Shown here piece by piece: positions 1-64,000 of a DNA stretch of 64,000 nucleotides. Under the pieces are notes generated by a model. That model had not been told where the DNA came from and did no database searches. It was given only the letters and a program-made list of their open reading frames with translations. Position 1 is the first letter of the stretch. Every line of letters starts with the position of its first letter. The position numbers and the translations under genes are program-made. The stretch is from Flavobacteriales bacterium (GTDB lineage Bacteria > Bacteroidota > Bacteroidia > Flavobacteriales_G > JALEGO01). Location: contig JAHDEG010000006.1 in the NCBI GenBank assembly GCA_020628935.1, positions 1-64,000 of the forward strand, given 5' to 3'.

Positions 1-11
1 AAGCATAAAAA

Positions 12-50
12 AAACGGGAATAAAACTGAAAATTCAGATTATTCCCGTTT
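12..50 (-). terminator. Rho-independent terminator downstream of the tRNA-Gly/tRNA-Leu unit
   Basis: Inverted repeat AAACGGGAATAA...TTATTCCCGTTT; on the minus strand it is followed by a U-rich tract. Confidence 0.75.
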
Positions 51-52
51 AG

Positions 53-137
53 TACCCGGGGCGGGACTTGAACCCGCACGAACGCAATGTTCATTGGATT
101 TTAAGTCCAACGTGTCTACCAATTCCACCACCCGGGC
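53..137 (-). tRNA. tRNA-Leu (UAA anticodon)
   Basis: Reverse complement GCCCGGGTGGTGGAATTGGTAGACACG...ACTTAAAATC...GGTTCAAGTCCCGCCCCGGGTA: 7 bp acceptor stem, T-loop GGTTCAAGTCC, anticodon TAA, long variable arm. Confidence 0.95.
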
Positions 138-177
138 GGGTGGATAAAAACCAAACTTATAAAAGTTAAGTTTTTTG

Positions 178-250
178 AGCGGGAGACGGGATTCGAACCC
201 GCGACCCCAACCTTGGCAAGGTTGTGCTCTACCAGCTGAGCTACTCTCGC
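178..250 (-). tRNA. tRNA-Gly (GCC anticodon)
   Basis: Reverse complement GCGAGAGTAGCTCAGCTGGTAGAGCACAACCTTGCCAAGGTTGGGGTCGCGGGTTCGAATCCCGTCTCCCGCT: full cloverleaf, anticodon GCC. Confidence 0.96.
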
Positions 251-360
251 TTTTAAATTAAGAATACAGTTATTAACTGCAACGGCTGCAAAATTATGTA
301 AATATTTTCTAAAAACAATACTTAAAACACACAGAATTAAAAATATTAGACAAAAAAGAT

Positions 361-2994
361 TTAAACTCCGCTCAATTTCTTTATCTCATTAAGCTTCATT
401 AACGCTTCAACAGGGGTTAAATTGTTAATTTCTAAATTTTTAATCTCATCTCTTATTTGAACCAATACAGGATCATCTAATTGAAAAAAACTCAGTTGTA
501 CATCATCTGACTTTGACTTTTCGAAGTCTACATTATTAGATGACTTAACAACAGAGCGTTTCATTGTTTTACTTTCTAATTGTTTTAAAACCTCATTTGC
601 ACGATTAACAACAACTTGAGGAACACCAGCAATTTTTGCTACATGAATACCAAAACTATGCTCACTCCCCCCTGAAATTAATTTTCTTAAAAAAATGATT
701 TTGTTTTGTATTTCCTTAACGGAAACATTATAATTTTTTATTCGCTTAAAACTAGTGCTCATTTCATTAAGCTCATGGTAATGAGTAGCAAATAGGGTTT
801 TTGCTCTTGAAGGTTTCTCATGCAAATACTCTGTAATAGCCCATGCGATTGAAATGCCATCATATGTACTTGTGCCTCTACCTATTTCATCAAGCAGGAC
901 TAAACTTCGATCAGATATATTATTTAATATACTTGCGGTTTCGGTCATTTCAACCATAAAGGTTGATTCTCCACTTGAAATATTATCAGAAGCGCCTACC
1001 CTTGTAAATACTTTATCAACCAAACCAATACTTGCTGATATAGCTGGCACAAAACACCCCATTTGGGCCATTATTACAATTAAAGCAGTTTGCCTTAATA
1101 AAGCTGATTTACCCGCCATATTTGGCCCTGTAATTATAATTATCTGTTGTTCTTCAGTATCTAAATAAACATCATTGCTAATGTATTCCTCCCCTATTGG
1201 TAAGCGCTTTTCTATAACAGGATGTCGTCCTTCTTTAATATCTAACACTAAAGAATCGTTAACCTCTGGTCGTGTATATTTATTTTTTATCGCTAAATAA
1301 GCAAACCCTGATAAACAATCCACTTGGGCCAAAATATTTGCATTGGCCTGTATAGGAGAGGTGTAACTACTTAAATCTAAAACTAACTCTTGAAACAAAG
1401 TAGCCTCTATTGTTTGAATTTTTTCTTCGGCTCCTAAAATCTTATTTTCATATTCTTTTAATTCTTCGGTTACATAACGTTCAGAGCTAACTAAAGTTTG
1501 TTTTCGAATCCATTCTGCAGGAGCTTTATCTTTATACGTATTTCTAACTTCAAGAAAGTATCCAAACACGTTATTAAACCCAATTTTTAAAGATGAAATA
1601 CCCGTTTTTTCAATTTCTCGCTGTTGCAACTTTATTAGGTAATCTTTACCAGAATTAGATATCGCTTTTAATTCATCTAATTCTTCTGATACTCCTGTTT
1701 TTATTACATTCCCTTTTGAAAGTAAAGCAGGTGCTTCAGACTGCAGTTCTTTCTCTATTTTTTCTCTAATTAAATCACACGTATTTAACTGATCTGCTAT
1801 TTTTTGTAACACCTTGTTTTTAGATGATGCACATAGTTCTTTAATCGGAACAATAGCATCCAACCCATTTTTAAGATAGTTAACTTCTCTAGGAGTAATT
1901 CTACCCGCTGCTACCTTAGAAATAAGTCGTTCTAAATCTCCCAATGTTCTTATATGAGAGCGAACACTCTCTAAAAAAACTTCATCCTTTTGTAGAAAGT
2001 CAACAACTTCTAACCTTTCATTAATCCTTTTCTCATCTTTTAGAGGTAAAACTGTCCACCGTTTTAGCATTCTCCCTCCCATGGGAGACATTGTTTCATC
2101 TAAAATATCAATAAGAGTAACCGCATCTTTATGTGGTGACTGTAGCAACTCTAAATTTCGAATAGTGAAAGGGTCTAACCAAACATACCTATCTTCCTCA
2201 ACTCTTGAAATAGAAGTAATATGTTTTATTTTAGAATGTTGAGTTTCGCTTAGGTAATGTAAAATTGCTCCTGCAGCAATAATCCCTGCATTTAATCCTT
2301 CAACGCCAAATCCTTTTAAATTTTTAGTCTCAAAATGACTTGTCAATTTTTCCAGTCCAAAATCGTAGGTATACACCCAATCTTCTAAGCCAAATGTATT
2401 TAAATCTTTATCGAGCTCTTCTAATAGCTCTTTATCTTTATATTTCTGAAAAAGAACTTCACTTGGCAAAAAACTTTGCAGTAATTTTTGCACATGCTGT
2501 TTGTTTCCTTGAGAGACTAAAAACTCGCCCGTACTTACATCCAAAAAAGATACGCCAAGCACTTTACCTTCTTTAGTAACAGATGCTAAAAAATTATTTG
2601 ATTTATGTTCAAGAATTTGCTCATTAAAAGCAACTCCTGGTGTTACGAGTTCTGTAACTCCGCGTTTTACAATTTGTTTTGTTTGCTTGGGGTTCTCTAA
2701 CTGATCACAAATAGCAACCCTATAACCTGCTCTAACAAGTTTTGGTAAATACGTATCAACTGAATGATGTGGAAATCCTGCTAGTTCTAGTTTAGAGCCG
2801 CCATTATTACGATTTGTAAGCACAATACCCAACACCTTTGATGCTTTTATTGCATCCTCCCCAAAAGTTTCATAAAAATCTCCAACCCTAAATAACAATA
2901 ATGCATCAGGATACTTTGCCTTAATGCCATTATATTGTGCCATTAAGGGCGTAATTTTTTTTACAGTTTCTTTTTTTTTAGTGCTTTTTGCCAT
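361..2994 (-). CDS. mutS: DNA mismatch repair protein MutS
   Basis: N-terminal [34 protein letters not shown], Walker [29 protein letters not shown]. Start set to MAKSTKKK because the upstream ORF extension overlaps a promoter. Confidence 0.98.
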
Positions 2995-3003
2995 AATATT
3001 TAA

Positions 3004-3011
3004 CAAAGGTA
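3004..3011 (-). promoter_or_regulatory. Bacteroidetes -7 element (TACCTTTG) for mutS
   Basis: Reverse complement TACCTTTG just upstream of the MAKSTK start. Confidence 0.5.
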
Positions 3012-3114
3012 CAAGAACCGAGAAAAAAAGCTGAGCTTTCAATTATTTTAAAAGATTCTACAGATATTAAATTGACACAAGTAACATTATTTTTGTTAAA
3101 ATTGTAATTGACTT

Positions 3115-5463
3115 ATGAAGTCTTTAAGTACACTTATACTATCCCTTTTAATATTTTCTGTTGCTTATACCCAAAATTACACCCAAACAATAAAAGGTGT
3201 TGTTGTAGACAAGCAATCAGGATCTGAATTACCAGGAGCTAACGTAATTATAACTAGTGTTGAGCCAATTATTGGAGTAGCTACTGATGCAAATGGACGG
3301 TTTATTTTAGAGGATATTAATGTAGGAAGACACGCCATTAAAATTTCTTTGATAGGGTATGAAACGTCAACGCTATCTAATCTTGAATTAAATTCTGCAA
3401 AACAACTAAACTTACGTGTAGAGCTTGAAGAAACCGTTACTAATCTTGAAACTGTAACAATAACAGCTAAAGATGACAAAAGAGAGGCCCTCAACAAAAT
3501 GTCAACGGTAAGCGCAAGAACATTATCTATAGAAGAAGCGGGGAGGTATTCAGGCGCATTAGCAGACCCTTCAAGAATGGCACAAAATTTTGCAGGTGTA
3601 AGTGGTGCATCTGATGACAGAAACGACATTATTGTTAGAGGAAACTCACCAACTGGCGTGTTATGGCGGTTGGAAGGAATTGACATACCAAGTCCAAATC
3701 ATTTTTCAACACTCGGTAATACCGGAGGACCTATTAGTATGCTAAACATAAATAATTTAGATAACTCAGACTTTATGACAAGTGCGTTTGCAGCAGAATA
3801 CGGTAATGCACTATCAGGTGTTTTTGATTTACAAATGAAAAATGGTAATGCCGATAAAAGAGAGTACATGGCCCAAATTGGTTTTAATGGTTTTGAATTA
3901 GGCGCTGAAGGCCCTTTTAAGAAAGGGGAAAGAGCTTCTTATTTAGTAAATTATAGGTACTCAACATTGGGTGTTTTCTCAAAATTAGGGATAGATCTTG
4001 GTACAGGTGCTGCTGTACCAGAGTATCAAGATTTAACCTTTAAAATAAACGCACCCATTGGCAAAAAAACAAGACTCTTTTTATTTGGTATTGGTGGCAA
4101 TAGTGGTATTAATTTTTTAGCAGAAGAAAGTACTACAGATAATTTATACCTCAGAAATGCAGAAGACACTGAATTTACTTCAGAGACAGGAATAATAGGC
4201 ACCTCACTAAGCCATTTTTTTAATAAAAACACCTCAGCTAAACTTATACTAGCTGCTACAAGCTCAAGAACAAAAGGCCTTGCTGAATCTGTAGACTCAA
4301 ACTTTGTAAAACAATTTGTTACCCGGTCTTTTAACAGACAACAAGACAAACTTTCAGCTCATCTTAAATTCAATAAAAAATTATCCTCCAAAGATAATTT
4401 CACCTTCGGCCTCATGTATGATAAATACCTTTTCGATATGATTGATAGTGTTCTCATATTAGGTAATTATACTACAACTACCGATAATAATGACAATGCC
4501 GATTTATCTCAAGGCTATTTACAATGGCAACATAAATTTAGCAATCAGTTTACCATTAATGCAGGTATACACAGCCAATACTTTTTATACAATAATAATT
4601 TTGCAATAGAACCAAGGCTAGGGCTAAGATATAGTTTAAACAATAAACACACTATAAACATTGGTTATGGTTTACATAGTCAACTACAACCTATAACGCT
4701 TTATTTTGTAGATTTTGATCAGACAAATGACATCCTGCCAAATATAAACCTAGAGTTTACCAAAGCTCATCATTTTGTGATAGGTCACGACTTTTTTTTA
4801 ACACAAAACATACGTCTGAAAACAGAGGTGTATTACCAGCAGTTATTTAATGTACCTATTGACACTTCTGAATCTAATTATTCTTTACTTAACGAAGGAG
4901 TCGATTTCGCACTACCTGAACGAACAGGCCTCACAAATGAAGGAAAAGGAAGAAACTACGGTGTTGAAATTACACTTGAAAAGTTTTTCTCGCAAGGCTA
5001 CTATTTTCTGGCAACAACATCTCTATTTGAATCTAAATATACTGCAAGTGATAATATAGAGCGTAATACTGTTTACAATGGTAACTTTGTATACAATGTA
5101 TTGGCTGGTAAAGAGTTTATAATTAACGAAAAAAACAGCCTCTCTTTTGATACAAGAATCACCTATTCTGGTGGAAGAAGATACACCCCTGTTAATATTC
5201 CGTTATCCGATTTTGTAGGGTTTCAAGTATTAGATCAAGAGCAAGGGTTTACAGAACAATACCCTGCCTATTTCAGGTGGGATTTTAAGTTAACCTGGAA
5301 ATTAAACTACAAAAAAGTAGCCCAACAATTAGCCCTTGATATTTTAAATGTCACCAATAAACAGAATGTATTCACAAAAGAATACAATACAGAAACAAAA
5401 CAGTTTGACACTACTTTTCAAAGAGGCTTTTTTCCAGTAATTTTATATAAGGTTTACTTCTAA
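3115..5463 (+). CDS. TonB-dependent receptor with N-terminal carboxypeptidase-regulatory-like domain
   Basis: Signal peptide, GVVVDKQSGSELPGANVII (CarboxypepD_reg-like), plug domain and C-terminal beta-barrel strands ending in an aromatic residue. Confidence 0.9.
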   Translation: MKSLSTLILSLLIFSVAYTQNYTQTIKGVVVDKQSGSELPGANVIITSVEPIIGVATDANGRFILEDINVGRHAIKISLIGYETSTLSNLELNSAKQLNLRVELEETVTNLETVTITAKDDKREALNKMSTVSARTLSIEEAGRYSGALADPSRMAQNFAGVSGASDDRNDIIVRGNSPTGVLWRLEGIDIPSPNHFSTLGNTGGPISMLNINNLDNSDFMTSAFAAEYGNALSGVFDLQMKNGNADKREYMAQIGFNGFELGAEGPFKKGERASYLVNYRYSTLGVFSKLGIDLGTGAAVPEYQDLTFKINAPIGKKTRLFLFGIGGNSGINFLAEESTTDNLYLRNAEDTEFTSETGIIGTSLSHFFNKNTSAKLILAATSSRTKGLAESVDSNFVKQFVTRSFNRQQDKLSAHLKFNKKLSSKDNFTFGLMYDKYLFDMIDSVLILGNYTTTTDNNDNADLSQGYLQWQHKFSNQFTINAGIHSQYFLYNNNFAIEPRLGLRYSLNNKHTINIGYGLHSQLQPITLYFVDFDQTNDILPNINLEFTKAHHFVIGHDFFLTQNIRLKTEVYYQQLFNVPIDTSESNYSLLNEGVDFALPERTGLTNEGKGRNYGVEITLEKFFSQGYYFLATTSLFESKYTASDNIERNTVYNGNFVYNVLAGKEFIINEKNSLSFDTRITYSGGRRYTPVNIPLSDFVGFQVLDQEQGFTEQYPAYFRWDFKLTWKLNYKKVAQQLALDILNVTNKQNVFTKEYNTETKQFDTTFQRGFFPVILYKVYF

Positions 5464-5495
5464 AAATCCTCATTTAAAATTGCGCATAATTATTC

Positions 5496-6692
5496 ATGCA
5501 AAGAGCGATTCTACATATGGATTTAGACACCTTTTTTGTGTCGGTAGAGCGCTTGCTCGATAGCAGTTTAAACAACAAACCTGTTTTACTGGGTGGTAGT
5601 AGTAACAGAGGAGTTATTGCATCTTGCAGTTATGAAGCCAGAGCATTTGGCGTACATGCAGGCATGCCTATGTTACAAGCAAAAAAATTATGCCCTAATG
5701 GCAATATTGTAAAACCTAGCATGGGTAATTATACTAAATACTCTAAAATGGTGGCTGATATTGTTAAACATAAAGTACCCATATTTGAAAAATCGAGTAT
5801 TGATGAGTTTTATGCCGATTTAACAGGCATGGACCGTTTTTTTGGGTGCTATAAATACGCAACCGAATTGAGAGAAACTATTATTAAAGAATCAGGTTTA
5901 CCAATATCGTTTGGCCTATCTAATAACAAAACAGTATCTAAGATTGCTACCGGAGAGGCAAAACCCAACAATCAAATAAAAGTAGATTACGGACAAGAGA
6001 TTGCCTTTTTAGCTCCACTTTCAATTAAAAAAATACCAATGGTTGGTGCTAAAACATTTCAAAAATTAAATGGCTTAGGTTTTGAGAAAATAGAAAACAT
6101 TCAACAGAGCACTGTAGAAACAATGACGCGTATTTTGGGGAATTACGGTAATATAGTGTGGGAAAAAGCAAACGGAATAGACCCTTCTATTGTTAAGCCA
6201 TTTAGAGAACGAAAATCAATTTCTACAGAACGAACTTTTGAAAACGACACTAACAATAAACAAAATTTAGAAACCCTTATAAAGAGTATGGCAGAGAGTC
6301 TTGCTTTTCAACTCCGAAAAAAAGATAAGCTTTGCTCGTGTGTGGCTGTAAAAATAAGATATTCAGATTTTAGCACGTATAACAAACAAATAAAAACGCC
6401 TTATACCTCATCAGATCATGTAATTATGCCTCACCTAATTCAACTGTTTGAACAGCTTTTTAACACCGCCCGACCTGTCAGATTAATAGGTATTAAATTA
6501 AGTGACCTGGTAAGCGAAAATTACCAAACCAATCTTTTTAGTGAATCTGCCGAAAAAACGCAATTATACAAGGCCTTAGATAATATAAGAACTCAGTTTG
6601 GCGACAGAAGCATTTACAGAGCCTCAACAATTAGCAAAAAACCCTACAAAAACCACCCCAACCCATTTAATAAAACAGAAGAAGAAGATTAA
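5496..6692 (+). CDS. dinB: DNA polymerase IV (Y-family)
   Basis: ILHMDLDTFFVSVERL, CSYEARAFGVHAGMPM, SSIDEFYADLTGMD. Confidence 0.95.
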   Translation: MQRAILHMDLDTFFVSVERLLDSSLNNKPVLLGGSSNRGVIASCSYEARAFGVHAGMPMLQAKKLCPNGNIVKPSMGNYTKYSKMVADIVKHKVPIFEKSSIDEFYADLTGMDRFFGCYKYATELRETIIKESGLPISFGLSNNKTVSKIATGEAKPNNQIKVDYGQEIAFLAPLSIKKIPMVGAKTFQKLNGLGFEKIENIQQSTVETMTRILGNYGNIVWEKANGIDPSIVKPFRERKSISTERTFENDTNNKQNLETLIKSMAESLAFQLRKKDKLCSCVAVKIRYSDFSTYNKQIKTPYTSSDHVIMPHLIQLFEQLFNTARPVRLIGIKLSDLVSENYQTNLFSESAEKTQLYKALDNIRTQFGDRSIYRASTISKKPYKNHPNPFNKTEEED

Positions 6693-6744
6693 TGTATTAT
6701 AAAGCAATTCGGGCTTTATCTTTCTAGCTTCATTAAAATATGGC

Positions 6745-7034
6745 ACGCTAACTTAGGCGTAAAAGAGCTTCACAAGGGCGCTTTTTAAGCCTAAATTAGC
6801 CTAAGTCATTATTTAATAAAGGCTAGCAGTTCAATCCCGGCTATTTTCTTGTTGAGTCCGATTTGTGTAATACACACGAAAGAATAATTGTTATCAAAAA
6901 CCCTAGCCCGGGAATGAAAAAACTAGCGGTTAATTTGTTATTAAACTTTTTATTTGTTTGAGTTTAAAAGCAACCTTGTGAAGCTCTTTAAACACAATTA
7001 CAAATATGTTTAAAAACATATTAAGCCTAGGCTG
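6745..7034. repeat. Nested imperfect inverted-repeat element in the dinB-secA intergenic region
   Basis: Perfect 16-bp inverted repeat 6762-6777 / 6974-6989 (AAAGAGCTTCACAAGG), with further imperfect inner and outer complementary arms and small internal hairpins. Confidence 0.7.
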
Positions 7035-7089
7035 AAATGCCGGAAACAGCTTCTACTTAATTTACCCTTTCAATCAAGCACAAAATAAC

Positions 7090-7097
7090 TACCTTTG
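7090..7097 (+). promoter_or_regulatory. -7 promoter element TACCTTTG upstream of secA
   Basis: Exact TAnnTTTG match 24 bp before the secA ATG. Confidence 0.5.
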
Positions 7098-7120
7098 TAA
7101 ACCAAAAAAACACAAACATT

Positions 7121-10100
7121 ATGGCGTTTGGCAACATTCTAAAAAAAATATTTGGCACCAAATCTGATAAAGATATTAAGGTAATTCAACCTGTTGTTGA
7201 TCAAATAAATAAAATATACCCTTCGTATAGCAATATCTCTAACGATGAATTAAGAGCAAAAACAGCAGAGTTTAAAAGTAGACTTGCAAAAAAAGTTGAA
7301 GGAGAAAACCAGCAAATTGCAGATTTAAAAAAGAAAACCGAAGCAGAAGGAATAAAGGTGCACGAGAAAGATGAAATCTTTAATCAAATTGATGAAATTG
7401 AAGAAAAAATCACTCAAATTCTCGAAGACGAATTAAAAAACATACTTCCTGAAGCATTTTGTGTAATGCGAGAAACAGCAAGGCGGTTCACCGAAAACAA
7501 AGAAATTCATGTTAAAGCTACAAGCCTTGATAAGGAGCTTTCTATAACCAAAGATTATGTTGATATTAGTGGTGATTCAGCTACTTGGCAAAACAGCTGG
7601 GATGCTGCGGGCACTGAAGTAGTTTGGAATATGGTGCATTACGATGTGCAGCTTATTGGTGGTATTGTTTTACATGAGGGTAAAATTGCTGAAATGGCAA
7701 CTGGTGAAGGTAAAACACTTGTAGCAACACTGCCTATATACTTAAATGCGCTGAGCGGTAGAGGTGTTCATGTTGTTACCGTTAACGATTACCTGGCAAA
7801 AAGAGATTCAGAATGGATGGGACCTGTTTTTGAATTTCATGGTTTAACTATTGATTGTATTGATAAGCACCAACCTAATTCTCCTTCAAGAAGAAAAGCG
7901 TATCAAGCTGATGTAACTTATGGTACAAACAACGAATTTGGCTTTGATTACCTGAGAGACAATATGGCATCTAGCGTTAATGATTTAGTTCAGCGAAAAC
8001 ACAATTATGCCATAATTGATGAGGTTGATTCAGTTTTAATTGATGATGCTAGAACACCATTAATCATATCTGGACCAACGCCTAAAGGCGATCAACATGA
8101 GTTTAACGATTATAAACCTAAAGTTGAAAAACTATTTAGAGCACAAAGAGAGTACATTAACAGAACACTATCTGACGCTAAAAAGCTATTAAGCTTAACA
8201 CAAGAACAAACAGCAAACAAAAAAGAATACGAAAACAAACAAAAAGAAGGTACCCTAGCACTTTTGAGGGCTTTTAGAGGTTTACCTAAAAATAAAGCGC
8301 TCATAAAATACCTTAGTGAACCGGGTATTAAAACCCAACTACAAAAAACTGAGAATTTTTACCTGCAAGACAATGCAAAAGAAATGCATAAGGTAGATGA
8401 AGAACTTTTTTTTGTAATTGATGAAAAAGTAAACTCCATAGAGCTTACCGAGAAAGGTATTGACTTAATTACCGGAAACACAGACGACCCTGAGTTTTAC
8501 GTAGTGCCCGATATGGGCGGTATGATTGCTGAAATGGATAAGCAAAATTTGTCTGACGAGGAGAAGGTAAAAAAGAAAAACCAACTTATACAAGATTATT
8601 CTACCAAAGTAGAGCGTATTCACACTATGAATCAACTACTTAAAGCATACACCCTTTTTGAGAAAGATGTAGAGTATGTAGTAATGGATAACAAAGTTAA
8701 AATTGTTGACGAGCAAACTGGTCGTATTATGGATGGCCGAAGATACTCTGATGGGCTACACCAGGCTATTGAAGCGAAAGAAAACGTAAAAATTGAAGCG
8801 GCTACCCAAACATATGCTACGGTAACACTGCAAAATTACTTTAGAATGTACCACAAGTTATCTGGTATGACGGGTACAGCCGAAACAGAAGCGGGTGAGT
8901 TTTATGAAATATATAAGCTTGATGTTGTTGTAATACCTACAAACAAACCTATTGCGCGTGACGATAGAAACGATTTAATATATAAAACAGCCAGAGAAAA
9001 ATACAGTGCTATAATTCAGGAAGTTGAAAAAATTATTGAGGAAGGAAGACCTGTTTTGGTGGGTACAACCTCGGTTGAATCCTCTGAGCTTTTAAGCAGA
9101 ATGCTTAAAATGAAAAAAATTAAGCATAATGTATTAAATGCAAAACTACACGGTAAAGAAGCTGATATTGTAGCAGAAGCAGGTCATGCAAAAACAGTAA
9201 CTATTGCAACCAACATGGCCGGTAGAGGTACCGATATTAAGTTACGAGATGGAGTAAAGGAAGCTGGTGGTTTAGCGATAATTGGTACCGAAAGACACGA
9301 ATCCAGACGTGTTGATAGGCAATTAAGAGGTAGAGCGGGTAGACAAGGTGACCCCGGCTCTTCACAATTCTTTGTTTCATTAGAAGATAATTTGATGCGT
9401 TTATTTGGCTCAGAGCGAATTGCCAAAATGATGGATAGAATGGGACATACTGAAGGGGATGTTATTCAGGCTGGCATTATGACCAAGCAAATTGAAAGAG
9501 CACAGAGAAAAGTAGAAGAAAACAACTTTGGTATTCGTAAAAGATTACTTGAGTACGATGATGTAATGAACTCTCAAAGAGAGGTTATTTACAAAAAGCG
9601 GAGACACGCTTTATATGAAGACAGACTTTCTGTAGATATTAACGAAGCTTTATATGATGTTTGTCTTGATATAAGCCAAGAGTTTTTAGGAAATAAAGAT
9701 TTTGAAGATTTCAAAATTGAGGTAATTAGCACTCTATCCATTACTTCACCTATTAATGAAGCTGAGTTTTTAAAAACAAACGAAACTGAATTAGCAGAAA
9801 CACTATACAGAGCTGCATTTACACATTACAAGCAAAAATCTGAAGCGGTATCTAAAATGGTATACAATGCTGTTAAGGATGTTATTATTAACAACCCTGA
9901 AGCTTCAAATAACTTACCTCCAATTGGTTTTACTGACGGATCAAAAGTTATAGGTTTCCGTTTTGATAGAGATAAGCTAATGAACAGCAACGGTAAGCAC
10001 GTTTTAACTTCTCTTGAAAAAATAATGACCCTCAATTTTATTGATGACGCCTGGAAAGAACACCTCAGAGAATTAGACGACTTAAAGCAAAACATTCAAG

Positions 10101-10474
10101 GCGGGGCTCAATATGAGCAAAAAGATCCTTTAGTTACTTATAAAATAGAGTCTTTCAGCCTTTTTGAACAAATGCTCGGTAAGGTAAACAAAGAAATTAT
10201 CTCGTTTTTGCAAAAAGCGACATTATACTCTGAAAACCCTACTCAAAATGCGGTTAAAGAAACCCAACAAAACAATAACTTAAATAACATCACAACAACT
10301 CGTAACGATGTTGCTGCAAGTAGAAACAACCAAGAAAGTGTTAGAAACCAACAACAAGGGCAAAAGCAAAAACCTCAACCAGTTGTAGCTGACGAAAGAA
10401 TAGGAAGAAACGATCCTTGCCCTTGCGGAAGCGGAAAAAAATACAAGCAATGCCACGGAGCAGCAGGCGCTTAA
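7121..10474 (+). CDS. secA: Preprotein translocase subunit SecA
   Basis: [28 protein letters not shown]-terminal Zn motif [21 protein letters not shown]. Confidence 0.98.
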
Positions 10475-10501
10475 AAAAAAGTTATAAAACTTACAATATC
10501 T

Positions 10502-10535
10502 ATTAGTCGTTAACGTTCATCTGTTAGCGACTAAT
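10502..10535 (+). terminator. Hairpin after secA (possible terminator)
   Basis: ATTAGTCGTTAAC ... GTTAGCGACTAAT (13 bp arms, one wobble), 8 nt loop; weak U tract. Confidence 0.45.
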
Positions 10536-10581
10536 TTGTGTGAAAGTGTTTCTAATTCGACAACTAAATTTACTGTATTAA

Positions 10582-12153
10582 GTGGGTGAAAAAGGCAAGC
10601 GCTTTTCAGAGCAATTCTTTTTTAATCTAGGTCTATTTCTTTTAGCCGTTGCAATTCCTTGTTCAAATTTTTTAATGAGTATTGCACAGTTTATACTCAT
10701 TATAAACTGGTTTGTTTTCGGAATTATTGAAAGCTCGATTTTAAAACGCTTTATAACTTTTTTTAAAAATAAACATGCCGTTTGCATATCGTTACTCTAC
10801 TTCATTTATTTGATTGGAGTAATATATTCTCCTGATTTTGGCAGTGGATTTCATGAGTTAAAAATTAAACTACCCCTTTTAGTAATCCCGTTAGTTATTT
10901 CCACCAGCTTAAAACACATCACAAGTAACACAAAAAAAAGAATTCCAATCGGGTTTGTAGGAGCAACAATAGTTAGTGCTTTTATTAACTTTTATATCTT
11001 TTTTTATACGCAAAGCAATCTTACAGACATCCGAGATATGTCAAAATTCATATCTCACATTCGTTTTAGCCTATGTATTGTTCTATCGCTATTTTGGATA
11101 TTAAAATTAATTAAAAAGCAACAACCTTTAAAAAACATAATTGGTTTATTTTCCCTTGCTTGGCTAAGCTATTATTTAATTATTTCTCAATCAATGACAG
11201 GCATACTAATCGCTTTAGTTTCACTACCTATATACGGTATCTATTACTTTAAAAACCGAAAAACAAACTTCTTTAAAGTTTCAGCTTTTTTATTACTTAT
11301 CCTTCCTGCTATTTACTTTTTTAACCTTATTTATACAGAAGCCTTTTTTTACTCAAAAGCCAAAAAAATTAATAACAGCTCATTACTACAAACTTCAAAA
11401 AAAGGCTATGCTTATGAGCATAAATTAGAAAATACACAAATAGAAAACGGGCATTACATATGGAGAAATGTTTGCTACCCAGAGCTACAAATAGCATGGA
11501 ACAGTGTTAGTGAAAATAAATTTTGGGGGAAAGATAATCAGAATAACCTTCAATACGCAGTTCTCATAAGATATATGACTTCAAAAGGATTAGTAAAGGA
11601 TTCTGAAGGATTTAAAGAGTTAACAAACGAGGATATATTAGCAATAGAAAACGGAGTTACCAATTACAGATTTAGTACAATGAATGGAGTTCAAAAGCGT
11701 ATTTATGAAACACTGTGGGAGTTTGATTATTTTAAACATGGAGCTAACCCTGTAAACGGATCATTAGTTCAACGTTTAGCTTTTAATACTGTAGGATTAA
11801 AAACCGCAATAAAAAAACCACTTTTAGGGCATGGATCGGGAAGTATAACCGAGTCTATGAAATCAGAATATCTAAACTCTAGCTTAAAAAACAACCCCAA
11901 CTATTGGCTAAAACCACACAATCAGTTTATCACCATTTTAATTCAATTTGGTTTTGTGGGGTGTATATTATTTATTGCTTCCTTAATCGCATCCTTCAAT
12001 CTCACAAAAAACAACGTTTTATATACGGTTTTCATTATTACAGCTGTGTTATCTATGATAGCAGAAGACACTCTAGATACACAAGCCGGAATCACCTTTT
12101 TCGCATTTTTTCAATGCTATTTCGGACTAGAAAATTCAAAAATTAACAACTAA
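10582..12153 (+). CDS. O-antigen ligase/polymerase-like multi-pass membrane protein
   Basis: Multiple hydrophobic segments; long extracytoplasmic loop; AIKKPLLGHGSGS...KPHNQFITILIQFGFVG motif typical of the Wzy_C/O-antigen ligase family. Confidence 0.75.
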   Translation: MGEKGKRFSEQFFFNLGLFLLAVAIPCSNFLMSIAQFILIINWFVFGIIESSILKRFITFFKNKHAVCISLLYFIYLIGVIYSPDFGSGFHELKIKLPLLVIPLVISTSLKHITSNTKKRIPIGFVGATIVSAFINFYIFFYTQSNLTDIRDMSKFISHIRFSLCIVLSLFWILKLIKKQQPLKNIIGLFSLAWLSYYLIISQSMTGILIALVSLPIYGIYYFKNRKTNFFKVSAFLLLILPAIYFFNLIYTEAFFYSKAKKINNSSLLQTSKKGYAYEHKLENTQIENGHYIWRNVCYPELQIAWNSVSENKFWGKDNQNNLQYAVLIRYMTSKGLVKDSEGFKELTNEDILAIENGVTNYRFSTMNGVQKRIYETLWEFDYFKHGANPVNGSLVQRLAFNTVGLKTAIKKPLLGHGSGSITESMKSEYLNSSLKNNPNYWLKPHNQFITILIQFGFVGCILFIASLIASFNLTKNNVLYTVFIITAVLSMIAEDTLDTQAGITFFAFFQCYFGLENSKINN

Positions 12154-12250
12154 TTTTTGAATGTTTAGAAAATAGATGTGAATTGAGCACTAAAGAGTTA
12201 CCCATCTATATATAAGGTTTAGTATCTTTAACGTACTTTTTACAGGTAAA

Positions 12251-12748
12251 ATGTCAAAAAAAATATCCATAGAATTTGAATATGAGTTCTTTGAATCCGT
12301 TCAAGAGCTCTCAGCCATAGATCAAAACTTGATTGAACAATCAAGAGTCGCAGCTAAAAAAGCGTACGCCCCCTACTCTAGCTTTAATGTAGGAGCTGCT
12401 TTATTATTAGAAAACGGAAAAATAATTTTAGGTAGCAATCAAGAAAATGTAGCCTATCCTTCAGGTATGTGTGCCGAAAGGGTCGCATTTTTTTATGCAG
12501 GAGCTCAATACCCAGGCGTAGCGATTACTACAGTAGCTATTTCTGCATTTACAGATAATTTTATTACACTAAAACCAGTAACTCCTTGTGGGAGCTGTAG
12601 GCAAGTAATGGCCGAATATGAGCACCTGCAAAACAAACCCATTAACATGTTATTTGCTTCAACACAAGACGAGGTATATAAAATAAAAGGAGCAACACCA
12701 TTGCTTCCGCTGTTGTTCTATGAACAAAACTTAAAAACAAATGCTTAA
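12251..12748 (+). CDS. cdd: Cytidine deaminase
   Basis: AYAPYSSFNVGAALL, NVAYPSGMCAERVAFFYA, TPCGSCRQVMAEY. Confidence 0.95.
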   Translation: MSKKISIEFEYEFFESVQELSAIDQNLIEQSRVAAKKAYAPYSSFNVGAALLLENGKIILGSNQENVAYPSGMCAERVAFFYAGAQYPGVAITTVAISAFTDNFITLKPVTPCGSCRQVMAEYEHLQNKPINMLFASTQDEVYKIKGATPLLPLLFYEQNLKTNA

Positions 12749-12821
12749 TTAAAAGTATTTTTCGTCCCCCAAAATAAATTTTAAGCTTCCCAAACTTGAT
12801 CATTTATTATAAATTTGAGAT

Positions 12822-13850
12822 ATGGCAAAGAAAACTGAAAACGACAAAAAAAAAGACATCAAAAAGCACGACAAAAAAACATACATGCATTGGTATGAGT
12901 CTATGTTATTAATGAGACGTTTCGAAGAAAAATGTGGGCAGCTTTACACACAACAAAAATTTGGTGGGTTTTGTCACCTATACATAGGTCAAGAAGCTAT
13001 TCTTGCTGGTATGGTTTCTGCTATGAAAAAAAATGATAATGTTATTACAGCCTACCGAGATCATGTCCACCCAATCGCGTTAGGTACCGATCCTAAATAT
13101 ATAATGGCCGAGCTGTATGGTAAAACCACCGGAACTTCTAAGGGTAAAGGAGGATCAATGCACATGTTTGATAAAGAAAGAGGCCTGTTTGGCGGACACG
13201 GTATTGTTGGTGGTCAAATAGGTTTAGGTACAGGTCTTGCTTTTGCAGATAGATACAAAAAATCCGGAAAAGTTACCTATTGTTTTATGGGGGATGGAGC
13301 CGTAAGACAAGGTATTTTGCATGAAACATTTAACATGGCTATGATGTGGAATTTACCTATAGTTTACATTATAGAAAACAACTTTTACGCAATGGGTACG
13401 GCTGTCTCAAGATCATCTAATGTTCATAATCTTTATGAAATTGGTGAATCTTATGATATGAAGGCAGAACCAGTTGATGGCATGACTTGCGAAGACGTAT
13501 ATGATGCAATAGATAGAGCTGCAGAACATGCAAGATCAGGTAAAGGCCCATATTTATTAGAAGTCAAAACCTATAGATATAAAGGTCATTCAATGTCCGA
13601 TCCTGCAAAATACAGAACAAAGCAAGAGTTAGAATCTTTCAAAAAAGAAGATCCTATTGAAAAAGTAAAGGATACTATATTAAAAGAAGAGTACGCAACA
13701 GAAGAAGATTTGAAAAAAATCGGAAAAAAAGTAATGCAAAAAGTGCAAGAGTGTGTAGAGTTTGCAGAATCATCTCCAGACCCTGAAGCAAAAGACTTAT
13801 ACGAAAGCGTTTACATGCAAAATGATTATCCATTCTTAAATCATAAATAA
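12822..13850 (+). CDS. pdhA: Pyruvate dehydrogenase E1 component subunit alpha
   Basis: RFEEKCGQLYTQQKFGGFCHLYIGQEA, YRDHVHPIALG, MGDGAVRQGILHETFNMA (TPP motif). Confidence 0.96.
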   Translation: MAKKTENDKKKDIKKHDKKTYMHWYESMLLMRRFEEKCGQLYTQQKFGGFCHLYIGQEAILAGMVSAMKKNDNVITAYRDHVHPIALGTDPKYIMAELYGKTTGTSKGKGGSMHMFDKERGLFGGHGIVGGQIGLGTGLAFADRYKKSGKVTYCFMGDGAVRQGILHETFNMAMMWNLPIVYIIENNFYAMGTAVSRSSNVHNLYEIGESYDMKAEPVDGMTCEDVYDAIDRAAEHARSGKGPYLLEVKTYRYKGHSMSDPAKYRTKQELESFKKEDPIEKVKDTILKEEYATEEDLKKIGKKVMQKVQECVEFAESSPDPEAKDLYESVYMQNDYPFLNHK

Positions 13851-15142
13851 TGGCAGAAATTGTAAGAATGCCCAAGCTAAGCGACACCATGACAGAAGGT
13901 GTTGTAGCACAATGGCACAAAAAAGTGGGAGAAGAAGTAAGTGCTGGAGATTTACTTGCCGACATTGAAACAGACAAAGCCACAATGGAGTTTGAAAGCT
14001 TTCAAGATGGCGTATTACTTCATCAAGGAGTTGGCGAAGGAGAAACTGCACCTGTTAATAGTATTTTAGCCATTCTTGGAGAAAAAGGAGAAGACATAAA
14101 ATCTATTTTGGAGGATAAAAAAAATACAACCGAAAAAACAGAAGAAAAGGTAGAGAATACTAAGGAGCAAGAGGATAAAAAAAGTGAGGAAAAACCTTCG
14201 AAAGAAGAGGTAAAAGATGTTGCTGAAAAAGATACATCAACTCATGTAGTTGCAAAAAAAGGAGAAAAAACCCAAGACCTCCCTTCAACAAACGATGGTA
14301 ACCTTAAAATATCTCCATTAGCAAAACGACTTGCAAATGAAAAAAACATAAACCTAAACCTATTAAAAGGTACAGGTGATGGAGGAAGAATAATTAAACG
14401 AGATATTGATAATTATTCCGCATCAGGTTTCTCTGGAGGATCACAAGTTGAGTCTTACTCTGATGTACCAAACAGTCAAATGCGTAAAACCATTGCAAGA
14501 CGATTGTCAGAAAGTAAATACTCAGCCCCACACTTTTATCTAACTATGGATATTGATATGGATGAAATTGTTAAATCACGAAAAATGATTAACGAAATTT
14601 CCCCTGTAAAAATATCTTTTAATGATTTAGTTGTAAAAGCAGCGGCAAGAGCACTACAAGATCACCCTGCTATAAATGCAACTTGGTTAGATGACAAAAT
14701 AAGATATAACAATCATGTTCACATAGGAGTTGCAATAGCAGTGCCAGATGGTTTAGTAGTTCCTGTTGTACGTTTCGCAAATACAAAAAGACTTTCTCAA
14801 ATTTCAAGTGAGGTAAGAGATTTTGCTGGCAAAGCAAAAACAAAGAAACTGCAACCAAAAGATTTTGATGGAAATACATTTACCATATCAAACTTAGGCA
14901 TGTTCGGTATTGATGAGTTTACAGCAATAATTAACTCGCCCGACTCCTGTATAATGGCAGTTGGCGGCATAAGAAACGAGCCAGTAGTTAAAAACGGAGA
15001 AATTGTTCCAGGAAACAGAATGAAAGTAACCCTGTCTTGCGATCACAGAGTTGTTGATGGCGCAACAGGTGCTGAATTTTTGAATACGTTTAAGAAATTC
15101 TTAGAAAACCCGGTGTTACTACTTGGAGAACATTCAATTTAG
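13850..15142 (+). CDS. pdhC: Pyruvate dehydrogenase E2 (dihydrolipoamide acetyltransferase), single lipoyl domain
   Basis: Lipoyl motif DIETDKATMEFES, E3-binding domain ISPLAKRLANEKNINL, catalytic SCDHRVVDGATGAEFL; stop/start overlap with pdhA. Confidence 0.95.
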   Translation: MAEIVRMPKLSDTMTEGVVAQWHKKVGEEVSAGDLLADIETDKATMEFESFQDGVLLHQGVGEGETAPVNSILAILGEKGEDIKSILEDKKNTTEKTEEKVENTKEQEDKKSEEKPSKEEVKDVAEKDTSTHVVAKKGEKTQDLPSTNDGNLKISPLAKRLANEKNINLNLLKGTGDGGRIIKRDIDNYSASGFSGGSQVESYSDVPNSQMRKTIARRLSESKYSAPHFYLTMDIDMDEIVKSRKMINEISPVKISFNDLVVKAAARALQDHPAINATWLDDKIRYNNHVHIGVAIAVPDGLVVPVVRFANTKRLSQISSEVRDFAGKAKTKKLQPKDFDGNTFTISNLGMFGIDEFTAIINSPDSCIMAVGGIRNEPVVKNGEIVPGNRMKVTLSCDHRVVDGATGAEFLNTFKKFLENPVLLLGEHSI

Positions 15143-15164
15143 AAACTACTAATATACACCAAAC

Positions 15165-15203
15165 AAAAAAGCCGTGGTCGATTTCATCGCCCACAGCTTT
15201 TTT
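15165..15203. terminator. Bidirectional terminator between convergent pdhC and the yceI-like gene
   Basis: AAAAAAGCCGTGG ... CCACAGCTTTTTT hairpin with A/T tracts on both sides. Confidence 0.85.
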
Positions 15204-15229
15204 GCTCTTAAAATTGTTAAAAAATTAAA

Positions 15230-15883
15230 TTAACCTTTAGCAGCTACAAGCTCTACAGTTAACTCAATGTCATTAGAAACAACCACCTCTTTCACTGGGT
15301 GATCAAACGCTACATCATATTTTTTTCTGTCAAATGTTAATGTTCCAGTAGCAGTAGTTATACCATTTTCTGTTGAAACCGTAATATTTTCAACTTTTTC
15401 AGTTCCAGTTTTACCTCTTAGAGTTAAAGTGCCCGTAGCAGTTGTACCCTCAACAGATGTAATTTCAAATTTTGCCGTTTTATGGTTGGCAACGTCAAAA
15501 AAGTCAGGTGAATTTAAATGACCAATTAAATCAGCCTTTGTATGGCCTTCCTCCTCAGTATATGCATCATCTAATGCTTCAATAGTTGTCATATCTACTA
15601 CAAATGAACCGCCAACAACATTGTTTCCGTCCATCATTACTTTACCATCAGTTAGGTTTAATTTACCATTATGAGAATGCATACCTAAAACCTCTCCTTT
15701 CCATAAAACTTTGCTGTCTTCTACATTAACAGATACTTCTTCTGCGCTTGCAACTGGTGCCTCTGTGTGCTCGTGAGCATGCCCACTATGATCTTCTGCT
15801 TTTTTATGATCTCCTCCACCGCAAGATGCTAATGCGAAAGAAAGTGCTACACCCGAAGCAATAAATAAACTTGTTTTTTTCAT
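15230..15883 (-). CDS. YceI-family lipoprotein with His-rich N-terminal linker
   Basis: Lipobox ALASC, GGGDHKKAEDHSGHAHEHTE, YceI-like GSFVVDMTTIEALD...LIGHLNSPDFFDVANHKTAKFEIT. Confidence 0.88.
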   Translation of the reverse strand: MKKTSLFIASGVALSFALASCGGGDHKKAEDHSGHAHEHTEAPVASAEEVSVNVEDSKVLWKGEVLGMHSHNGKLNLTDGKVMMDGNNVVGGSFVVDMTTIEALDDAYTEEEGHTKADLIGHLNSPDFFDVANHKTAKFEITSVEGTTATGTLTLRGKTGTEKVENITVSTENGITTATGTLTFDRKKYDVAFDHPVKEVVVSNDIELTVELVAAKG

Positions 15884-15999
15884 GTTTTAAATTTTATTTT
15901 CCTCAAAGATACATTTTTTATGTATAAACAATAAATGTTTATACATCTATTTTTTAATTAGTTTTTCCCTTACTTCTATTTAATGTCACATATACTGCT

Positions 16000-16007
16000 T
16001 ATTTTTG
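16000..16007 (+). promoter_or_regulatory. -7 promoter element TATTTTTG upstream of asnS
   Basis: Exact TAnnTTTG match; overlaps the TTG codon used by the longest-ORF call. Confidence 0.5.
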
Positions 16008-16025
16008 CACAAAATTGGGCTTATC

Positions 16026-17468
16026 ATGAAACGTACTGAAATTAAATCGCTACTTAGTATAGAAGAATCAAATGAAAATATTCTTGTAAAAGGATGGGTT
16101 CGAACTAAAAGAGAGAGTAAAAATGTAGCGTTTATCGCATTAAACGATGGCTCAACAATAAACAACATACAAATTGTTGCCGATGTAAATACATTTGATG
16201 AGACGTTATTAAAAAAAATAAATACAGGTGCTTGCATAAGCGCTCAGGGCAATTGGATCGCATCTGCAGGCGGAAAGCAGGCTTTTGAGCTTCATGCAGA
16301 AAAAATAAATGTTTTAGGAGAAGCTGATCCTGATGAATATCCCCTACAGCCTAAAAGACATTCATTAGAGTTTTTAAGAGAACTCGCACATTTAAGACCC
16401 AGAACAAATACCTTTAGTGCTATTATGCGTGTTAGACACACCCTCGCTTATGGCATACACAAATACTTTAACGACAAAGGATTTGTGTACATGAACACTC
16501 CAATAATAACAGGTTCAGATGCTGAAGGAGCTGGTGAAATGTTTAAAGTAACTACATTGCCAGAAAATAATCCTCCCAAAAATGAAAGAGGAGAGGTTGA
16601 TTATACGCAAGATTTCTTTGGCAAAGCCACAAACCTAACTGTATCAGGGCAGCTTCAAGCAGAGCTAGGTGCAATGGCCTTATCAAAAGTGTATACGTTT
16701 GGTCCCACATTTAGAGCAGAAAACTCAAATACAACAAGACACCTCGCAGAGTTTTGGATGGTTGAACCCGAAGTAGCTTTCAATGACATAAACGATAATC
16801 AAGATTTAGCAGAAGACTTTTTAAAGCAAGTTATAAAATACACGCTTGACACCTGTAAAGACGATTTGGCGTTCTTGAACAAAAGAGCTTTTGAGGAAGA
16901 AAAAAACAAGCCTCAAAACGAAAGAAATGAATTAAGCCTATTAGAACGTTTAGAATTTGTAATAAGCAATGAATTTGAACGCATAACTTACACAGAAGCG
17001 ATTGATATACTTAGAAACTCTAAACCCAATAAAAAGAAAAAATTTAACTATCTAGTATCAGATTGGGGTATAGATTTACAAAGCGAACACGAACGATTTT
17101 TGGTGGAAAAACATTTTAAAAAGCCGGTAATTATTGTTGACTATCCTGCGTCTATAAAAGCGTTTTATATGAAGCTTAACGATGACAAAAAAACAGTAAG
17201 AGGGATGGATATTTTATTCCCAGGCATTGGTGAAATTGTTGGAGGAAGTGAAAGAGAAGAAAACCTTGAGAAGTTAAAAGAAGGGATGAAAAAAGTAGGA
17301 ATTCCTGAAGAAGAGCTAAGCTGGTACTTAGATACTAGAAAATACGGGACAGCTCCTCATAGTGGCTTCGGATTGGGCTTTGAAAGACTTGTTTTATTTG
17401 TAACCGGAATGTCTAACATTAGAGATATTATTCCTTTTCCAAGAACACCACAAAACGCAGAATTTTAA
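16026..17468 (+). CDS. asnS: Asparagine--tRNA ligase
   Basis: Class II aaRS motifs: [67 protein letters not shown]. Confidence 0.97.
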
Positions 17469-17571
17469 AGTAAATTAAAATTGGTAACCGCAACAAAAAT
17501 TAACCTCAACTGTATTTAATAGTAAGCACAAATTGCCTGTTATTTAACATTACCTTTTAAAAAAAACTATT

Positions 17572-18783
17572 ATGGCTGGCCTAAACACAATAAAAGAAGC
17601 AATAGAAGATATTAAACAAGGTAAAGTTATTATTGTCGTAGATGATGAAAACAGAGAAAATGAAGGTGATTTTATTGTAGCAGCTAGGCACGCAACACCA
17701 GAAGTGGTGAATTTTATGGCTACTCACGGAAGAGGCTTAATATGTGCTTCACTAATGGAAGAAAGGTGTAGCGAATTAGGCTTAGAGCTTATGGTTTCAT
17801 CCAATACATCCTCTCATGAAACTCCTTTCACAGTTTCGGTAGATTTAATTGGACAAGGTTGTACAACAGGTATTTCTGCCAGCGACAGATCCAAAACAAT
17901 CAAAGCACTCATTGACCCTAATACAAAACCTGAAGATTTAGGCAGACCAGGCCATATTTTCCCTCTAAGAGCCAAGAAAGGAGGTGTACTAAGAAGAGCT
18001 GGACACACAGAAGCCGTAGTTGATTTAGCACGATTAGCTGGCTTAGAACCATCTGGAGCATTAGTTGAAATACTTAATGAGGATGGAACAATGGCTAGGT
18101 TACCCCAACTAGAAAAAATAGCAGAAAGATTTAATCTTAAAATAGTTTCTATTGAAGACTTAATTGCATACCGAATGCAGCACGACTCGTTAATAGATAA
18201 ACAAGTGAAAGTAAAAATGCCAACTCAGTTTGGTGATTTTAACATGATCGCGTACACTCAAAAAACAACTGGAGAAGAGCATTTAGCACTAACAAAAGGG
18301 GAATGGAAAACAGATGAACCTGTTTTAGTAAGGGTACACTCATCATGCGTAACAGGTGATATTTTTGGTTCTTGTCGTTGCGATTGCGGACCTCAACTAC
18401 AAACAGCAATGCAACAAATTGAAGCAGAAGGTAAAGGCGTTATTATTTACATGCAACAAGAAGGCAGGGGCATAGGCCTGTTAAATAAACTTAAAGCATA
18501 TAAACTACAAGAAGAAGGTCAAGATACGGTTGAAGCTAACATATCACTAGGCTTTCAGATGGATCAAAGAGATTATGGCATTGGGGCACAAATTCTTAGA
18601 GACTTAAATGTTAAAAAAATGCGCTTAATGACTAATAACCCCAAAAAAAGAACAGGGCTTATTGGCTACGGATTAGAAATTGTAGAAAATGTACCCATAG
18701 AAATAAAATCTAACAAGCACAACAAACTTTATTTACAGACCAAAAAAACAAAAATGGGGCATGACTTAAAAATGGAAGATTAA
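17572..18783 (+). CDS. ribBA: Bifunctional DHBP synthase / GTP cyclohydrolase II
   Basis: [51 protein letters not shown] and [19 protein letters not shown]. Confidence 0.97.
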
Positions 18784-18791
18784 TCTATTTG

Positions 18792-20204
18792 TTACAGTGA
18801 TATCTTTTCAAACAAATTAAACGTATTTAATTTTTCCATTAATACGTATCCAGCTACATCATTTTTTTTGCTCAAAAAATAACGGTGCTTGTCATTCTCT
18901 TTAACGCAATGCATAGAGTTGTATCTGACCATATACGTTAGCATACTCCAATCTAAACGAACTGCTCCGGTAGATCCGATACGCTCATTGGGTGGCAAAA
19001 TACTGCCTAAATAATAAACATCCTCCAAAATCTCTTTATCTCTAACATAATATTCCCGATAAGTGAATGAGCAAAATAATAACAATGCTACTATTGGAAT
19101 AATAAACACCACTTTTAAACGAACTAGTGTAGTAGTTTTTATCCGGTTAACTAAAACAAGTAAATAATTTGAAAAAAGAAACGATATTCCCAATCCAAAA
19201 AAGGGTAAAGAAGCAACAAAATAAAAACCCTTCTGAACTTTAGTAAGAAATAAGGGTAATGAACCAGATAAACCAACAGTAATAAAAAAACCAGCTAATA
19301 AAACGTTTCGTCTGTCAATTTTAACCACATTTCGTTTCCCCAAAAAATATACGATTAAACCAACTAAAACAGGCACTATAAGTTCGCTAGCTAATCTATA
19401 AAAGATATAAAACCGAGAGTCAACAGTGTGGCTTACTTCCTCTCCAATACGCTTTAGAGCCCTCTCAAAAAAGTACATTCTGAGCCCCTCTTTGGCTTCA
19501 GGTATAAATAAAATAAATGCGAAGTAAAGACCCACAACCCCTAATAGCAAAAAAAACGTTTCGCCAATTGCTTTCATCCATTTTTTCTCTAAGAAAATTG
19601 CATACAAAATAGGCACAGAAAGCGGGAATAAACCAGGAAGACCTTTACTTAAAGATGAAGCAAAAATTGCGGATACAGTTAAAATTAACCACACAAAATA
19701 TCTATTATTTTTTTTGTGAAGGATAAAAAAGAATACCGCTAACAAACAAAAAAAACTCATGGTATTTTCGTGCATATTATTTGAATAAGACCAAAAACAT
19801 ACAGGAATAGATATCCAAAGAATTGGAGCAAACCAAGCTAATTTATTAAGTTGCTTTTTTGCCAGCTTTTTCCAAATTAGTATAATTAGAATGTAATTAA
19901 CCAAAATCGTAAACAGTACATATAGCCTTTCTGTAAACCAACCATTGCCAAATACTTTAAAAAATAAAGCTTGCATACCAAAAACCAGTGGTGGTTGCTC
20001 ATGAAAAGAAGTTAAATCACCAACATTATAATCGCTAAACTGAGGTAGCCAAAAAGTGCCATAGTCATTTGCTAAGTTTTTTGAAACACTTGTGTATAGC
20101 ATAGCATCCATAAACATCCCTTCACTTACTAAACCGGGTAATGTAAGTACTAAAACTATAAATATAGACAGTAAATAAAACGGATTTATTTTAACACTCT
20201 TCAA
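18792..20204 (-). CDS. ArnT-like/GT39-like membrane glycosyltransferase
   Basis: N-terminal EGMFMDAMLYTSVSKNLAND (acidic motif in first periplasmic loop), PPLVFGMQALFFKVFG, many TM segments. Confidence 0.75.
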   Translation of the reverse strand: MKSVKINPFYLLSIFIVLVLTLPGLVSEGMFMDAMLYTSVSKNLANDYGTFWLPQFSDYNVGDLTSFHEQPPLVFGMQALFFKVFGNGWFTERLYVLFTILVNYILIILIWKKLAKKQLNKLAWFAPILWISIPVCFWSYSNNMHENTMSFFCLLAVFFFILHKKNNRYFVWLILTVSAIFASSLSKGLPGLFPLSVPILYAIFLEKKWMKAIGETFFLLLGVVGLYFAFILFIPEAKEGLRMYFFERALKRIGEEVSHTVDSRFYIFYRLASELIVPVLVGLIVYFLGKRNVVKIDRRNVLLAGFFITVGLSGSLPLFLTKVQKGFYFVASLPFFGLGISFLFSNYLLVLVNRIKTTTLVRLKVVFIIPIVALLLFCSFTYREYYVRDKEILEDVYYLGSILPPNERIGSTGAVRLDWSMLTYMVRYNSMHCVKENDKHRYFLSKKNDVAGYVLMEKLNTFNLFEKISL

Positions 20205-20364
20205 TGTAAATTGCTTTCAATCAAAAGTAACGATATAAAAACCGTTTTTTCTAAAACTTCAGTGTAAATTGAAGTAATTTGAGCGTTTATAGTTACTTTT
20301 TTCATCTAAATTTTAGTTATACATATAATATAACTATATTCGCATTCCAAAATTTTTGTAAAAA

Positions 20365-20616
20365 ATGGCAAATCATAAGTCGGCATTAAAGAGAATAAGA
20401 TCTAGCGAGAAGAAAAGACTTCACAATAAGTACTACTTTAAAACAACTAGAAACGCAGTAAAAGAATTAAAGAGTATTACTGATAAAAAAGAGGCACAAG
20501 AAAAGCTCCCTAAAGTAATATCTATGATTGATAAACTTACTAAGTCAAATATTATTCATAAAAACAAAGCTGCAAATATGAAGTCTAAGCTTACTAAAAG
20601 TATAGCTGCACTTTAA
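20365..20616 (+). CDS. rpsT: 30S ribosomal protein S20
   Basis: [24 protein letters not shown]...[18 protein letters not shown]. Confidence 0.97.
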
Positions 20617-20645
20617 TTTATAGCAGAGAAAATATTAAAAACATG

Positions 20646-20680
20646 AAAGCCTTTCCACTTTGGAAGGGCTTTTGTATTTT
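20646..20680 (+). terminator. Rho-independent terminator after rpsT
   Basis: AAAGCCTTTCCACTTTGGAAGGGCTTTTGTATTTTT. Confidence 0.85.
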
Positions 20681-20701
20681 TAGGTGGTTACGTACACTGC
20701 C

Positions 20702-21400
20702 ATGTCAAACAAAACCAAAAGCAATTCAATAAAAAACTGGTCAGAAGACGATCAGCCAAGAGAAAAACTAATTGTACAAGGCAGAAGTGTATTAAGCAAT
20801 GCAGAACTTATTGCTATCCTAATTGGGTCAGGTTCTAAAAAACAGTCTGCAGTTGAACTAGCGAAAAGCATTCTGAGTTTTAGCGATAATAATTTAACGC
20901 AACTCGGTAAACTATCTCTCACAGATCTACAAAAATTCAACGGCATTGGTTCCGCAAAGGCAGTAACTATTGCTGCAGCGTTAGAGTTAGGTAGAAGGAG
21001 AAAAAATGAGAGCCCGACAAAAATTATAAGTATTACAAGTAGCAAAAAAGCATATGAGGCTATGGTTGCGAATTTACAAGACCTAGATCATGAAGAGTTT
21101 TGGATAGCATTACTAAACCAAGCCAATCACATTACTAAAACTATTCAAATCAGCAAGGGAGGAGTCACAAGTGTAACAGTTGACAAAAAACTCATATGTA
21201 AACACGCTATAGACCATTTGGCAAGCTCAATAATTCTTTATCATAATCATCCTACAGGTAACCTTAACGCTAGCAAGCAAGATATTAAAATAACAGAAGC
21301 CATTAAAGAAGCAGCAAATATTATTGATGTACAATTACTTGATCATATAATCGTTGGTAACAATAACTACTTTAGCTTTAAAGATGAAGGTTTACTTTAA
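20702..21400 (+). CDS. radC: RadC-family (JAB/MPN+) protein
   Basis: HhH region FNGIGSAKAVTIAAALELGRRR; LYHNHPTGNLNASKQDIKIT; start chosen at ATG (MSNKTKSN). Confidence 0.95.
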   Translation: MSNKTKSNSIKNWSEDDQPREKLIVQGRSVLSNAELIAILIGSGSKKQSAVELAKSILSFSDNNLTQLGKLSLTDLQKFNGIGSAKAVTIAAALELGRRRKNESPTKIISITSSKKAYEAMVANLQDLDHEEFWIALLNQANHITKTIQISKGGVTSVTVDKKLICKHAIDHLASSIILYHNHPTGNLNASKQDIKITEAIKEAANIIDVQLLDHIIVGNNNYFSFKDEGLL

Positions 21401-21403
21401 TTT

Positions 21404-22681
21404 ATGTTAACCATATATTGTGAGCATATAACCAAAAGGACAGAATACATATTTGATGTAGTTTTTAATTATTTAATTAAAACTCCTTATAAAATAACAA
21501 ACTCAAAGCAAGAGTTTACTGAGAGCAATAACCCAAAGTTTTCATACACATATGAAGGAGAACTAAACATAATACCTTCAGCCCTGCTATCTCAGTCATC
21601 TATTAAGCAAAACATAGACCTAACATGGCACAACCACAATAACCAGAAATGGTTGTTTAAAACAAACGGAGAGTTATTACCATTCGATGTTTTTTCATCT
21701 ATTTTTTATCTCATCACCAGATATGAAGAATATACTGCTAATGATAATGCATTTGATGAACACGGACGATTTTTACTTGACAAAAGTATTCTTACAAATC
21801 ATTACCAATACAAAAAACCATTAGCGCACATTTGGGCAGCTGAATTGAAACAAAAACTAACAGATAAATTCCCTCAAATACAGTTTGAAGAGAGAAAATA
21901 TTCTGCAGAGTTAACTGTAGATGTTGATCAGCTATATGCTTATAAAAACAGAGGAGTAATAAATACTTTAGCAGGAATTTTAAAAAAATTAAGCGCGGGT
22001 AAGTGGAAACAATGTAAAACACAAGTAAATACAATCCTCCAACGTAAAAACGATCCATTTGATAACTTCACCTTTTTTAAAGAGATTAGTAAAGAGGTGG
22101 ATCTCAAATACTTTATTCATTGCGGAGCTAAAGCCAAAAACGACCCTAGATTTATAAATAGTAATTCCAATAAAAAACGAATTAAACAATTAGCAGAGAA
22201 TAGTAAAGTTTATATTCATCCATCCTACAAAAGCTTAAGAAATTCTAAATTAATCTCTATAGAAAAAGAAAAACTTGAGTTAATAATAAACAAAAAAATT
22301 GAACACTCTAGACAACATTACTTAGTGGCTAAGCTGCCTAAATATTATCAAAACCTATTAAAAACCGACATAAAACACGACTACTCACAAGGATATGTCT
22401 TAGAAAACGGTTTCAAAACAGGCATGTGTATTCCGTACCCTTACTTTGACTTATCAAACAACCTTAAAACACAATTAACAATTCACCCATTTCATGTAAC
22501 CGACTTATCTATTTTAAAGAATGAAAAAAATCTGCAAGATGTGTATACTATAATAGATCAGATTAAAGCGGTTAACGGCACCATAAGCATTTTGTGGCAC
22601 AGCGACTTATTTGCTCTACAAAACTCATCTGAAAAATGGAAATCTATATTATTAAAAATAGTTGAACATGCCACTGCATAA
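21404..22681 (+). CDS. Polysaccharide deacetylase-like protein
   Basis: AELTVDVDQLYAYKNRG, KYFIHCGAKAKNDPRF, VYIHPSYKSL and C-terminal ILWHSD resemble Bacteroidetes deacetylase-fold proteins. Confidence 0.65.
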   Translation: MLTIYCEHITKRTEYIFDVVFNYLIKTPYKITNSKQEFTESNNPKFSYTYEGELNIIPSALLSQSSIKQNIDLTWHNHNNQKWLFKTNGELLPFDVFSSIFYLITRYEEYTANDNAFDEHGRFLLDKSILTNHYQYKKPLAHIWAAELKQKLTDKFPQIQFEERKYSAELTVDVDQLYAYKNRGVINTLAGILKKLSAGKWKQCKTQVNTILQRKNDPFDNFTFFKEISKEVDLKYFIHCGAKAKNDPRFINSNSNKKRIKQLAENSKVYIHPSYKSLRNSKLISIEKEKLELIINKKIEHSRQHYLVAKLPKYYQNLLKTDIKHDYSQGYVLENGFKTGMCIPYPYFDLSNNLKTQLTIHPFHVTDLSILKNEKNLQDVYTIIDQIKAVNGTISILWHSDLFALQNSSEKWKSILLKIVEHATA

Positions 22682-23546
22682 GGTAAAACATAAAAATATT
22701 GATTTCAAAAAATGGGATAAATGTATAAACAGCGCTACTAACAGCCATGTTTATGCCAAAAGTTGGTATTTAAATATTGTTTCACCCAACTGGCAAGGAG
22801 TTATTTTAAATGATTACGAAGCAGTTATGCCATTAACAACTAAAACTAAGCTAGGCATAACATTACTAAGGCAGCCTCCTTTTTGCCAACAGTTAGGCGT
22901 TTTTTTCACAACTGGTTTAAGCCCTGAAACTACACAAGCTTTTTATAAACACCTTAATAACTTTTGGCTAACCGATTACCAACTAAATTCAAGCAATAAA
23001 GTGACCACCGGTAAACAAAGAACCAACCATGAATTAAGCCTTGATAAAACTTATGAAGATATTTACTCAGGATTTAATACAAACACTAAGAGGAACATAA
23101 ATAAGGCGAAAAAAGGTAATCTTGAAGCAATATTTACCTCAGATTATCAATCAGTAATTGCGTACTTTAAAAAAACAAAAGGTAAAACCCTTAACCTTAC
23201 TGATGATTATTACGTAACACTTCAAAAAATTATTAGTGAAGGATTAAAAAGGAAGGAAATAAAAATAATTCACATCTTAAACCAACAAAAAGAAATGGTT
23301 TCGGGTGCTATTTTATTAGAACATCCACAAAGAACTTACTTTCTTTTTTCAGCGAATAATAAAAAAAATGCAGGTGCAATGCATTACTTAATAAATGAAT
23401 ACATTAAATTGAATTGCGAGCGTAAAATTATATTTGACTTTGAAGGATCAGACGATGAAAACCTTGCTAAATTTTACACTGGTTTTGGAGCTAAAAAAGC
23501 AACGTACACAAGAATAAAAAAAGGTATATTTAAACACATTTTATAA
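22668..23546 (+). CDS. FemAB/GNAT-like acyltransferase
   Basis: SGFNTNTKRNINKAKKGNLEAIFTSDYQ, GAMHYLINEYIKLNCERKIIFDFEGSDDENLAKFYTGFGAKKATYTRIKK. Confidence 0.7.
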   Translation: MPLHKVKHKNIDFKKWDKCINSATNSHVYAKSWYLNIVSPNWQGVILNDYEAVMPLTTKTKLGITLLRQPPFCQQLGVFFTTGLSPETTQAFYKHLNNFWLTDYQLNSSNKVTTGKQRTNHELSLDKTYEDIYSGFNTNTKRNINKAKKGNLEAIFTSDYQSVIAYFKKTKGKTLNLTDDYYVTLQKIISEGLKRKEIKIIHILNQQKEMVSGAILLEHPQRTYFLFSANNKKNAGAMHYLINEYIKLNCERKIIFDFEGSDDENLAKFYTGFGAKKATYTRIKKGIFKHIL

Positions 23547-23562
23547 TTTCAAATTAACATTA

Positions 23563-24213
23563 ATGAACGTTCATATACTAAATGAAAAAAACTCTATACT
23601 TAACGAGTTTTTAAAAGAAATACGAGATGAGAACATTCAAAAAAACCAGTTTTTATTTCAAAAAAACCTTGAACGCATAGGTAATATAATGGCTTATGAA
23701 ATAAGTAAGCAATTAGAATACCAGAAAGAAGAAATAAAAACTCCACTAGCAAACTGTAACGTTAATGTAATAAAACAGCAACCCGTATTAGCAACAATTT
23801 TAAGAGCAGGACTACCACTTCATATTGGTCTAAATCAGTTTTTTGATAAATCTCAAAGTGGTTTTATTTCGGCATACAGAAAAAACTCCTCCCCAACTGA
23901 GTTTGAAATTATTGTCCAATATAAAGCTGCACCTTCATTAGAAAATGAAATCCTTATTCTTTCTGACCCAATGTTGGCAAGCGGTAATTCAATGTTTGCA
24001 AGTTATGAGGCACTATTAAAACATGGTACACCAAAACAAACACACGTAGCTGCAATAATTGGGAGCAAAGAAGGACTCGATTATGTAATTAAACAGTTTC
24101 CTAAAAACACCCACTTTTGGATAGCAGCACTTGATGAGCAGCTAAATGAAAAAAGCTACATTGTACCAGGACTCGGTGATGCAGGAGATTTAGCATACGG
24201 AAGCAAATTATGA
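23563..24213 (+). CDS. upp: Uracil phosphoribosyltransferase
   Basis: ILRAGLPLHIGLNQFF, ILILSDPMLASGNSM (PRPP loop), YIVPGLGDAGDLAYGSKL. Confidence 0.93.
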   Translation: MNVHILNEKNSILNEFLKEIRDENIQKNQFLFQKNLERIGNIMAYEISKQLEYQKEEIKTPLANCNVNVIKQQPVLATILRAGLPLHIGLNQFFDKSQSGFISAYRKNSSPTEFEIIVQYKAAPSLENEILILSDPMLASGNSMFASYEALLKHGTPKQTHVAAIIGSKEGLDYVIKQFPKNTHFWIAALDEQLNEKSYIVPGLGDAGDLAYGSKL

Positions 24214-24674
24214 CCCCAGAACAAATTGGTAAAATAATATCTGTGATTAGTATGGCAGGAACTAAAATGTTTTTTTCTCCGCCACTAGCATTTGGTCTAG
24301 ATTTTACTGGTTATCAAACATTCTTACTTATACTTTTCGGCAGTACGACTAGCACTGTTTTTTTTTATTTTTTTGGTGGATGGGCTATTGAAGTCATTTC
24401 AAAAGTAACAGTATTTCTTTTTGGTAAAGGCGGAAGCAAAAAAAAGAAATTCAGTAGAACTAATCGTTTTATTGTTAGAGTTAGGAGTAAATTAGGCTTA
24501 TTTGGTATAGCAGCTATTACCCCCTGCATACTTTCAGTGCCAGTTGGTGCTATTTTAGCGTATACATATTATCGTCATAAAAAGTCAACACTATTATATT
24601 TACTTGCCTCGTGCCTCTTCTGGACTTTAGTAATTGTTCCGGGCTGGGCTTTTGTTATAACACTTTTCAAATAA
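24210..24674 (+). CDS. Small multi-pass membrane protein of unknown function
   Basis: ATGA overlap with upp; hydrophobic segments; basic loop FGKGGSKKKKFSRTNRFIVRVRSKLG. Confidence 0.7.
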   Translation: MTPEQIGKIISVISMAGTKMFFSPPLAFGLDFTGYQTFLLILFGSTTSTVFFYFFGGWAIEVISKVTVFLFGKGGSKKKKFSRTNRFIVRVRSKLGLFGIAAITPCILSVPVGAILAYTYYRHKKSTLLYLLASCLFWTLVIVPGWAFVITLFK

Positions 24675-25348
24675 TGATAGAAAAATACAATAATGGCGCT
24701 GAGTATACACAGTTAACATTCGGTAAATTAATTGTTCAAGAACCAATGACTGCCTTCACTAATTTTTTAGTGGCCGCAGTTTGCTTTTACTTTTATTTTA
24801 AATTAAAAAAACATTACATTAAACAAGGAGTTAATAAGTCTATTAAATTAAAAACAATCTTCTTTTTACTTTTTGGAGTAGCAACAACGGTAGCTGGCTT
24901 TGCCCACGGGTTTTATTATAAGTTCGGAATGGGTTTACACAAGTTGGGCTGGGCATTGGTGGTTTCTTCTCTTGCTACGTTAACCTGTGGCTTTATAATG
25001 AGTATTAAAAAACATCAAAAATTAATTTTACGAGGATATTTATTTATCACATTAATTTATCTACTCGTTCTGCCTATGGCTAAGAGTTTTGGGGCTATCA
25101 CAGGTTTTTTAGCTTTTTCTTTAGTTGCCGTTGTTTTACCCACTTTAGTTAAAGAAAACCAAAAAGAACATTACAAAAAATACATGCTCTATAGTATAGG
25201 CATGTTTGCATTAACTGGTTTAGTGTTTGCTACTAAACTAACCATAAGTAAATGGTTCAATTTTAATGATTTAGCTCACATAGTAGAACTAATTGGTATT
25301 GTGTTTATTTACTATTCAGTAAAAGCAGAACAATTAAAAGAAGTGTGA
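24674..25348 (+). CDS. Multi-pass membrane protein of unknown function
   Basis: TAATG overlap with preceding gene; several TM segments; MIEKYNNGAEYTQLTFGKLIVQEPMTAFTN start. Confidence 0.7.
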   Translation: MIEKYNNGAEYTQLTFGKLIVQEPMTAFTNFLVAAVCFYFYFKLKKHYIKQGVNKSIKLKTIFFLLFGVATTVAGFAHGFYYKFGMGLHKLGWALVVSSLATLTCGFIMSIKKHQKLILRGYLFITLIYLLVLPMAKSFGAITGFLAFSLVAVVLPTLVKENQKEHYKKYMLYSIGMFALTGLVFATKLTISKWFNFNDLAHIVELIGIVFIYYSVKAEQLKEV

Positions 25349-25355
25349 TTTTTTC

Positions 25356-26696
25356 TTAGTTTTTGTATCCAATCCACTTTATTACTTCTTTAAAACTTGC
25401 TTTTTTACCATACATTAATATACCCGTTCGGTAAATTTTAGCAGCTATGTACGTTGTTACTATGAATCCAATTACAAGAGCTAACATAGATAAACCAACT
25501 TGCCAAATGGGTATTCCCCCTCCTCCACCAACACCTACGGCAGCCCTAACCATCATTACTACAGGTGAAGTAAAAGGAATAATAGAAAACCAAACAGCCA
25601 TTGCACCATCAGGGTTTTTAATTACAGAAGCTGAAATTATATACGCTAGCAATAAAGGCAGTGTTAACGGAACCATAAATTGTTGAGTATCTGCCTCATT
25701 ATCAATAATAGAGCCTACAGCAGCAAACAATGCACTATAAAATAAATACCCCCCTATAAAGTAAAATAAAAATAAAGAAAGCATAACAGGGAAGTTAATT
25801 CTATTAATAATATTGTTAGGGTCATAAATATTAACCGATGTTAAGCTTTCATCTTGAAACTGTTTAGCAATATCTCCGCTCATCTGTAATTGCTGTATGG
25901 TTTCAGGGTTATAATAATCCTGAAAAAACAAGCCTTTAGCAGCCATAAAAACTACTAAAGTAAGTAATCCCCAGAGCACAAACTGTGTGAGCCCAACTAA
26001 AGCAATCCCTAATATTTTACCCAACATTAATTCAAATGGCTTAACAGAAGAAACAATAACCTCAACAATTCTATTCACTTTTTCTTCAATAACACCACGC
26101 ATTACTTGAGAGCAATACATTATTATAAATACATAAATAAAAATGCCAAAAACAAATCCAATATATGCCTGATCTGAATTAACTTTTTTTTCATCACCAG
26201 GTTTCCCAATTTTGTAAGGGCTAAGATTAAATTCTGTATCTATTTTAGCATAAACAGCTGGGTCTATTTTATTAATTAGTAGCTTTTGGTGTTCTATTAT
26301 ACCTTCAACCTGCTTTTCTATTTTACGCTGTGTAAGAGCGCTTGGCATACTTTTCACAAATAACTTACCTACATTAGACGCTACAATGTTTTTTGGCAAA
26401 TAAAGTACTGCAGTAAAATCAGACTCATGCAACAATGTTTGAGCTTGAATTAATGTAATATCCATTACTTCAAACTGTATCCCGGGCTGGTTTTTAAGGA
26501 TGGAAAAGCTTGGATAGTTATCATCAACAACAATAATTTTTTGAGTTTGGTTATCTCGCACACTTAACCAAACTGAAAAAATCATTAGCGCTGCAATTAA
26601 AAACGGAGCTAAAAGTGTCATTACAACAAAGCTCTTTTTTCGAACACGAGTAAAAAATTCACGTTCAATAATTAGTTTTATAATGCTCCAGTTCAT
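25356..26696 (-). CDS. ABC-2 type transporter permease (NatB-like)
   Basis: IEREFFTRVRKKSFVVMTLLAPFLIAALM, SQVMRGVIEEKVNRIVEVIVSSVKPFELMLGKILG. Confidence 0.9.
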   Translation of the reverse strand: MNWSIIKLIIEREFFTRVRKKSFVVMTLLAPFLIAALMIFSVWLSVRDNQTQKIIVVDDNYPSFSILKNQPGIQFEVMDITLIQAQTLLHESDFTAVLYLPKNIVASNVGKLFVKSMPSALTQRKIEKQVEGIIEHQKLLINKIDPAVYAKIDTEFNLSPYKIGKPGDEKKVNSDQAYIGFVFGIFIYVFIIMYCSQVMRGVIEEKVNRIVEVIVSSVKPFELMLGKILGIALVGLTQFVLWGLLTLVVFMAAKGLFFQDYYNPETIQQLQMSGDIAKQFQDESLTSVNIYDPNNIINRINFPVMLSLFLFYFIGGYLFYSALFAAVGSIIDNEADTQQFMVPLTLPLLLAYIISASVIKNPDGAMAVWFSIIPFTSPVVMMVRAAVGVGGGGGIPIWQVGLSMLALVIGFIVTTYIAAKIYRTGILMYGKKASFKEVIKWIGYKN

Positions 26697-27610
26697 TATT
26701 TCTTAATTAGTTTAATGAAAATATCATTCATCGTAGGTAATATTTCATTAAAAGAAACTACCTCAACTTTTTCAATAATTGCTCTAATAATATCTTTTAT
26801 TGAAATACGACCGCTCATTTTAACAATAGCTTCTGTAAATTCATCCCTTTCTATTATAGAAACTATTTCTCCGCCCGTCCATAATGTGTTGCTAAAAACA
26901 GCTGTATGACCCTTAAAAACAACACTATACATTCCTTCACTATACTGCTTTCTGAGTTCCTTTACAGGGCCGGTTAAAATAATTTCTCCAGCATTTACCA
27001 AAGCAATTCTATCACACAGTTCTTCAACCGATCCCATATTATGGGTAGATAAAATAATACTCGTGCCGGCTTCTTTAAGTTCTAAAATATGTTTTTTAAT
27101 TAGCTCAGCATTTACAGGATCAAAGCCACTGAAAGGCTCGTCTAAAATTAGTAGTTCAGGCTCATGTAAAACAGTAGTTACAAACTGAACTTTTTGTTGC
27201 ATACCTTTAGAGAGCTCTTCAATATACCTATCTCTCCAAGTAGAAATTTCTAGTTTATCAAACCAAATTTTTGCTTTTTTTAAGGCGGCTTCTTTCGTTA
27301 ACCCTTTAAGTTGAGCCAAGTACAATACCTGCTCAGTCACTTTCATTTTTTTGTATAGCCCCCTTTCTTCAGGTAAGTAACCAATTTTTTTTGATAGGAA
27401 GCGAGCTTTGTTTCTTCCTTTTAAAATAACTTTTCCTTTATCAGGTGCAGTAATATGATTTGCAACACGAATAATAGTAGTTTTACCCGCTCCATTAGGG
27501 CCTAGCAAGCCAAATATTTCTCCAGAATTAACTTCAAAACTAATTTTCTTTAATATTGGTTTGTTGTCGTATGCTTTAACAACAGAACGTAACTCAAGCA
27601 CTTTGGTCAT
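26696..27610 (-). CDS. ABC transporter ATP-binding protein (NatA-like)
   Basis: LLGPNGAGKTTIIRV Walker A, ELSKGMQQKVQ signature, LLILDEPFSGFDPVN Walker B; 1-bp overlap with permease. Confidence 0.95.
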   Translation of the reverse strand: MTKVLELRSVVKAYDNKPILKKISFEVNSGEIFGLLGPNGAGKTTIIRVANHITAPDKGKVILKGRNKARFLSKKIGYLPEERGLYKKMKVTEQVLYLAQLKGLTKEAALKKAKIWFDKLEISTWRDRYIEELSKGMQQKVQFVTTVLHEPELLILDEPFSGFDPVNAELIKKHILELKEAGTSIILSTHNMGSVEELCDRIALVNAGEIILTGPVKELRKQYSEGMYSVVFKGHTAVFSNTLWTGGEIVSIIERDEFTEAIVKMSGRISIKDIIRAIIEKVEVVSFNEILPTMNDIFIKLIKK

Positions 27611-27643
27611 AAAATCAAAGATATGTCGTTTTTGCGCATAAGC

Positions 27644-28438
27644 TTAATCCCAAATATTTTTTTTTGTTAATTTGATTTGTTCACCAAAGAACAACTGAGA
27701 GGTCTCTTTAAAAGAATCGGTGTAATCAGACACGTAAAACTGGTGTTTGGGCTGGGAGGAAGCGACTACTACACTATTACCTATTTTATTTAAAAAGTAT
27801 TTTGCCACAATTTCTGCAGTGTTTAAAACGTCTACAGATTTACCATAGTACTCTGAAATAGCATCTTCTATAAGCGGGTAATGTGTGCAAGCCAATATAA
27901 TAGCCTTAATAGATGTAAGTTCTTTTTTACTTAAATAAGCATTAATAATTGTTTTACTAATGTTGTTATTAAAAAATCCCTCCTCAATCATAGGAGCCAA
28001 TAATGGCGTAGCCAAAGAAGTTACTTTAAGTACGGATGATTTTTTATTTATTTTACGAGGATATATTCTTGAACTAATTGTTCCTTTAGTTCCTATAACC
28101 CCAATTTTATCATTTGAATAATTGTTTAAAACATATTCAACTACAGGGTCGATTACGTTGTAAACAAACGCTTTACCATACAAATGTCGTTTTAAACTCT
28201 CAAAAGCAAAAGCAGAAGCCGTATTACAAGCAATAACAATATGTTGGCAATTTTGATCAATTAAAAATTCACCAATTTTTTTTGCATAAGAAACAATTGC
28301 TTCTTTAGACTTATCACCATAAGGCAGGTGAGCAATATCGCCAAAGTATATTATTTTGGCAGAAGGCAATAAAAGGTTAATTTGCTTTGCAACCGTTAAA
28401 CCACCAATACCTGAATCAAAAACTCCTATAGTAGTCAA
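27644..28438 (-). CDS. murI: Glutamate racemase
   Basis: IGVFDSGIGGLTVAKQI, IIYFGDIAHLPYGDKS, IVIACNTASAFAF, ILACTHYPLIE. Confidence 0.97.
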   Translation of the reverse strand: MTTIGVFDSGIGGLTVAKQINLLLPSAKIIYFGDIAHLPYGDKSKEAIVSYAKKIGEFLIDQNCQHIVIACNTASAFAFESLKRHLYGKAFVYNVIDPVVEYVLNNYSNDKIGVIGTKGTISSRIYPRKINKKSSVLKVTSLATPLLAPMIEEGFFNNNISKTIINAYLSKKELTSIKAIILACTHYPLIEDAISEYYGKSVDVLNTAEIVAKYFLNKIGNSVVVASSQPKHQFYVSDYTDSFKETSQLFFGEQIKLTKKNIWD

Positions 28439-28484
28439 ATTAGTAAAATTTTGTACCTCAAATATATCTGTTATAAAAAGAAAA

Positions 28485-28518
28485 AAGGCTAGAAGTAATG
28501 TAAATTACGACTAGCCTT
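28485..28518 (-). terminator. Terminator downstream of the ompH/skp genes
   Basis: AAGGCTAGAAGTAATGTAAATTACGACTAGCCTT hairpin; minus-strand U tract. Confidence 0.8.
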
Positions 28519-28540
28519 CTTGATAGTTTTTACTAATTAA

Positions 28541-29041
28541 TTATAGTGCTAAATGCTTTTTAACAAGTGGTAATAAATCATCTCCTTCTGGAGCGTGAAT
28601 TACTACACCCGAAGCAGAATCAAATACGTGAGAATATCCGTTTTTATCTGCAACAACTTTTACTGCTGCTCTTGCTTTTTCTAAGATAGGCTCAAGTAAT
28701 TCAGATTCTTTTTTCTGAAGTTCTTCCTGAGCAGATTGTTGAAAACTCTGAATCCTTTGCTCTAAATTATTAATCTCTTCTGCTTTAGTTTGCTTTAAAA
28801 GATCTGACATTTCAGAAAGCTTCGTTTGGTATTCTTGCAATTTACCTTGATACTCTGTAGACATTGCTTTTAATTGCTCTTCTAACGCCTTAGCCTCTTT
28901 TTGTAAAGATTCTTCAGCAGATTTTCTCTCTGGCATTACCAATAACAAATCGCTAGAGTTAATATAACCAATTTTGTTTTGAGCAACTGAGCTAAATGCG
29001 AAAGCTACTAATAAAGCTCCTATTGAAATTATTCTTTTCAT
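28541..29041 (-). CDS. OmpH/Skp-family periplasmic chaperone
   Basis: Signal peptide, AQNKIGYINSSDLLLVMPERKSAEESL, coiled-coil, C-terminal VVADKNGYSHVFDSASGVVIHA. Confidence 0.9.
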   Translation of the reverse strand: MKRIISIGALLVAFAFSSVAQNKIGYINSSDLLLVMPERKSAEESLQKEAKALEEQLKAMSTEYQGKLQEYQTKLSEMSDLLKQTKAEEINNLEQRIQSFQQSAQEELQKKESELLEPILEKARAAVKVVADKNGYSHVFDSASGVVIHAPEGDDLLPLVKKHLAL

Positions 29042-29088
29042 GTGTGTTTTAATTTGTTATTATTTTAAACGTTTTACAAAAGTATTAA

Positions 29089-29601
29089 TTATTTGTTATA
29101 TCCCATCTTTTTTAAGACATCATCACTCTTATCATATTTACTATCAGCAAATAAAATATTGGACTGACCAGACTTATCTAGTATAAAGCTTAAAGCCTGC
29201 AAACGAGCTATGTCTTTAATTGCTTTGTATATCTCTTCTTGAATTGGCTGAACAAGCTCTTTTCTTTTTTGGAAAAGCTCTCCGTCAACACCAAATTTAG
29301 CTTTCTGAAGATCTTTTGCTTCCTTCTCCTTTAAAATAATTTCATCCTCACGTTTCCTTTTCATCTCTTCTGTTAACAATACTTGCTCAGACTGGTATGC
29401 TTTGTATAGCTTATCAATTTCGGTGTACTTACCTTCTATTTGCTCTTGCCATCTTACAGATAAATCATCTAATGCCTTTTGCGCTTCTTGGTAGGATGGT
29501 ATTTGACCTAAAATGTATTCTGAATCAACAAATGCAAACTTTTGAGCAAACATTGAACTACACAAAATAAAAGTGCTAAATAATAAGAGTGCTTTTTTCA
29601 T
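29089..29601 (-). CDS. OmpH/Skp-family periplasmic chaperone
   Basis: AQKFAFVDSEYILGQIPSYQEAQKALD; coiled-coil; LSFILDKSGQSNILFADSKYDKSDDVLKKMGY. Confidence 0.9.
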   Translation of the reverse strand: MKKALLLFSTFILCSSMFAQKFAFVDSEYILGQIPSYQEAQKALDDLSVRWQEQIEGKYTEIDKLYKAYQSEQVLLTEEMKRKREDEIILKEKEAKDLQKAKFGVDGELFQKRKELVQPIQEEIYKAIKDIARLQALSFILDKSGQSNILFADSKYDKSDDVLKKMGYNK

Positions 29602-29626
29602 AGTTTATAATTTAAAATAGGAAGTT

Positions 29627-29634
29627 CAAATATA
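29627..29634 (-). promoter_or_regulatory. -7 element (TATATTTG) upstream of the first ompH/skp gene
   Basis: Reverse complement exact match in the PorU2-like/ompH intergenic gap. Confidence 0.45.
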
Positions 29635-29679
29635 ATGCCAAAGAAAAAATTAAGCATCACTTTTTGCAAGATTTGTTTG

Positions 29680-32600
29680 TTATCGCATTAAATACATTTT
29701 ACCAAACCCTTTTTTAAAGTATTGGTCTGATGCGGTTTCTCTGGTTTCTATAGTCTCGTTATTAATTTTTGTTATCACTCTATATAAGTAGACTCCATTT
29801 GCGAGCTGATCTCCAAATTCATCTGTTCCGTCCCAAGTAAAATCAGTAATATTTCTTCCGATTTTTAACTCTCCCAGCTCATTTTTGGTTATTTCTCTTA
29901 CAATTCGTCCGCTAACAGATAGTATTTGAATTTTAAAAACATCCGGTATTTCAGAACCTGTTAAGGTGAAGATAAATTTAGTACGAGTTGAAAATGGGTT
30001 CGGGTAATTCATTACCTGAGTAATGGTAGATCTATTAATTACTTCAAATGATATCAAATAATCTAAATCTCCCGATTTATTACCTGACTTATCTGTTGCT
30101 TGAACCCTAAGCTTATAAACTCCATCCTCCAATAATTTAGGACTATACTCAATGCTAAACACTGGGTTTTGTTCAGTAGCTTTCTCATAATTAAGTATTT
30201 GTACTCCTCCTTCATAAAAATTAACACGTGAGCTCTCTCCTGAAGGATTAATTAAGAAAACATCAAAGTTTGCGGTATCTTCATCTTCATCCAACAACAA
30301 AAATAAATTTTCATCCTTTAAAGTAATAAGTATGGATGGATTTGGGGATACTATGTCTCCATCAAGAATATGATTACCATCAAAAGTTACATCTAAAATT
30401 GGGTTTGTTTTATCGCCTATTACATAAAACGGAACTCGCAAAATATTATTAAAATGATACTGCTCGGGCTGCCAGGTATCACCTAAAGGATTAACGGTCA
30501 TATTTAAATTATTCCACCCAGATTTGCCAAAAGTAGAAATGGATATTGTGTCTAATAGAGTTTCTCCTATTAAGAGTGAATCTTGTTTAGGATAAGTTAT
30601 CTCTGACACCTCATTGCTATTAATCACCTGATAATTAACTAAAAGACTATCCATGTTTACACTACCAATATTATTTATTGCGATAGCAAATTTTACTGTT
30701 TGCCCTTCAAATACTGAATCACTTTGTAATAAATATGCTGTGTTTTGATCAATTGCAGCTTCTGGGGCTTCTGAATAAAGAATACGCCAGTACTTGTTTT
30801 GAGCAGGATATTGAGTGACTTCATCGCCCAAAGTAGCTTTTAAGCGTATGTAAGGATATTCATTCACGTTTACTAAATTTCCTAAGTTTGATATGCTACC
30901 GGATAACGTATTGAAACCAGCTAACTCAGCACCTTCTGGCGATAAAACCTGAAGTTGTATTGAATCTGCATTATTTAATTCAGTATTTGTAAAATTCCAA
31001 CTTAACTCATTCCACTCAAAAGCAGGTCCAATTAAATCGGTTGATAAACTGCCCTGATCATCCGCACCTTTCATGTTAGCTGTAAGAGTTATTATCTCAG
31101 AATTTGAGTTTTGAGGCACAGTTTCCTTGGCTGTAGTTGCATCTCCTTTTTGGGCAAAAAATATCCAGGGTGTGCCGTCTGTTAACGTATCAATAGCTCC
31201 CGAACCCATGTTAGCAAAAACTTGTTCAACACCCGAGCTTGAAATTATAGGATTAGAATTAAAGTTTATTTGTGCACCACCAGTGTAAACCATAACGTAA
31301 TGTCCGTCAGGAATTTTATTAGTTAGCATAGATGATAAAGAATCCATTTGTTCTTGATCGGTTGTTAAAAACGAAAAATAGTGTCTTAACCTGAAGCTAG
31401 GTTCGGGGTTTGCTGAATTGGGGTTTTTACAGTTATTGGGGTTAGGCTCTAAAAGGTTATTTCCGTTTCCGAAGTCAAATTCAGGATAGTTTATTGTATC
31501 TCCTGTATTGGTTATATATGCAGCCTCCCAAGGCAATAATGTCTGAGGATCTACTACCACTACAAAAAAAACAGGCTGTAAATTGCAGTTATTTCTACCA
31601 TATTCTACACCATTTACATCAAAGCGAACACCATCTAGTTCAAATGAATTATTCGCAATTCTATTTCTGCAACTAATACTTGCTGTTGTGGTATCAAAAC
31701 GTAATTCACGCTCAAACCTATCATAATTTAAACGGCTATAACTGTTGTTTTTAAACTGATGGAAATGATCTTGCCCCCACCCTCTTTGATTGTTTATATA
31801 TTGAAAAGAATGTTCTCTCCATTTCAATGAATCAGGATTTGTAAAATAAGGGCTCGCTCGCCAAAAATAAACTACACTATCTGTTTGTACATCAAAAGTA
31901 GGGTTCCAATTTACAACTCCACCCAACTGAGAAACAATGGTTTGCTTCATAACAGAACTTGAGTAGGTATCTGTAGTATCCAACTGTATTATGTATTGTT
32001 GCTCAGACAACACCGGACTACTTGTAGATGCTTTGAGTGTTACTGGCAATTCATCAATTACAGCATAATTATATGGGTAAACGGGTATTAAATCATTAGA
32101 GTTTATAAACAAAGTTGCCTCTGCTACGGTCGAATTAATATTGTTATTTATTTCTAGGTGTTCATCAATCAAGTTTGAAGGATCTACCGAAACAGAAAAC
32201 GTATTTAATCCAATACCATTTTGTACATCAACAGGTAGCTTAAATGTTACTAATTTTTGATAAGCGACTGGCGATACAAATTGTGTATAAACGGTATCAG
32301 AGCCTCCCGGAAAATTACGGGTAAGCTCTACTACAAATTGTGAGGTATCCATCTTTCCTTGATTAGAAACCAATACGTTTACCTCAAAACTATCAATTGC
32401 TGTTGTTATTTCTTGAGGACTAAAAGATAATTGGGGAGGAGATATTATAGCGTAATCTGGTTTGGGTGTGTTTGAAAATTTTAAGGATGGATCTCCATGT
32501 AAGGTCGTTTCTAGTGCTGTCGCAATATTGCTAAAACTCGGATTATTATTCACCATTTCTTGCAAGGCATTTGTTATAGCCTCTCCTATGGATTTGTTGT

Positions 32601-34791
32601 AATCATCAACCGACAAATTCTCATAAAACTTTGTACTAAACTGATTCAGAGAGCCAATTATTCCTAAATATGTTTGAGCAATAAATCCTACCGAACCTCT
32701 TTGTGGAGCTAAAATATATTCCTCACTTATACTTACTCCATCTTTACCATGTATATCACCTGACAAACAACCGTTTGAAAGCAAGAAGAAGTATTTTCCT
32801 TCATTATCGTAGTTTTCTGGACTATCAATGTTAATGTCAAAACTACCAGCCGAGGAATGCCCGAAAAAACTCATAAAATGAACACCTGAATTTACTAAAT
32901 CTTGAATAGAATCTGCTAAATTAAACTCAATGGGGTCTGCCGTAGATTTATAAAACTCAAATACTTTAGCGCCCATGTTTTGAGACTCAATAATATCTTG
33001 GTAATTATTTAGGTAATTTTTAAAAGTAACTTGCTCAGATACAGATGTTCCGCCTCCGAAATGAAGAACTCTTTTAATTCCTAACCTATCTTCAATATCA
33101 GTACTTTGAATTGCGTTTAAATTTTGATCGTACTGAATCACCTTATCTAAGTAATCCTGCACTTGTTCGTTAGTAGTTGCAGCTAATCTTCCGGTAGGAA
33201 TTGAAGGAGCGTCAGGAGTGCCATTAAAACCCTCAGTAAAAGAATTATCGCAAGCAGGCCAACTAAATGAGGGGATAAGATGATCATTAAAAATAGCCTG
33301 GTTATTTCTGTAGGTTTGGTCATCATCCATAATTGCTTTACCTACTAAAAACAATGATTTGGGTTTAGTTGTAAATGTATCCCAACAAAATTTGGTGAAA
33401 TTTCTAATTGATAGGGGGTGTTTTTTAATCCCGAAAGAAAATTGATCGTATAACTCGTCAATAATTACAAGCAGTGCAGTTGGCGTTGTGGTGTTTTTGT
33501 ACGCAACATAGTTTTCTGAGGCTAATCTTAAACTAGGATGCGTAATTAACAAAAAAGCATTTTGAGGATCTAAATTTTCGTAATTTGTAAAAAAACCAGA
33601 CTTCGTAACTGGCACTAAATCGGTAACTTGGTCTATCGTATTATTTGTAAAAAAGTAGCATATTTTATTATCTGATAAATTGCTTGAGGCCGGAATTTGA
33701 GCTTCGATTGTATTGCCAGACTGAACTGTTTTTACACGTTTACCGTCAGTTAAGTCATACACAAAACTAGAGGTATTACCACTGAAATTTTCTGCCTTTA
33801 AATAGTATGGATTTAAACCATTGTTAACCAATTCAATTTTAAATGTTTGCTTGTTTTCAAGGTCAAAAGAATGAGGGTACTTTGCAGAAACCCAGGCTAC
33901 AGTTTTACGCTGAGACCCATTACCCAAAGCTGGCACTAACTGAAAAGTAACATCCATTTGATTGTCAGAGTAATTATTAATTAAATACTCTTTTCTTATT
34001 GCCTTATGACCTACAAAAGATGTATCTAAAAAAGTAATTTGATTGCTCCCATAAGTACCGATTAAATTGTGGTTTAGAGGAGAAACTCCTACTGTTAAAT
34101 AACTTAGCTCAATAGGGTTACTGGTGCCTGAAACTATATTTTGCAAACTTAACGAGCTAGTTATAGATTGCGTACCTCCCACACTCATCGCTGAACTCAT
34201 AAAGCCTTCACCATATGTATAATAAGGGATATACTGCTGGCCCTGCTCCTTTCCGAAATAATAGGAGTTGGTGTAAGACACTGTTTCTTTATCGTAAAAA
34301 AAAGAGACTGGTGAGCCCGAAAAAGTTGTGTTAGTTACATTCTCTAATCGTTTGTTTGATAGCGTTGAGCCGAGTGTAATATAATAATAAGCTGTATCGG
34401 TAAATAGACTGTAAAAAGGATTGGTTTGTTGATCTGAAGTTCGGTACAGCATTGAATCTGCCCAACCATCATTCTTTTGAGCGTAAAACTCTACATAATC
34501 ATTGGCATCAAAACTGTTATCACTTTCTCCATCAATGTGTATAGGAACTTCTTTCCCTCGCCCAAATACTTGTATGTTCTTGGGGTTGATGTTGTTAATA
34601 TTAATTTGAGGGTTAAGTTGGTTTAAGCCAGCCTGTAAACTGTTGTAATTAATTCTATAAACCCCATCTTGTACAATCTTAAATTTTAAATATGGTTGTG
34701 TGTAATTAATCCACTCATTACCATATTGTTGAGACCACAGTGCAACAAAAAGAAATTGTGATACAAGTGTTAATAGTATATTTTTTTTCAT
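29680..34791 (-). CDS. porU2: T9SS sortase-like C25 peptidase, PorU2-like (long form)
   Basis: Signal peptide; C25/gingipain His and Cys motifs MSFFGHSSAG and LSNGCLSGDIHG; C-terminal NYPNPFSTRTKF...GRNITDFTWDGTDEFGDQLANGVYLYRV. Confidence 0.85.
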   Translation of the reverse strand: MKKNILLTLVSQFLFVALWSQQYGNEWINYTQPYLKFKIVQDGVYRINYNSLQAGLNQLNPQININNINPKNIQVFGRGKEVPIHIDGESDNSFDANDYVEFYAQKNDGWADSMLYRTSDQQTNPFYSLFTDTAYYYITLGSTLSNKRLENVTNTTFSGSPVSFFYDKETVSYTNSYYFGKEQGQQYIPYYTYGEGFMSSAMSVGGTQSITSSLSLQNIVSGTSNPIELSYLTVGVSPLNHNLIGTYGSNQITFLDTSFVGHKAIRKEYLINNYSDNQMDVTFQLVPALGNGSQRKTVAWVSAKYPHSFDLENKQTFKIELVNNGLNPYYLKAENFSGNTSSFVYDLTDGKRVKTVQSGNTIEAQIPASSNLSDNKICYFFTNNTIDQVTDLVPVTKSGFFTNYENLDPQNAFLLITHPSLRLASENYVAYKNTTTPTALLVIIDELYDQFSFGIKKHPLSIRNFTKFCWDTFTTKPKSLFLVGKAIMDDDQTYRNNQAIFNDHLIPSFSWPACDNSFTEGFNGTPDAPSIPTGRLAATTNEQVQDYLDKVIQYDQNLNAIQSTDIEDRLGIKRVLHFGGGTSVSEQVTFKNYLNNYQDIIESQNMGAKVFEFYKSTADPIEFNLADSIQDLVNSGVHFMSFFGHSSAGSFDINIDSPENYDNEGKYFFLLSNGCLSGDIHGKDGVSISEEYILAPQRGSVGFIAQTYLGIIGSLNQFSTKFYENLSVDDYNKSIGEAITNALQEMVNNNPSFSNIATALETTLHGDPSLKFSNTPKPDYAIISPPQLSFSPQEITTAIDSFEVNVLVSNQGKMDTSQFVVELTRNFPGGSDTVYTQFVSPVAYQKLVTFKLPVDVQNGIGLNTFSVSVDPSNLIDEHLEINNNINSTVAEATLFINSNDLIPVYPYNYAVIDELPVTLKASTSSPVLSEQQYIIQLDTTDTYSSSVMKQTIVSQLGGVVNWNPTFDVQTDSVVYFWRASPYFTNPDSLKWREHSFQYINNQRGWGQDHFHQFKNNSYSRLNYDRFERELRFDTTTASISCRNRIANNSFELDGVRFDVNGVEYGRNNCNLQPVFFVVVVDPQTLLPWEAAYITNTGDTINYPEFDFGNGNNLLEPNPNNCKNPNSANPEPSFRLRHYFSFLTTDQEQMDSLSSMLTNKIPDGHYVMVYTGGAQINFNSNPIISSSGVEQVFANMGSGAIDTLTDGTPWIFFAQKGDATTAKETVPQNSNSEIITLTANMKGADDQGSLSTDLIGPAFEWNELSWNFTNTELNNADSIQLQVLSPEGAELAGFNTLSGSISNLGNLVNVNEYPYIRLKATLGDEVTQYPAQNKYWRILYSEAPEAAIDQNTAYLLQSDSVFEGQTVKFAIAINNIGSVNMDSLLVNYQVINSNEVSEITYPKQDSLLIGETLLDTISISTFGKSGWNNLNMTVNPLGDTWQPEQYHFNNILRVPFYVIGDKTNPILDVTFDGNHILDGDIVSPNPSILITLKDENLFLLLDEDEDTANFDVFLINPSGESSRVNFYEGGVQILNYEKATEQNPVFSIEYSPKLLEDGVYKLRVQATDKSGNKSGDLDYLISFEVINRSTITQVMNYPNPFSTRTKFIFTLTGSEIPDVFKIQILSVSGRIVREITKNELGELKIGRNITDFTWDGTDEFGDQLANGVYLYRVITKINNETIETRETASDQYFKKGFGKMYLMR

Positions 34792-35861
34792 TTCCTTCTA
34801 TAGATGTCATACTTTAAGGAAAATACGTGAGAATATAATCCTGCAGACTGATCGCCAATATCTGTTAAAGCATAGTCAATACTAAATTGTTTAATTTGTA
34901 CACCAATTCCCGCATTAGGTTGAACTGTTGTAAACGAACGATTTCCGAGGTCATTTTTTTCTTTTTGAATGTTACCGATTCCTAGTCTTAAAAATACCAG
35001 CTTTTTATAATTAGCTTCAATACCTGCATGCGGATCTACACTTATTGGATCTGCTGAAACCAAAACATTTCTTTGCCCATCTGTTGTGAGATCTGTATTA
35101 ACTTCGGCTAATAACTCAAAGTTTTCACCTATTTGAAAATTATATGCTGCTCCCAAAATAACCCTTGGTAATGTAACCTCTGTTGAGTTTGTTGGAATTT
35201 CGTTTCCAGTAATCTGCCAAACTTCTTCTATCCTATCTGTTAATGAATATGACCAGGCGTTTACCGTAGTTGTAATATCTCTTGCAATCAGTCCAAATCT
35301 CCAATTGTTTTTTTGATATTGTGCCGAAACATCCACCCCAAACCCCCATGCTTTTGCTAGAGAACCTACTTTTCGGTGTATGACTTTAGCGGTTGCGCCT
35401 ACGCTTAAGCCGGGTGTTTTGAGCTTTCGCGCGTATGAAAATAAAAAACCGTAATCTGCTGCTGAAAAGGTGGTTATGTTGTCGTAATTAATATTTCCTG
35501 ATTCATCTATTAAATTAATTGTGTTTGGGATATCATCCACCCCAAAACGGATTACATTAGTTGAAAAACTAGATACAGAATCTATTTTAAAAGCGAAACC
35601 GCCATAATCAAACTTTGCAATGCCCGCAAAATACTCAGCATGCATGGCAGCTACTTGAACATCAGACTTAATATTAACTAACCCGGCAGGATTCCAATAA
35701 CCGGCAGATACATCATTAACAGTAGCTACGGTGGTATTAGATCTGCCCATTGCATTTGCACCAACTCCTATAGCCATAAACTCATTACTATATTTAGGAG
35801 CTTGAGCAAAACCAACCATTGTGATGGTGCTAAAAATAACAGAAAATAAGTGCTTATGCAT
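34788..35861 (-). CDS. PorV/PorQ-family outer-membrane beta-barrel protein
   Basis: APKYSNEFMAIGVGANAMGRSNTTVATVNDVSAGYWNPAGLVNI; 4-bp overlap with the PorU2-like gene. Confidence 0.88.
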   Translation of the reverse strand: MHKHLFSVIFSTITMVGFAQAPKYSNEFMAIGVGANAMGRSNTTVATVNDVSAGYWNPAGLVNIKSDVQVAAMHAEYFAGIAKFDYGGFAFKIDSVSSFSTNVIRFGVDDIPNTINLIDESGNINYDNITTFSAADYGFLFSYARKLKTPGLSVGATAKVIHRKVGSLAKAWGFGVDVSAQYQKNNWRFGLIARDITTTVNAWSYSLTDRIEEVWQITGNEIPTNSTEVTLPRVILGAAYNFQIGENFELLAEVNTDLTTDGQRNVLVSADPISVDPHAGIEANYKKLVFLRLGIGNIQKEKNDLGNRSFTTVQPNAGIGVQIKQFSIDYALTDIGDQSAGLYSHVFSLKYDIYRRK

Positions 35862-35928
35862 ATTGAGTTAATAATTAATCTAAATTAGTATTTATTTTAT
35901 TAACAGCAGATAGACTTAATAATTGTTT

Positions 35929-36666
35929 ATGATTCGTAGTTTTTTTCCAAACTTACTTACCTCACTAAATTTATTTTTTGGGATTGTTGGTATAATTTTA
36001 ACCCTAGAAGAGCAATTAACACTGGCTATAGTTTGTATTTTATTATCGGGGATAATGGATTTTTTTGACGGATTTGTAGCCAGATTAATGAAGGTAAGTG
36101 GGGATTTTGGGAAACAATTAGATTCGTTGGCAGATTGTGTGAGCTTTGGTGCTTTACCCGGTATTATTGCTTACAAGTTAATTACATTAAACCTTTCTTA
36201 CGATTATAACTTTCAAGATGTTTTTAAACTTGATGTTAATGCTTTTTTAGCACTCTCTGCATTCTTAATACCCGTATTTTCTGCTTTAAGACTAGCCAAG
36301 TTTAACTTAGACACCAGACAAAGTGATACATTTATTGGACTACCAACACCTGCCAATGCAATTTTCTGGTGTGGAATCATCCTAATTTATGATTATGATT
36401 TACCTAATTACGTTAATAGTTTTTCATTAGCAATAACGGCTGTAATTGTTAGCCTGCTCTTGATTTCGGAACTACCTTTGCTAGCTTTAAAGTTTAAAAA
36501 TTACTCTATTAAAGAGAATATGGTTAAATATATTTTCTTAGCCGGATGTATTGTTATCATTTTAATTTCTTTAGCAATGCGGAAATGGTATTTTAGCTTT
36601 TCTATTGTAATTATTTGGTATGTGATAATATCGCTGGTAAATAAAATGATGTTAAAAAAGGTTTAA
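35929..36666 (+). CDS. pssA: CDP-diacylglycerol--serine O-phosphatidyltransferase
   Basis: CDP-alcohol phosphatidyltransferase motif SGIMDFFDGFVARLMKVSGDFGKQLDSLADCVSFG. Confidence 0.93.
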   Translation: MIRSFFPNLLTSLNLFFGIVGIILTLEEQLTLAIVCILLSGIMDFFDGFVARLMKVSGDFGKQLDSLADCVSFGALPGIIAYKLITLNLSYDYNFQDVFKLDVNAFLALSAFLIPVFSALRLAKFNLDTRQSDTFIGLPTPANAIFWCGIILIYDYDLPNYVNSFSLAITAVIVSLLLISELPLLALKFKNYSIKENMVKYIFLAGCIVIILISLAMRKWYFSFSIVIIWYVIISLVNKMMLKKV

Positions 36667-36686
36667 CTTTTACATGTGTAATAACG

Positions 36687-36944
36687 ATGGAATTTATAGC
36701 CAAAATAAACATACTACCGCGTAAAGAAATACTTGACCCACAAGGTAAAGCGGTTAATAAAATCATAAGCCAACTAATAGTTAATCAAATATATGACCTA
36801 AGAATTGGCAAACGAATTGAGTTAACAATTAACGCTTCAGATAAAATAAATGCTCGCACAATAGTAGATGACTTATGCAAAAAATTATTAGTTAATTCAA
36901 TTACGGAAAGTTATGAGATAGAAATTAAGGAACTATTAAACTAG
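36687..36944 (+). CDS. purS: Phosphoribosylformylglycinamidine synthase subunit PurS
   Basis: 85 aa; MEFIAKINILPRKEILDPQGKAV...IGKRIELTI...DDLCKKLLVNSITESYEIEI fits the PurS pattern. Confidence 0.82.
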   Translation: MEFIAKINILPRKEILDPQGKAVNKIISQLIVNQIYDLRIGKRIELTINASDKINARTIVDDLCKKLLVNSITESYEIEIKELLN

Positions 36945-37267
36945 TTTAGTTTACCGTTACTTTTATGTCTGTCTTTATCTCTATTTGTTTTTTTTTCTAT
37001 GTTTTTTAGAAAAGCGGCTTCAAGGTTTACTCCTGTTTGATTGGCTATACATGTTAATACGAAAAATACATCTGCTAACTCGTCTGACAATTCGTTTTTA
37101 GAATCTGAAGGCTTTAAGCTTTGCTCTCCGTACTTCCTTGCCATTATCCGAGCTACTTCTCCAACCTCCTCCATTAATATTGCAGTGTTGGTTAATTCGT
37201 TAAAATATCTAACTCCGTATTTCTTAATCCAATCATCAACTACGGTTTGTGCTTCTGATATTTTCAT
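36941..37267 (-). CDS. MazG-like nucleotide pyrophosphohydrolase
   Basis: LMEEVGEVARIMARKYGEQ...SDELADVFFVLTCIANQTGVNLEAAF (EEVGE / ELADVFF motifs). Confidence 0.92.
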   Translation of the reverse strand: MKISEAQTVVDDWIKKYGVRYFNELTNTAILMEEVGEVARIMARKYGEQSLKPSDSKNELSDELADVFFVLTCIANQTGVNLEAAFLKNIEKKTNRDKDRHKSNGKLN

Positions 37268-37283
37268 AGTATTGTAAAATAAA

Positions 37284-37303
37284 AAGGCCGCTTAAGCGGC
37301 CTT
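37284..37303 (-). terminator. Terminator after the DUF4412-like gene
   Basis: Perfect 20-bp palindrome AAGGCCGCTTAAGCGGCCTT with minus-strand U tract. Confidence 0.88.
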
Positions 37304-37327
37304 AATTCTTTTATGATTTATTCTTTT

Positions 37328-37969
37328 TTATTTTTCGAATTTAACGTAGTTAGAAGGTATTTCGAAAAGAGAATCTTCAACTGATTTTTCCTCAATTTTC
37401 TCAGCTTCTAAGCTCATTCTAACGCTACCGTCCATCCCTTTTTCTGTGCCTTTAGTTGTGAACCTTCCGTCAATACCAGGAACTTCTAACCAATATTTTG
37501 AAAGACGATCTTTTCTGTTAAGTGTTCTTAACATAGCCTCAAAAAAGCTAAACTTTGTTTCATCTGTAACCCAATAAGAAACAATTGTAGACTCCATTTT
37601 ACTCATTACAACCCATTCAGTACAATCGTAACCAACCATCTTTTGCTTTTTGCTTGTTTTAGTTACTTGAGGCGTTACTTTAACAGGTGGTTTATTATTA
37701 GTGGCATCCATGTATAGCTTTCTATCAGGACTTAAAGCTGTAACCATGTCTTTTTTAGTGTCAATTAACATAATACCTTTTACCTTACCTTCTGGGCCAA
37801 ACTCGTCAATACGCACCTTTGATCCCTTAACGTAATAAGTATATTTTGTAATTTCTGATCCTTTTACTTTTTTAAAGTCTATAACCCCTTCAAATTGAGC
37901 GTTAGCCGAAGTTGTTAAAGCAATAAAAGCAGTTACAACCAGTGTTTTTAATGTTATTAATTTTTTCAT
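37328..37969 (-). CDS. Secreted DUF4412-like protein
   Basis: Signal peptide MKKLITLKTLVVTAFIALTTSANAQFEG; KGSKVRIDEFGPEGKVKGIMLIDTKKDMVTALSPDRKLYM; start moved from the longest-ORF start. Confidence 0.75.
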   Translation of the reverse strand: MKKLITLKTLVVTAFIALTTSANAQFEGVIDFKKVKGSEITKYTYYVKGSKVRIDEFGPEGKVKGIMLIDTKKDMVTALSPDRKLYMDATNNKPPVKVTPQVTKTSKKQKMVGYDCTEWVVMSKMESTIVSYWVTDETKFSFFEAMLRTLNRKDRLSKYWLEVPGIDGRFTTKGTEKGMDGSVRMSLEAEKIEEKSVEDSLFEIPSNYVKFEK

Positions 37970-38141
37970 TTTATTCAGTTTAATGTTACTAAAATAAGTA
38001 TTTACTTGAACTATAAAGCAATTACCCTGCCAAATATTTAGTGAAACACCAAAGTTTATCACTAAATATGTATCTAGAAAATTAAACGATTATAATAGCA
38101 TAAGGTTAATGATATGTTTAATTAGTTTTAGTTTAATTAGT

Positions 38142-38149
38142 TACATTTG
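38142..38149 (+). promoter_or_regulatory. -7 promoter element TACATTTG upstream of hpt
   Basis: Exact TAnnTTTG match; overlaps the TTG codon used by the longest-ORF call. Confidence 0.5.
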
Positions 38150-38164
38150 CAAAAGCCTTTTTTT

Positions 38165-38704
38165 ATGAGAGACGTACAACTGCACGATAAAACCTTTAAA
38201 ACACTCATATCTGAAGGGGCTCTGAGCGAAAAAATATCATTAGTTGCCAAAAAAATAAATATTGATTATAAAGGCAAATGCCCGATAGTTATTGTTGTTT
38301 TAAATGGAGCTTTTATGTTCGCCTCGGATTTAGTAAAGCTTTGCACTTTTGACATGAAGCTAGTTTTTACTAAGCTATCTTCTTATCACGGAACAGAAAG
38401 CTCTGGAGAAATAAAAGAAATCATTGGTATAGATTTAAACCTTCTAACCGGTGAAGACATAATACTTATAGAGGATATTGTTGATACCGGAGGAACAATT
38501 AGCTACTTACATAATCAAGTTTCTAAAGCTAATCCAAAGAGTATTTCTGTTGCAACATTACTTTATAAACCAGATGCATATAAAAAAGACATTAAAATTG
38601 ATTATATAGTTGAATCTATTGCTAACAAATTCGTTGTTGGGTATGGGTTAGATTATGATGAATTAGGCAGAAACCTATCAGATATTTATGTTTTAAAGGA
38701 TTAA
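38165..38704 (+). CDS. hpt: Hypoxanthine phosphoribosyltransferase
   Basis: VVLNGAFMFASDLVKL, IILIEDIVDTGGTISYL (PRPP motif), FVVGYGLDYDELGRNLSDIYVL. Confidence 0.95.
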   Translation: MRDVQLHDKTFKTLISEGALSEKISLVAKKINIDYKGKCPIVIVVLNGAFMFASDLVKLCTFDMKLVFTKLSSYHGTESSGEIKEIIGIDLNLLTGEDIILIEDIVDTGGTISYLHNQVSKANPKSISVATLLYKPDAYKKDIKIDYIVESIANKFVVGYGLDYDELGRNLSDIYVLKD

Positions 38705-38706
38705 GT

Positions 38707-39540
38707 ATGAGATTTATATCCCCACTAATATTATTTTTTTTCATCAATAATACACTAATTTCACAACAAGTTGGAACGAGTGCCCAATCTGAAGGTCTTG
38801 GTGGAATTACCACGGTTATATATAATGAATTTTCTGCTATTAACAATCCTGCAACCTTAGCTGAAAACAACTCATTTAGCATTGGATTAAACGTAAAAAG
38901 CCTTTATTTAATTAATGATTTACAATCTGGAATATTATCAACTAGCATACCTTTAAAAAATGGAGCTATCGGAGCTTATGTTAATACTTGGGGCATAGAT
39001 CAATTTTTGAACTTCACAACCGGTATTTCTTATGGACAAAAAATAAACTCTAACATTTCTATTGGCGTCTCTACCTACTTTAGAAACATTAGTTTTGGGC
39101 AGCCATACCTTAATTTCAAAAGACTGGGAGCTAATATTGGGTTAACGTATAAGCCTATTGATAATTTTACTATTGGAATTTCTTTCTCAGACTTCATTGG
39201 AGCTAATTTAATAGAATCTGATACACAAGCATCTGAAAATTTATTTTTAGGGAGAGTTGGTGTAAAATACCAAATCTCAGAAAAAGTTTTTGCTATGCTC
39301 GAAGTTGAAGAAAGCGTTAGATATACTACTAGAATTAGGATTGGAGTAGGTTACAAGATCTCCAATTCGTTTACCGTAAGAGGTGGTATTGGTCTTCAAC
39401 CGCAAGAATTGAGCTTTGGAATAGCGTATACTCCAACTAATCTAAAACTAAACATTTCTAATATGTTTCATTCTGTTTTAGGGCATTCACCTTCTTTATC
39501 ATTGGGATACGTATCAAATAAAAATCAAAAAGGTGAATAA
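38707..39540 (+). CDS. PorV/PorQ-like outer-membrane barrel protein
   Basis: Signal peptide; QVGTSAQSEGLGGITTVIYNEFSAINNPATLAENNSFSIGL; repeated amphipathic strands. Confidence 0.7.
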   Translation: MRFISPLILFFFINNTLISQQVGTSAQSEGLGGITTVIYNEFSAINNPATLAENNSFSIGLNVKSLYLINDLQSGILSTSIPLKNGAIGAYVNTWGIDQFLNFTTGISYGQKINSNISIGVSTYFRNISFGQPYLNFKRLGANIGLTYKPIDNFTIGISFSDFIGANLIESDTQASENLFLGRVGVKYQISEKVFAMLEVEESVRYTTRIRIGVGYKISNSFTVRGGIGLQPQELSFGIAYTPTNLKLNISNMFHSVLGHSPSLSLGYVSNKNQKGE

Positions 39541-41611
39541 GCTATTTAAGACGTTTGTCATATCAGCTGTATTCATATTTAGTTTCAGTTATTTAAGCTT
39601 TTCTCAAAAAATTAAAAGCCTTGAACTACCTCCGCTATTACAGCAAAAAATAGAGGATATTTTAGAAAACAGCGAGACAGGAGAAATTGATGCACTTGCG
39701 CTGCAAAATAACTTATATGGTTATTTAGAATTTCCTTTAGATATAAACAAGGCCTCAAGAGAAGAGCTAAACGAACTCATCCTTTTAAACGATATGCAAA
39801 TTCTCCAATTAAAAAAACACATTGCTGATAATGGTCCATTACTAGAAAAATATGAGTTACAAGCTGTGGAAGGATTTGACTTAGCAACTATTCAAGCAAT
39901 TTTGCCTTTTATCACAATTGCTGGTAATAATGGTTTAAAAGAAGAATTACAAGGGAGGATATCTCAAGAGGCAGTAGTCACTTACAGAAGACTACTTGAA
40001 AAACAAGAAGGCTTTAGTGTAAATATTGATGAAAGTAGGCGGTATTTAGGAGATCCAAATTATTTATCGTTTAGATATAACGTTAAAACACGTAGGTTAA
40101 GTGCTGGATTCGTAGCTGAAAAAGATGCAGGAGAACAATTAATTAATCCAAAAAATAAGGTTGGTGTAGATTATTTATCGGGCTATGTATTTGCAAAAAA
40201 CATTGGAATCTTTAAACGAGTTGCATTGGGTGATTATAAGCTTGAGTTTGGTCAAGGATTAAGTGTTTGGACATCTAGAGCATTTGGTAAAACAGCCGAT
40301 ATTTATAGTGTAAAGAGAAATACTAATACCATTGATCCGTTTAGGTCTATAGACGGTAATCCTTTTATGCGAGGTGCAGCGGCAATGATTAGAAATAATA
40401 AGTGGGAAATCACACCTTTTATTTCATACAATAGCTATGATGCAACAGTTAATAATGTTGAGACAGATAGCTCAATTTTTGGTCTTGATAACGATATTCA
40501 GTTTAGCTCCTTTTATTCTAATGGCTTTCATCGTACAGAAGCAGAATTAAATAAGAAGAATAATGTAAATATTTTGCATGCAGGAGTAATACCCAAGTAC
40601 AAGTTTAATAGTGGTTCAGTAAGTTTATTAGCTGCAAACCGAACGATATTAAACGGCACTTTCACTCCAAGAATAGATAAATTCAACACCTTTGCTGTTG
40701 ATAGTACAAAAAACTCAACTCAACTAGCTTTATCTTATGACTATATTTGGAAAAATATACTTTTCTTCGGAGAAGCATCAAGAAACTTAAATGGAGGACT
40801 AGGGTTAATTCAAGGAGCTATTATTAGTTTAGACCCTAAATTAAATTTAATATTTCATTATAGAGACTATGCAAGAAACTTCATTTCATTTGTATCAAAT
40901 CCTATTAGAGAAGTCTCAAACACATCAGAAAGAGGCTTATATACGGGTTTAGAATTACAAATAACTAAAGGCATCTCATTTAGCGGTTATTACGACTACT
41001 TTAATAATACATGGCCAACAAGAAGCAATTACGGTGTTAATGGTGGATATGAATATTTAGCTCAATTAAATTTTATTAAATCTAAAAAAACGACTTTCTA
41101 CATCCGTTATAGGGAAGAACAAAAAAGAAGGAATAATAACATCAGCAATTTTGCAAACTCAGATTTACAAACTAGGAGAAACTTAAGATTTCATTTACAA
41201 ACAAAACCAAGTGAAACGTTTGTGTTAAAAACCCGGATTGAATTTAGCGACTTTAATTTTCTTGAAGATATAAGCAAAGGTGTATTATTATATCAAGACT
41301 TAAATTTTAGCCCATTAAATAGTAATTTTTCATACACATTTAGGTATGCACTTTTTGATACAGATGATTTTAATTCAAGAATTTATGCTTACGAAAATGA
41401 TGTTTTGTATTCTTTCTCTGTTCCAGCATACTACTCTAAGGGCAGCAGAGTATATGGTATGATTAACTGTAGAATTGGTAGAAATATAAAACTGCAAGTT
41501 AGGTTAAGCCAAACCCTATATGAAGACCGAAATACCATTGGTAGTGGTTTAACCGAAATACAAGACAACTCTAGAACAGACCTAAGAACTGTTTTAAAAA
41601 TTAAATTCTAG
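39533..41611 (+). CDS. Outer-membrane beta-barrel protein with N-terminal ComEA-like helix-hairpin-helix region
   Basis: Signal peptide; FPLDINKASREELNELILLNDMQILQLKKHIADNGPLLEKYELQAVEGFDLATIQAILPFI; beta-rich remainder; 8-bp overlap with upstream gene. Confidence 0.78.
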   Translation: MNKLFKTFVISAVFIFSFSYLSFSQKIKSLELPPLLQQKIEDILENSETGEIDALALQNNLYGYLEFPLDINKASREELNELILLNDMQILQLKKHIADNGPLLEKYELQAVEGFDLATIQAILPFITIAGNNGLKEELQGRISQEAVVTYRRLLEKQEGFSVNIDESRRYLGDPNYLSFRYNVKTRRLSAGFVAEKDAGEQLINPKNKVGVDYLSGYVFAKNIGIFKRVALGDYKLEFGQGLSVWTSRAFGKTADIYSVKRNTNTIDPFRSIDGNPFMRGAAAMIRNNKWEITPFISYNSYDATVNNVETDSSIFGLDNDIQFSSFYSNGFHRTEAELNKKNNVNILHAGVIPKYKFNSGSVSLLAANRTILNGTFTPRIDKFNTFAVDSTKNSTQLALSYDYIWKNILFFGEASRNLNGGLGLIQGAIISLDPKLNLIFHYRDYARNFISFVSNPIREVSNTSERGLYTGLELQITKGISFSGYYDYFNNTWPTRSNYGVNGGYEYLAQLNFIKSKKTTFYIRYREEQKRRNNNISNFANSDLQTRRNLRFHLQTKPSETFVLKTRIEFSDFNFLEDISKGVLLYQDLNFSPLNSNFSYTFRYALFDTDDFNSRIYAYENDVLYSFSVPAYYSKGSRVYGMINCRIGRNIKLQVRLSQTLYEDRNTIGSGLTEIQDNSRTDLRTVLKIKF

Positions 41612-41647
41612 TCGTTTTTCAAATTTAGAGGTTATTACTATATCTCT

Positions 41648-41655
41648 TATATTTG
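41648..41655 (+). promoter_or_regulatory. -7 promoter element TATATTTG upstream of lpxD
   Basis: Exact TAnnTTTG match about 23 bp before the lpxD ATG. Confidence 0.5.
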
Positions 41656-41677
41656 CCAACTTATACAATACTTGAAA

Positions 41678-42697
41678 ATGGTAGACATTTCAGCTTTAGA
41701 GTTATCAAATATTATTAATGGTGAAGTACAAGGTGATCCTAATGTTAGAGTAAATACCCTGAGTAAAATAGAAAATGGTAAGAATGGATCATTATCTTTT
41801 TTATCCGATTTAAAATATATCTCTTTTTATAAGGATTGTAACGCATCAATCGTAATTCTAAACAAAAGCTTTAAAAATTTTATTGAAGAAAAAAAATCGT
41901 CTACTTTAATTTGGGTTGATGATGCTAGAACTTGCTTTGCAGCTATACTGAAGTTTTACGCAGAATCTAAACAAATAAAAAAAACAGGCATTCATCAAAA
42001 TTCAGTTATTTCTAAATCTTGTGACATATCTAATGGGGTTTATATTGCTGCTAATGTTGTCATTGGAGAAAACTCAAAAATTGGCGACAACTCAAAAGTA
42101 TTCGAAAATGTAGTTATAGGAGATAATGTAACTATCGGATCAAATACAATTATAAAAGCTGGTGTTTGTATATATGATGATTCAATAATAGGTAATAATT
42201 GCACTATTCACTCAGGAGCAGTTATAGGATCTGATGGTTTTGGATTCGCACCTAATCAAGAGAATAAATATGATAAAGTTTATCATATTGGAAATACTAT
42301 TTTGGAAGACCATGTTGAAATAGGAGCAAATACTACCATTGATAGAGGTACTTTAGGTTCTACCGTTATAAAAAAAGGTGTAAAGCTAGATAATCTTATT
42401 CAAATTGCTCATAATGTAGAAATAGGAGAAAACACTGTAATTGCTGCTCAAACTGGCATAGCCGGCTCAACTAAAATTGGCGCAAATTGCATGATTGGAG
42501 GGCAAGTGGGTATTGTTGGTCACATTGAAATTGCCAATGAAGTTAAAATAGCTGCTCAATCGGGTATTTCTCAGAGTATTAAAAAAGTTGGATCAATTGT
42601 ACAGGGTTCGCCTGCATTTAATATCATGGACTACAAAAAATCCTATGTTCTATTTAAAAACTTACCCTCTATAAAAAGGAAAGTTGACTCATTATAG
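41678..42697 (+). CDS. lpxD: UDP-3-O-(3-hydroxyacyl)glucosamine N-acyltransferase
   Basis: Hexapeptide repeats; [53 protein letters not shown]. Confidence 0.96.
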
Positions 42698-42715
42698 AAT
42701 ACGAATAAAAGACGT

Positions 42716-44101
42716 ATGATAGAATATCAAAAAACAATAAAACAAGAATTCTCAGTTCACGGAAGAGGGCTACATACCGGTAAGGAAGTAACAATCACTG
42801 TAAAACCGGCTCCTGAAAATCATGGTTACAAATTTAAAAGGATTGATTTAGATAGTCAACCCATTATTAAAGCTGATGCTGACCTTGTCGTAAGCACTGA
42901 AAGAGGCACTACACTCGAATACAATAAAGCCAGAGTGTATACAACCGAACACTTACTAGCTGCATTGTACGGAAGTGAAATTGACAACGCTCTAATTGAG
43001 TTAGATGCTCCCGAACTCCCTATCATGGACGGTAGTTCAAAGGCTTTTGTCGAAAAAATAACTGAGGTAGGCATTCAAGAACAAAAAGACGTTAAAAAGT
43101 TTTTATACCTCCAAGAAAATATAAAATACGAAGATCCTAAAAAGCAGGCCGAAATACTTGCAGTACCCGATAACGAAATGAGGGTAACCGTAATGGTAGA
43201 TTATAACTCGCCATTACTTGGAACTCAGCATGCTTCAATGTATAATTTAAGGGAGTTTGCTTCTCAAATTAGTAATTCACGGACGTTTGTTTTTTTACGG
43301 GAAGTAGAATTTCTATTAAAACAAGGTTTAATCAAAGGTGGCGATGTAGATAGTGCCTTGGTTATGGTGGATCAAGAGGTCTCTAAAGAAAAACTTAGTG
43401 AATTAAGAACATTATTTAATAAGCCAAACATTGACGTTCAGGGTATTGGTATGTTAAATAATGTAACTCTTAGGCATGAAAATGAGCCTGCTAGACATAA
43501 ACTGCTAGATATTGTTGGAGATTTAGCTTTAGTAGGTGCTCCAATTAAAGGTCATGTTTTAGCAGCACGACCAGGGCACAAAACTAACGTTGAATTTGCA
43601 AGAATGCTTAAAAGAATTTTTGTTGGTCAAAAAAATTCAGCACCTGTATTTGACTTAAACAACACTGTTAAAGACATCAACCAAATAAAAGCCCTTTTAC
43701 CTCACAGGCATCCATTTTTATTAATCGATAAAATCATTGAGCTTGGAGACGAGCACATTGTTGGAGTGAAAAACGTAAGCTACACAGAATCTTTTTTTCA
43801 AGGGCATTTTCCTGAAAACCCAGTAATGCCGGGGGTTCTTATAATTGAAGCAATGGCACAAACAGGCGGTATTTTAATTTTACAACAGGTACCGGATCCA
43901 GAAAACTACCTAACATATTTCATGAAAATTGATAAGGTAAAATTTAAACAAAAAGTAGTACCGGGCGATACCTTAGTTATGAGATTAGAGCTTTTAACAC
44001 CAATTAGGCATAGTATTGTAAATATGAAAGCTAGTGCTTACGTAGGTAAAACTCTTGTAGCAGAAGGCGAGCTAATGGCTCAAGTATCCAAAGTGAAGTA
44101 A
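42716..44101 (+). CDS. lpxC-fabZ: Bifunctional LpxC deacetylase / FabZ dehydratase
   Basis: LpxC: FSVHGRGLHTGKEVTI, TTEHLLAALYGSEIDNALIELDAPELPIMDGSS; FabZ: LLPHRHPFLLIDKI, GHFPENPVMPGVLIIEAMAQTGG. Confidence 0.97.
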   Translation: MIEYQKTIKQEFSVHGRGLHTGKEVTITVKPAPENHGYKFKRIDLDSQPIIKADADLVVSTERGTTLEYNKARVYTTEHLLAALYGSEIDNALIELDAPELPIMDGSSKAFVEKITEVGIQEQKDVKKFLYLQENIKYEDPKKQAEILAVPDNEMRVTVMVDYNSPLLGTQHASMYNLREFASQISNSRTFVFLREVEFLLKQGLIKGGDVDSALVMVDQEVSKEKLSELRTLFNKPNIDVQGIGMLNNVTLRHENEPARHKLLDIVGDLALVGAPIKGHVLAARPGHKTNVEFARMLKRIFVGQKNSAPVFDLNNTVKDINQIKALLPHRHPFLLIDKIIELGDEHIVGVKNVSYTESFFQGHFPENPVMPGVLIIEAMAQTGGILILQQVPDPENYLTYFMKIDKVKFKQKVVPGDTLVMRLELLTPIRHSIVNMKASAYVGKTLVAEGELMAQVSKVK

Positions 44102-44102
44102 T

Positions 44103-44876
44103 ATGATTAGCAATAAAGCAGAAATTGAGGAGGGAGCAACCATTGGTAAAAATGTTACTATTGGAGCATTTACTTATATAGCAGCCGATGTCATAATTGG
44201 TGATGGAACTTGGGTAGGATCAAATGCAAACATATTAGATGGAGCAAGAATTGGCAAAGACTGTAAAATATTTCCGGGAGCAGTAATTTCTGCAATACCT
44301 CAAGACTTAAAGTTTGAAGGAGAAAAAACAACTGTTAAAATTGGGGATAATACAACCATTAGAGAGTGTGTTACCATTAACAGAGGTACAAAAGATAGAT
44401 TCTCAACAGAAGTCGGCTCAAACTGCTTAATTATGGCTTATGTTCATATTGCTCATGATTGTTTCGTAGGTGATTATTGCATTTTAGCAAATTGTGTAAA
44501 TTTAGCTGGGCACGTTACCATTGAAGATCATAGTATACTAGAAGGCTTGGTTGCTGTTCAGCAGTTTGTTAAGATTGGTTCTCACTCATTTGTAACTGGC
44601 GCTTCACTAGTTAGAAAAAATATACCTCCATTTGTAAAGGCCGGAAGAGAGCCCGTTCAGTACCTAGGTGTAAATAGTGTTGGCTTAAAGCGTAGAGGTT
44701 TTAATAACGATATCATAAGGCAAATCGAAGATCTTTATAGAATCATTTATGTTAAGCATAACAATGTCTCAAAATCTGTCACTATTGCCGAAAGTGAAAT
44801 ACCATTTAGTGAAGAGAAACTACATATCCTGAATTTTATTAAAGATTCAGAAAAGGGTATTATGAAAGGTGCTTAA
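44103..44876 (+). CDS. lpxA: UDP-N-acetylglucosamine acyltransferase
   Basis: Hexapeptide repeats; AVISAIPQDLKFEGEKTTVKIGDNTTIRECVTINRGT. Confidence 0.96.
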   Translation: MISNKAEIEEGATIGKNVTIGAFTYIAADVIIGDGTWVGSNANILDGARIGKDCKIFPGAVISAIPQDLKFEGEKTTVKIGDNTTIRECVTINRGTKDRFSTEVGSNCLIMAYVHIAHDCFVGDYCILANCVNLAGHVTIEDHSILEGLVAVQQFVKIGSHSFVTGASLVRKNIPPFVKAGREPVQYLGVNSVGLKRRGFNNDIIRQIEDLYRIIYVKHNNVSKSVTIAESEIPFSEEKLHILNFIKDSEKGIMKGA

Positions 44877-44896
44877 TATATAATTGATATTTCATT

Positions 44897-45700
44897 ATGA
44901 TAGATTCTTTAGCATTTATAAGCTGGACAGTAGACCCTCAAATCATCAAACTAGGACCGCTACAATTAAGGTGGTATGGTTTATTATTCGCATTGGGCTT
45001 TGTAATAGGCAATGCAATTACTAAAAAGATTTTTGCCCATGAAAATGTTTCAGAATCTTGGTTAGATAGTCTTAATATTTATATGTTGTTTGGTACTATT
45101 CTAGGTGCCAGGCTAGGTCACGTTTTTTTTTATGAATGGGGTTATTATTCACAACATTTATCTGAAATACCTAAAGTTTGGGAAGGAGGATTGGCTAGTC
45201 ACGGTGCGGCTATAGGAATAATTATTTCTCTAATTATTTATTCTAAAAAAATAACGAAAAAAAGTGTTTTTTGGATTTTAGACATAATAGTAATATCGGT
45301 TGCTTTAGCAGCTTGTTTTATTAGATTAGGTAACCTTATGAACCACGAGATTATCGGTAATGTAACAGATGTGCCATGGGCATTCATCTTTCATAGAGTT
45401 GATCTACTTCCAAGACACCCTACTCAGTTATACGAATCAATATTTTATTTATTTATCTTCTTAATTCTTTTTTGGAGTTACTGGAAAAGAAAAGCTATAA
45501 ATTCTCCGGGGCTACTTTTTGGAATGTTTCTGTTTTTATTGTTTACCTGGCGGCTTTTTATTGAGAGTTTTAAGGAAAATCAAGTAGCTTTTGAAAACGA
45601 ATTAACTTTGAATATGGGGCAATTATTAAGCATTCCCTTACTTCTTATTGGTCTATACTTCATTTTCAGAAACAGCAACTACAAGCAGTTGTTAAAGTAG
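44897..45700 (+). CDS. lgt: Prolipoprotein diacylglyceryl transferase
   Basis: LQLRWYGLLFALGFVIG, GARLGHVFFYEWGYY, WEGGLASHGAAIG, RLGNLMNHEIIG, RHPTQLYES. Confidence 0.95.
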   Translation: MIDSLAFISWTVDPQIIKLGPLQLRWYGLLFALGFVIGNAITKKIFAHENVSESWLDSLNIYMLFGTILGARLGHVFFYEWGYYSQHLSEIPKVWEGGLASHGAAIGIIISLIIYSKKITKKSVFWILDIIVISVALAACFIRLGNLMNHEIIGNVTDVPWAFIFHRVDLLPRHPTQLYESIFYLFIFLILFWSYWKRKAINSPGLLFGMFLFLLFTWRLFIESFKENQVAFENELTLNMGQLLSIPLLLIGLYFIFRNSNYKQLLK

Positions 45701-45852
45701 TATATAGCCTTAAATTCAAGCTGTATCTAGTTTCTACTTCTCTTGGTCTCTTAATCCATACAAAAACATCTCAGCGCACTTGTGCCACCTTCAGAGCGTT
45801 TATCAACTCCATATATTATATAATGTAAATGAAGGCACACACTAAAATAAAA

Positions 45853-45883
45853 AAACCGCCAGTCATTGAGAATGATTGGCGGT
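45853..45883 (-). terminator. Terminator of the act-cox operon
   Basis: ACCGCCAGTCATTGAGAATGATTGGCGGT hairpin with minus-strand U tract. Confidence 0.88.
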
Positions 45884-45905
45884 CAAAGTTTATAAATAGT
45901 AGAGA

Positions 45906-47714
45906 TTAGTGGCCATAACCAGCTCCTTCATCAACTTCTCCCTCAGCAAGCGGAACTGTCTGAGGTATAAAATCTTCATCAGCACCTGGCTTACTGTAAT
46001 CATATGGCCATCTGTGAACTGTTGGAAGTGCACCATGCCAGTTACCGTGAATATGTTCTACCGGAGTTGTCCATTCTAAGGTGTTAGACTTCCAAGGGTT
46101 TTGCGGGGCTCTCTGTCCTTTAAAAATGCTAAATAAAAAGTTAAATACAAATAATAACTGAGCTACTGCCCCTAATATTGCAAACCATGTTACAAGCTGG
46201 TTTAGTTCAAGCATATCATCAAACATTGGGAAAGCTGTATTTTCATAATATCGTCTTGGTATACCTGCTAAACCAATAAAATGCTGAGGTAGAAAAACTC
46301 CAAATGCACTAATGAAGGTTAACCAAAAATGAACATAACCTAATTTATTATTCATCATTTTACAATACATCTTAGGAAACCAATGGTAAATACCTGCAAA
46401 CATTGCTAGTACAGCAGACATTCCCATAACGATATGAAAGTGAGCTACCACAAAATATGTATCATGCAAATTAATGTCCAAAGCGGAATCTGCCAAGATT
46501 ATTCCTGTCACCCCACCAGTAACGAATGTAGAGACAGTACCTATAGCAAATAACATTGCTGGTGTAAAAATAATCCTTCCTTTATATAGTGTTGTTAAAT
46601 AATTGAATGCTTTTACAGCAGATGGAATTGCTATAAGTAAAGTTGTAAATGTAAATACGGCTCCTAAGAATGGGTTCATCCCTGTGATAAACATATGGTG
46701 TCCCCAAACAATAAATGATAGAAAACCGATTGCTAGTATAGATACAATCATGGCTCTGTAACCAAAAATTGGTTTACGAGAATTAGTAGCAATTACTTCA
46801 GAACTAATACCTAATGCAGGTAATAATACAATGTACACCTCTGGGTGTCCCAGAAACCAAAATAAATGTTGAAATAAAACTGGACTACCTCCTGAAACAT
46901 CTAATAACTGGCCTTGAACCATTATATCTGATAGATAAAAACTTGTACCAAAGCTTCTATCAAAAACTAGAAGCAAAGCAGCTGCCAATAATACTGGAAA
47001 TGATAATACACCTAATATAGCTGTAACTAGAATTGCCCATATAGTAAGAGGCATTCTAGTCATTTTCATTCCTTTAGTTCTTAAGTTTATTATAGTTACA
47101 ATATAGTTTAATCCTCCAATTAAAGAGGACGCGATAAAGATTGTCATACTAACCAACCAAAGTGTCATCCCAGTTCCTGAACCAGGAATTGTCTCAGGAA
47201 TGGCACTCAGTGGCGGATAAATTGTCCATCCTGCAGAGGCAGGACCACCTTCAACGAAAATAGAAGCTATCATTATTACTGATGCAAGAAAGAAAAACCA
47301 ATAAGATAACATGTTCATAAAACCTGAAGCCATGTCTCTTGCTCCAATTTGAAGTGGAATTAACAAATTTGCAAAAGTTCCACTCAATCCACCTGTTAAG
47401 ACAAAAAATACCATTATAGTGCCGTGCATTGTCACTAAAGCCAAATATTTATCAGGACTCAATATACCATCTGGAGCCCAAACATCTCCTAAAATCCATT
47501 TTAAAATAGCAAATGACTCTCCTTGCCAACCAAGTTGTAACCTAAATAGAGTAGACATTCCCATACCTACCAAAGCCATCACAAGTCCTGTTACCAAGAA
47601 CTGCTTTGAGATCATCTTATGATCTTGACTAAACACATACTTAGTTAAGAAACCTTCTTTATGCGGTATATGAATGTGCGCATTACCCTCGTTTGCTGTT
47701 GCTGCTACTCCCAT
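45906..47714 (-). CDS. coxA: Cytochrome c oxidase subunit I
   Basis: FWFLGHPEVYIVLLPALGISSEVIATNSRKPIFGY, WGHHMFITGM, HDTYFVVAHFHIVMGMSAV. Confidence 0.97.
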   Translation of the reverse strand: MGVAATANEGNAHIHIPHKEGFLTKYVFSQDHKMISKQFLVTGLVMALVGMGMSTLFRLQLGWQGESFAILKWILGDVWAPDGILSPDKYLALVTMHGTIMVFFVLTGGLSGTFANLLIPLQIGARDMASGFMNMLSYWFFFLASVIMIASIFVEGGPASAGWTIYPPLSAIPETIPGSGTGMTLWLVSMTIFIASSLIGGLNYIVTIINLRTKGMKMTRMPLTIWAILVTAILGVLSFPVLLAAALLLVFDRSFGTSFYLSDIMVQGQLLDVSGGSPVLFQHLFWFLGHPEVYIVLLPALGISSEVIATNSRKPIFGYRAMIVSILAIGFLSFIVWGHHMFITGMNPFLGAVFTFTTLLIAIPSAVKAFNYLTTLYKGRIIFTPAMLFAIGTVSTFVTGGVTGIILADSALDINLHDTYFVVAHFHIVMGMSAVLAMFAGIYHWFPKMYCKMMNNKLGYVHFWLTFISAFGVFLPQHFIGLAGIPRRYYENTAFPMFDDMLELNQLVTWFAILGAVAQLLFVFNFLFSIFKGQRAPQNPWKSNTLEWTTPVEHIHGNWHGALPTVHRWPYDYSKPGADEDFIPQTVPLAEGEVDEGAGYGH

Positions 47715-47716
47715 TT

Positions 47717-48847
47717 TTAGTTTATTTCTAAGTTCTCTGCTAGTTTATTATCTACCTTTTTTGATTTGGTTGTTAAACCTTCTGAATCTCCAAATGTTTT
47801 TTTGCTGCTCAACCATTTATCAAAATCTTCCTGCGACTCTACAACTATTTTCATTTGCATATTGTAATGACTCGCACCGCAGATCTTATTACATAGTAAT
47901 ATGTAATCGAATTCAACTTGATCTTCGCCCTTCTCAGAACGTATCAAATTAATTTTCTCATACTTTCTCATCACCTTCGGGTCTTGTCTCATCTCGTTAG
48001 TAGTAATTGTAGGTACAAAAGTAAACTGAGTGTTCATTCCTGGCACTGCATTCATTTGAGCTCTGAAATGAGGCATGTAAGCAGAATGTATTACATCTTG
48101 TGATCTAATCTTGAATTTTACAGGAACATTAACCGGCAAATGAAACTCGCTTTTTACAATAATATCGTCTAGAGAATTAGGGTCGTTCTTCATAACGCCC
48201 GTTTGATTTGATCCTTCAATATATCTTACATTAGCCATTCCTAATTCACCATCTGCACCTGCGTACCTGGCATGCCAATCGAACTGGCGAGCATAAAGTT
48301 CAATAACAACTGGCTCTACTACTGAGCCATCAGCAGCCAGTACCTCTTTATCAGCATCCATAACATTATTCCAAATAGTTAGTCCGAAAATAATTATAAA
48401 GGCCAAAAATATAGATGGAATAATAGTCCAGAATAACTCAAGTTTATTATTGTGAGGAAAAAACTCTGCGGTTTCTCTTTTTTCTCTAACATATTTGAAA
48501 GCAAAGAAGAATAGCAACGTATTGATAACTACAAAAACGATATTTACAACTACCAAGTTTATATTCATTAAAGCATCAATGCTATAAATACTACCTTCTT
48601 TAAAACCGTGGGCACTTGCAGCCTTAGGTAAGAGTGCATCAGAATATTCAAAAATCAAGTATATATAGCCCGCATACAGCGCAATCATAAATACAATGAA
48701 AAGAATCGCGTTCCAACTGTTTTCAGAGGCAGATACATTTTCTTCTCTCTCACCTCTTAACTCTTTGGAAGCTTGGTACACCATTGCTAATCTAACCAAT
48801 GCTGCTACACCCAAAAAAATTACTGCATATATTAAAAATGTGATCAT
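47717..48847 (-). CDS. coxB: Cytochrome c oxidase subunit II (CuA, no fused heme c)
   Basis: KLELFWTIIPSIFLAFIIIFGLTIW; ARQFDWHARYAG; CuA motif CNKICGASHYNMQM. Confidence 0.95.
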   Translation of the reverse strand: MITFLIYAVIFLGVAALVRLAMVYQASKELRGEREENVSASENSWNAILFIVFMIALYAGYIYLIFEYSDALLPKAASAHGFKEGSIYSIDALMNINLVVVNIVFVVINTLLFFFAFKYVREKRETAEFFPHNNKLELFWTIIPSIFLAFIIIFGLTIWNNVMDADKEVLAADGSVVEPVVIELYARQFDWHARYAGADGELGMANVRYIEGSNQTGVMKNDPNSLDDIIVKSEFHLPVNVPVKFKIRSQDVIHSAYMPHFRAQMNAVPGMNTQFTFVPTITTNEMRQDPKVMRKYEKINLIRSEKGEDQVEFDYILLCNKICGASHYNMQMKIVVESQEDFDKWLSSKKTFGDSEGLTTKSKKVDNKLAENLEIN

Positions 48848-48866
48848 ATTTTTTATTATTTAGTAC

Positions 48867-50240
48867 TTAAAGATGAAAATTAATACTCTCATCTAAATAA
48901 GGATTATTTTTTACAACTAAGTTTGCCTTACTAAGCGATCTGAAAACAAAGAACATAAAAACCCCTAAAAACCCTAACATCAATCCGATTTCTTGAAAAC
49001 CGAATTCAAAGCCTGATTTTGCAACGGCTGGAGTTATCAGTAAATAAGCATCCATCCAATGGCCTAAAAATATAAATATTCCTACAAAAGTTAACCAAAA
49101 CGGACTACGTTTATTTGCACTGTCCATAAGTAACAAAGTTGGAAAAATAAAGTTTACCAAAAACATACCAATAAATAACGATTTATACTCTCCAAATAAT
49201 CTTGGTATGTAATATGTCACCTCCTCAGGGATGTTCGCATACCAAATAAGCATGAATTGAGAAAACCACAGATAGCTCCACAAAATACTAATAGCAAACA
49301 TCCATTTTCCTAAATCTTGGATATGGCTAGAATTAACATATGGCATGTGACCGTTTCTTTTTAAATAAAGCACTATAAGAATCATTGCGGTTAGGCAAGA
49401 TATCCAAATACCTGAGAAGATATACCACCCAAATAGTGTACTAAACCAATGTGTATCTATTGACATTATCCATAGCCAACTAAGTACTACAGAAGAGTAA
49501 CCAAAAATGACTAAAAATCCAGCTGCAGAAGCGAAATTACTCATGTGCAGTTTAGTTCCTGCTTCTTTGTCTTCTTGTAAGGAGCGAGTCCTAAACATTC
49601 TCTGGAAGAATATATACAACCCTACAAAGAAAATGCTAAAGCCCCAAAAAACATATTGATTAAGAAATGGCTTTTTGCCAGCTATCAATCTATCATAATG
49701 CTCAGATGTAGGATCCATTACATCTGGATCCATCCAGTGGTAAATATGGTTCCAGTGCAAGCTAGCTGCTATAAATACAATTGCAAGTGGAATTGCACCC
49801 GGAATAATATAAGATGATATAGCCTCCATAATTCGTTTCAAAACCGTAGACCAACCTGCTTCAGCAGCATACTGAATAGACATGAAAAACAAGGCCGCAA
49901 TAGCTATACCAAAAAAGAAAAACGAGTTAATTAAAAGATTAGTCCATAATCTTGTTGATCCATCATGATGTGTTGATTCGCTTACTTCATGAGCAACGTG
50001 TGATCCGTGGCTTTCAGTGTGAGCAACACGTGGATCACTACTTTCATGATTTGCTGAAAGTTCTGTTTTAGACTGATGAGCATCATTTTCACCATGATTA
50101 TCAGACATTGCTCCGAATACTAAGGCAACTAATGAAATAACACCAATAGCCATTAGAATAAACGTAAATGTTTTTAATTTTCCACCAAAAACAAATTTAT
50201 CTTCTAAATTCATTACGGTTGTTGTGTGAGAATCTCCCAT
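48867..50240 (-). CDS. actF: Alternative complex III subunit ActF
   Basis: Position in the act operon; about 10 TM helices; quinol:cytochrome c oxidoreductase-like sequence; His-rich loop after first TM. Confidence 0.87.
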   Translation of the reverse strand: MGDSHTTTVMNLEDKFVFGGKLKTFTFILMAIGVISLVALVFGAMSDNHGENDAHQSKTELSANHESSDPRVAHTESHGSHVAHEVSESTHHDGSTRLWTNLLINSFFFFGIAIAALFFMSIQYAAEAGWSTVLKRIMEAISSYIIPGAIPLAIVFIAASLHWNHIYHWMDPDVMDPTSEHYDRLIAGKKPFLNQYVFWGFSIFFVGLYIFFQRMFRTRSLQEDKEAGTKLHMSNFASAAGFLVIFGYSSVVLSWLWIMSIDTHWFSTLFGWYIFSGIWISCLTAMILIVLYLKRNGHMPYVNSSHIQDLGKWMFAISILWSYLWFSQFMLIWYANIPEEVTYYIPRLFGEYKSLFIGMFLVNFIFPTLLLMDSANKRSPFWLTFVGIFIFLGHWMDAYLLITPAVAKSGFEFGFQEIGLMLGFLGVFMFFVFRSLSKANLVVKNNPYLDESINFHL

Positions 50241-50258
50241 TGTAATTATTATCTCTAA

Positions 50259-51299
50259 TTAATAAACTATTCTAAATTCAACCCTACGATTCTTAGCTCG
50301 ACCATCCTTTGAATCATTACTTGCCAAAGGTTTTGTTGAACCATATCCATGAGCGCTTACGTGATCACTATTAATGCCGTGAGAGGTTAAATAATCCATC
50401 ACTGCATTTGCTCTAGATTTTGACAACTCCATGTTTTTATCAAAATCACCTTTATTATCTGTATGTCCATTTACTAATAAAACATAATTTGGATATTTTA
50501 AAAGCACTTCTTTAACTTTAACCAAAACATCGTATGAGCTTTTTTTAATTTTAGACGATCCGGTAGCAAAGTTTACACCCTTAATCGCTTCTTCCATTAC
50601 TTGCGCAACTTCAGCTTCAACTTCAGGACATCCGAAGTAATCAGGTGATCCGGGGGTTTCGGGGCATTGATCTATATTATCTTCTACACCATCACCATCA
50701 GAGTCATTACTTTTAGTCCCATCACACGGCTTTTCTTTGCCTTGTAATTTTTGAACATAATGAACGAGTTTCCATCTGTCTTCTTTTGATATTTGTGATG
50801 CATGTGAACCCATCATACCTTTTCCATAATGAATACTGTGAAATATTTTTCCTTCAGGAAGATCTTTTAACTGAGCACTGTTGTATGCTGGTGGTGGACC
50901 TGGCCAGTTTTTGCTTTTAACAACCATACCGTCACCCTCTCCTGCTCCACCATGACAGTGAACACAAAATTTGGAATACAAAAGCTGAGCCTCTTCAATA
51001 ACAACAGGAGTGCAGGGTATTGGGTTTCGCAACTCGGCACCTGCAGATTCATAACCTTCAGCCGTATTATCATAAGGATAAACATCAAAACCACGAGGTA
51101 TGCTGTTTTTAACAGGCTTCAATGCAGAGAATCCTCCATTTCTAAGTGAATCCTCTTGATACGTCTCAATCGCATCGGTTCTGTACATATCTGGCATGTA
51201 CTCTACACCCGGACTTTGGGGATCTGATTTACACGACTGGAAAACAGTCGAGCAAATTAACATTACTAATATAAATAAATACTGATTTTTCATTCTCAT
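50259..51299 (-). CDS. actE: ActE-type mono-heme cytochrome c lipoprotein fused to a C-terminal TSP3 + OmpA-like domain
   Basis: Signal/lipobox-like VFQSCKS; heme motif CVHCH; DSDGDGVEDNIDQCPETPGSPDYFGCPE; OmpA motif VNGHTDNKGDFDKNMELSKSRANAVMDYL...GYGSTKPLASNDSKDGRAKNRRVEFRI. Confidence 0.92.
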   Translation of the reverse strand: MRMKNQYLFILVMLICSTVFQSCKSDPQSPGVEYMPDMYRTDAIETYQEDSLRNGGFSALKPVKNSIPRGFDVYPYDNTAEGYESAGAELRNPIPCTPVVIEEAQLLYSKFCVHCHGGAGEGDGMVVKSKNWPGPPPAYNSAQLKDLPEGKIFHSIHYGKGMMGSHASQISKEDRWKLVHYVQKLQGKEKPCDGTKSNDSDGDGVEDNIDQCPETPGSPDYFGCPEVEAEVAQVMEEAIKGVNFATGSSKIKKSSYDVLVKVKEVLLKYPNYVLLVNGHTDNKGDFDKNMELSKSRANAVMDYLTSHGINSDHVSAHGYGSTKPLASNDSKDGRAKNRRVEFRIVY

Positions 51300-51304
51300 T
51301 ATAT

Positions 51305-52177
51305 TTAAAGCTTACCTCCCTTATGTTCGTCTTGCCATTTGTTTAACTCATCCCACTTATTCTCAAAAGCCAACGCTGCTTGCTGTGGCCAACTTGCAGG
51401 GTCATGAACTCTGTAGCGTGGTCCGGCAGCAGTTAGTATTACTAAAATATCAGATGACTTAGACTCAGAAAGTTGTTTAAATGTAAATATGCCAGCGCCA
51501 TACAGTAATTCTTGTATTTTTGGCCCAATACCCTCAATTTTAACCAAAGCATCTTTTACAGTAGGTTCAGTGATTGCCGGAATAATAACGTTAGCAGGTT
51601 GTACATTAGAACTTGAAAAATTGTTTAGATTTAAGTGAGTTGGTTCCTCTCCAAGGTTTTTTTCAAAAATTTCAAAGGCACCAGTTGTTTTGAAAAGATC
51701 AATAATCTGGTTTTTAGTAAAGTTTTGATTGTAAATAGGATCAATCTCCATTGCAAAACAGTCATCGGTAGTTCTTGGGTCTGGATTTCTGGCTACGGCC
51801 CCAGGAAAAGTCCAATTTCTGATAAAATAAGTTATTGCCATGCCATGTGCAGCACACAATACTGTAAACTCAAATGCAATTGGAATGTAAGCAGGAAGGC
51901 CTTCAATTAAACTAAAGTTTGGCTTACCTCCAATGATCATTGGCCAATCAATTCCCATTACCCACCACATGAACGAGATACCAATAATTAAACCTGATAA
52001 TCCAAATATAAAGGCACAAATTGCTAACCTAGTCCATGCGATTCCTACAATTTTTTCTATTCCGTGAATAGGAAAAGGTGAGTAAACGTCCGAAACTTTC
52101 AAGCCACTATCAACTGCCTGTTTAGCAGCTAAGCTAACAACTTCGTCATCATTATATAAACCGTAAATTTTCTTCAT
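51305..52177 (-). CDS. actD: Alternative complex III subunit ActD (DUF3341-like) with C-terminal HhH domain
   Basis: MKKIYGLYNDDEVVSLAAKQAVDSGLKVSDVYSPFPIHGIEK plus two TM helices; C-terminal LVKIEGIGPKIQELLYGAGIFTFKQLS...WDELNKWQDEHKGGKL. Confidence 0.92.
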   Translation of the reverse strand: MKKIYGLYNDDEVVSLAAKQAVDSGLKVSDVYSPFPIHGIEKIVGIAWTRLAICAFIFGLSGLIIGISFMWWVMGIDWPMIIGGKPNFSLIEGLPAYIPIAFEFTVLCAAHGMAITYFIRNWTFPGAVARNPDPRTTDDCFAMEIDPIYNQNFTKNQIIDLFKTTGAFEIFEKNLGEEPTHLNLNNFSSSNVQPANVIIPAITEPTVKDALVKIEGIGPKIQELLYGAGIFTFKQLSESKSSDILVILTAAGPRYRVHDPASWPQQAALAFENKWDELNKWQDEHKGGKL

Positions 52178-52185
52178 AATACTAA

Positions 52186-53859
52186 TTAATTGGCTTTGCC
52201 ACCATTCAATTCATCTTGCCATTTTTTTAACTCATCCCATCTTTGTTCATTAGCCATTTTCGCCTGGTTTGGCCAGGTTTTTGGTTCATGAGTTCTAAAA
52301 CGTGAGCCTTGCGAATCTAATTTCAATTTAATATTTATCGGATCAATTAAAGATAATTGCTTGAAGGTGTAAATTCCCATTTCGTTAAGCAAACCACTTA
52401 TAACAGGACCTATTCCCTCTATTTTAGTTAAGTCATCAGAATTTGCGTAAGCAGGCTTTGATGCTATTAACGGATTAATTACTGTTCCGTTTTTGTAGTT
52501 ATTACCTGATGATTTCAAAATTGTTTTCAACTCATTTAATGCTAAAACAGGGAATGTTCTTGCATATAATAAAAACAGAGTAAAAAAGATTCCGATCGTA
52601 CCTATAAATATTCCTATATCAACGAATGTTGGATGGAACATATCCCAATTTGAAGGAAGGTAATCTCTTGCCGTAGACATGATAATTACAAAACGCTCAA
52701 ACCACATACCAATGTTAACTACTATAGAAATTATAAAAGATATTATTAAACTTCTTCTTGCTTTTTTAATAAAGAAGATTAACGGGCTAATAACATTACA
52801 AGACATCATAAACAAATATGCCCACCAATATGGTCCTCTTGCCCTGTTAAGAAAGGCATAAGTTTCATATTCAACACCTGAGTACCAAGCAATGAATAAC
52901 TCAGATAAATAGGCAACACCCACCATTGAGCCTGTAATAACAATTACAATATTCATATACTCGTGATGCTTAACTGTAATGTAGTCTTCAAGGTTTAATA
53001 CCTTTCTTGCAGTCAACATTAAGGTTTGAACCATTGCAAATCCAGAGAAAACTGCTCCAGCAACAAAATATGGAGGAAAAATAGTTGTATGCCAACCTGG
53101 TATTACCGAAGTAGCAAAATCCATACTTACAATAGAGTGTACAGAAAATACTAACGGAGTTGCTAAACCAGCTAAAACAAGGGAAATTTCCTCAAAACGA
53201 ACCCAGGCTTTAATGTTACCCGTCCATCCCCAACTTAGGATAGAGTATATCTTTTTTTGTAAAGGTTTAACTGCTCTATCTCTAATTGTCGCAAAATCAG
53301 GTATTAGACCAATATACCAAAAAACTAAAGAGACACTAAAATAAGTAGAGATTGCAAAAACATCCCATAATAAAGGTGAATTAAAATTTACCCATAATGT
53401 TCCAAATTGGTTTTTGAATATACCGAATGGCATCATAATCCAATGGGCATTCCAAATACGTCCCATGTGCATTAACGGGAATAAACCAGCCATCATTACG
53501 GCAAATATTGTCATTGCCTCTGCAGAACGGTTAATTGCCATTCTCCACTTTTGACGGAAAAGCAAAAGCACCGCAGATATCAATGTACCAGCATGACCAA
53601 TACCTACCCACCATACAAAGTTAGTTATATCCCATGCCCAACCTACCGTTGAATTTAAACCCCAAACACCAATACCTGTTCCAATAGTGTAAGCAATACA
53701 GCCTACCCCCCAAACTGCAATGATTGCAGATAAAGAAAAAACTATCCACCAGTATTTATTTGCTTTTCCGAACACAGGTTTTACCACATCATCGGTAATC
53801 TGCTTGTAGGATTTATCCCCAAAAATAAGGGGTTGTCTAATGTCTGATTCTTTGTGCAT
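52186..53859 (-). CDS. actC: Alternative complex III subunit ActC (NrfD-like) with C-terminal HhH domain
   Basis: NrfD-like multi-TM integral membrane protein; C-terminal LTKIEGIGPVISGLLNEMGIYTFKQLS...WDELKKWQDELNGGKAN. Confidence 0.92.
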   Translation of the reverse strand: MHKESDIRQPLIFGDKSYKQITDDVVKPVFGKANKYWWIVFSLSAIIAVWGVGCIAYTIGTGIGVWGLNSTVGWAWDITNFVWWVGIGHAGTLISAVLLLFRQKWRMAINRSAEAMTIFAVMMAGLFPLMHMGRIWNAHWIMMPFGIFKNQFGTLWVNFNSPLLWDVFAISTYFSVSLVFWYIGLIPDFATIRDRAVKPLQKKIYSILSWGWTGNIKAWVRFEEISLVLAGLATPLVFSVHSIVSMDFATSVIPGWHTTIFPPYFVAGAVFSGFAMVQTLMLTARKVLNLEDYITVKHHEYMNIVIVITGSMVGVAYLSELFIAWYSGVEYETYAFLNRARGPYWWAYLFMMSCNVISPLIFFIKKARRSLIISFIISIVVNIGMWFERFVIIMSTARDYLPSNWDMFHPTFVDIGIFIGTIGIFFTLFLLYARTFPVLALNELKTILKSSGNNYKNGTVINPLIASKPAYANSDDLTKIEGIGPVISGLLNEMGIYTFKQLSLIDPINIKLKLDSQGSRFRTHEPKTWPNQAKMANEQRWDELKKWQDELNGGKAN

Positions 53860-53870
53860 ATGAAATTGTA

Positions 53871-56800
53871 TTAAGCTTCAGATTCAGCTATGTTACGAAC
53901 TTTGGTTAGATATTTAACATTTGGTTGTGTTCCTACCTCTTCAAGTAATGCATAAGCTCTGTCGTTATTAAATTCTTTTCGAACATTTGAGCCCGAATCA
54001 TTTAAATCACCAAAGGTTATTGCATTTGTTGGGCAAGCATCCTCACAAGCCATTTTAATTGCTCCGTCTTGAACCTTATCTTTTTTCTTTTTTGCGTCAA
54101 GTTTACCTGCTTGTATACGTTGAACACACATACTACATTTTTCCATTACCCCTCTTGAACGAACAGTAACATCTGGATTTAAGACCATTCTTCCAACAGT
54201 GTCTTGAGAAGGATTAACATCACTAAACTTCTTGTATTTATCGTATTGAAACCAGTTGAATCTTCTTACCTTGTAAGGACAGTTATTAGCACAATATCTA
54301 GTCCCTACACAACGGTTATACGTCATTTGGTTTAAGCCTTCGTTGCTATGAGTTGTAGCGGCAACTGGACAAACAGTTTCACACGGAGCGTGGTTACAAT
54401 GTTGGCACATAACTGGCTGGAAAACAACCTGAGGGTATTCTTCTGGCTTTTCCATTGCACTATACATTTCCCACGATCCTAAGCCTTCCTCTTCAGCTTT
54501 GTTTACATCCATGTCGCTAGAGAAATATCTGTCGATACGTAACCAAAACATATCTCTATTTCTTCTTACTTCATCTTTTCCTACAACAGGTACATTATTC
54601 TCAGAATGACAAGCTGTAACACATGAACTACAACCAATACAAGAGTTTAAATCGATAGTCATTCCCCACCTATGACCAAAAGTATCGTATTTGTGCGGAG
54701 CCCAAAGGTCTAACTTATCTGTTGTTTTCTCTTCACCATATGAATCTACAAGAGTAAGTGTAGGGTTGTAAGCGTCTTTTCCTTTTTTATAAGTGGCTAT
54801 TGTTGTTTCATTAACAATTTTACGACCAATTTCAGGATCTTCAAGATCCTTATCCATTATAGTATTATGGGTTTGCGAAGATGCCATTAAATAAGTCTCG
54901 CCAGTAGATTCTATTTTAACATCTGTATTATAGAATAAGATATCATTTTGGCTATTAGTCGTTAAAAATGGATATGCATTTTTACCAATTAGCTTATCAT
55001 CAACAATTGTTTTACCATAACCCAATGCTATACCTATGGTCTTCCTTTTTTGACCTGGTACTGGAAATACTGGTAATGATATTTCTTTACCAGAAGCCGT
55101 AACTTTAGCAATATTTGCAGGAGTTTCTTGTTGAAGGTTAACAGTGAAACCCATTTCCTTCATATCAACAGGGTTCATCGCAATATAGTTATCCCACACA
55201 ACCTTAGTTATAGGATCTGGTAACTCTTGTAACCATGGGTTATCTGCATGACGGCCATCACCAATCGATGTTTTAGTATATAACTCCAATTCCCAATCTG
55301 ACGATTTAATACTATAAATATTATCTGCCGCTCGAGCTAATTTATCTGAAGATAAGTTGTAGCCTCCTGTTAAAAGTCCGTCAATTTTAGCGGAATAAAC
55401 ACCGTCTCTCAATGAATTATTCCAAAAGTTTCTAAAACTTGAAGCACCTGACGTTGGATAGCCATCTTTATTCCAGTTGTCCTTAATGTTATCATAATAC
55501 GTTCCATCAATATTCGCCCACGCCATTAGCGTTTCTTGAAACTGACGCGTTTTGTATAAAGGATTAATTACAGGCTGAATTAAACTATAGTTCGCATATG
55601 AAGGCTGAGCATCATTCCATGATTCTAAGTAATGATGATCAGGGCAAACAAAATCACAAAGCGCTGTGGTTTGGTTTGGCTTTGTATCTGTAGAGACCTT
55701 TAGTGATACTTTACTTAGTGCTGCGTTAAAATCGAGAGAATTTGATAAACTGTATACTGGATCTATTCCATTAAAAATTATAGCTCCAATTTTCCCTGAT
55801 TTCATTTCTGAAACAAGGTTAACTACATCAGCGTCTTTACCCTTTTTTAAATAGCAAGGTCTTTGAATATCTATAGTGTTTGAATAACTACCTAGTAAAT
55901 TATTTATTGAGTTAATTACTAACTGGGTATTAGTATCATTTGAACCACTAATAACAAGTCCGTTGTTTCTATTTTTCCATAACTCAGTCGCTATTGACTT
56001 TATTCCTGCACTCAGATTAAGATTGTCATCTTTTAGTGGAGATGACTTTAAAGCAGGCGCGCCTGCTTTTTTTGCAATCTCGTTATATAGCATGACGATT
56101 AACTTTCCCAGTTCAGAAGGTTTAACAGGCATTCTAACATCAGCATTTGAACCTGAAAGAGACATTCCTGTTTCAATTTGATAATGCTTAGTCATCCAAT
56201 CAGCTTCTGGCTTTCTAACCTGAGCATACTGCTTGGTGTATGTTGTGCTCATTAACCAGTTACTCAAAAAATCCGCTCCGAAGCTCACAATAACCTTAGC
56301 TTTGTCAAAGTTATAGGTTGGAATTACAGCAGAACCAAAAGTATCGTTATTAGCATTTAGTATTGCCGAACTGGACAATGCATCATAAGTAACATGTTCA
56401 ACTAGATTTAATTCTTCTAAATTAGAATAAGATGATAACCTACCTGCAAATGTATTTACTAAAGAAATTGTAGAAGGACTAATTATAGAATTAGTCATTA
56501 TCACAACTTTTTTACCTGATGCGATTGTATTTCTTAATTTCTCTTTTATTTCTTTATCTGCATTTTCCCAAGAAATTTGGGTGCCTGCTTTTTGTGGAGC
56601 TGTAAATCTTTTAGAATCATATAAATCTAACAGCGAAGAGTTCACTCTTGCATTTATTGCCCCCTTCGTTAATTCTGAACGGTCATTACCTTTGATATGT
56701 ATTGGTCTACCCTCTCTGGTTTTAACAAGAATGCTTGCATAGTCATTACCATCGTAATAAGTAGATGCATAATAATTAGGAACACCAGGCACGATTTCTT

Positions 56801-57050
56801 CAGGAAGAACTACGTATGGTACAGATTTAATAACAGGCGTTTCACAAGCAGCAAGTGTTGCGGCAGATACACTAAAGCCTAAGAACTTCAAAAAGTCTCT
56901 CCTTGAAGTAGTAGTACTTTCTAGGGGAGTTTTTGACAAGAAGTCTTCTACAGGAATTTGTTCTGCAAATTCTTTGTCAGCTGTTTTAAGAAACGTTTCG
57001 TCTCCTTCTAAATGCTGAACACTATTCCAATATTTTTTTGTTCCACTCAT
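53871..57050 (-). CDS. actB: Alternative complex III subunit ActB (TAT-translocated molybdopterin-like + 4Fe-4S ferredoxin domains)
   Basis: TSRRDFLKFLGFSVSAATLAACE; IDLNSCIGCSSCVTACHSENNVPVVG, CQHCNHAPCETVCPVAAT, CVGTRYCANNCPYKVRRFNW. Confidence 0.95.
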   Translation of the reverse strand: MSGTKKYWNSVQHLEGDETFLKTADKEFAEQIPVEDFLSKTPLESTTTSRRDFLKFLGFSVSAATLAACETPVIKSVPYVVLPEEIVPGVPNYYASTYYDGNDYASILVKTREGRPIHIKGNDRSELTKGAINARVNSSLLDLYDSKRFTAPQKAGTQISWENADKEIKEKLRNTIASGKKVVIMTNSIISPSTISLVNTFAGRLSSYSNLEELNLVEHVTYDALSSSAILNANNDTFGSAVIPTYNFDKAKVIVSFGADFLSNWLMSTTYTKQYAQVRKPEADWMTKHYQIETGMSLSGSNADVRMPVKPSELGKLIVMLYNEIAKKAGAPALKSSPLKDDNLNLSAGIKSIATELWKNRNNGLVISGSNDTNTQLVINSINNLLGSYSNTIDIQRPCYLKKGKDADVVNLVSEMKSGKIGAIIFNGIDPVYSLSNSLDFNAALSKVSLKVSTDTKPNQTTALCDFVCPDHHYLESWNDAQPSYANYSLIQPVINPLYKTRQFQETLMAWANIDGTYYDNIKDNWNKDGYPTSGASSFRNFWNNSLRDGVYSAKIDGLLTGGYNLSSDKLARAADNIYSIKSSDWELELYTKTSIGDGRHADNPWLQELPDPITKVVWDNYIAMNPVDMKEMGFTVNLQQETPANIAKVTASGKEISLPVFPVPGQKRKTIGIALGYGKTIVDDKLIGKNAYPFLTTNSQNDILFYNTDVKIESTGETYLMASSQTHNTIMDKDLEDPEIGRKIVNETTIATYKKGKDAYNPTLTLVDSYGEEKTTDKLDLWAPHKYDTFGHRWGMTIDLNSCIGCSSCVTACHSENNVPVVGKDEVRRNRDMFWLRIDRYFSSDMDVNKAEEEGLGSWEMYSAMEKPEEYPQVVFQPVMCQHCNHAPCETVCPVAATTHSNEGLNQMTYNRCVGTRYCANNCPYKVRRFNWFQYDKYKKFSDVNPSQDTVGRMVLNPDVTVRSRGVMEKCSMCVQRIQAGKLDAKKKKDKVQDGAIKMACEDACPTNAITFGDLNDSGSNVRKEFNNDRAYALLEEVGTQPNVKYLTKVRNIAESEA

Positions 57051-57080
57051 ATTATGAAGTGTAAAATTTTTAAACTACAG

Positions 57081-58376
57081 TTAATAATGACATTTTGAAC
57101 ACTCTAAACCACCTATATCTTCAACTTGAAATACTTCAACATCTTTGTGTTGAGCTCTCAATTCGTTAAACATTTTTTGATAGTATGGGTTTTTAGCTAC
57201 CTCACCTTCATCATCAGATGCGGCAAGACCCGCTACTTCCGTTTCTCTGTGACAGTTTATACACCAGCCCATTGTTAATTCAGAGTACTGGTATAATTCA
57301 TGCATTTCCTCAACAGGACCATGACATGTTTGACACTCGATTTCACCAACCGTAACGTGTTGTGAGTGATTGAAGTAAGCTAAATCTGGCAAATTATGTA
57401 TTCTAATCCACTTAATTGGCTTTTGCTCTCCATCGTATTTACCGGTTTCAGGATTAAAACCTGAAGCTTCGTAAATCTTAGCTATTTCTTCTGTACCCGT
57501 CCAGGTTCCTTTTTGTATTCCTTTGTGACAATTCATACAAACATTAACTGAAGGTATTCCAGAGTGAGCGCTTTTTTCAGCACTATGGTGGCAATATATA
57601 CAGCTTATTCCGTTTTCACCAGCGTGAATTGCATGAGAAAATTTAATTGGCTGCTCTGGCTTGTACCCTTGATACACTCCAACACTCATAAGCGAATAAT
57701 ACAGTTGCATAAATGCAATAAATGCAACTAGAATGATTAATAATCCTGTTTGCAATTTGTGATTGGCAAACCAGTTAAGTAAGTTTTTAGGAAAAGGCAA
57801 GGGCTCTTTAAACTCTTTGTCATCTTTAACCGCTATTGACTTTTGCAATGAGTTTTTAATACTACCTAGCGCACTAACAAGAATTATAAATATAATGGCT
57901 AATGAAACTAACCACAGCATGGTTGTGTAATCAGTTTTTTCTTTAACTGGAATAAATGGGTTTTGTTTACCACCAGAATCAGCAACATCTACAGGCGGCT
58001 CATATGTAATTATGTATTCTTTAACAGCGAGAAGCTCTTCATCAGAAAGATGAGGCTGTGGAGTCATGACTGAACCGTACTCTTTATATAGTTTGTTGAT
58101 GTAAGGATCTTTACCAGAGTTAACTATAGTGGCTGAATTTTTAACCCAATTTAAATACCATTTCGTTTTACCAGCGTCATCTCCTCCAGGAATTCTATCC
58201 CAAAAACCTTGAAGACCAGGACCAGTTCCTCTTCTTGCTCCCGGTGAATGACATGTAGCACAATTAGCCTTAAATATAGCCGCACCTTCTTCTTGAGCTA
58301 ATGAATAATCGGTTGTAAAAACCAACACCATAAAGACTAATAACAAATACTTTACTTTTCCAAACATTTCTGACAT
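57081..58376 (-). CDS. actA: Alternative complex III subunit ActA: N-terminal mono-heme cytochrome c plus pentaheme domain
   Basis: Six CxxCH motifs: CATCH, CIYCH, CMNCH, CQTCH, CINCH, CSKCH; TM segments between heme 1 and hemes 2-6. Confidence 0.93.
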   Translation of the reverse strand: MSEMFGKVKYLLLVFMVLVFTTDYSLAQEEGAAIFKANCATCHSPGARRGTGPGLQGFWDRIPGGDDAGKTKWYLNWVKNSATIVNSGKDPYINKLYKEYGSVMTPQPHLSDEELLAVKEYIITYEPPVDVADSGGKQNPFIPVKEKTDYTTMLWLVSLAIIFIILVSALGSIKNSLQKSIAVKDDKEFKEPLPFPKNLLNWFANHKLQTGLLIILVAFIAFMQLYYSLMSVGVYQGYKPEQPIKFSHAIHAGENGISCIYCHHSAEKSAHSGIPSVNVCMNCHKGIQKGTWTGTEEIAKIYEASGFNPETGKYDGEQKPIKWIRIHNLPDLAYFNHSQHVTVGEIECQTCHGPVEEMHELYQYSELTMGWCINCHRETEVAGLAASDDEGEVAKNPYYQKMFNELRAQHKDVEVFQVEDIGGLECSKCHY

Positions 58377-58414
58377 ATGTACTATTTTAGAAAAAATCCA
58401 CTAAAACCTATTTG

Positions 58415-58422
58415 CAAATTTA
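58415..58422 (-). promoter_or_regulatory. -7 element (TAAATTTG) of the act-cox operon
   Basis: Reverse complement exact TAnnTTTG match 39 bp upstream of the actA start. Confidence 0.5.
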
Positions 58423-58476
58423 GTAAGTAGAGTCACTTATGAAACCCTTTTTAAGTTAAATTCGGTAGCACGCCTC

Positions 58477-58499
58477 TTATTTAGAATGATTCTAAATAA
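58477..58499. promoter_or_regulatory. Perfect palindrome TTATTTAGAA-TGA-TTCTAAATAA, candidate operator (or weak terminator of truB)
   Basis: 10-bp perfect arms, 3-nt spacer, in the truB-actA intergenic region, no strong U tract. Confidence 0.5.
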
Positions 58500-58512
58500 A
58501 ACTTAGGTCATA

Positions 58513-59232
58513 TTATCCATCAATTTTAGAGACAATATCACTAACGCTGTAAGAATTTTCAATATTGTATGAATCGATTGATGTTCTTCTTAAGCTATGA
58601 AGATAGGCACCGCTATTTAGTTTTTTACCAAAGTCATAAGCGATTGATCTAATGTAAGTTCCTTTGCTACAATTTAATTCGAATGGAATTAAATTGTTTG
58701 ATAAATCTCCGGTGACGAAGCTTGTTACATGAATTTCTCGAGCCCTAATTACAGGTGTTTCGCCTGCACGGGCTAAATTGTACGCTCTTTCACCATTAAT
58801 TTTTTTAGCAGAGAAGATGGGGGCTATTTGACTTGTCTGACCTAAAAAAGAGTTTGCTACTCGTTTGCACTGTTCGTTAGTTATTCCTTCGGTACTATAA
58901 GTTGCATTAACTTCCGTTTCTAAATCATAGGAGGGAGTGGTTGCTCCTAGGTAAAACTCACCTGTATATGTTTTATATTTACTAATAAGGTTATCAATTT
59001 GCTTTGTGTATTTACCAGTACAAATTAAAAGCAAACCCGTTGCTAAAGGATCCAAGGTGCCTGCATGCCCAACCTTAATTTTTTTAATATTGAACCTTTT
59101 TTTTATAGTGTACCTTATTTTATTGACAACATCAAAGGAAGTCCAGCCTATTGGTTTATCTACCAAAATTAGAACTCCTTCTTTAAAGTAAGCCTCTGTT
59201 AAATCATCTTCTAGAGTAAACGTGTTAAGCAT
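58513..59232 (-). CDS. truB: tRNA pseudouridine(55) synthase
   Basis: ILVDKPIGWTSFDVVNKI, KVGHAGTLDPLATGLLLICTG, CSKGTYIRSIAYDFGKKL. Confidence 0.96.
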   Translation of the reverse strand: MLNTFTLEDDLTEAYFKEGVLILVDKPIGWTSFDVVNKIRYTIKKRFNIKKIKVGHAGTLDPLATGLLLICTGKYTKQIDNLISKYKTYTGEFYLGATTPSYDLETEVNATYSTEGITNEQCKRVANSFLGQTSQIAPIFSAKKINGERAYNLARAGETPVIRAREIHVTSFVTGDLSNNLIPFELNCSKGTYIRSIAYDFGKKLNSGAYLHSLRRTSIDSYNIENSYSVSDIVSKIDG

Positions 59233-60019
59233 AGTGAAACACTATTGATAAAACTCCTACAATTAAGCAGTAAATTGCAAAATAAGTAAGCTTACTAGAG
59301 CGTACTATTTTAAGCATCCAACTACAAGCAAGAATACCTACACAAATAGCTACAACAAACCCCAATAGCATAGGCAGGAATTCTGAGGAGGTAAATATGA
59401 TTTCACCTGAAAGTAGGTCTTTAGCTATTTTACCAAATATTAAAGGAATTACCATTAAAAAAGAAAACTGAGCGGCTTTTTGTTTATCAATTTTAAGTAA
59501 AAGCGCTGTCGCTATTGTACTACCAGACCTTGACACCCCTGGCAATATAGCTATTGCTTGTGATACTCCAATTAAGAATGAACTAAAATAAGACAATGGA
59601 GTGGTAGAAGTTGGTTTTAATTTTTCTGAAAGGTAAAGTAAAAAAGCCGTGAAAATTAGTGACATCCCTACTAGAAATAAATTCTGACTAAATAAACGTT
59701 CTATTTGTTCTTCGAACACTAATCCTACAAAAACGGCAGGAATCATTGAAATAATTATTTTAATACTAAAAACTTTCTCATCGTTCAATGTTGTTGAAAA
59801 TAGGCCTTTTATTATACTTAAAATTTCTTTTCTGAAAACAATTAAGGTACTAATTGAGGTAGCAAAGTGAAGCACTACTGTATAGGTGAGGTTTTCTTCT
59901 GGAATGGCATTTTGATTAAACAAAGTGCCAACTAACTCTAAATGACCGCTACTACTTACAGGCAAGAACTCTGTTAAGCCTTGTACTATTGCTAAAATTA
60001 TAGCTTCGAGAAAACCCAA
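59225..60019 (-). CDS. uppP: Undecaprenyl-diphosphatase
   Basis: AIVQGLTEFLPVSSSGHLELV, LPGVSRSGSTIATALLL. Confidence 0.96.
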   Translation of the reverse strand: MGFLEAIILAIVQGLTEFLPVSSSGHLELVGTLFNQNAIPEENLTYTVVLHFATSISTLIVFRKEILSIIKGLFSTTLNDEKVFSIKIIISMIPAVFVGLVFEEQIERLFSQNLFLVGMSLIFTAFLLYLSEKLKPTSTTPLSYFSSFLIGVSQAIAILPGVSRSGSTIATALLLKIDKQKAAQFSFLMVIPLIFGKIAKDLLSGEIIFTSSEFLPMLLGFVVAICVGILACSWMLKIVRSSKLTYFAIYCLIVGVLSIVFHYA

Positions 60020-60256
60020 TTATTTTACTTTTTTAAAAATTCCGAGCATAACGATTGCATAACCCACTAAACAAACCATAGGTGCCAATGTGATTCTTCT
60101 GAATGCGAAAATTTCATCATAATGAAACTCATCGGGAGTTTCGGCTGCTCCACCGGACATTAAAACATAGCCCAAAACGAGAACTATAACTCCAACCGCT
60201 ATGATTTTATAATTAGAAAATGGAAGGGCAAAATTGTTTTCTTTGTTGTTACTCAT
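60020..60256 (-). CDS. DUF3098-like small membrane protein
   Basis: 78 aa, FALPFSNYKIIAVGVIVLVLGYVLMSGG...FRRITLAPMVCLVGYAIVMLGIF; conserved position between ftsX and uppP. Confidence 0.85.
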   Translation of the reverse strand: MSNNKENNFALPFSNYKIIAVGVIVLVLGYVLMSGGAAETPDEFHYDEIFAFRRITLAPMVCLVGYAIVMLGIFKKVK

Positions 60257-60257
60257 C

Positions 60258-61124
60258 TTAATAAAGTTTATCTGGATTAATACCTATGTATTTTCTTACA
60301 GCTAAAAATGTTGTTGTTACAGATATTACAATACCTACAGCAATTATTATCAAAAATAAAAACACTAACAAGTCTATATCTTGTCTCAAAAATATATCGG
60401 AATAAGATTGCTGAAAGTAATAAACTACTGCCGTTAATAAGCCTACAGATATACATCCTCCTAATAAACCTTGTAACAACCCTCTAACAATGAAAGGCTT
60501 ACTAATAAATGTGGGGGTTGCACCCACTAATTGCATTGTTCTAATGATTAAACGTTTAGAAAACACCATTAATCGAATGCTGTTATTAATTAGAACAATT
60601 GATATTAGCAGTAAACAAGCGCAAAATATAAGTAACCAAAAACCAATTGTTTTTACATTTTCGTAAACCATTACCACTATGTCTTTTTTGTATGATACTT
60701 CTTTTACAAGTATATTTTCGCTAAGACTTTTTTCGATCCATTGAATGCTATCTGGATTTGCATAAGTTGCTTTTAGGTAAACATCTATAGATGCATCTAG
60801 AGGGTTGTATCCTAAAAAATCTTCAAAATCCTCACCTACTTCCTCCTTAAAAATAGTTTTTGCCTTGTCTTTGTCGATATACTCCGTTCTTTTCACGAAT
60901 AGTTCTGCATCTAATATTTTTTTTAATCGAACAATATCGGCTTCTCGAGCGTCTGGTTTTATAAATAATCCAACTGCTATGTTTTCTTTAATATGGTCTG
61001 ATGCACGCTTAGTGTACAATAAAAACAACATTAAAAAGCCTAATAAAAACAGTACCAAACTAATGCTTACAACAATAGATGCAAAGGACGATGTGCTGGT
61101 ATTACTTTTCTGTTTTTTGGCCAA
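60258..61124 (-). CDS. ftsX: Cell division protein FtsX-like permease
   Basis: SFASIVVSISLVLFLLGFLMLFLLYTKRASDHIKENIAVGLFI, KRLIIRTMQLVGATPTFISKPFIVRGLLQGLLGG. Confidence 0.93.
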   Translation of the reverse strand: MAKKQKSNTSTSSFASIVVSISLVLFLLGFLMLFLLYTKRASDHIKENIAVGLFIKPDAREADIVRLKKILDAELFVKRTEYIDKDKAKTIFKEEVGEDFEDFLGYNPLDASIDVYLKATYANPDSIQWIEKSLSENILVKEVSYKKDIVVMVYENVKTIGFWLLIFCACLLLISIVLINNSIRLMVFSKRLIIRTMQLVGATPTFISKPFIVRGLLQGLLGGCISVGLLTAVVYYFQQSYSDIFLRQDIDLLVFLFLIIIAVGIVISVTTTFLAVRKYIGINPDKLY

Positions 61125-61276
61125 TGGTATAAAAATTTCAAAATCAAAAATACAAATAACCCATTAGTGAAGCGTAATATTTAGTTTTTTTTAAGTTTAA
61201 TACATTGCAATAAGCTAAAGAAACCATATAAGTGTATCAGTTTTACGATCTTTGCAACATAAACAGGTTTTTTTTT

Positions 61277-62434
61277 ATGCAGTTTAAATACGTTGTTGGA
61301 CAAGAGGAAGTGAAAAAAGTACTAAGACACTCTGTAAATGCGGAAAGAATTAGTCATGCTCAGCTATTTAATGGGTTTCCTGGTTCAGGAAACCTAGCTA
61401 CTGCTCTTGCTTACGCACAATACATAATGTGTAGTAATAGAACCGAGAGCGACTCTTGCGGGATATGTTCGTCTTGTATTAAAACGTCCAAATACATACA
61501 CCCAGATTTGCACTTTATATTTCCTGTTAACACTACTAAATCAGTAACCAAAAACCCTACGAGTGAGGCTTTTATGGGTGACTTTAGGGAGGCATTGAAA
61601 GATAATCCTTATATGGAGTATTCTGACTGGATGAAGTTTTTGGGTATTAATAACAAGCAGGCGTACATAAACAAAAACGATTGTGAGGCTATAATTGATA
61701 GTTTGGAGCTTAAGGCATACGAAAGCCCTTTTAAAGTAATGATTATTTGGTTACCCGAAAAGATGCATCATGCTGCGGCACCTAAGATTTTAAAAATACT
61801 GGAAGAACCAACAGATAACACAGTGTTTTTACTCGTGTCTGAAGAGCCACAATTGCTATTACCCACTATATTATCGAGATTACAAACGGTAACGTTTGCT
61901 AAAGTACAGCCCGAAGCAATTGTTGAATATTTAAAAGTACAAGACGAATGTAAAATATTTTCTGAGGAGGAACTATATATTGCTGCAAGGCTTTCGGGAG
62001 GAAGCGTCTCAAGAACGAAGCAAATAATACTTTTAAAAAACACTGAATACCAGAACGATTTAATTATGTGGATGAGAATGTGTTATGGCATCCACAAAGA
62101 TGGAAACGCGAGTAAAATACTACTTTGGGCAGAAAAAATTCACAGACAAAACCAAGACCAGCAAAAGTTTTTTGTTGAATACTGCTTAAACATATTTAGA
62201 CAATGTATTTATATAAACTATAAAACTGCACAATTGCAAATGCTTACTAGTAACGAAAAAAGTATTTTTGAACGATTTGCCCCTTCTATAAATTCTGCTA
62301 ACATTGTTAAAATAACTGAGCTTTTTGAAAGCTGCCACTATCATATTGTTAGAAATGGAAATATTAAAATGTTGTTTTTTGATTTATCATTTAAATTAGC
62401 AAAACTGATTAGAGAAAAAGAAGAGGTTGCCTAA
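61277..62434 (+). CDS. holB: DNA polymerase III subunit delta'
   Basis: VVGQEEVKKVLRHSVNAERISHAQLFNGFPGSGNLATALAYAQYIMC, CGICSSCIKTSKYIHPDLHFIFPV, KILEEPTDNTVFLLVSE; start moved to the downstream ATG. Confidence 0.93.
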   Translation: MQFKYVVGQEEVKKVLRHSVNAERISHAQLFNGFPGSGNLATALAYAQYIMCSNRTESDSCGICSSCIKTSKYIHPDLHFIFPVNTTKSVTKNPTSEAFMGDFREALKDNPYMEYSDWMKFLGINNKQAYINKNDCEAIIDSLELKAYESPFKVMIIWLPEKMHHAAAPKILKILEEPTDNTVFLLVSEEPQLLLPTILSRLQTVTFAKVQPEAIVEYLKVQDECKIFSEEELYIAARLSGGSVSRTKQIILLKNTEYQNDLIMWMRMCYGIHKDGNASKILLWAEKIHRQNQDQQKFFVEYCLNIFRQCIYINYKTAQLQMLTSNEKSIFERFAPSINSANIVKITELFESCHYHIVRNGNIKMLFFDLSFKLAKLIREKEEVA

Positions 62435-62443
62435 CGTAACAGA

Positions 62444-63028
62444 TTACTTATCGGTAAGTAATTTAAATGTTTTTCGGTGGTAAATAGATGCTCCGTGTAA
62501 TTGTATTTGAGCTCTGTGAAATTCTGTAGGATAGCCTTTATTTTTTTTCCAATCGAATATGGGGTGTTCTTTACTTATACGCTCCATGTATTCATCTCTG
62601 TATGTTTTGGCTAAAACAGACGCTGCTGCTATTGAACAAAACCGTGCATCGCCTTTTATTTCGCAAGAGAACGGAATAGTTAAATCTGTTTTAAATCTAT
62701 TACCGTCAATAAGTAAGCTGTCTGGCTTAACTTTTAATGCTTTTACAGCTCTCGTCATTGCTAAAAAAGAAGCGTTTAAGATATTAATTTCGTCAATTTC
62801 TTTTTCTGACACAAAACTCACTGCATAAGCCAGCGCTTGTTTTTCAATTATTGGTCTTATTAAATCTCTTCGCTTTGCGGTTAACTTTTTTGAATCGTTG
62901 AGGATTTCGAAGGGGAACGTTTTTGGCAAAATAACGGCCGCAGCAACAACAGGGCCAGCCAAACAACCTCTGCCTGCTTCATCACAACCTGCTTCTAAAT
63001 GTAGTTTATTTAAATAATGATTAAGCAT
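62444..63028 (-). CDS. rnhB: Ribonuclease HII
   Basis: EAGCDEAGRGCLAGPVVAAAVIL, LNDSKKLTAKRRD, KGDARFCSIAAASVLAKTYRDEYM; start set to MLNHYLNK. Confidence 0.96.
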   Translation of the reverse strand: MLNHYLNKLHLEAGCDEAGRGCLAGPVVAAAVILPKTFPFEILNDSKKLTAKRRDLIRPIIEKQALAYAVSFVSEKEIDEINILNASFLAMTRAVKALKVKPDSLLIDGNRFKTDLTIPFSCEIKGDARFCSIAAASVLAKTYRDEYMERISKEHPIFDWKKNKGYPTEFHRAQIQLHGASIYHRKTFKLLTDK

Positions 63029-64000
63029 AAATTGCTTTTTGAATACTTTTCCACAATAAATCTGATGTGTTTTGCCAAGTAAATGTTTTTGCTCTTTTAA
63101 CACCTTCGGAAATTAACTTAGAGCGAAGTTTATCATCTAAATGAATCTTTAGCATTCCGTTTGAAATATCGTTAACACTTTCAGGGTTAACGCAAATTGC
63201 AGCTGTGGCTGCAATTTCTGGGAGCGAGCTCACATTAGAGCATATTACAGGGGTTTCGCAGCTGAAAGCTTCAATAATTGGTATTCCAAATCCTTCAAAT
63301 TTAGAAACATACAATAATCCTTTAGCAGATGGTAGTAACTTAAGATACTCTTGATCTGAAATTCGCCCTAAAAAAACAACATCGTTCGCATGCTTCATTG
63401 AAGCGAGTGTTTGCTGCATTTCTCTGGTCCACCATTTTTTATTACCAGCTAATAAAAATTTATCGGATGAATTTGAAGCTTTTTTATACTCATCAAAAGC
63501 TTTTAACATATTAATAATGTTTTTTCGAGGATGAATACTGCCTATAAAAAACCAAAAAGGAGAGCCAAAAGAATACTTTTTTATAACCTTTAAAGCCTCT
63601 TCTTTTGCAAGTGGATTAAAACTAGCATTCACCCCGTTGTAAACTACATCAATTAGCGCGGGATTAATGTTATAATTATTCACTATGTCTGCTTTTGAGA
63701 ATTCTGAGACTGTTGCTATTCGTTCAGCATTACGAGCGAATTTCGGAAAATTATAGTTGTAATATTTTGCGTGAAAATAGGGTAAATTTTCAGGTTTATG
63801 TAGGAAGTTTATATCATGAATAACAGGCAATGTTTTAACATTACTCCTATTTATTGAAAAACCGTCTGGCGAAAGAAATAAATCTACCTTATTGTTTTTC
63901 AAATATTGTTTAACCGAAAATTGAAACCACAAGTACCAAAGTATTGGGTGTCTTGCTTGCGGAAATAGCACTACGGGAGTTACATTTTTACTGTAAACAA
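63021..64000 (-). CDS. Glycosyltransferase family 4-like protein, truncated at window edge
   Basis: VVFLGRISDQEYLKLLPSAKGLLYVSKFEGFGIPIIEAFSCETPVICSNVSSLPEIAA; reading frame stays open to base 64000. Confidence 0.9.
   Translation of the reverse strand, partial: VYSKNVTPVVLFPQARHPILWYLWFQFSVKQYLKNNKVDLFLSPDGFSINRSNVKTLPVIHDINFLHKPENLPYFHAKYYNYNFPKFARNAERIATVSEFSKADIVNNYNINPALIDVVYNGVNASFNPLAKEEALKVIKKYSFGSPFWFFIGSIHPRKNIINMLKAFDEYKKASNSSDKFLLAGNKKWWTREMQQTLASMKHANDVVFLGRISDQEYLKLLPSAKGLLYVSKFEGFGIPIIEAFSCETPVICSNVSSLPEIAATAAICVNPESVNDISNGMLKIHLDDKLRSKLISEGVKRAKTFTWQNTSDLLWKSIQKAIYA

Follow-up and report, generated by a model that had tools for sequence, protein, structure and literature searches.

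An ActE cytochrome of alternative complex III joined to an OmpA-C domain in Bacteroidota

The actE-ompA gene and its operon

The window, that is, the whole stretch of 64,000 nucleotides analyzed here, contains on its minus strand an alternative complex III (ACIII) cluster in the order actA-actB-actC-actD-actE-actF-coxB-coxA, running from 58376 down to 45906. The product of actA (57081..58376) is a multiheme cytochrome of 431 aa that has, according to Pfam, an extra mono-heme c domain at its N-terminus, like its F. johnsoniae counterpart; this gene is followed by actB (53871..57050; molybdopterin-like and Fe-S domains in Pfam), actC (52186..53859; NrfD-like, PF03916, 58.5 bits) and actD (51305..52177; PF11821, 169 bits). 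Beyond actE lie actF (48867..50240), which was named by synteny, with no Pfam family scoring above the cut-off, coxB for cytochrome oxidase subunit II (47717..48847; PF02790/PF00116) and coxA for subunit I (45906..47714; named from its sequence and place). The gene of interest, actE, is situated between actD and actF and consists of 346 codons, from the ATG at 51299 to the stop codon at 50259, which is included in these coordinates; the frame is uninterrupted, and the plus strand across the same region is stop-rich. A preliminary description of this DNA, which gave no strand, had already read it as a single uninterrupted 346-aa ORF within the ACIII operon, and the gene neighborhood bears this out.

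The protein starts with a signal peptide that ends at a lipobox cysteine, Cys23 (FQSC; residues 1-23, 51231..51299). This cysteine is invariant among 41 aligned ActE sequences, and lipid attachment at this position is predicted. The adjacent mono-heme cytochrome domain (residues 28-187; 50739..51218) has F. johnsoniae ActE as its top ACIII match in a sequence search of the PDB (6btm_E, E=1.7e-31), with further matches to the solved ActE chains 6f0k_E, 6lod_E and 8k9e_E; Pfam reports PF13442/PF00034, with Cytochrome_CBB3 at 41.6 bits against a cut-off of 27 over residues 102-182. There is one CxxCH heme site, CVHCH (residues 112-116; 50952..50966), in which C112, C115 and H116 are invariant in the 41 ActE, as is Met163 (50811..50813), the probable distal ligand given that the heme of R. 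marinus ActE is ligated by His/Met (PMC5928083). The fusion also retains the N-terminal ActE motif GVEYMPDMYR, which forms part of the docking segment of ActE in solved ACIII.

Downstream of the cytochrome domain is a TSP3-like repeat with a linker (residues 199-225; 50625..50705), of which residues 199-224 read DSDGDGVEDNIDQCPETPGSPDYFGC. This stretch can be aligned with the TSP3 repeats in 5wtl_A but scores 19.8 bits (residues 198-216), below the cut-off of 25, for Pfam TSP_3 (PF02412); the remaining TSP3-bearing fusions described below reach 18.7-24.7 bits against the same cut-off. The C-terminus is an OmpA-C domain of the peptidoglycan-binding type (residues 240-345; 50265..50582), matched by PF00691 with 78.3 bits (cut-off 27.2) over residues 244-338, and the top PDB match of the entire protein is the OmpA of C. 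gingivalis (5wtl_A, residues 199-345, E=3e-41). In the AlphaFold model, the cytochrome and OmpA-C domains are confident and the linker has low confidence near residues 195-210. Foldseek matches of the model include 6btm_E, 5wtp, TagL, Pal and 3td3/3td4/3td5, of which 3td4 and 3td5 are structures with peptidoglycan ligands; by target length, the TM-score of the OmpA-C model is 0.82 to 5wtp_C and 0.76 to 3td4_B. All four elements listed in the preliminary description, namely, a lipobox-like signal, a single CVHCH site, a TSP3 repeat and a full OmpA-C domain, can thus be located in the protein, the TSP3 repeat with the below-threshold score given above. At 346 aa and with a C-terminal OmpA-C domain, the protein is not a small single-domain subunit, but this form is a usual rather than a necessary feature of ActE, so that membership in the family stands. 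Judging from these sequence matches and the model, the ORF is a real ActE, linked by a single TSP3-like repeat to a complete OmpA-C domain.

Distribution and origins of the fusion

Within the order to which the window belongs, ActE is present in 39 of 42 genomes. In the window's family (f1), all three genomes with ActE, from two genera, have the fused form in frames of 348-354 codons, and all 36 ActE from other families of the order are unfused, with frames of 208-294 codons. The two other f1 fusions share 62% and 60% identity with the window protein along the full length. The same open fusion is thus found in both other f1 genomes with ActE (98% complete), as well as in two Crocinitomicaceae genomes, so that a frameshift or an assembly join of two genes, which the preliminary description had raised as a potential objection, can be rejected.

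Most ACIII are devoid of an OmpA-C domain. Only one of the 80 ActE loci in a collection of named genomes, from a Crocinitomix metagenome-assembled genome (MAG), is fused. Among the matches listed for 395 genomes across the class, full-length fusions come from f1 and family f55, and among those listed for 396 genomes across the phylum, the only fusion is that of the window itself. The family of the Crocinitomix MAG has the fusion in at least 2 of 150 genomes, and its order has it in at least 6 genomes (at least 7 loci) out of 399 at the threshold of E 1e-80 used in that survey. All these counts are lower bounds, and it was only in the survey of f55 that degraded cases, G278 among them, came to light. 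In four of the genomes from the order of the Crocinitomix MAG, namely, G962, G975 (two copies), G988 and G1189, the OmpA-C domain is present without TSP3. An OmpA-like tail without TSP3 is also found in f55, in genus g134 (5 of 5), in G324 and in three genomes of genus g73; those f55 tails that were scanned exceed the Pfam OmpA cut-off. In g73, decay of the tail is visible: the OmpA domain of G278 (L237) is highly degraded, and G915 (L226) has a mere remnant of the OmpA C-terminus. The fusion is therefore rare yet recurrent in Bacteroidota, occurring in f1, in Crocinitomicaceae and their relatives, and in f55. Open full texts yielded no account of an ActE-OmpA fusion, in line with the preliminary description, whose author was not aware of one and had allowed that the fusion might turn out to be common and already described. 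Apparently, this is a real, conserved variant of ACIII that so far has gone undescribed.

Several other long frames were considered as additional fusions and rejected: those of G395, G411, G128 and G160 contain no OmpA tail, and that of G066 is an ActD-ActE fusion, with both subunits encoded in a single 364-aa ORF (L145, 4616-5710). The two copies in G975 belong to two different ActE-OmpA operons (L276, L278) in one genome bin, which may represent two strains in one MAG. In f55, the ActA ORFs (L207, L208, L209) are only about 284-309 aa long and apparently lack the N-terminal mono-heme domain of the window type.

In a tree of ActD and ActE with 91 rows, the f1, Crocinitomicaceae-type and f55 fusions form separate supported clades amid unfused relatives. 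The distribution of the fusion on this tree requires 8 changes, a count that by itself is compatible with repeated gain, with transfer and with repeated loss. The AU test rejects both a single clade of all fused operons (p 0.0004) and a grouping of f1 with the Crocinitomicaceae-type fusions. The tree of the OmpA domain, at 117 columns too short for a decision on reuse of one module, is compatible with a single origin (AU p 0.80-0.88).

Ligand residues, selection and helix-hairpin-helix tails

In the OmpA of A. baumannii, Asp271 and Arg286 bind diaminopimelate (DAP) (PMC5974059). By motif and equal spacing, their counterparts in the window protein are Asp281 (50457..50459) and Arg296 (50412..50414). 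Both residues are retained in all f1 and Crocinitomicaceae fusions and, as read from the sequences, in G962, G975, G988 and G1189; together with the NRR(V/T)E end, the pair is intact in the f1 and Crocinitomicaceae-type fusions. In f55, the Arg is retained, and the Asp has given way to Ser, Ala, Gly or Trp in every fusion but the otherwise highly degraded one in G278, so that wall binding alone does not account for the tail in this family. The tails of f1 and g134 are under purifying selection: pN is 0.19 vs pS of 0.68 in f1 (G001/G002), and dN/dS is about 0.07-0.10 in g134, where dS is estimable, and relaxed, up to 0.42, in g73, all these ratios being rough because the synonymous sites are almost saturated.

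The window ActC and ActD each end in a helix-hairpin-helix (HhH) tail of about 80 residues (52195-52440 and 51311-51556, respectively). Among the operons of the tree set, such a tail on ActC and/or ActD is present in 17 of the 18 scorable fused operons (the exception is G324; G1189 was not scorable) and in 6 of the 72 unfused ones, all of them relatives of fused lineages. The tail is found on both subunits in f1, on ActC in Crocinitomicaceae, G962, G975 and G988, and on ActD in f55, where G915 retains it along with the OmpA remnant. With relatedness ignored, the association between OmpA and HhH has a raw Fisher p of 2e-12; a phylogeny-aware test has just 6 independent pairs, of which 4.8 on average point in the same direction and 0 in the opposite one (median p 0.0625), and on this test the association is only suggestive. 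The third HhH copy of the window genome ends ribosomal protein bL21 (G000:C17, L269), and no OmpA-HhH gene pair was found there. In G001 and G002 (L168, L169), the immediate neighbor of an OmpA-family gene encodes a small membrane protein that bears the same HhH tail, possibly a stand-alone HhH/OmpA pairing.

A proposed mooring of ACIII and its relation to known systems

The preliminary description suggested that the fusion might tether the complex to the cell wall or toward the outer membrane. The second of these has no support because OmpA-C is the soluble part that binds peptidoglycan, the protein contains no beta-barrel, and its N-terminus is the lipoprotein anchor of ActE, which reaches the inner membrane in solved ACIII. 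In the R. marinus complex (PMC5928083), ActE sits atop ActA in the periplasm, with its N-terminus reaching the membrane at the lipobox, and both ActC and ActD have their termini in the cytoplasm. The fused ActE would take the same place. After cleavage of the signal peptide and lipidation of Cys23, the cytochrome domain would dock atop ActA, at the periplasmic tip of ACIII, where the His116/Met163 heme would still lengthen the electron wire. A flexible arm of about 35-50 residues, stiffened by the single TSP3 repeat of calcium-binding type, would bear the OmpA-C domain, which, in turn, could hold peptidoglycan stem peptides via Asp281 and Arg296. A wall-binding head on the outermost ACIII subunit would thus moor the inner-membrane complex, along with any bound cytochrome aa3, to peptidoglycan from the inside and non-covalently, in the manner of MotB and TssL. 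A dual role of ActE, as heme subunit and as non-covalent mooring, is in our view the best explanation of the data and a reasonably probable one. Because the predicted lipid-anchored ActE carries a domain of the wall-gripping kind, the fusion-bearing ACIII is probably moored to the cell wall; the tether is likely in f1 and the Crocinitomicaceae-type fusions and doubtful in f55.

The f55 tails may point to a different function. Their ligand Asp is lost, except in the degraded G278, and yet the g134 domain is under purifying selection, as could be the case if the tail had given up peptidoglycan binding and served as an assembly or protein contact, in the dimerization of ACIII or as a clamp on ActE or the oxidase. 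There is space for such contacts: unidentified density is seen above ActE in the R. marinus ACIII (PMC5928083), and therefore extra proteins can sit there. In f1 and the Crocinitomicaceae-type fusions, however, both ligand residues and the NRR(V/T)E end are intact, which a domain serving merely for contact would not require, and we consider this possibility unlikely. Less plausible still is a departure of the fused protein from ACIII to become a heme-bearing outer-membrane lipoprotein similar to Pal. The combination of a predicted lipoprotein with a peptidoglycan-binding-type domain does resemble Pal, as the Foldseek matches indicate, but the fused protein is the sole ActE found in its genome, is encoded inside the act operon and retains the docking-segment motif GVEYMPDMYR; furthermore, in F. 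johnsoniae, ActE is present in the membrane only together with ActA (PMC8552683).

The mooring of ACIII through ActE might be complemented on the opposite face of the membrane. Speculatively, and with rather low confidence, ACIII could have been anchored on two faces more than once in several Bacteroidota lineages, through ActE-OmpA to peptidoglycan outside and through the HhH tails of ActC/ActD inside, which would fix the supercomplex in the envelope. In that case, the paired OmpA and HhH domains of one operon would work together; in any event, the close association of ActE-OmpA with cytoplasmic HhH tails on other subunits of its complex calls for an explanation and lends itself to testing.

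The usual assumption is that respiratory complexes diffuse in the membrane. No respiratory complex that carries its own wall anchor is known to us, and we found none described in open full texts. If the fused ActE indeed moors ACIII, it would provide a natural system for asking how fixing a supercomplex in place affects electron transfer. A scaffolding role would then also be one purpose of a heme subunit that is dispensable for electron transfer in F. johnsoniae.

Several known systems resemble parts of the fused protein. The F. johnsoniae ActE (6btm chain E) shares with it the mono-heme domain with a lipid anchor, predicted in the window protein, the N-terminal motif and the assignment to ACIII, and the ActA subunits of both complexes have the extra N-terminal heme domain, but the F. 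johnsoniae ActE has neither TSP3 nor OmpA-C. The periplasmic part of C. gingivalis OmpA (5wtl, 5wtp) has the same succession of TSP3 and OmpA-C and is about 45% identical to residues 199-345 of the window protein; it belongs, however, to a protein of the outer membrane in which TSP3 occurs several times, whereas the window protein has one repeat, on a cytochrome. Pal is likewise a lipoprotein with an OmpA-C domain, but one that resides in the outer membrane, lacks heme and binds TolB. Parallels to the proposed role are offered by MotB/PomB and TssL (TagL), in which OmpA-C moors an inner-membrane machine to peptidoglycan, the flagellar stator in the case of MotB and the type VI secretion base in the case of TssL; unlike ActE, these proteins are anchored by a transmembrane helix and have no redox function.
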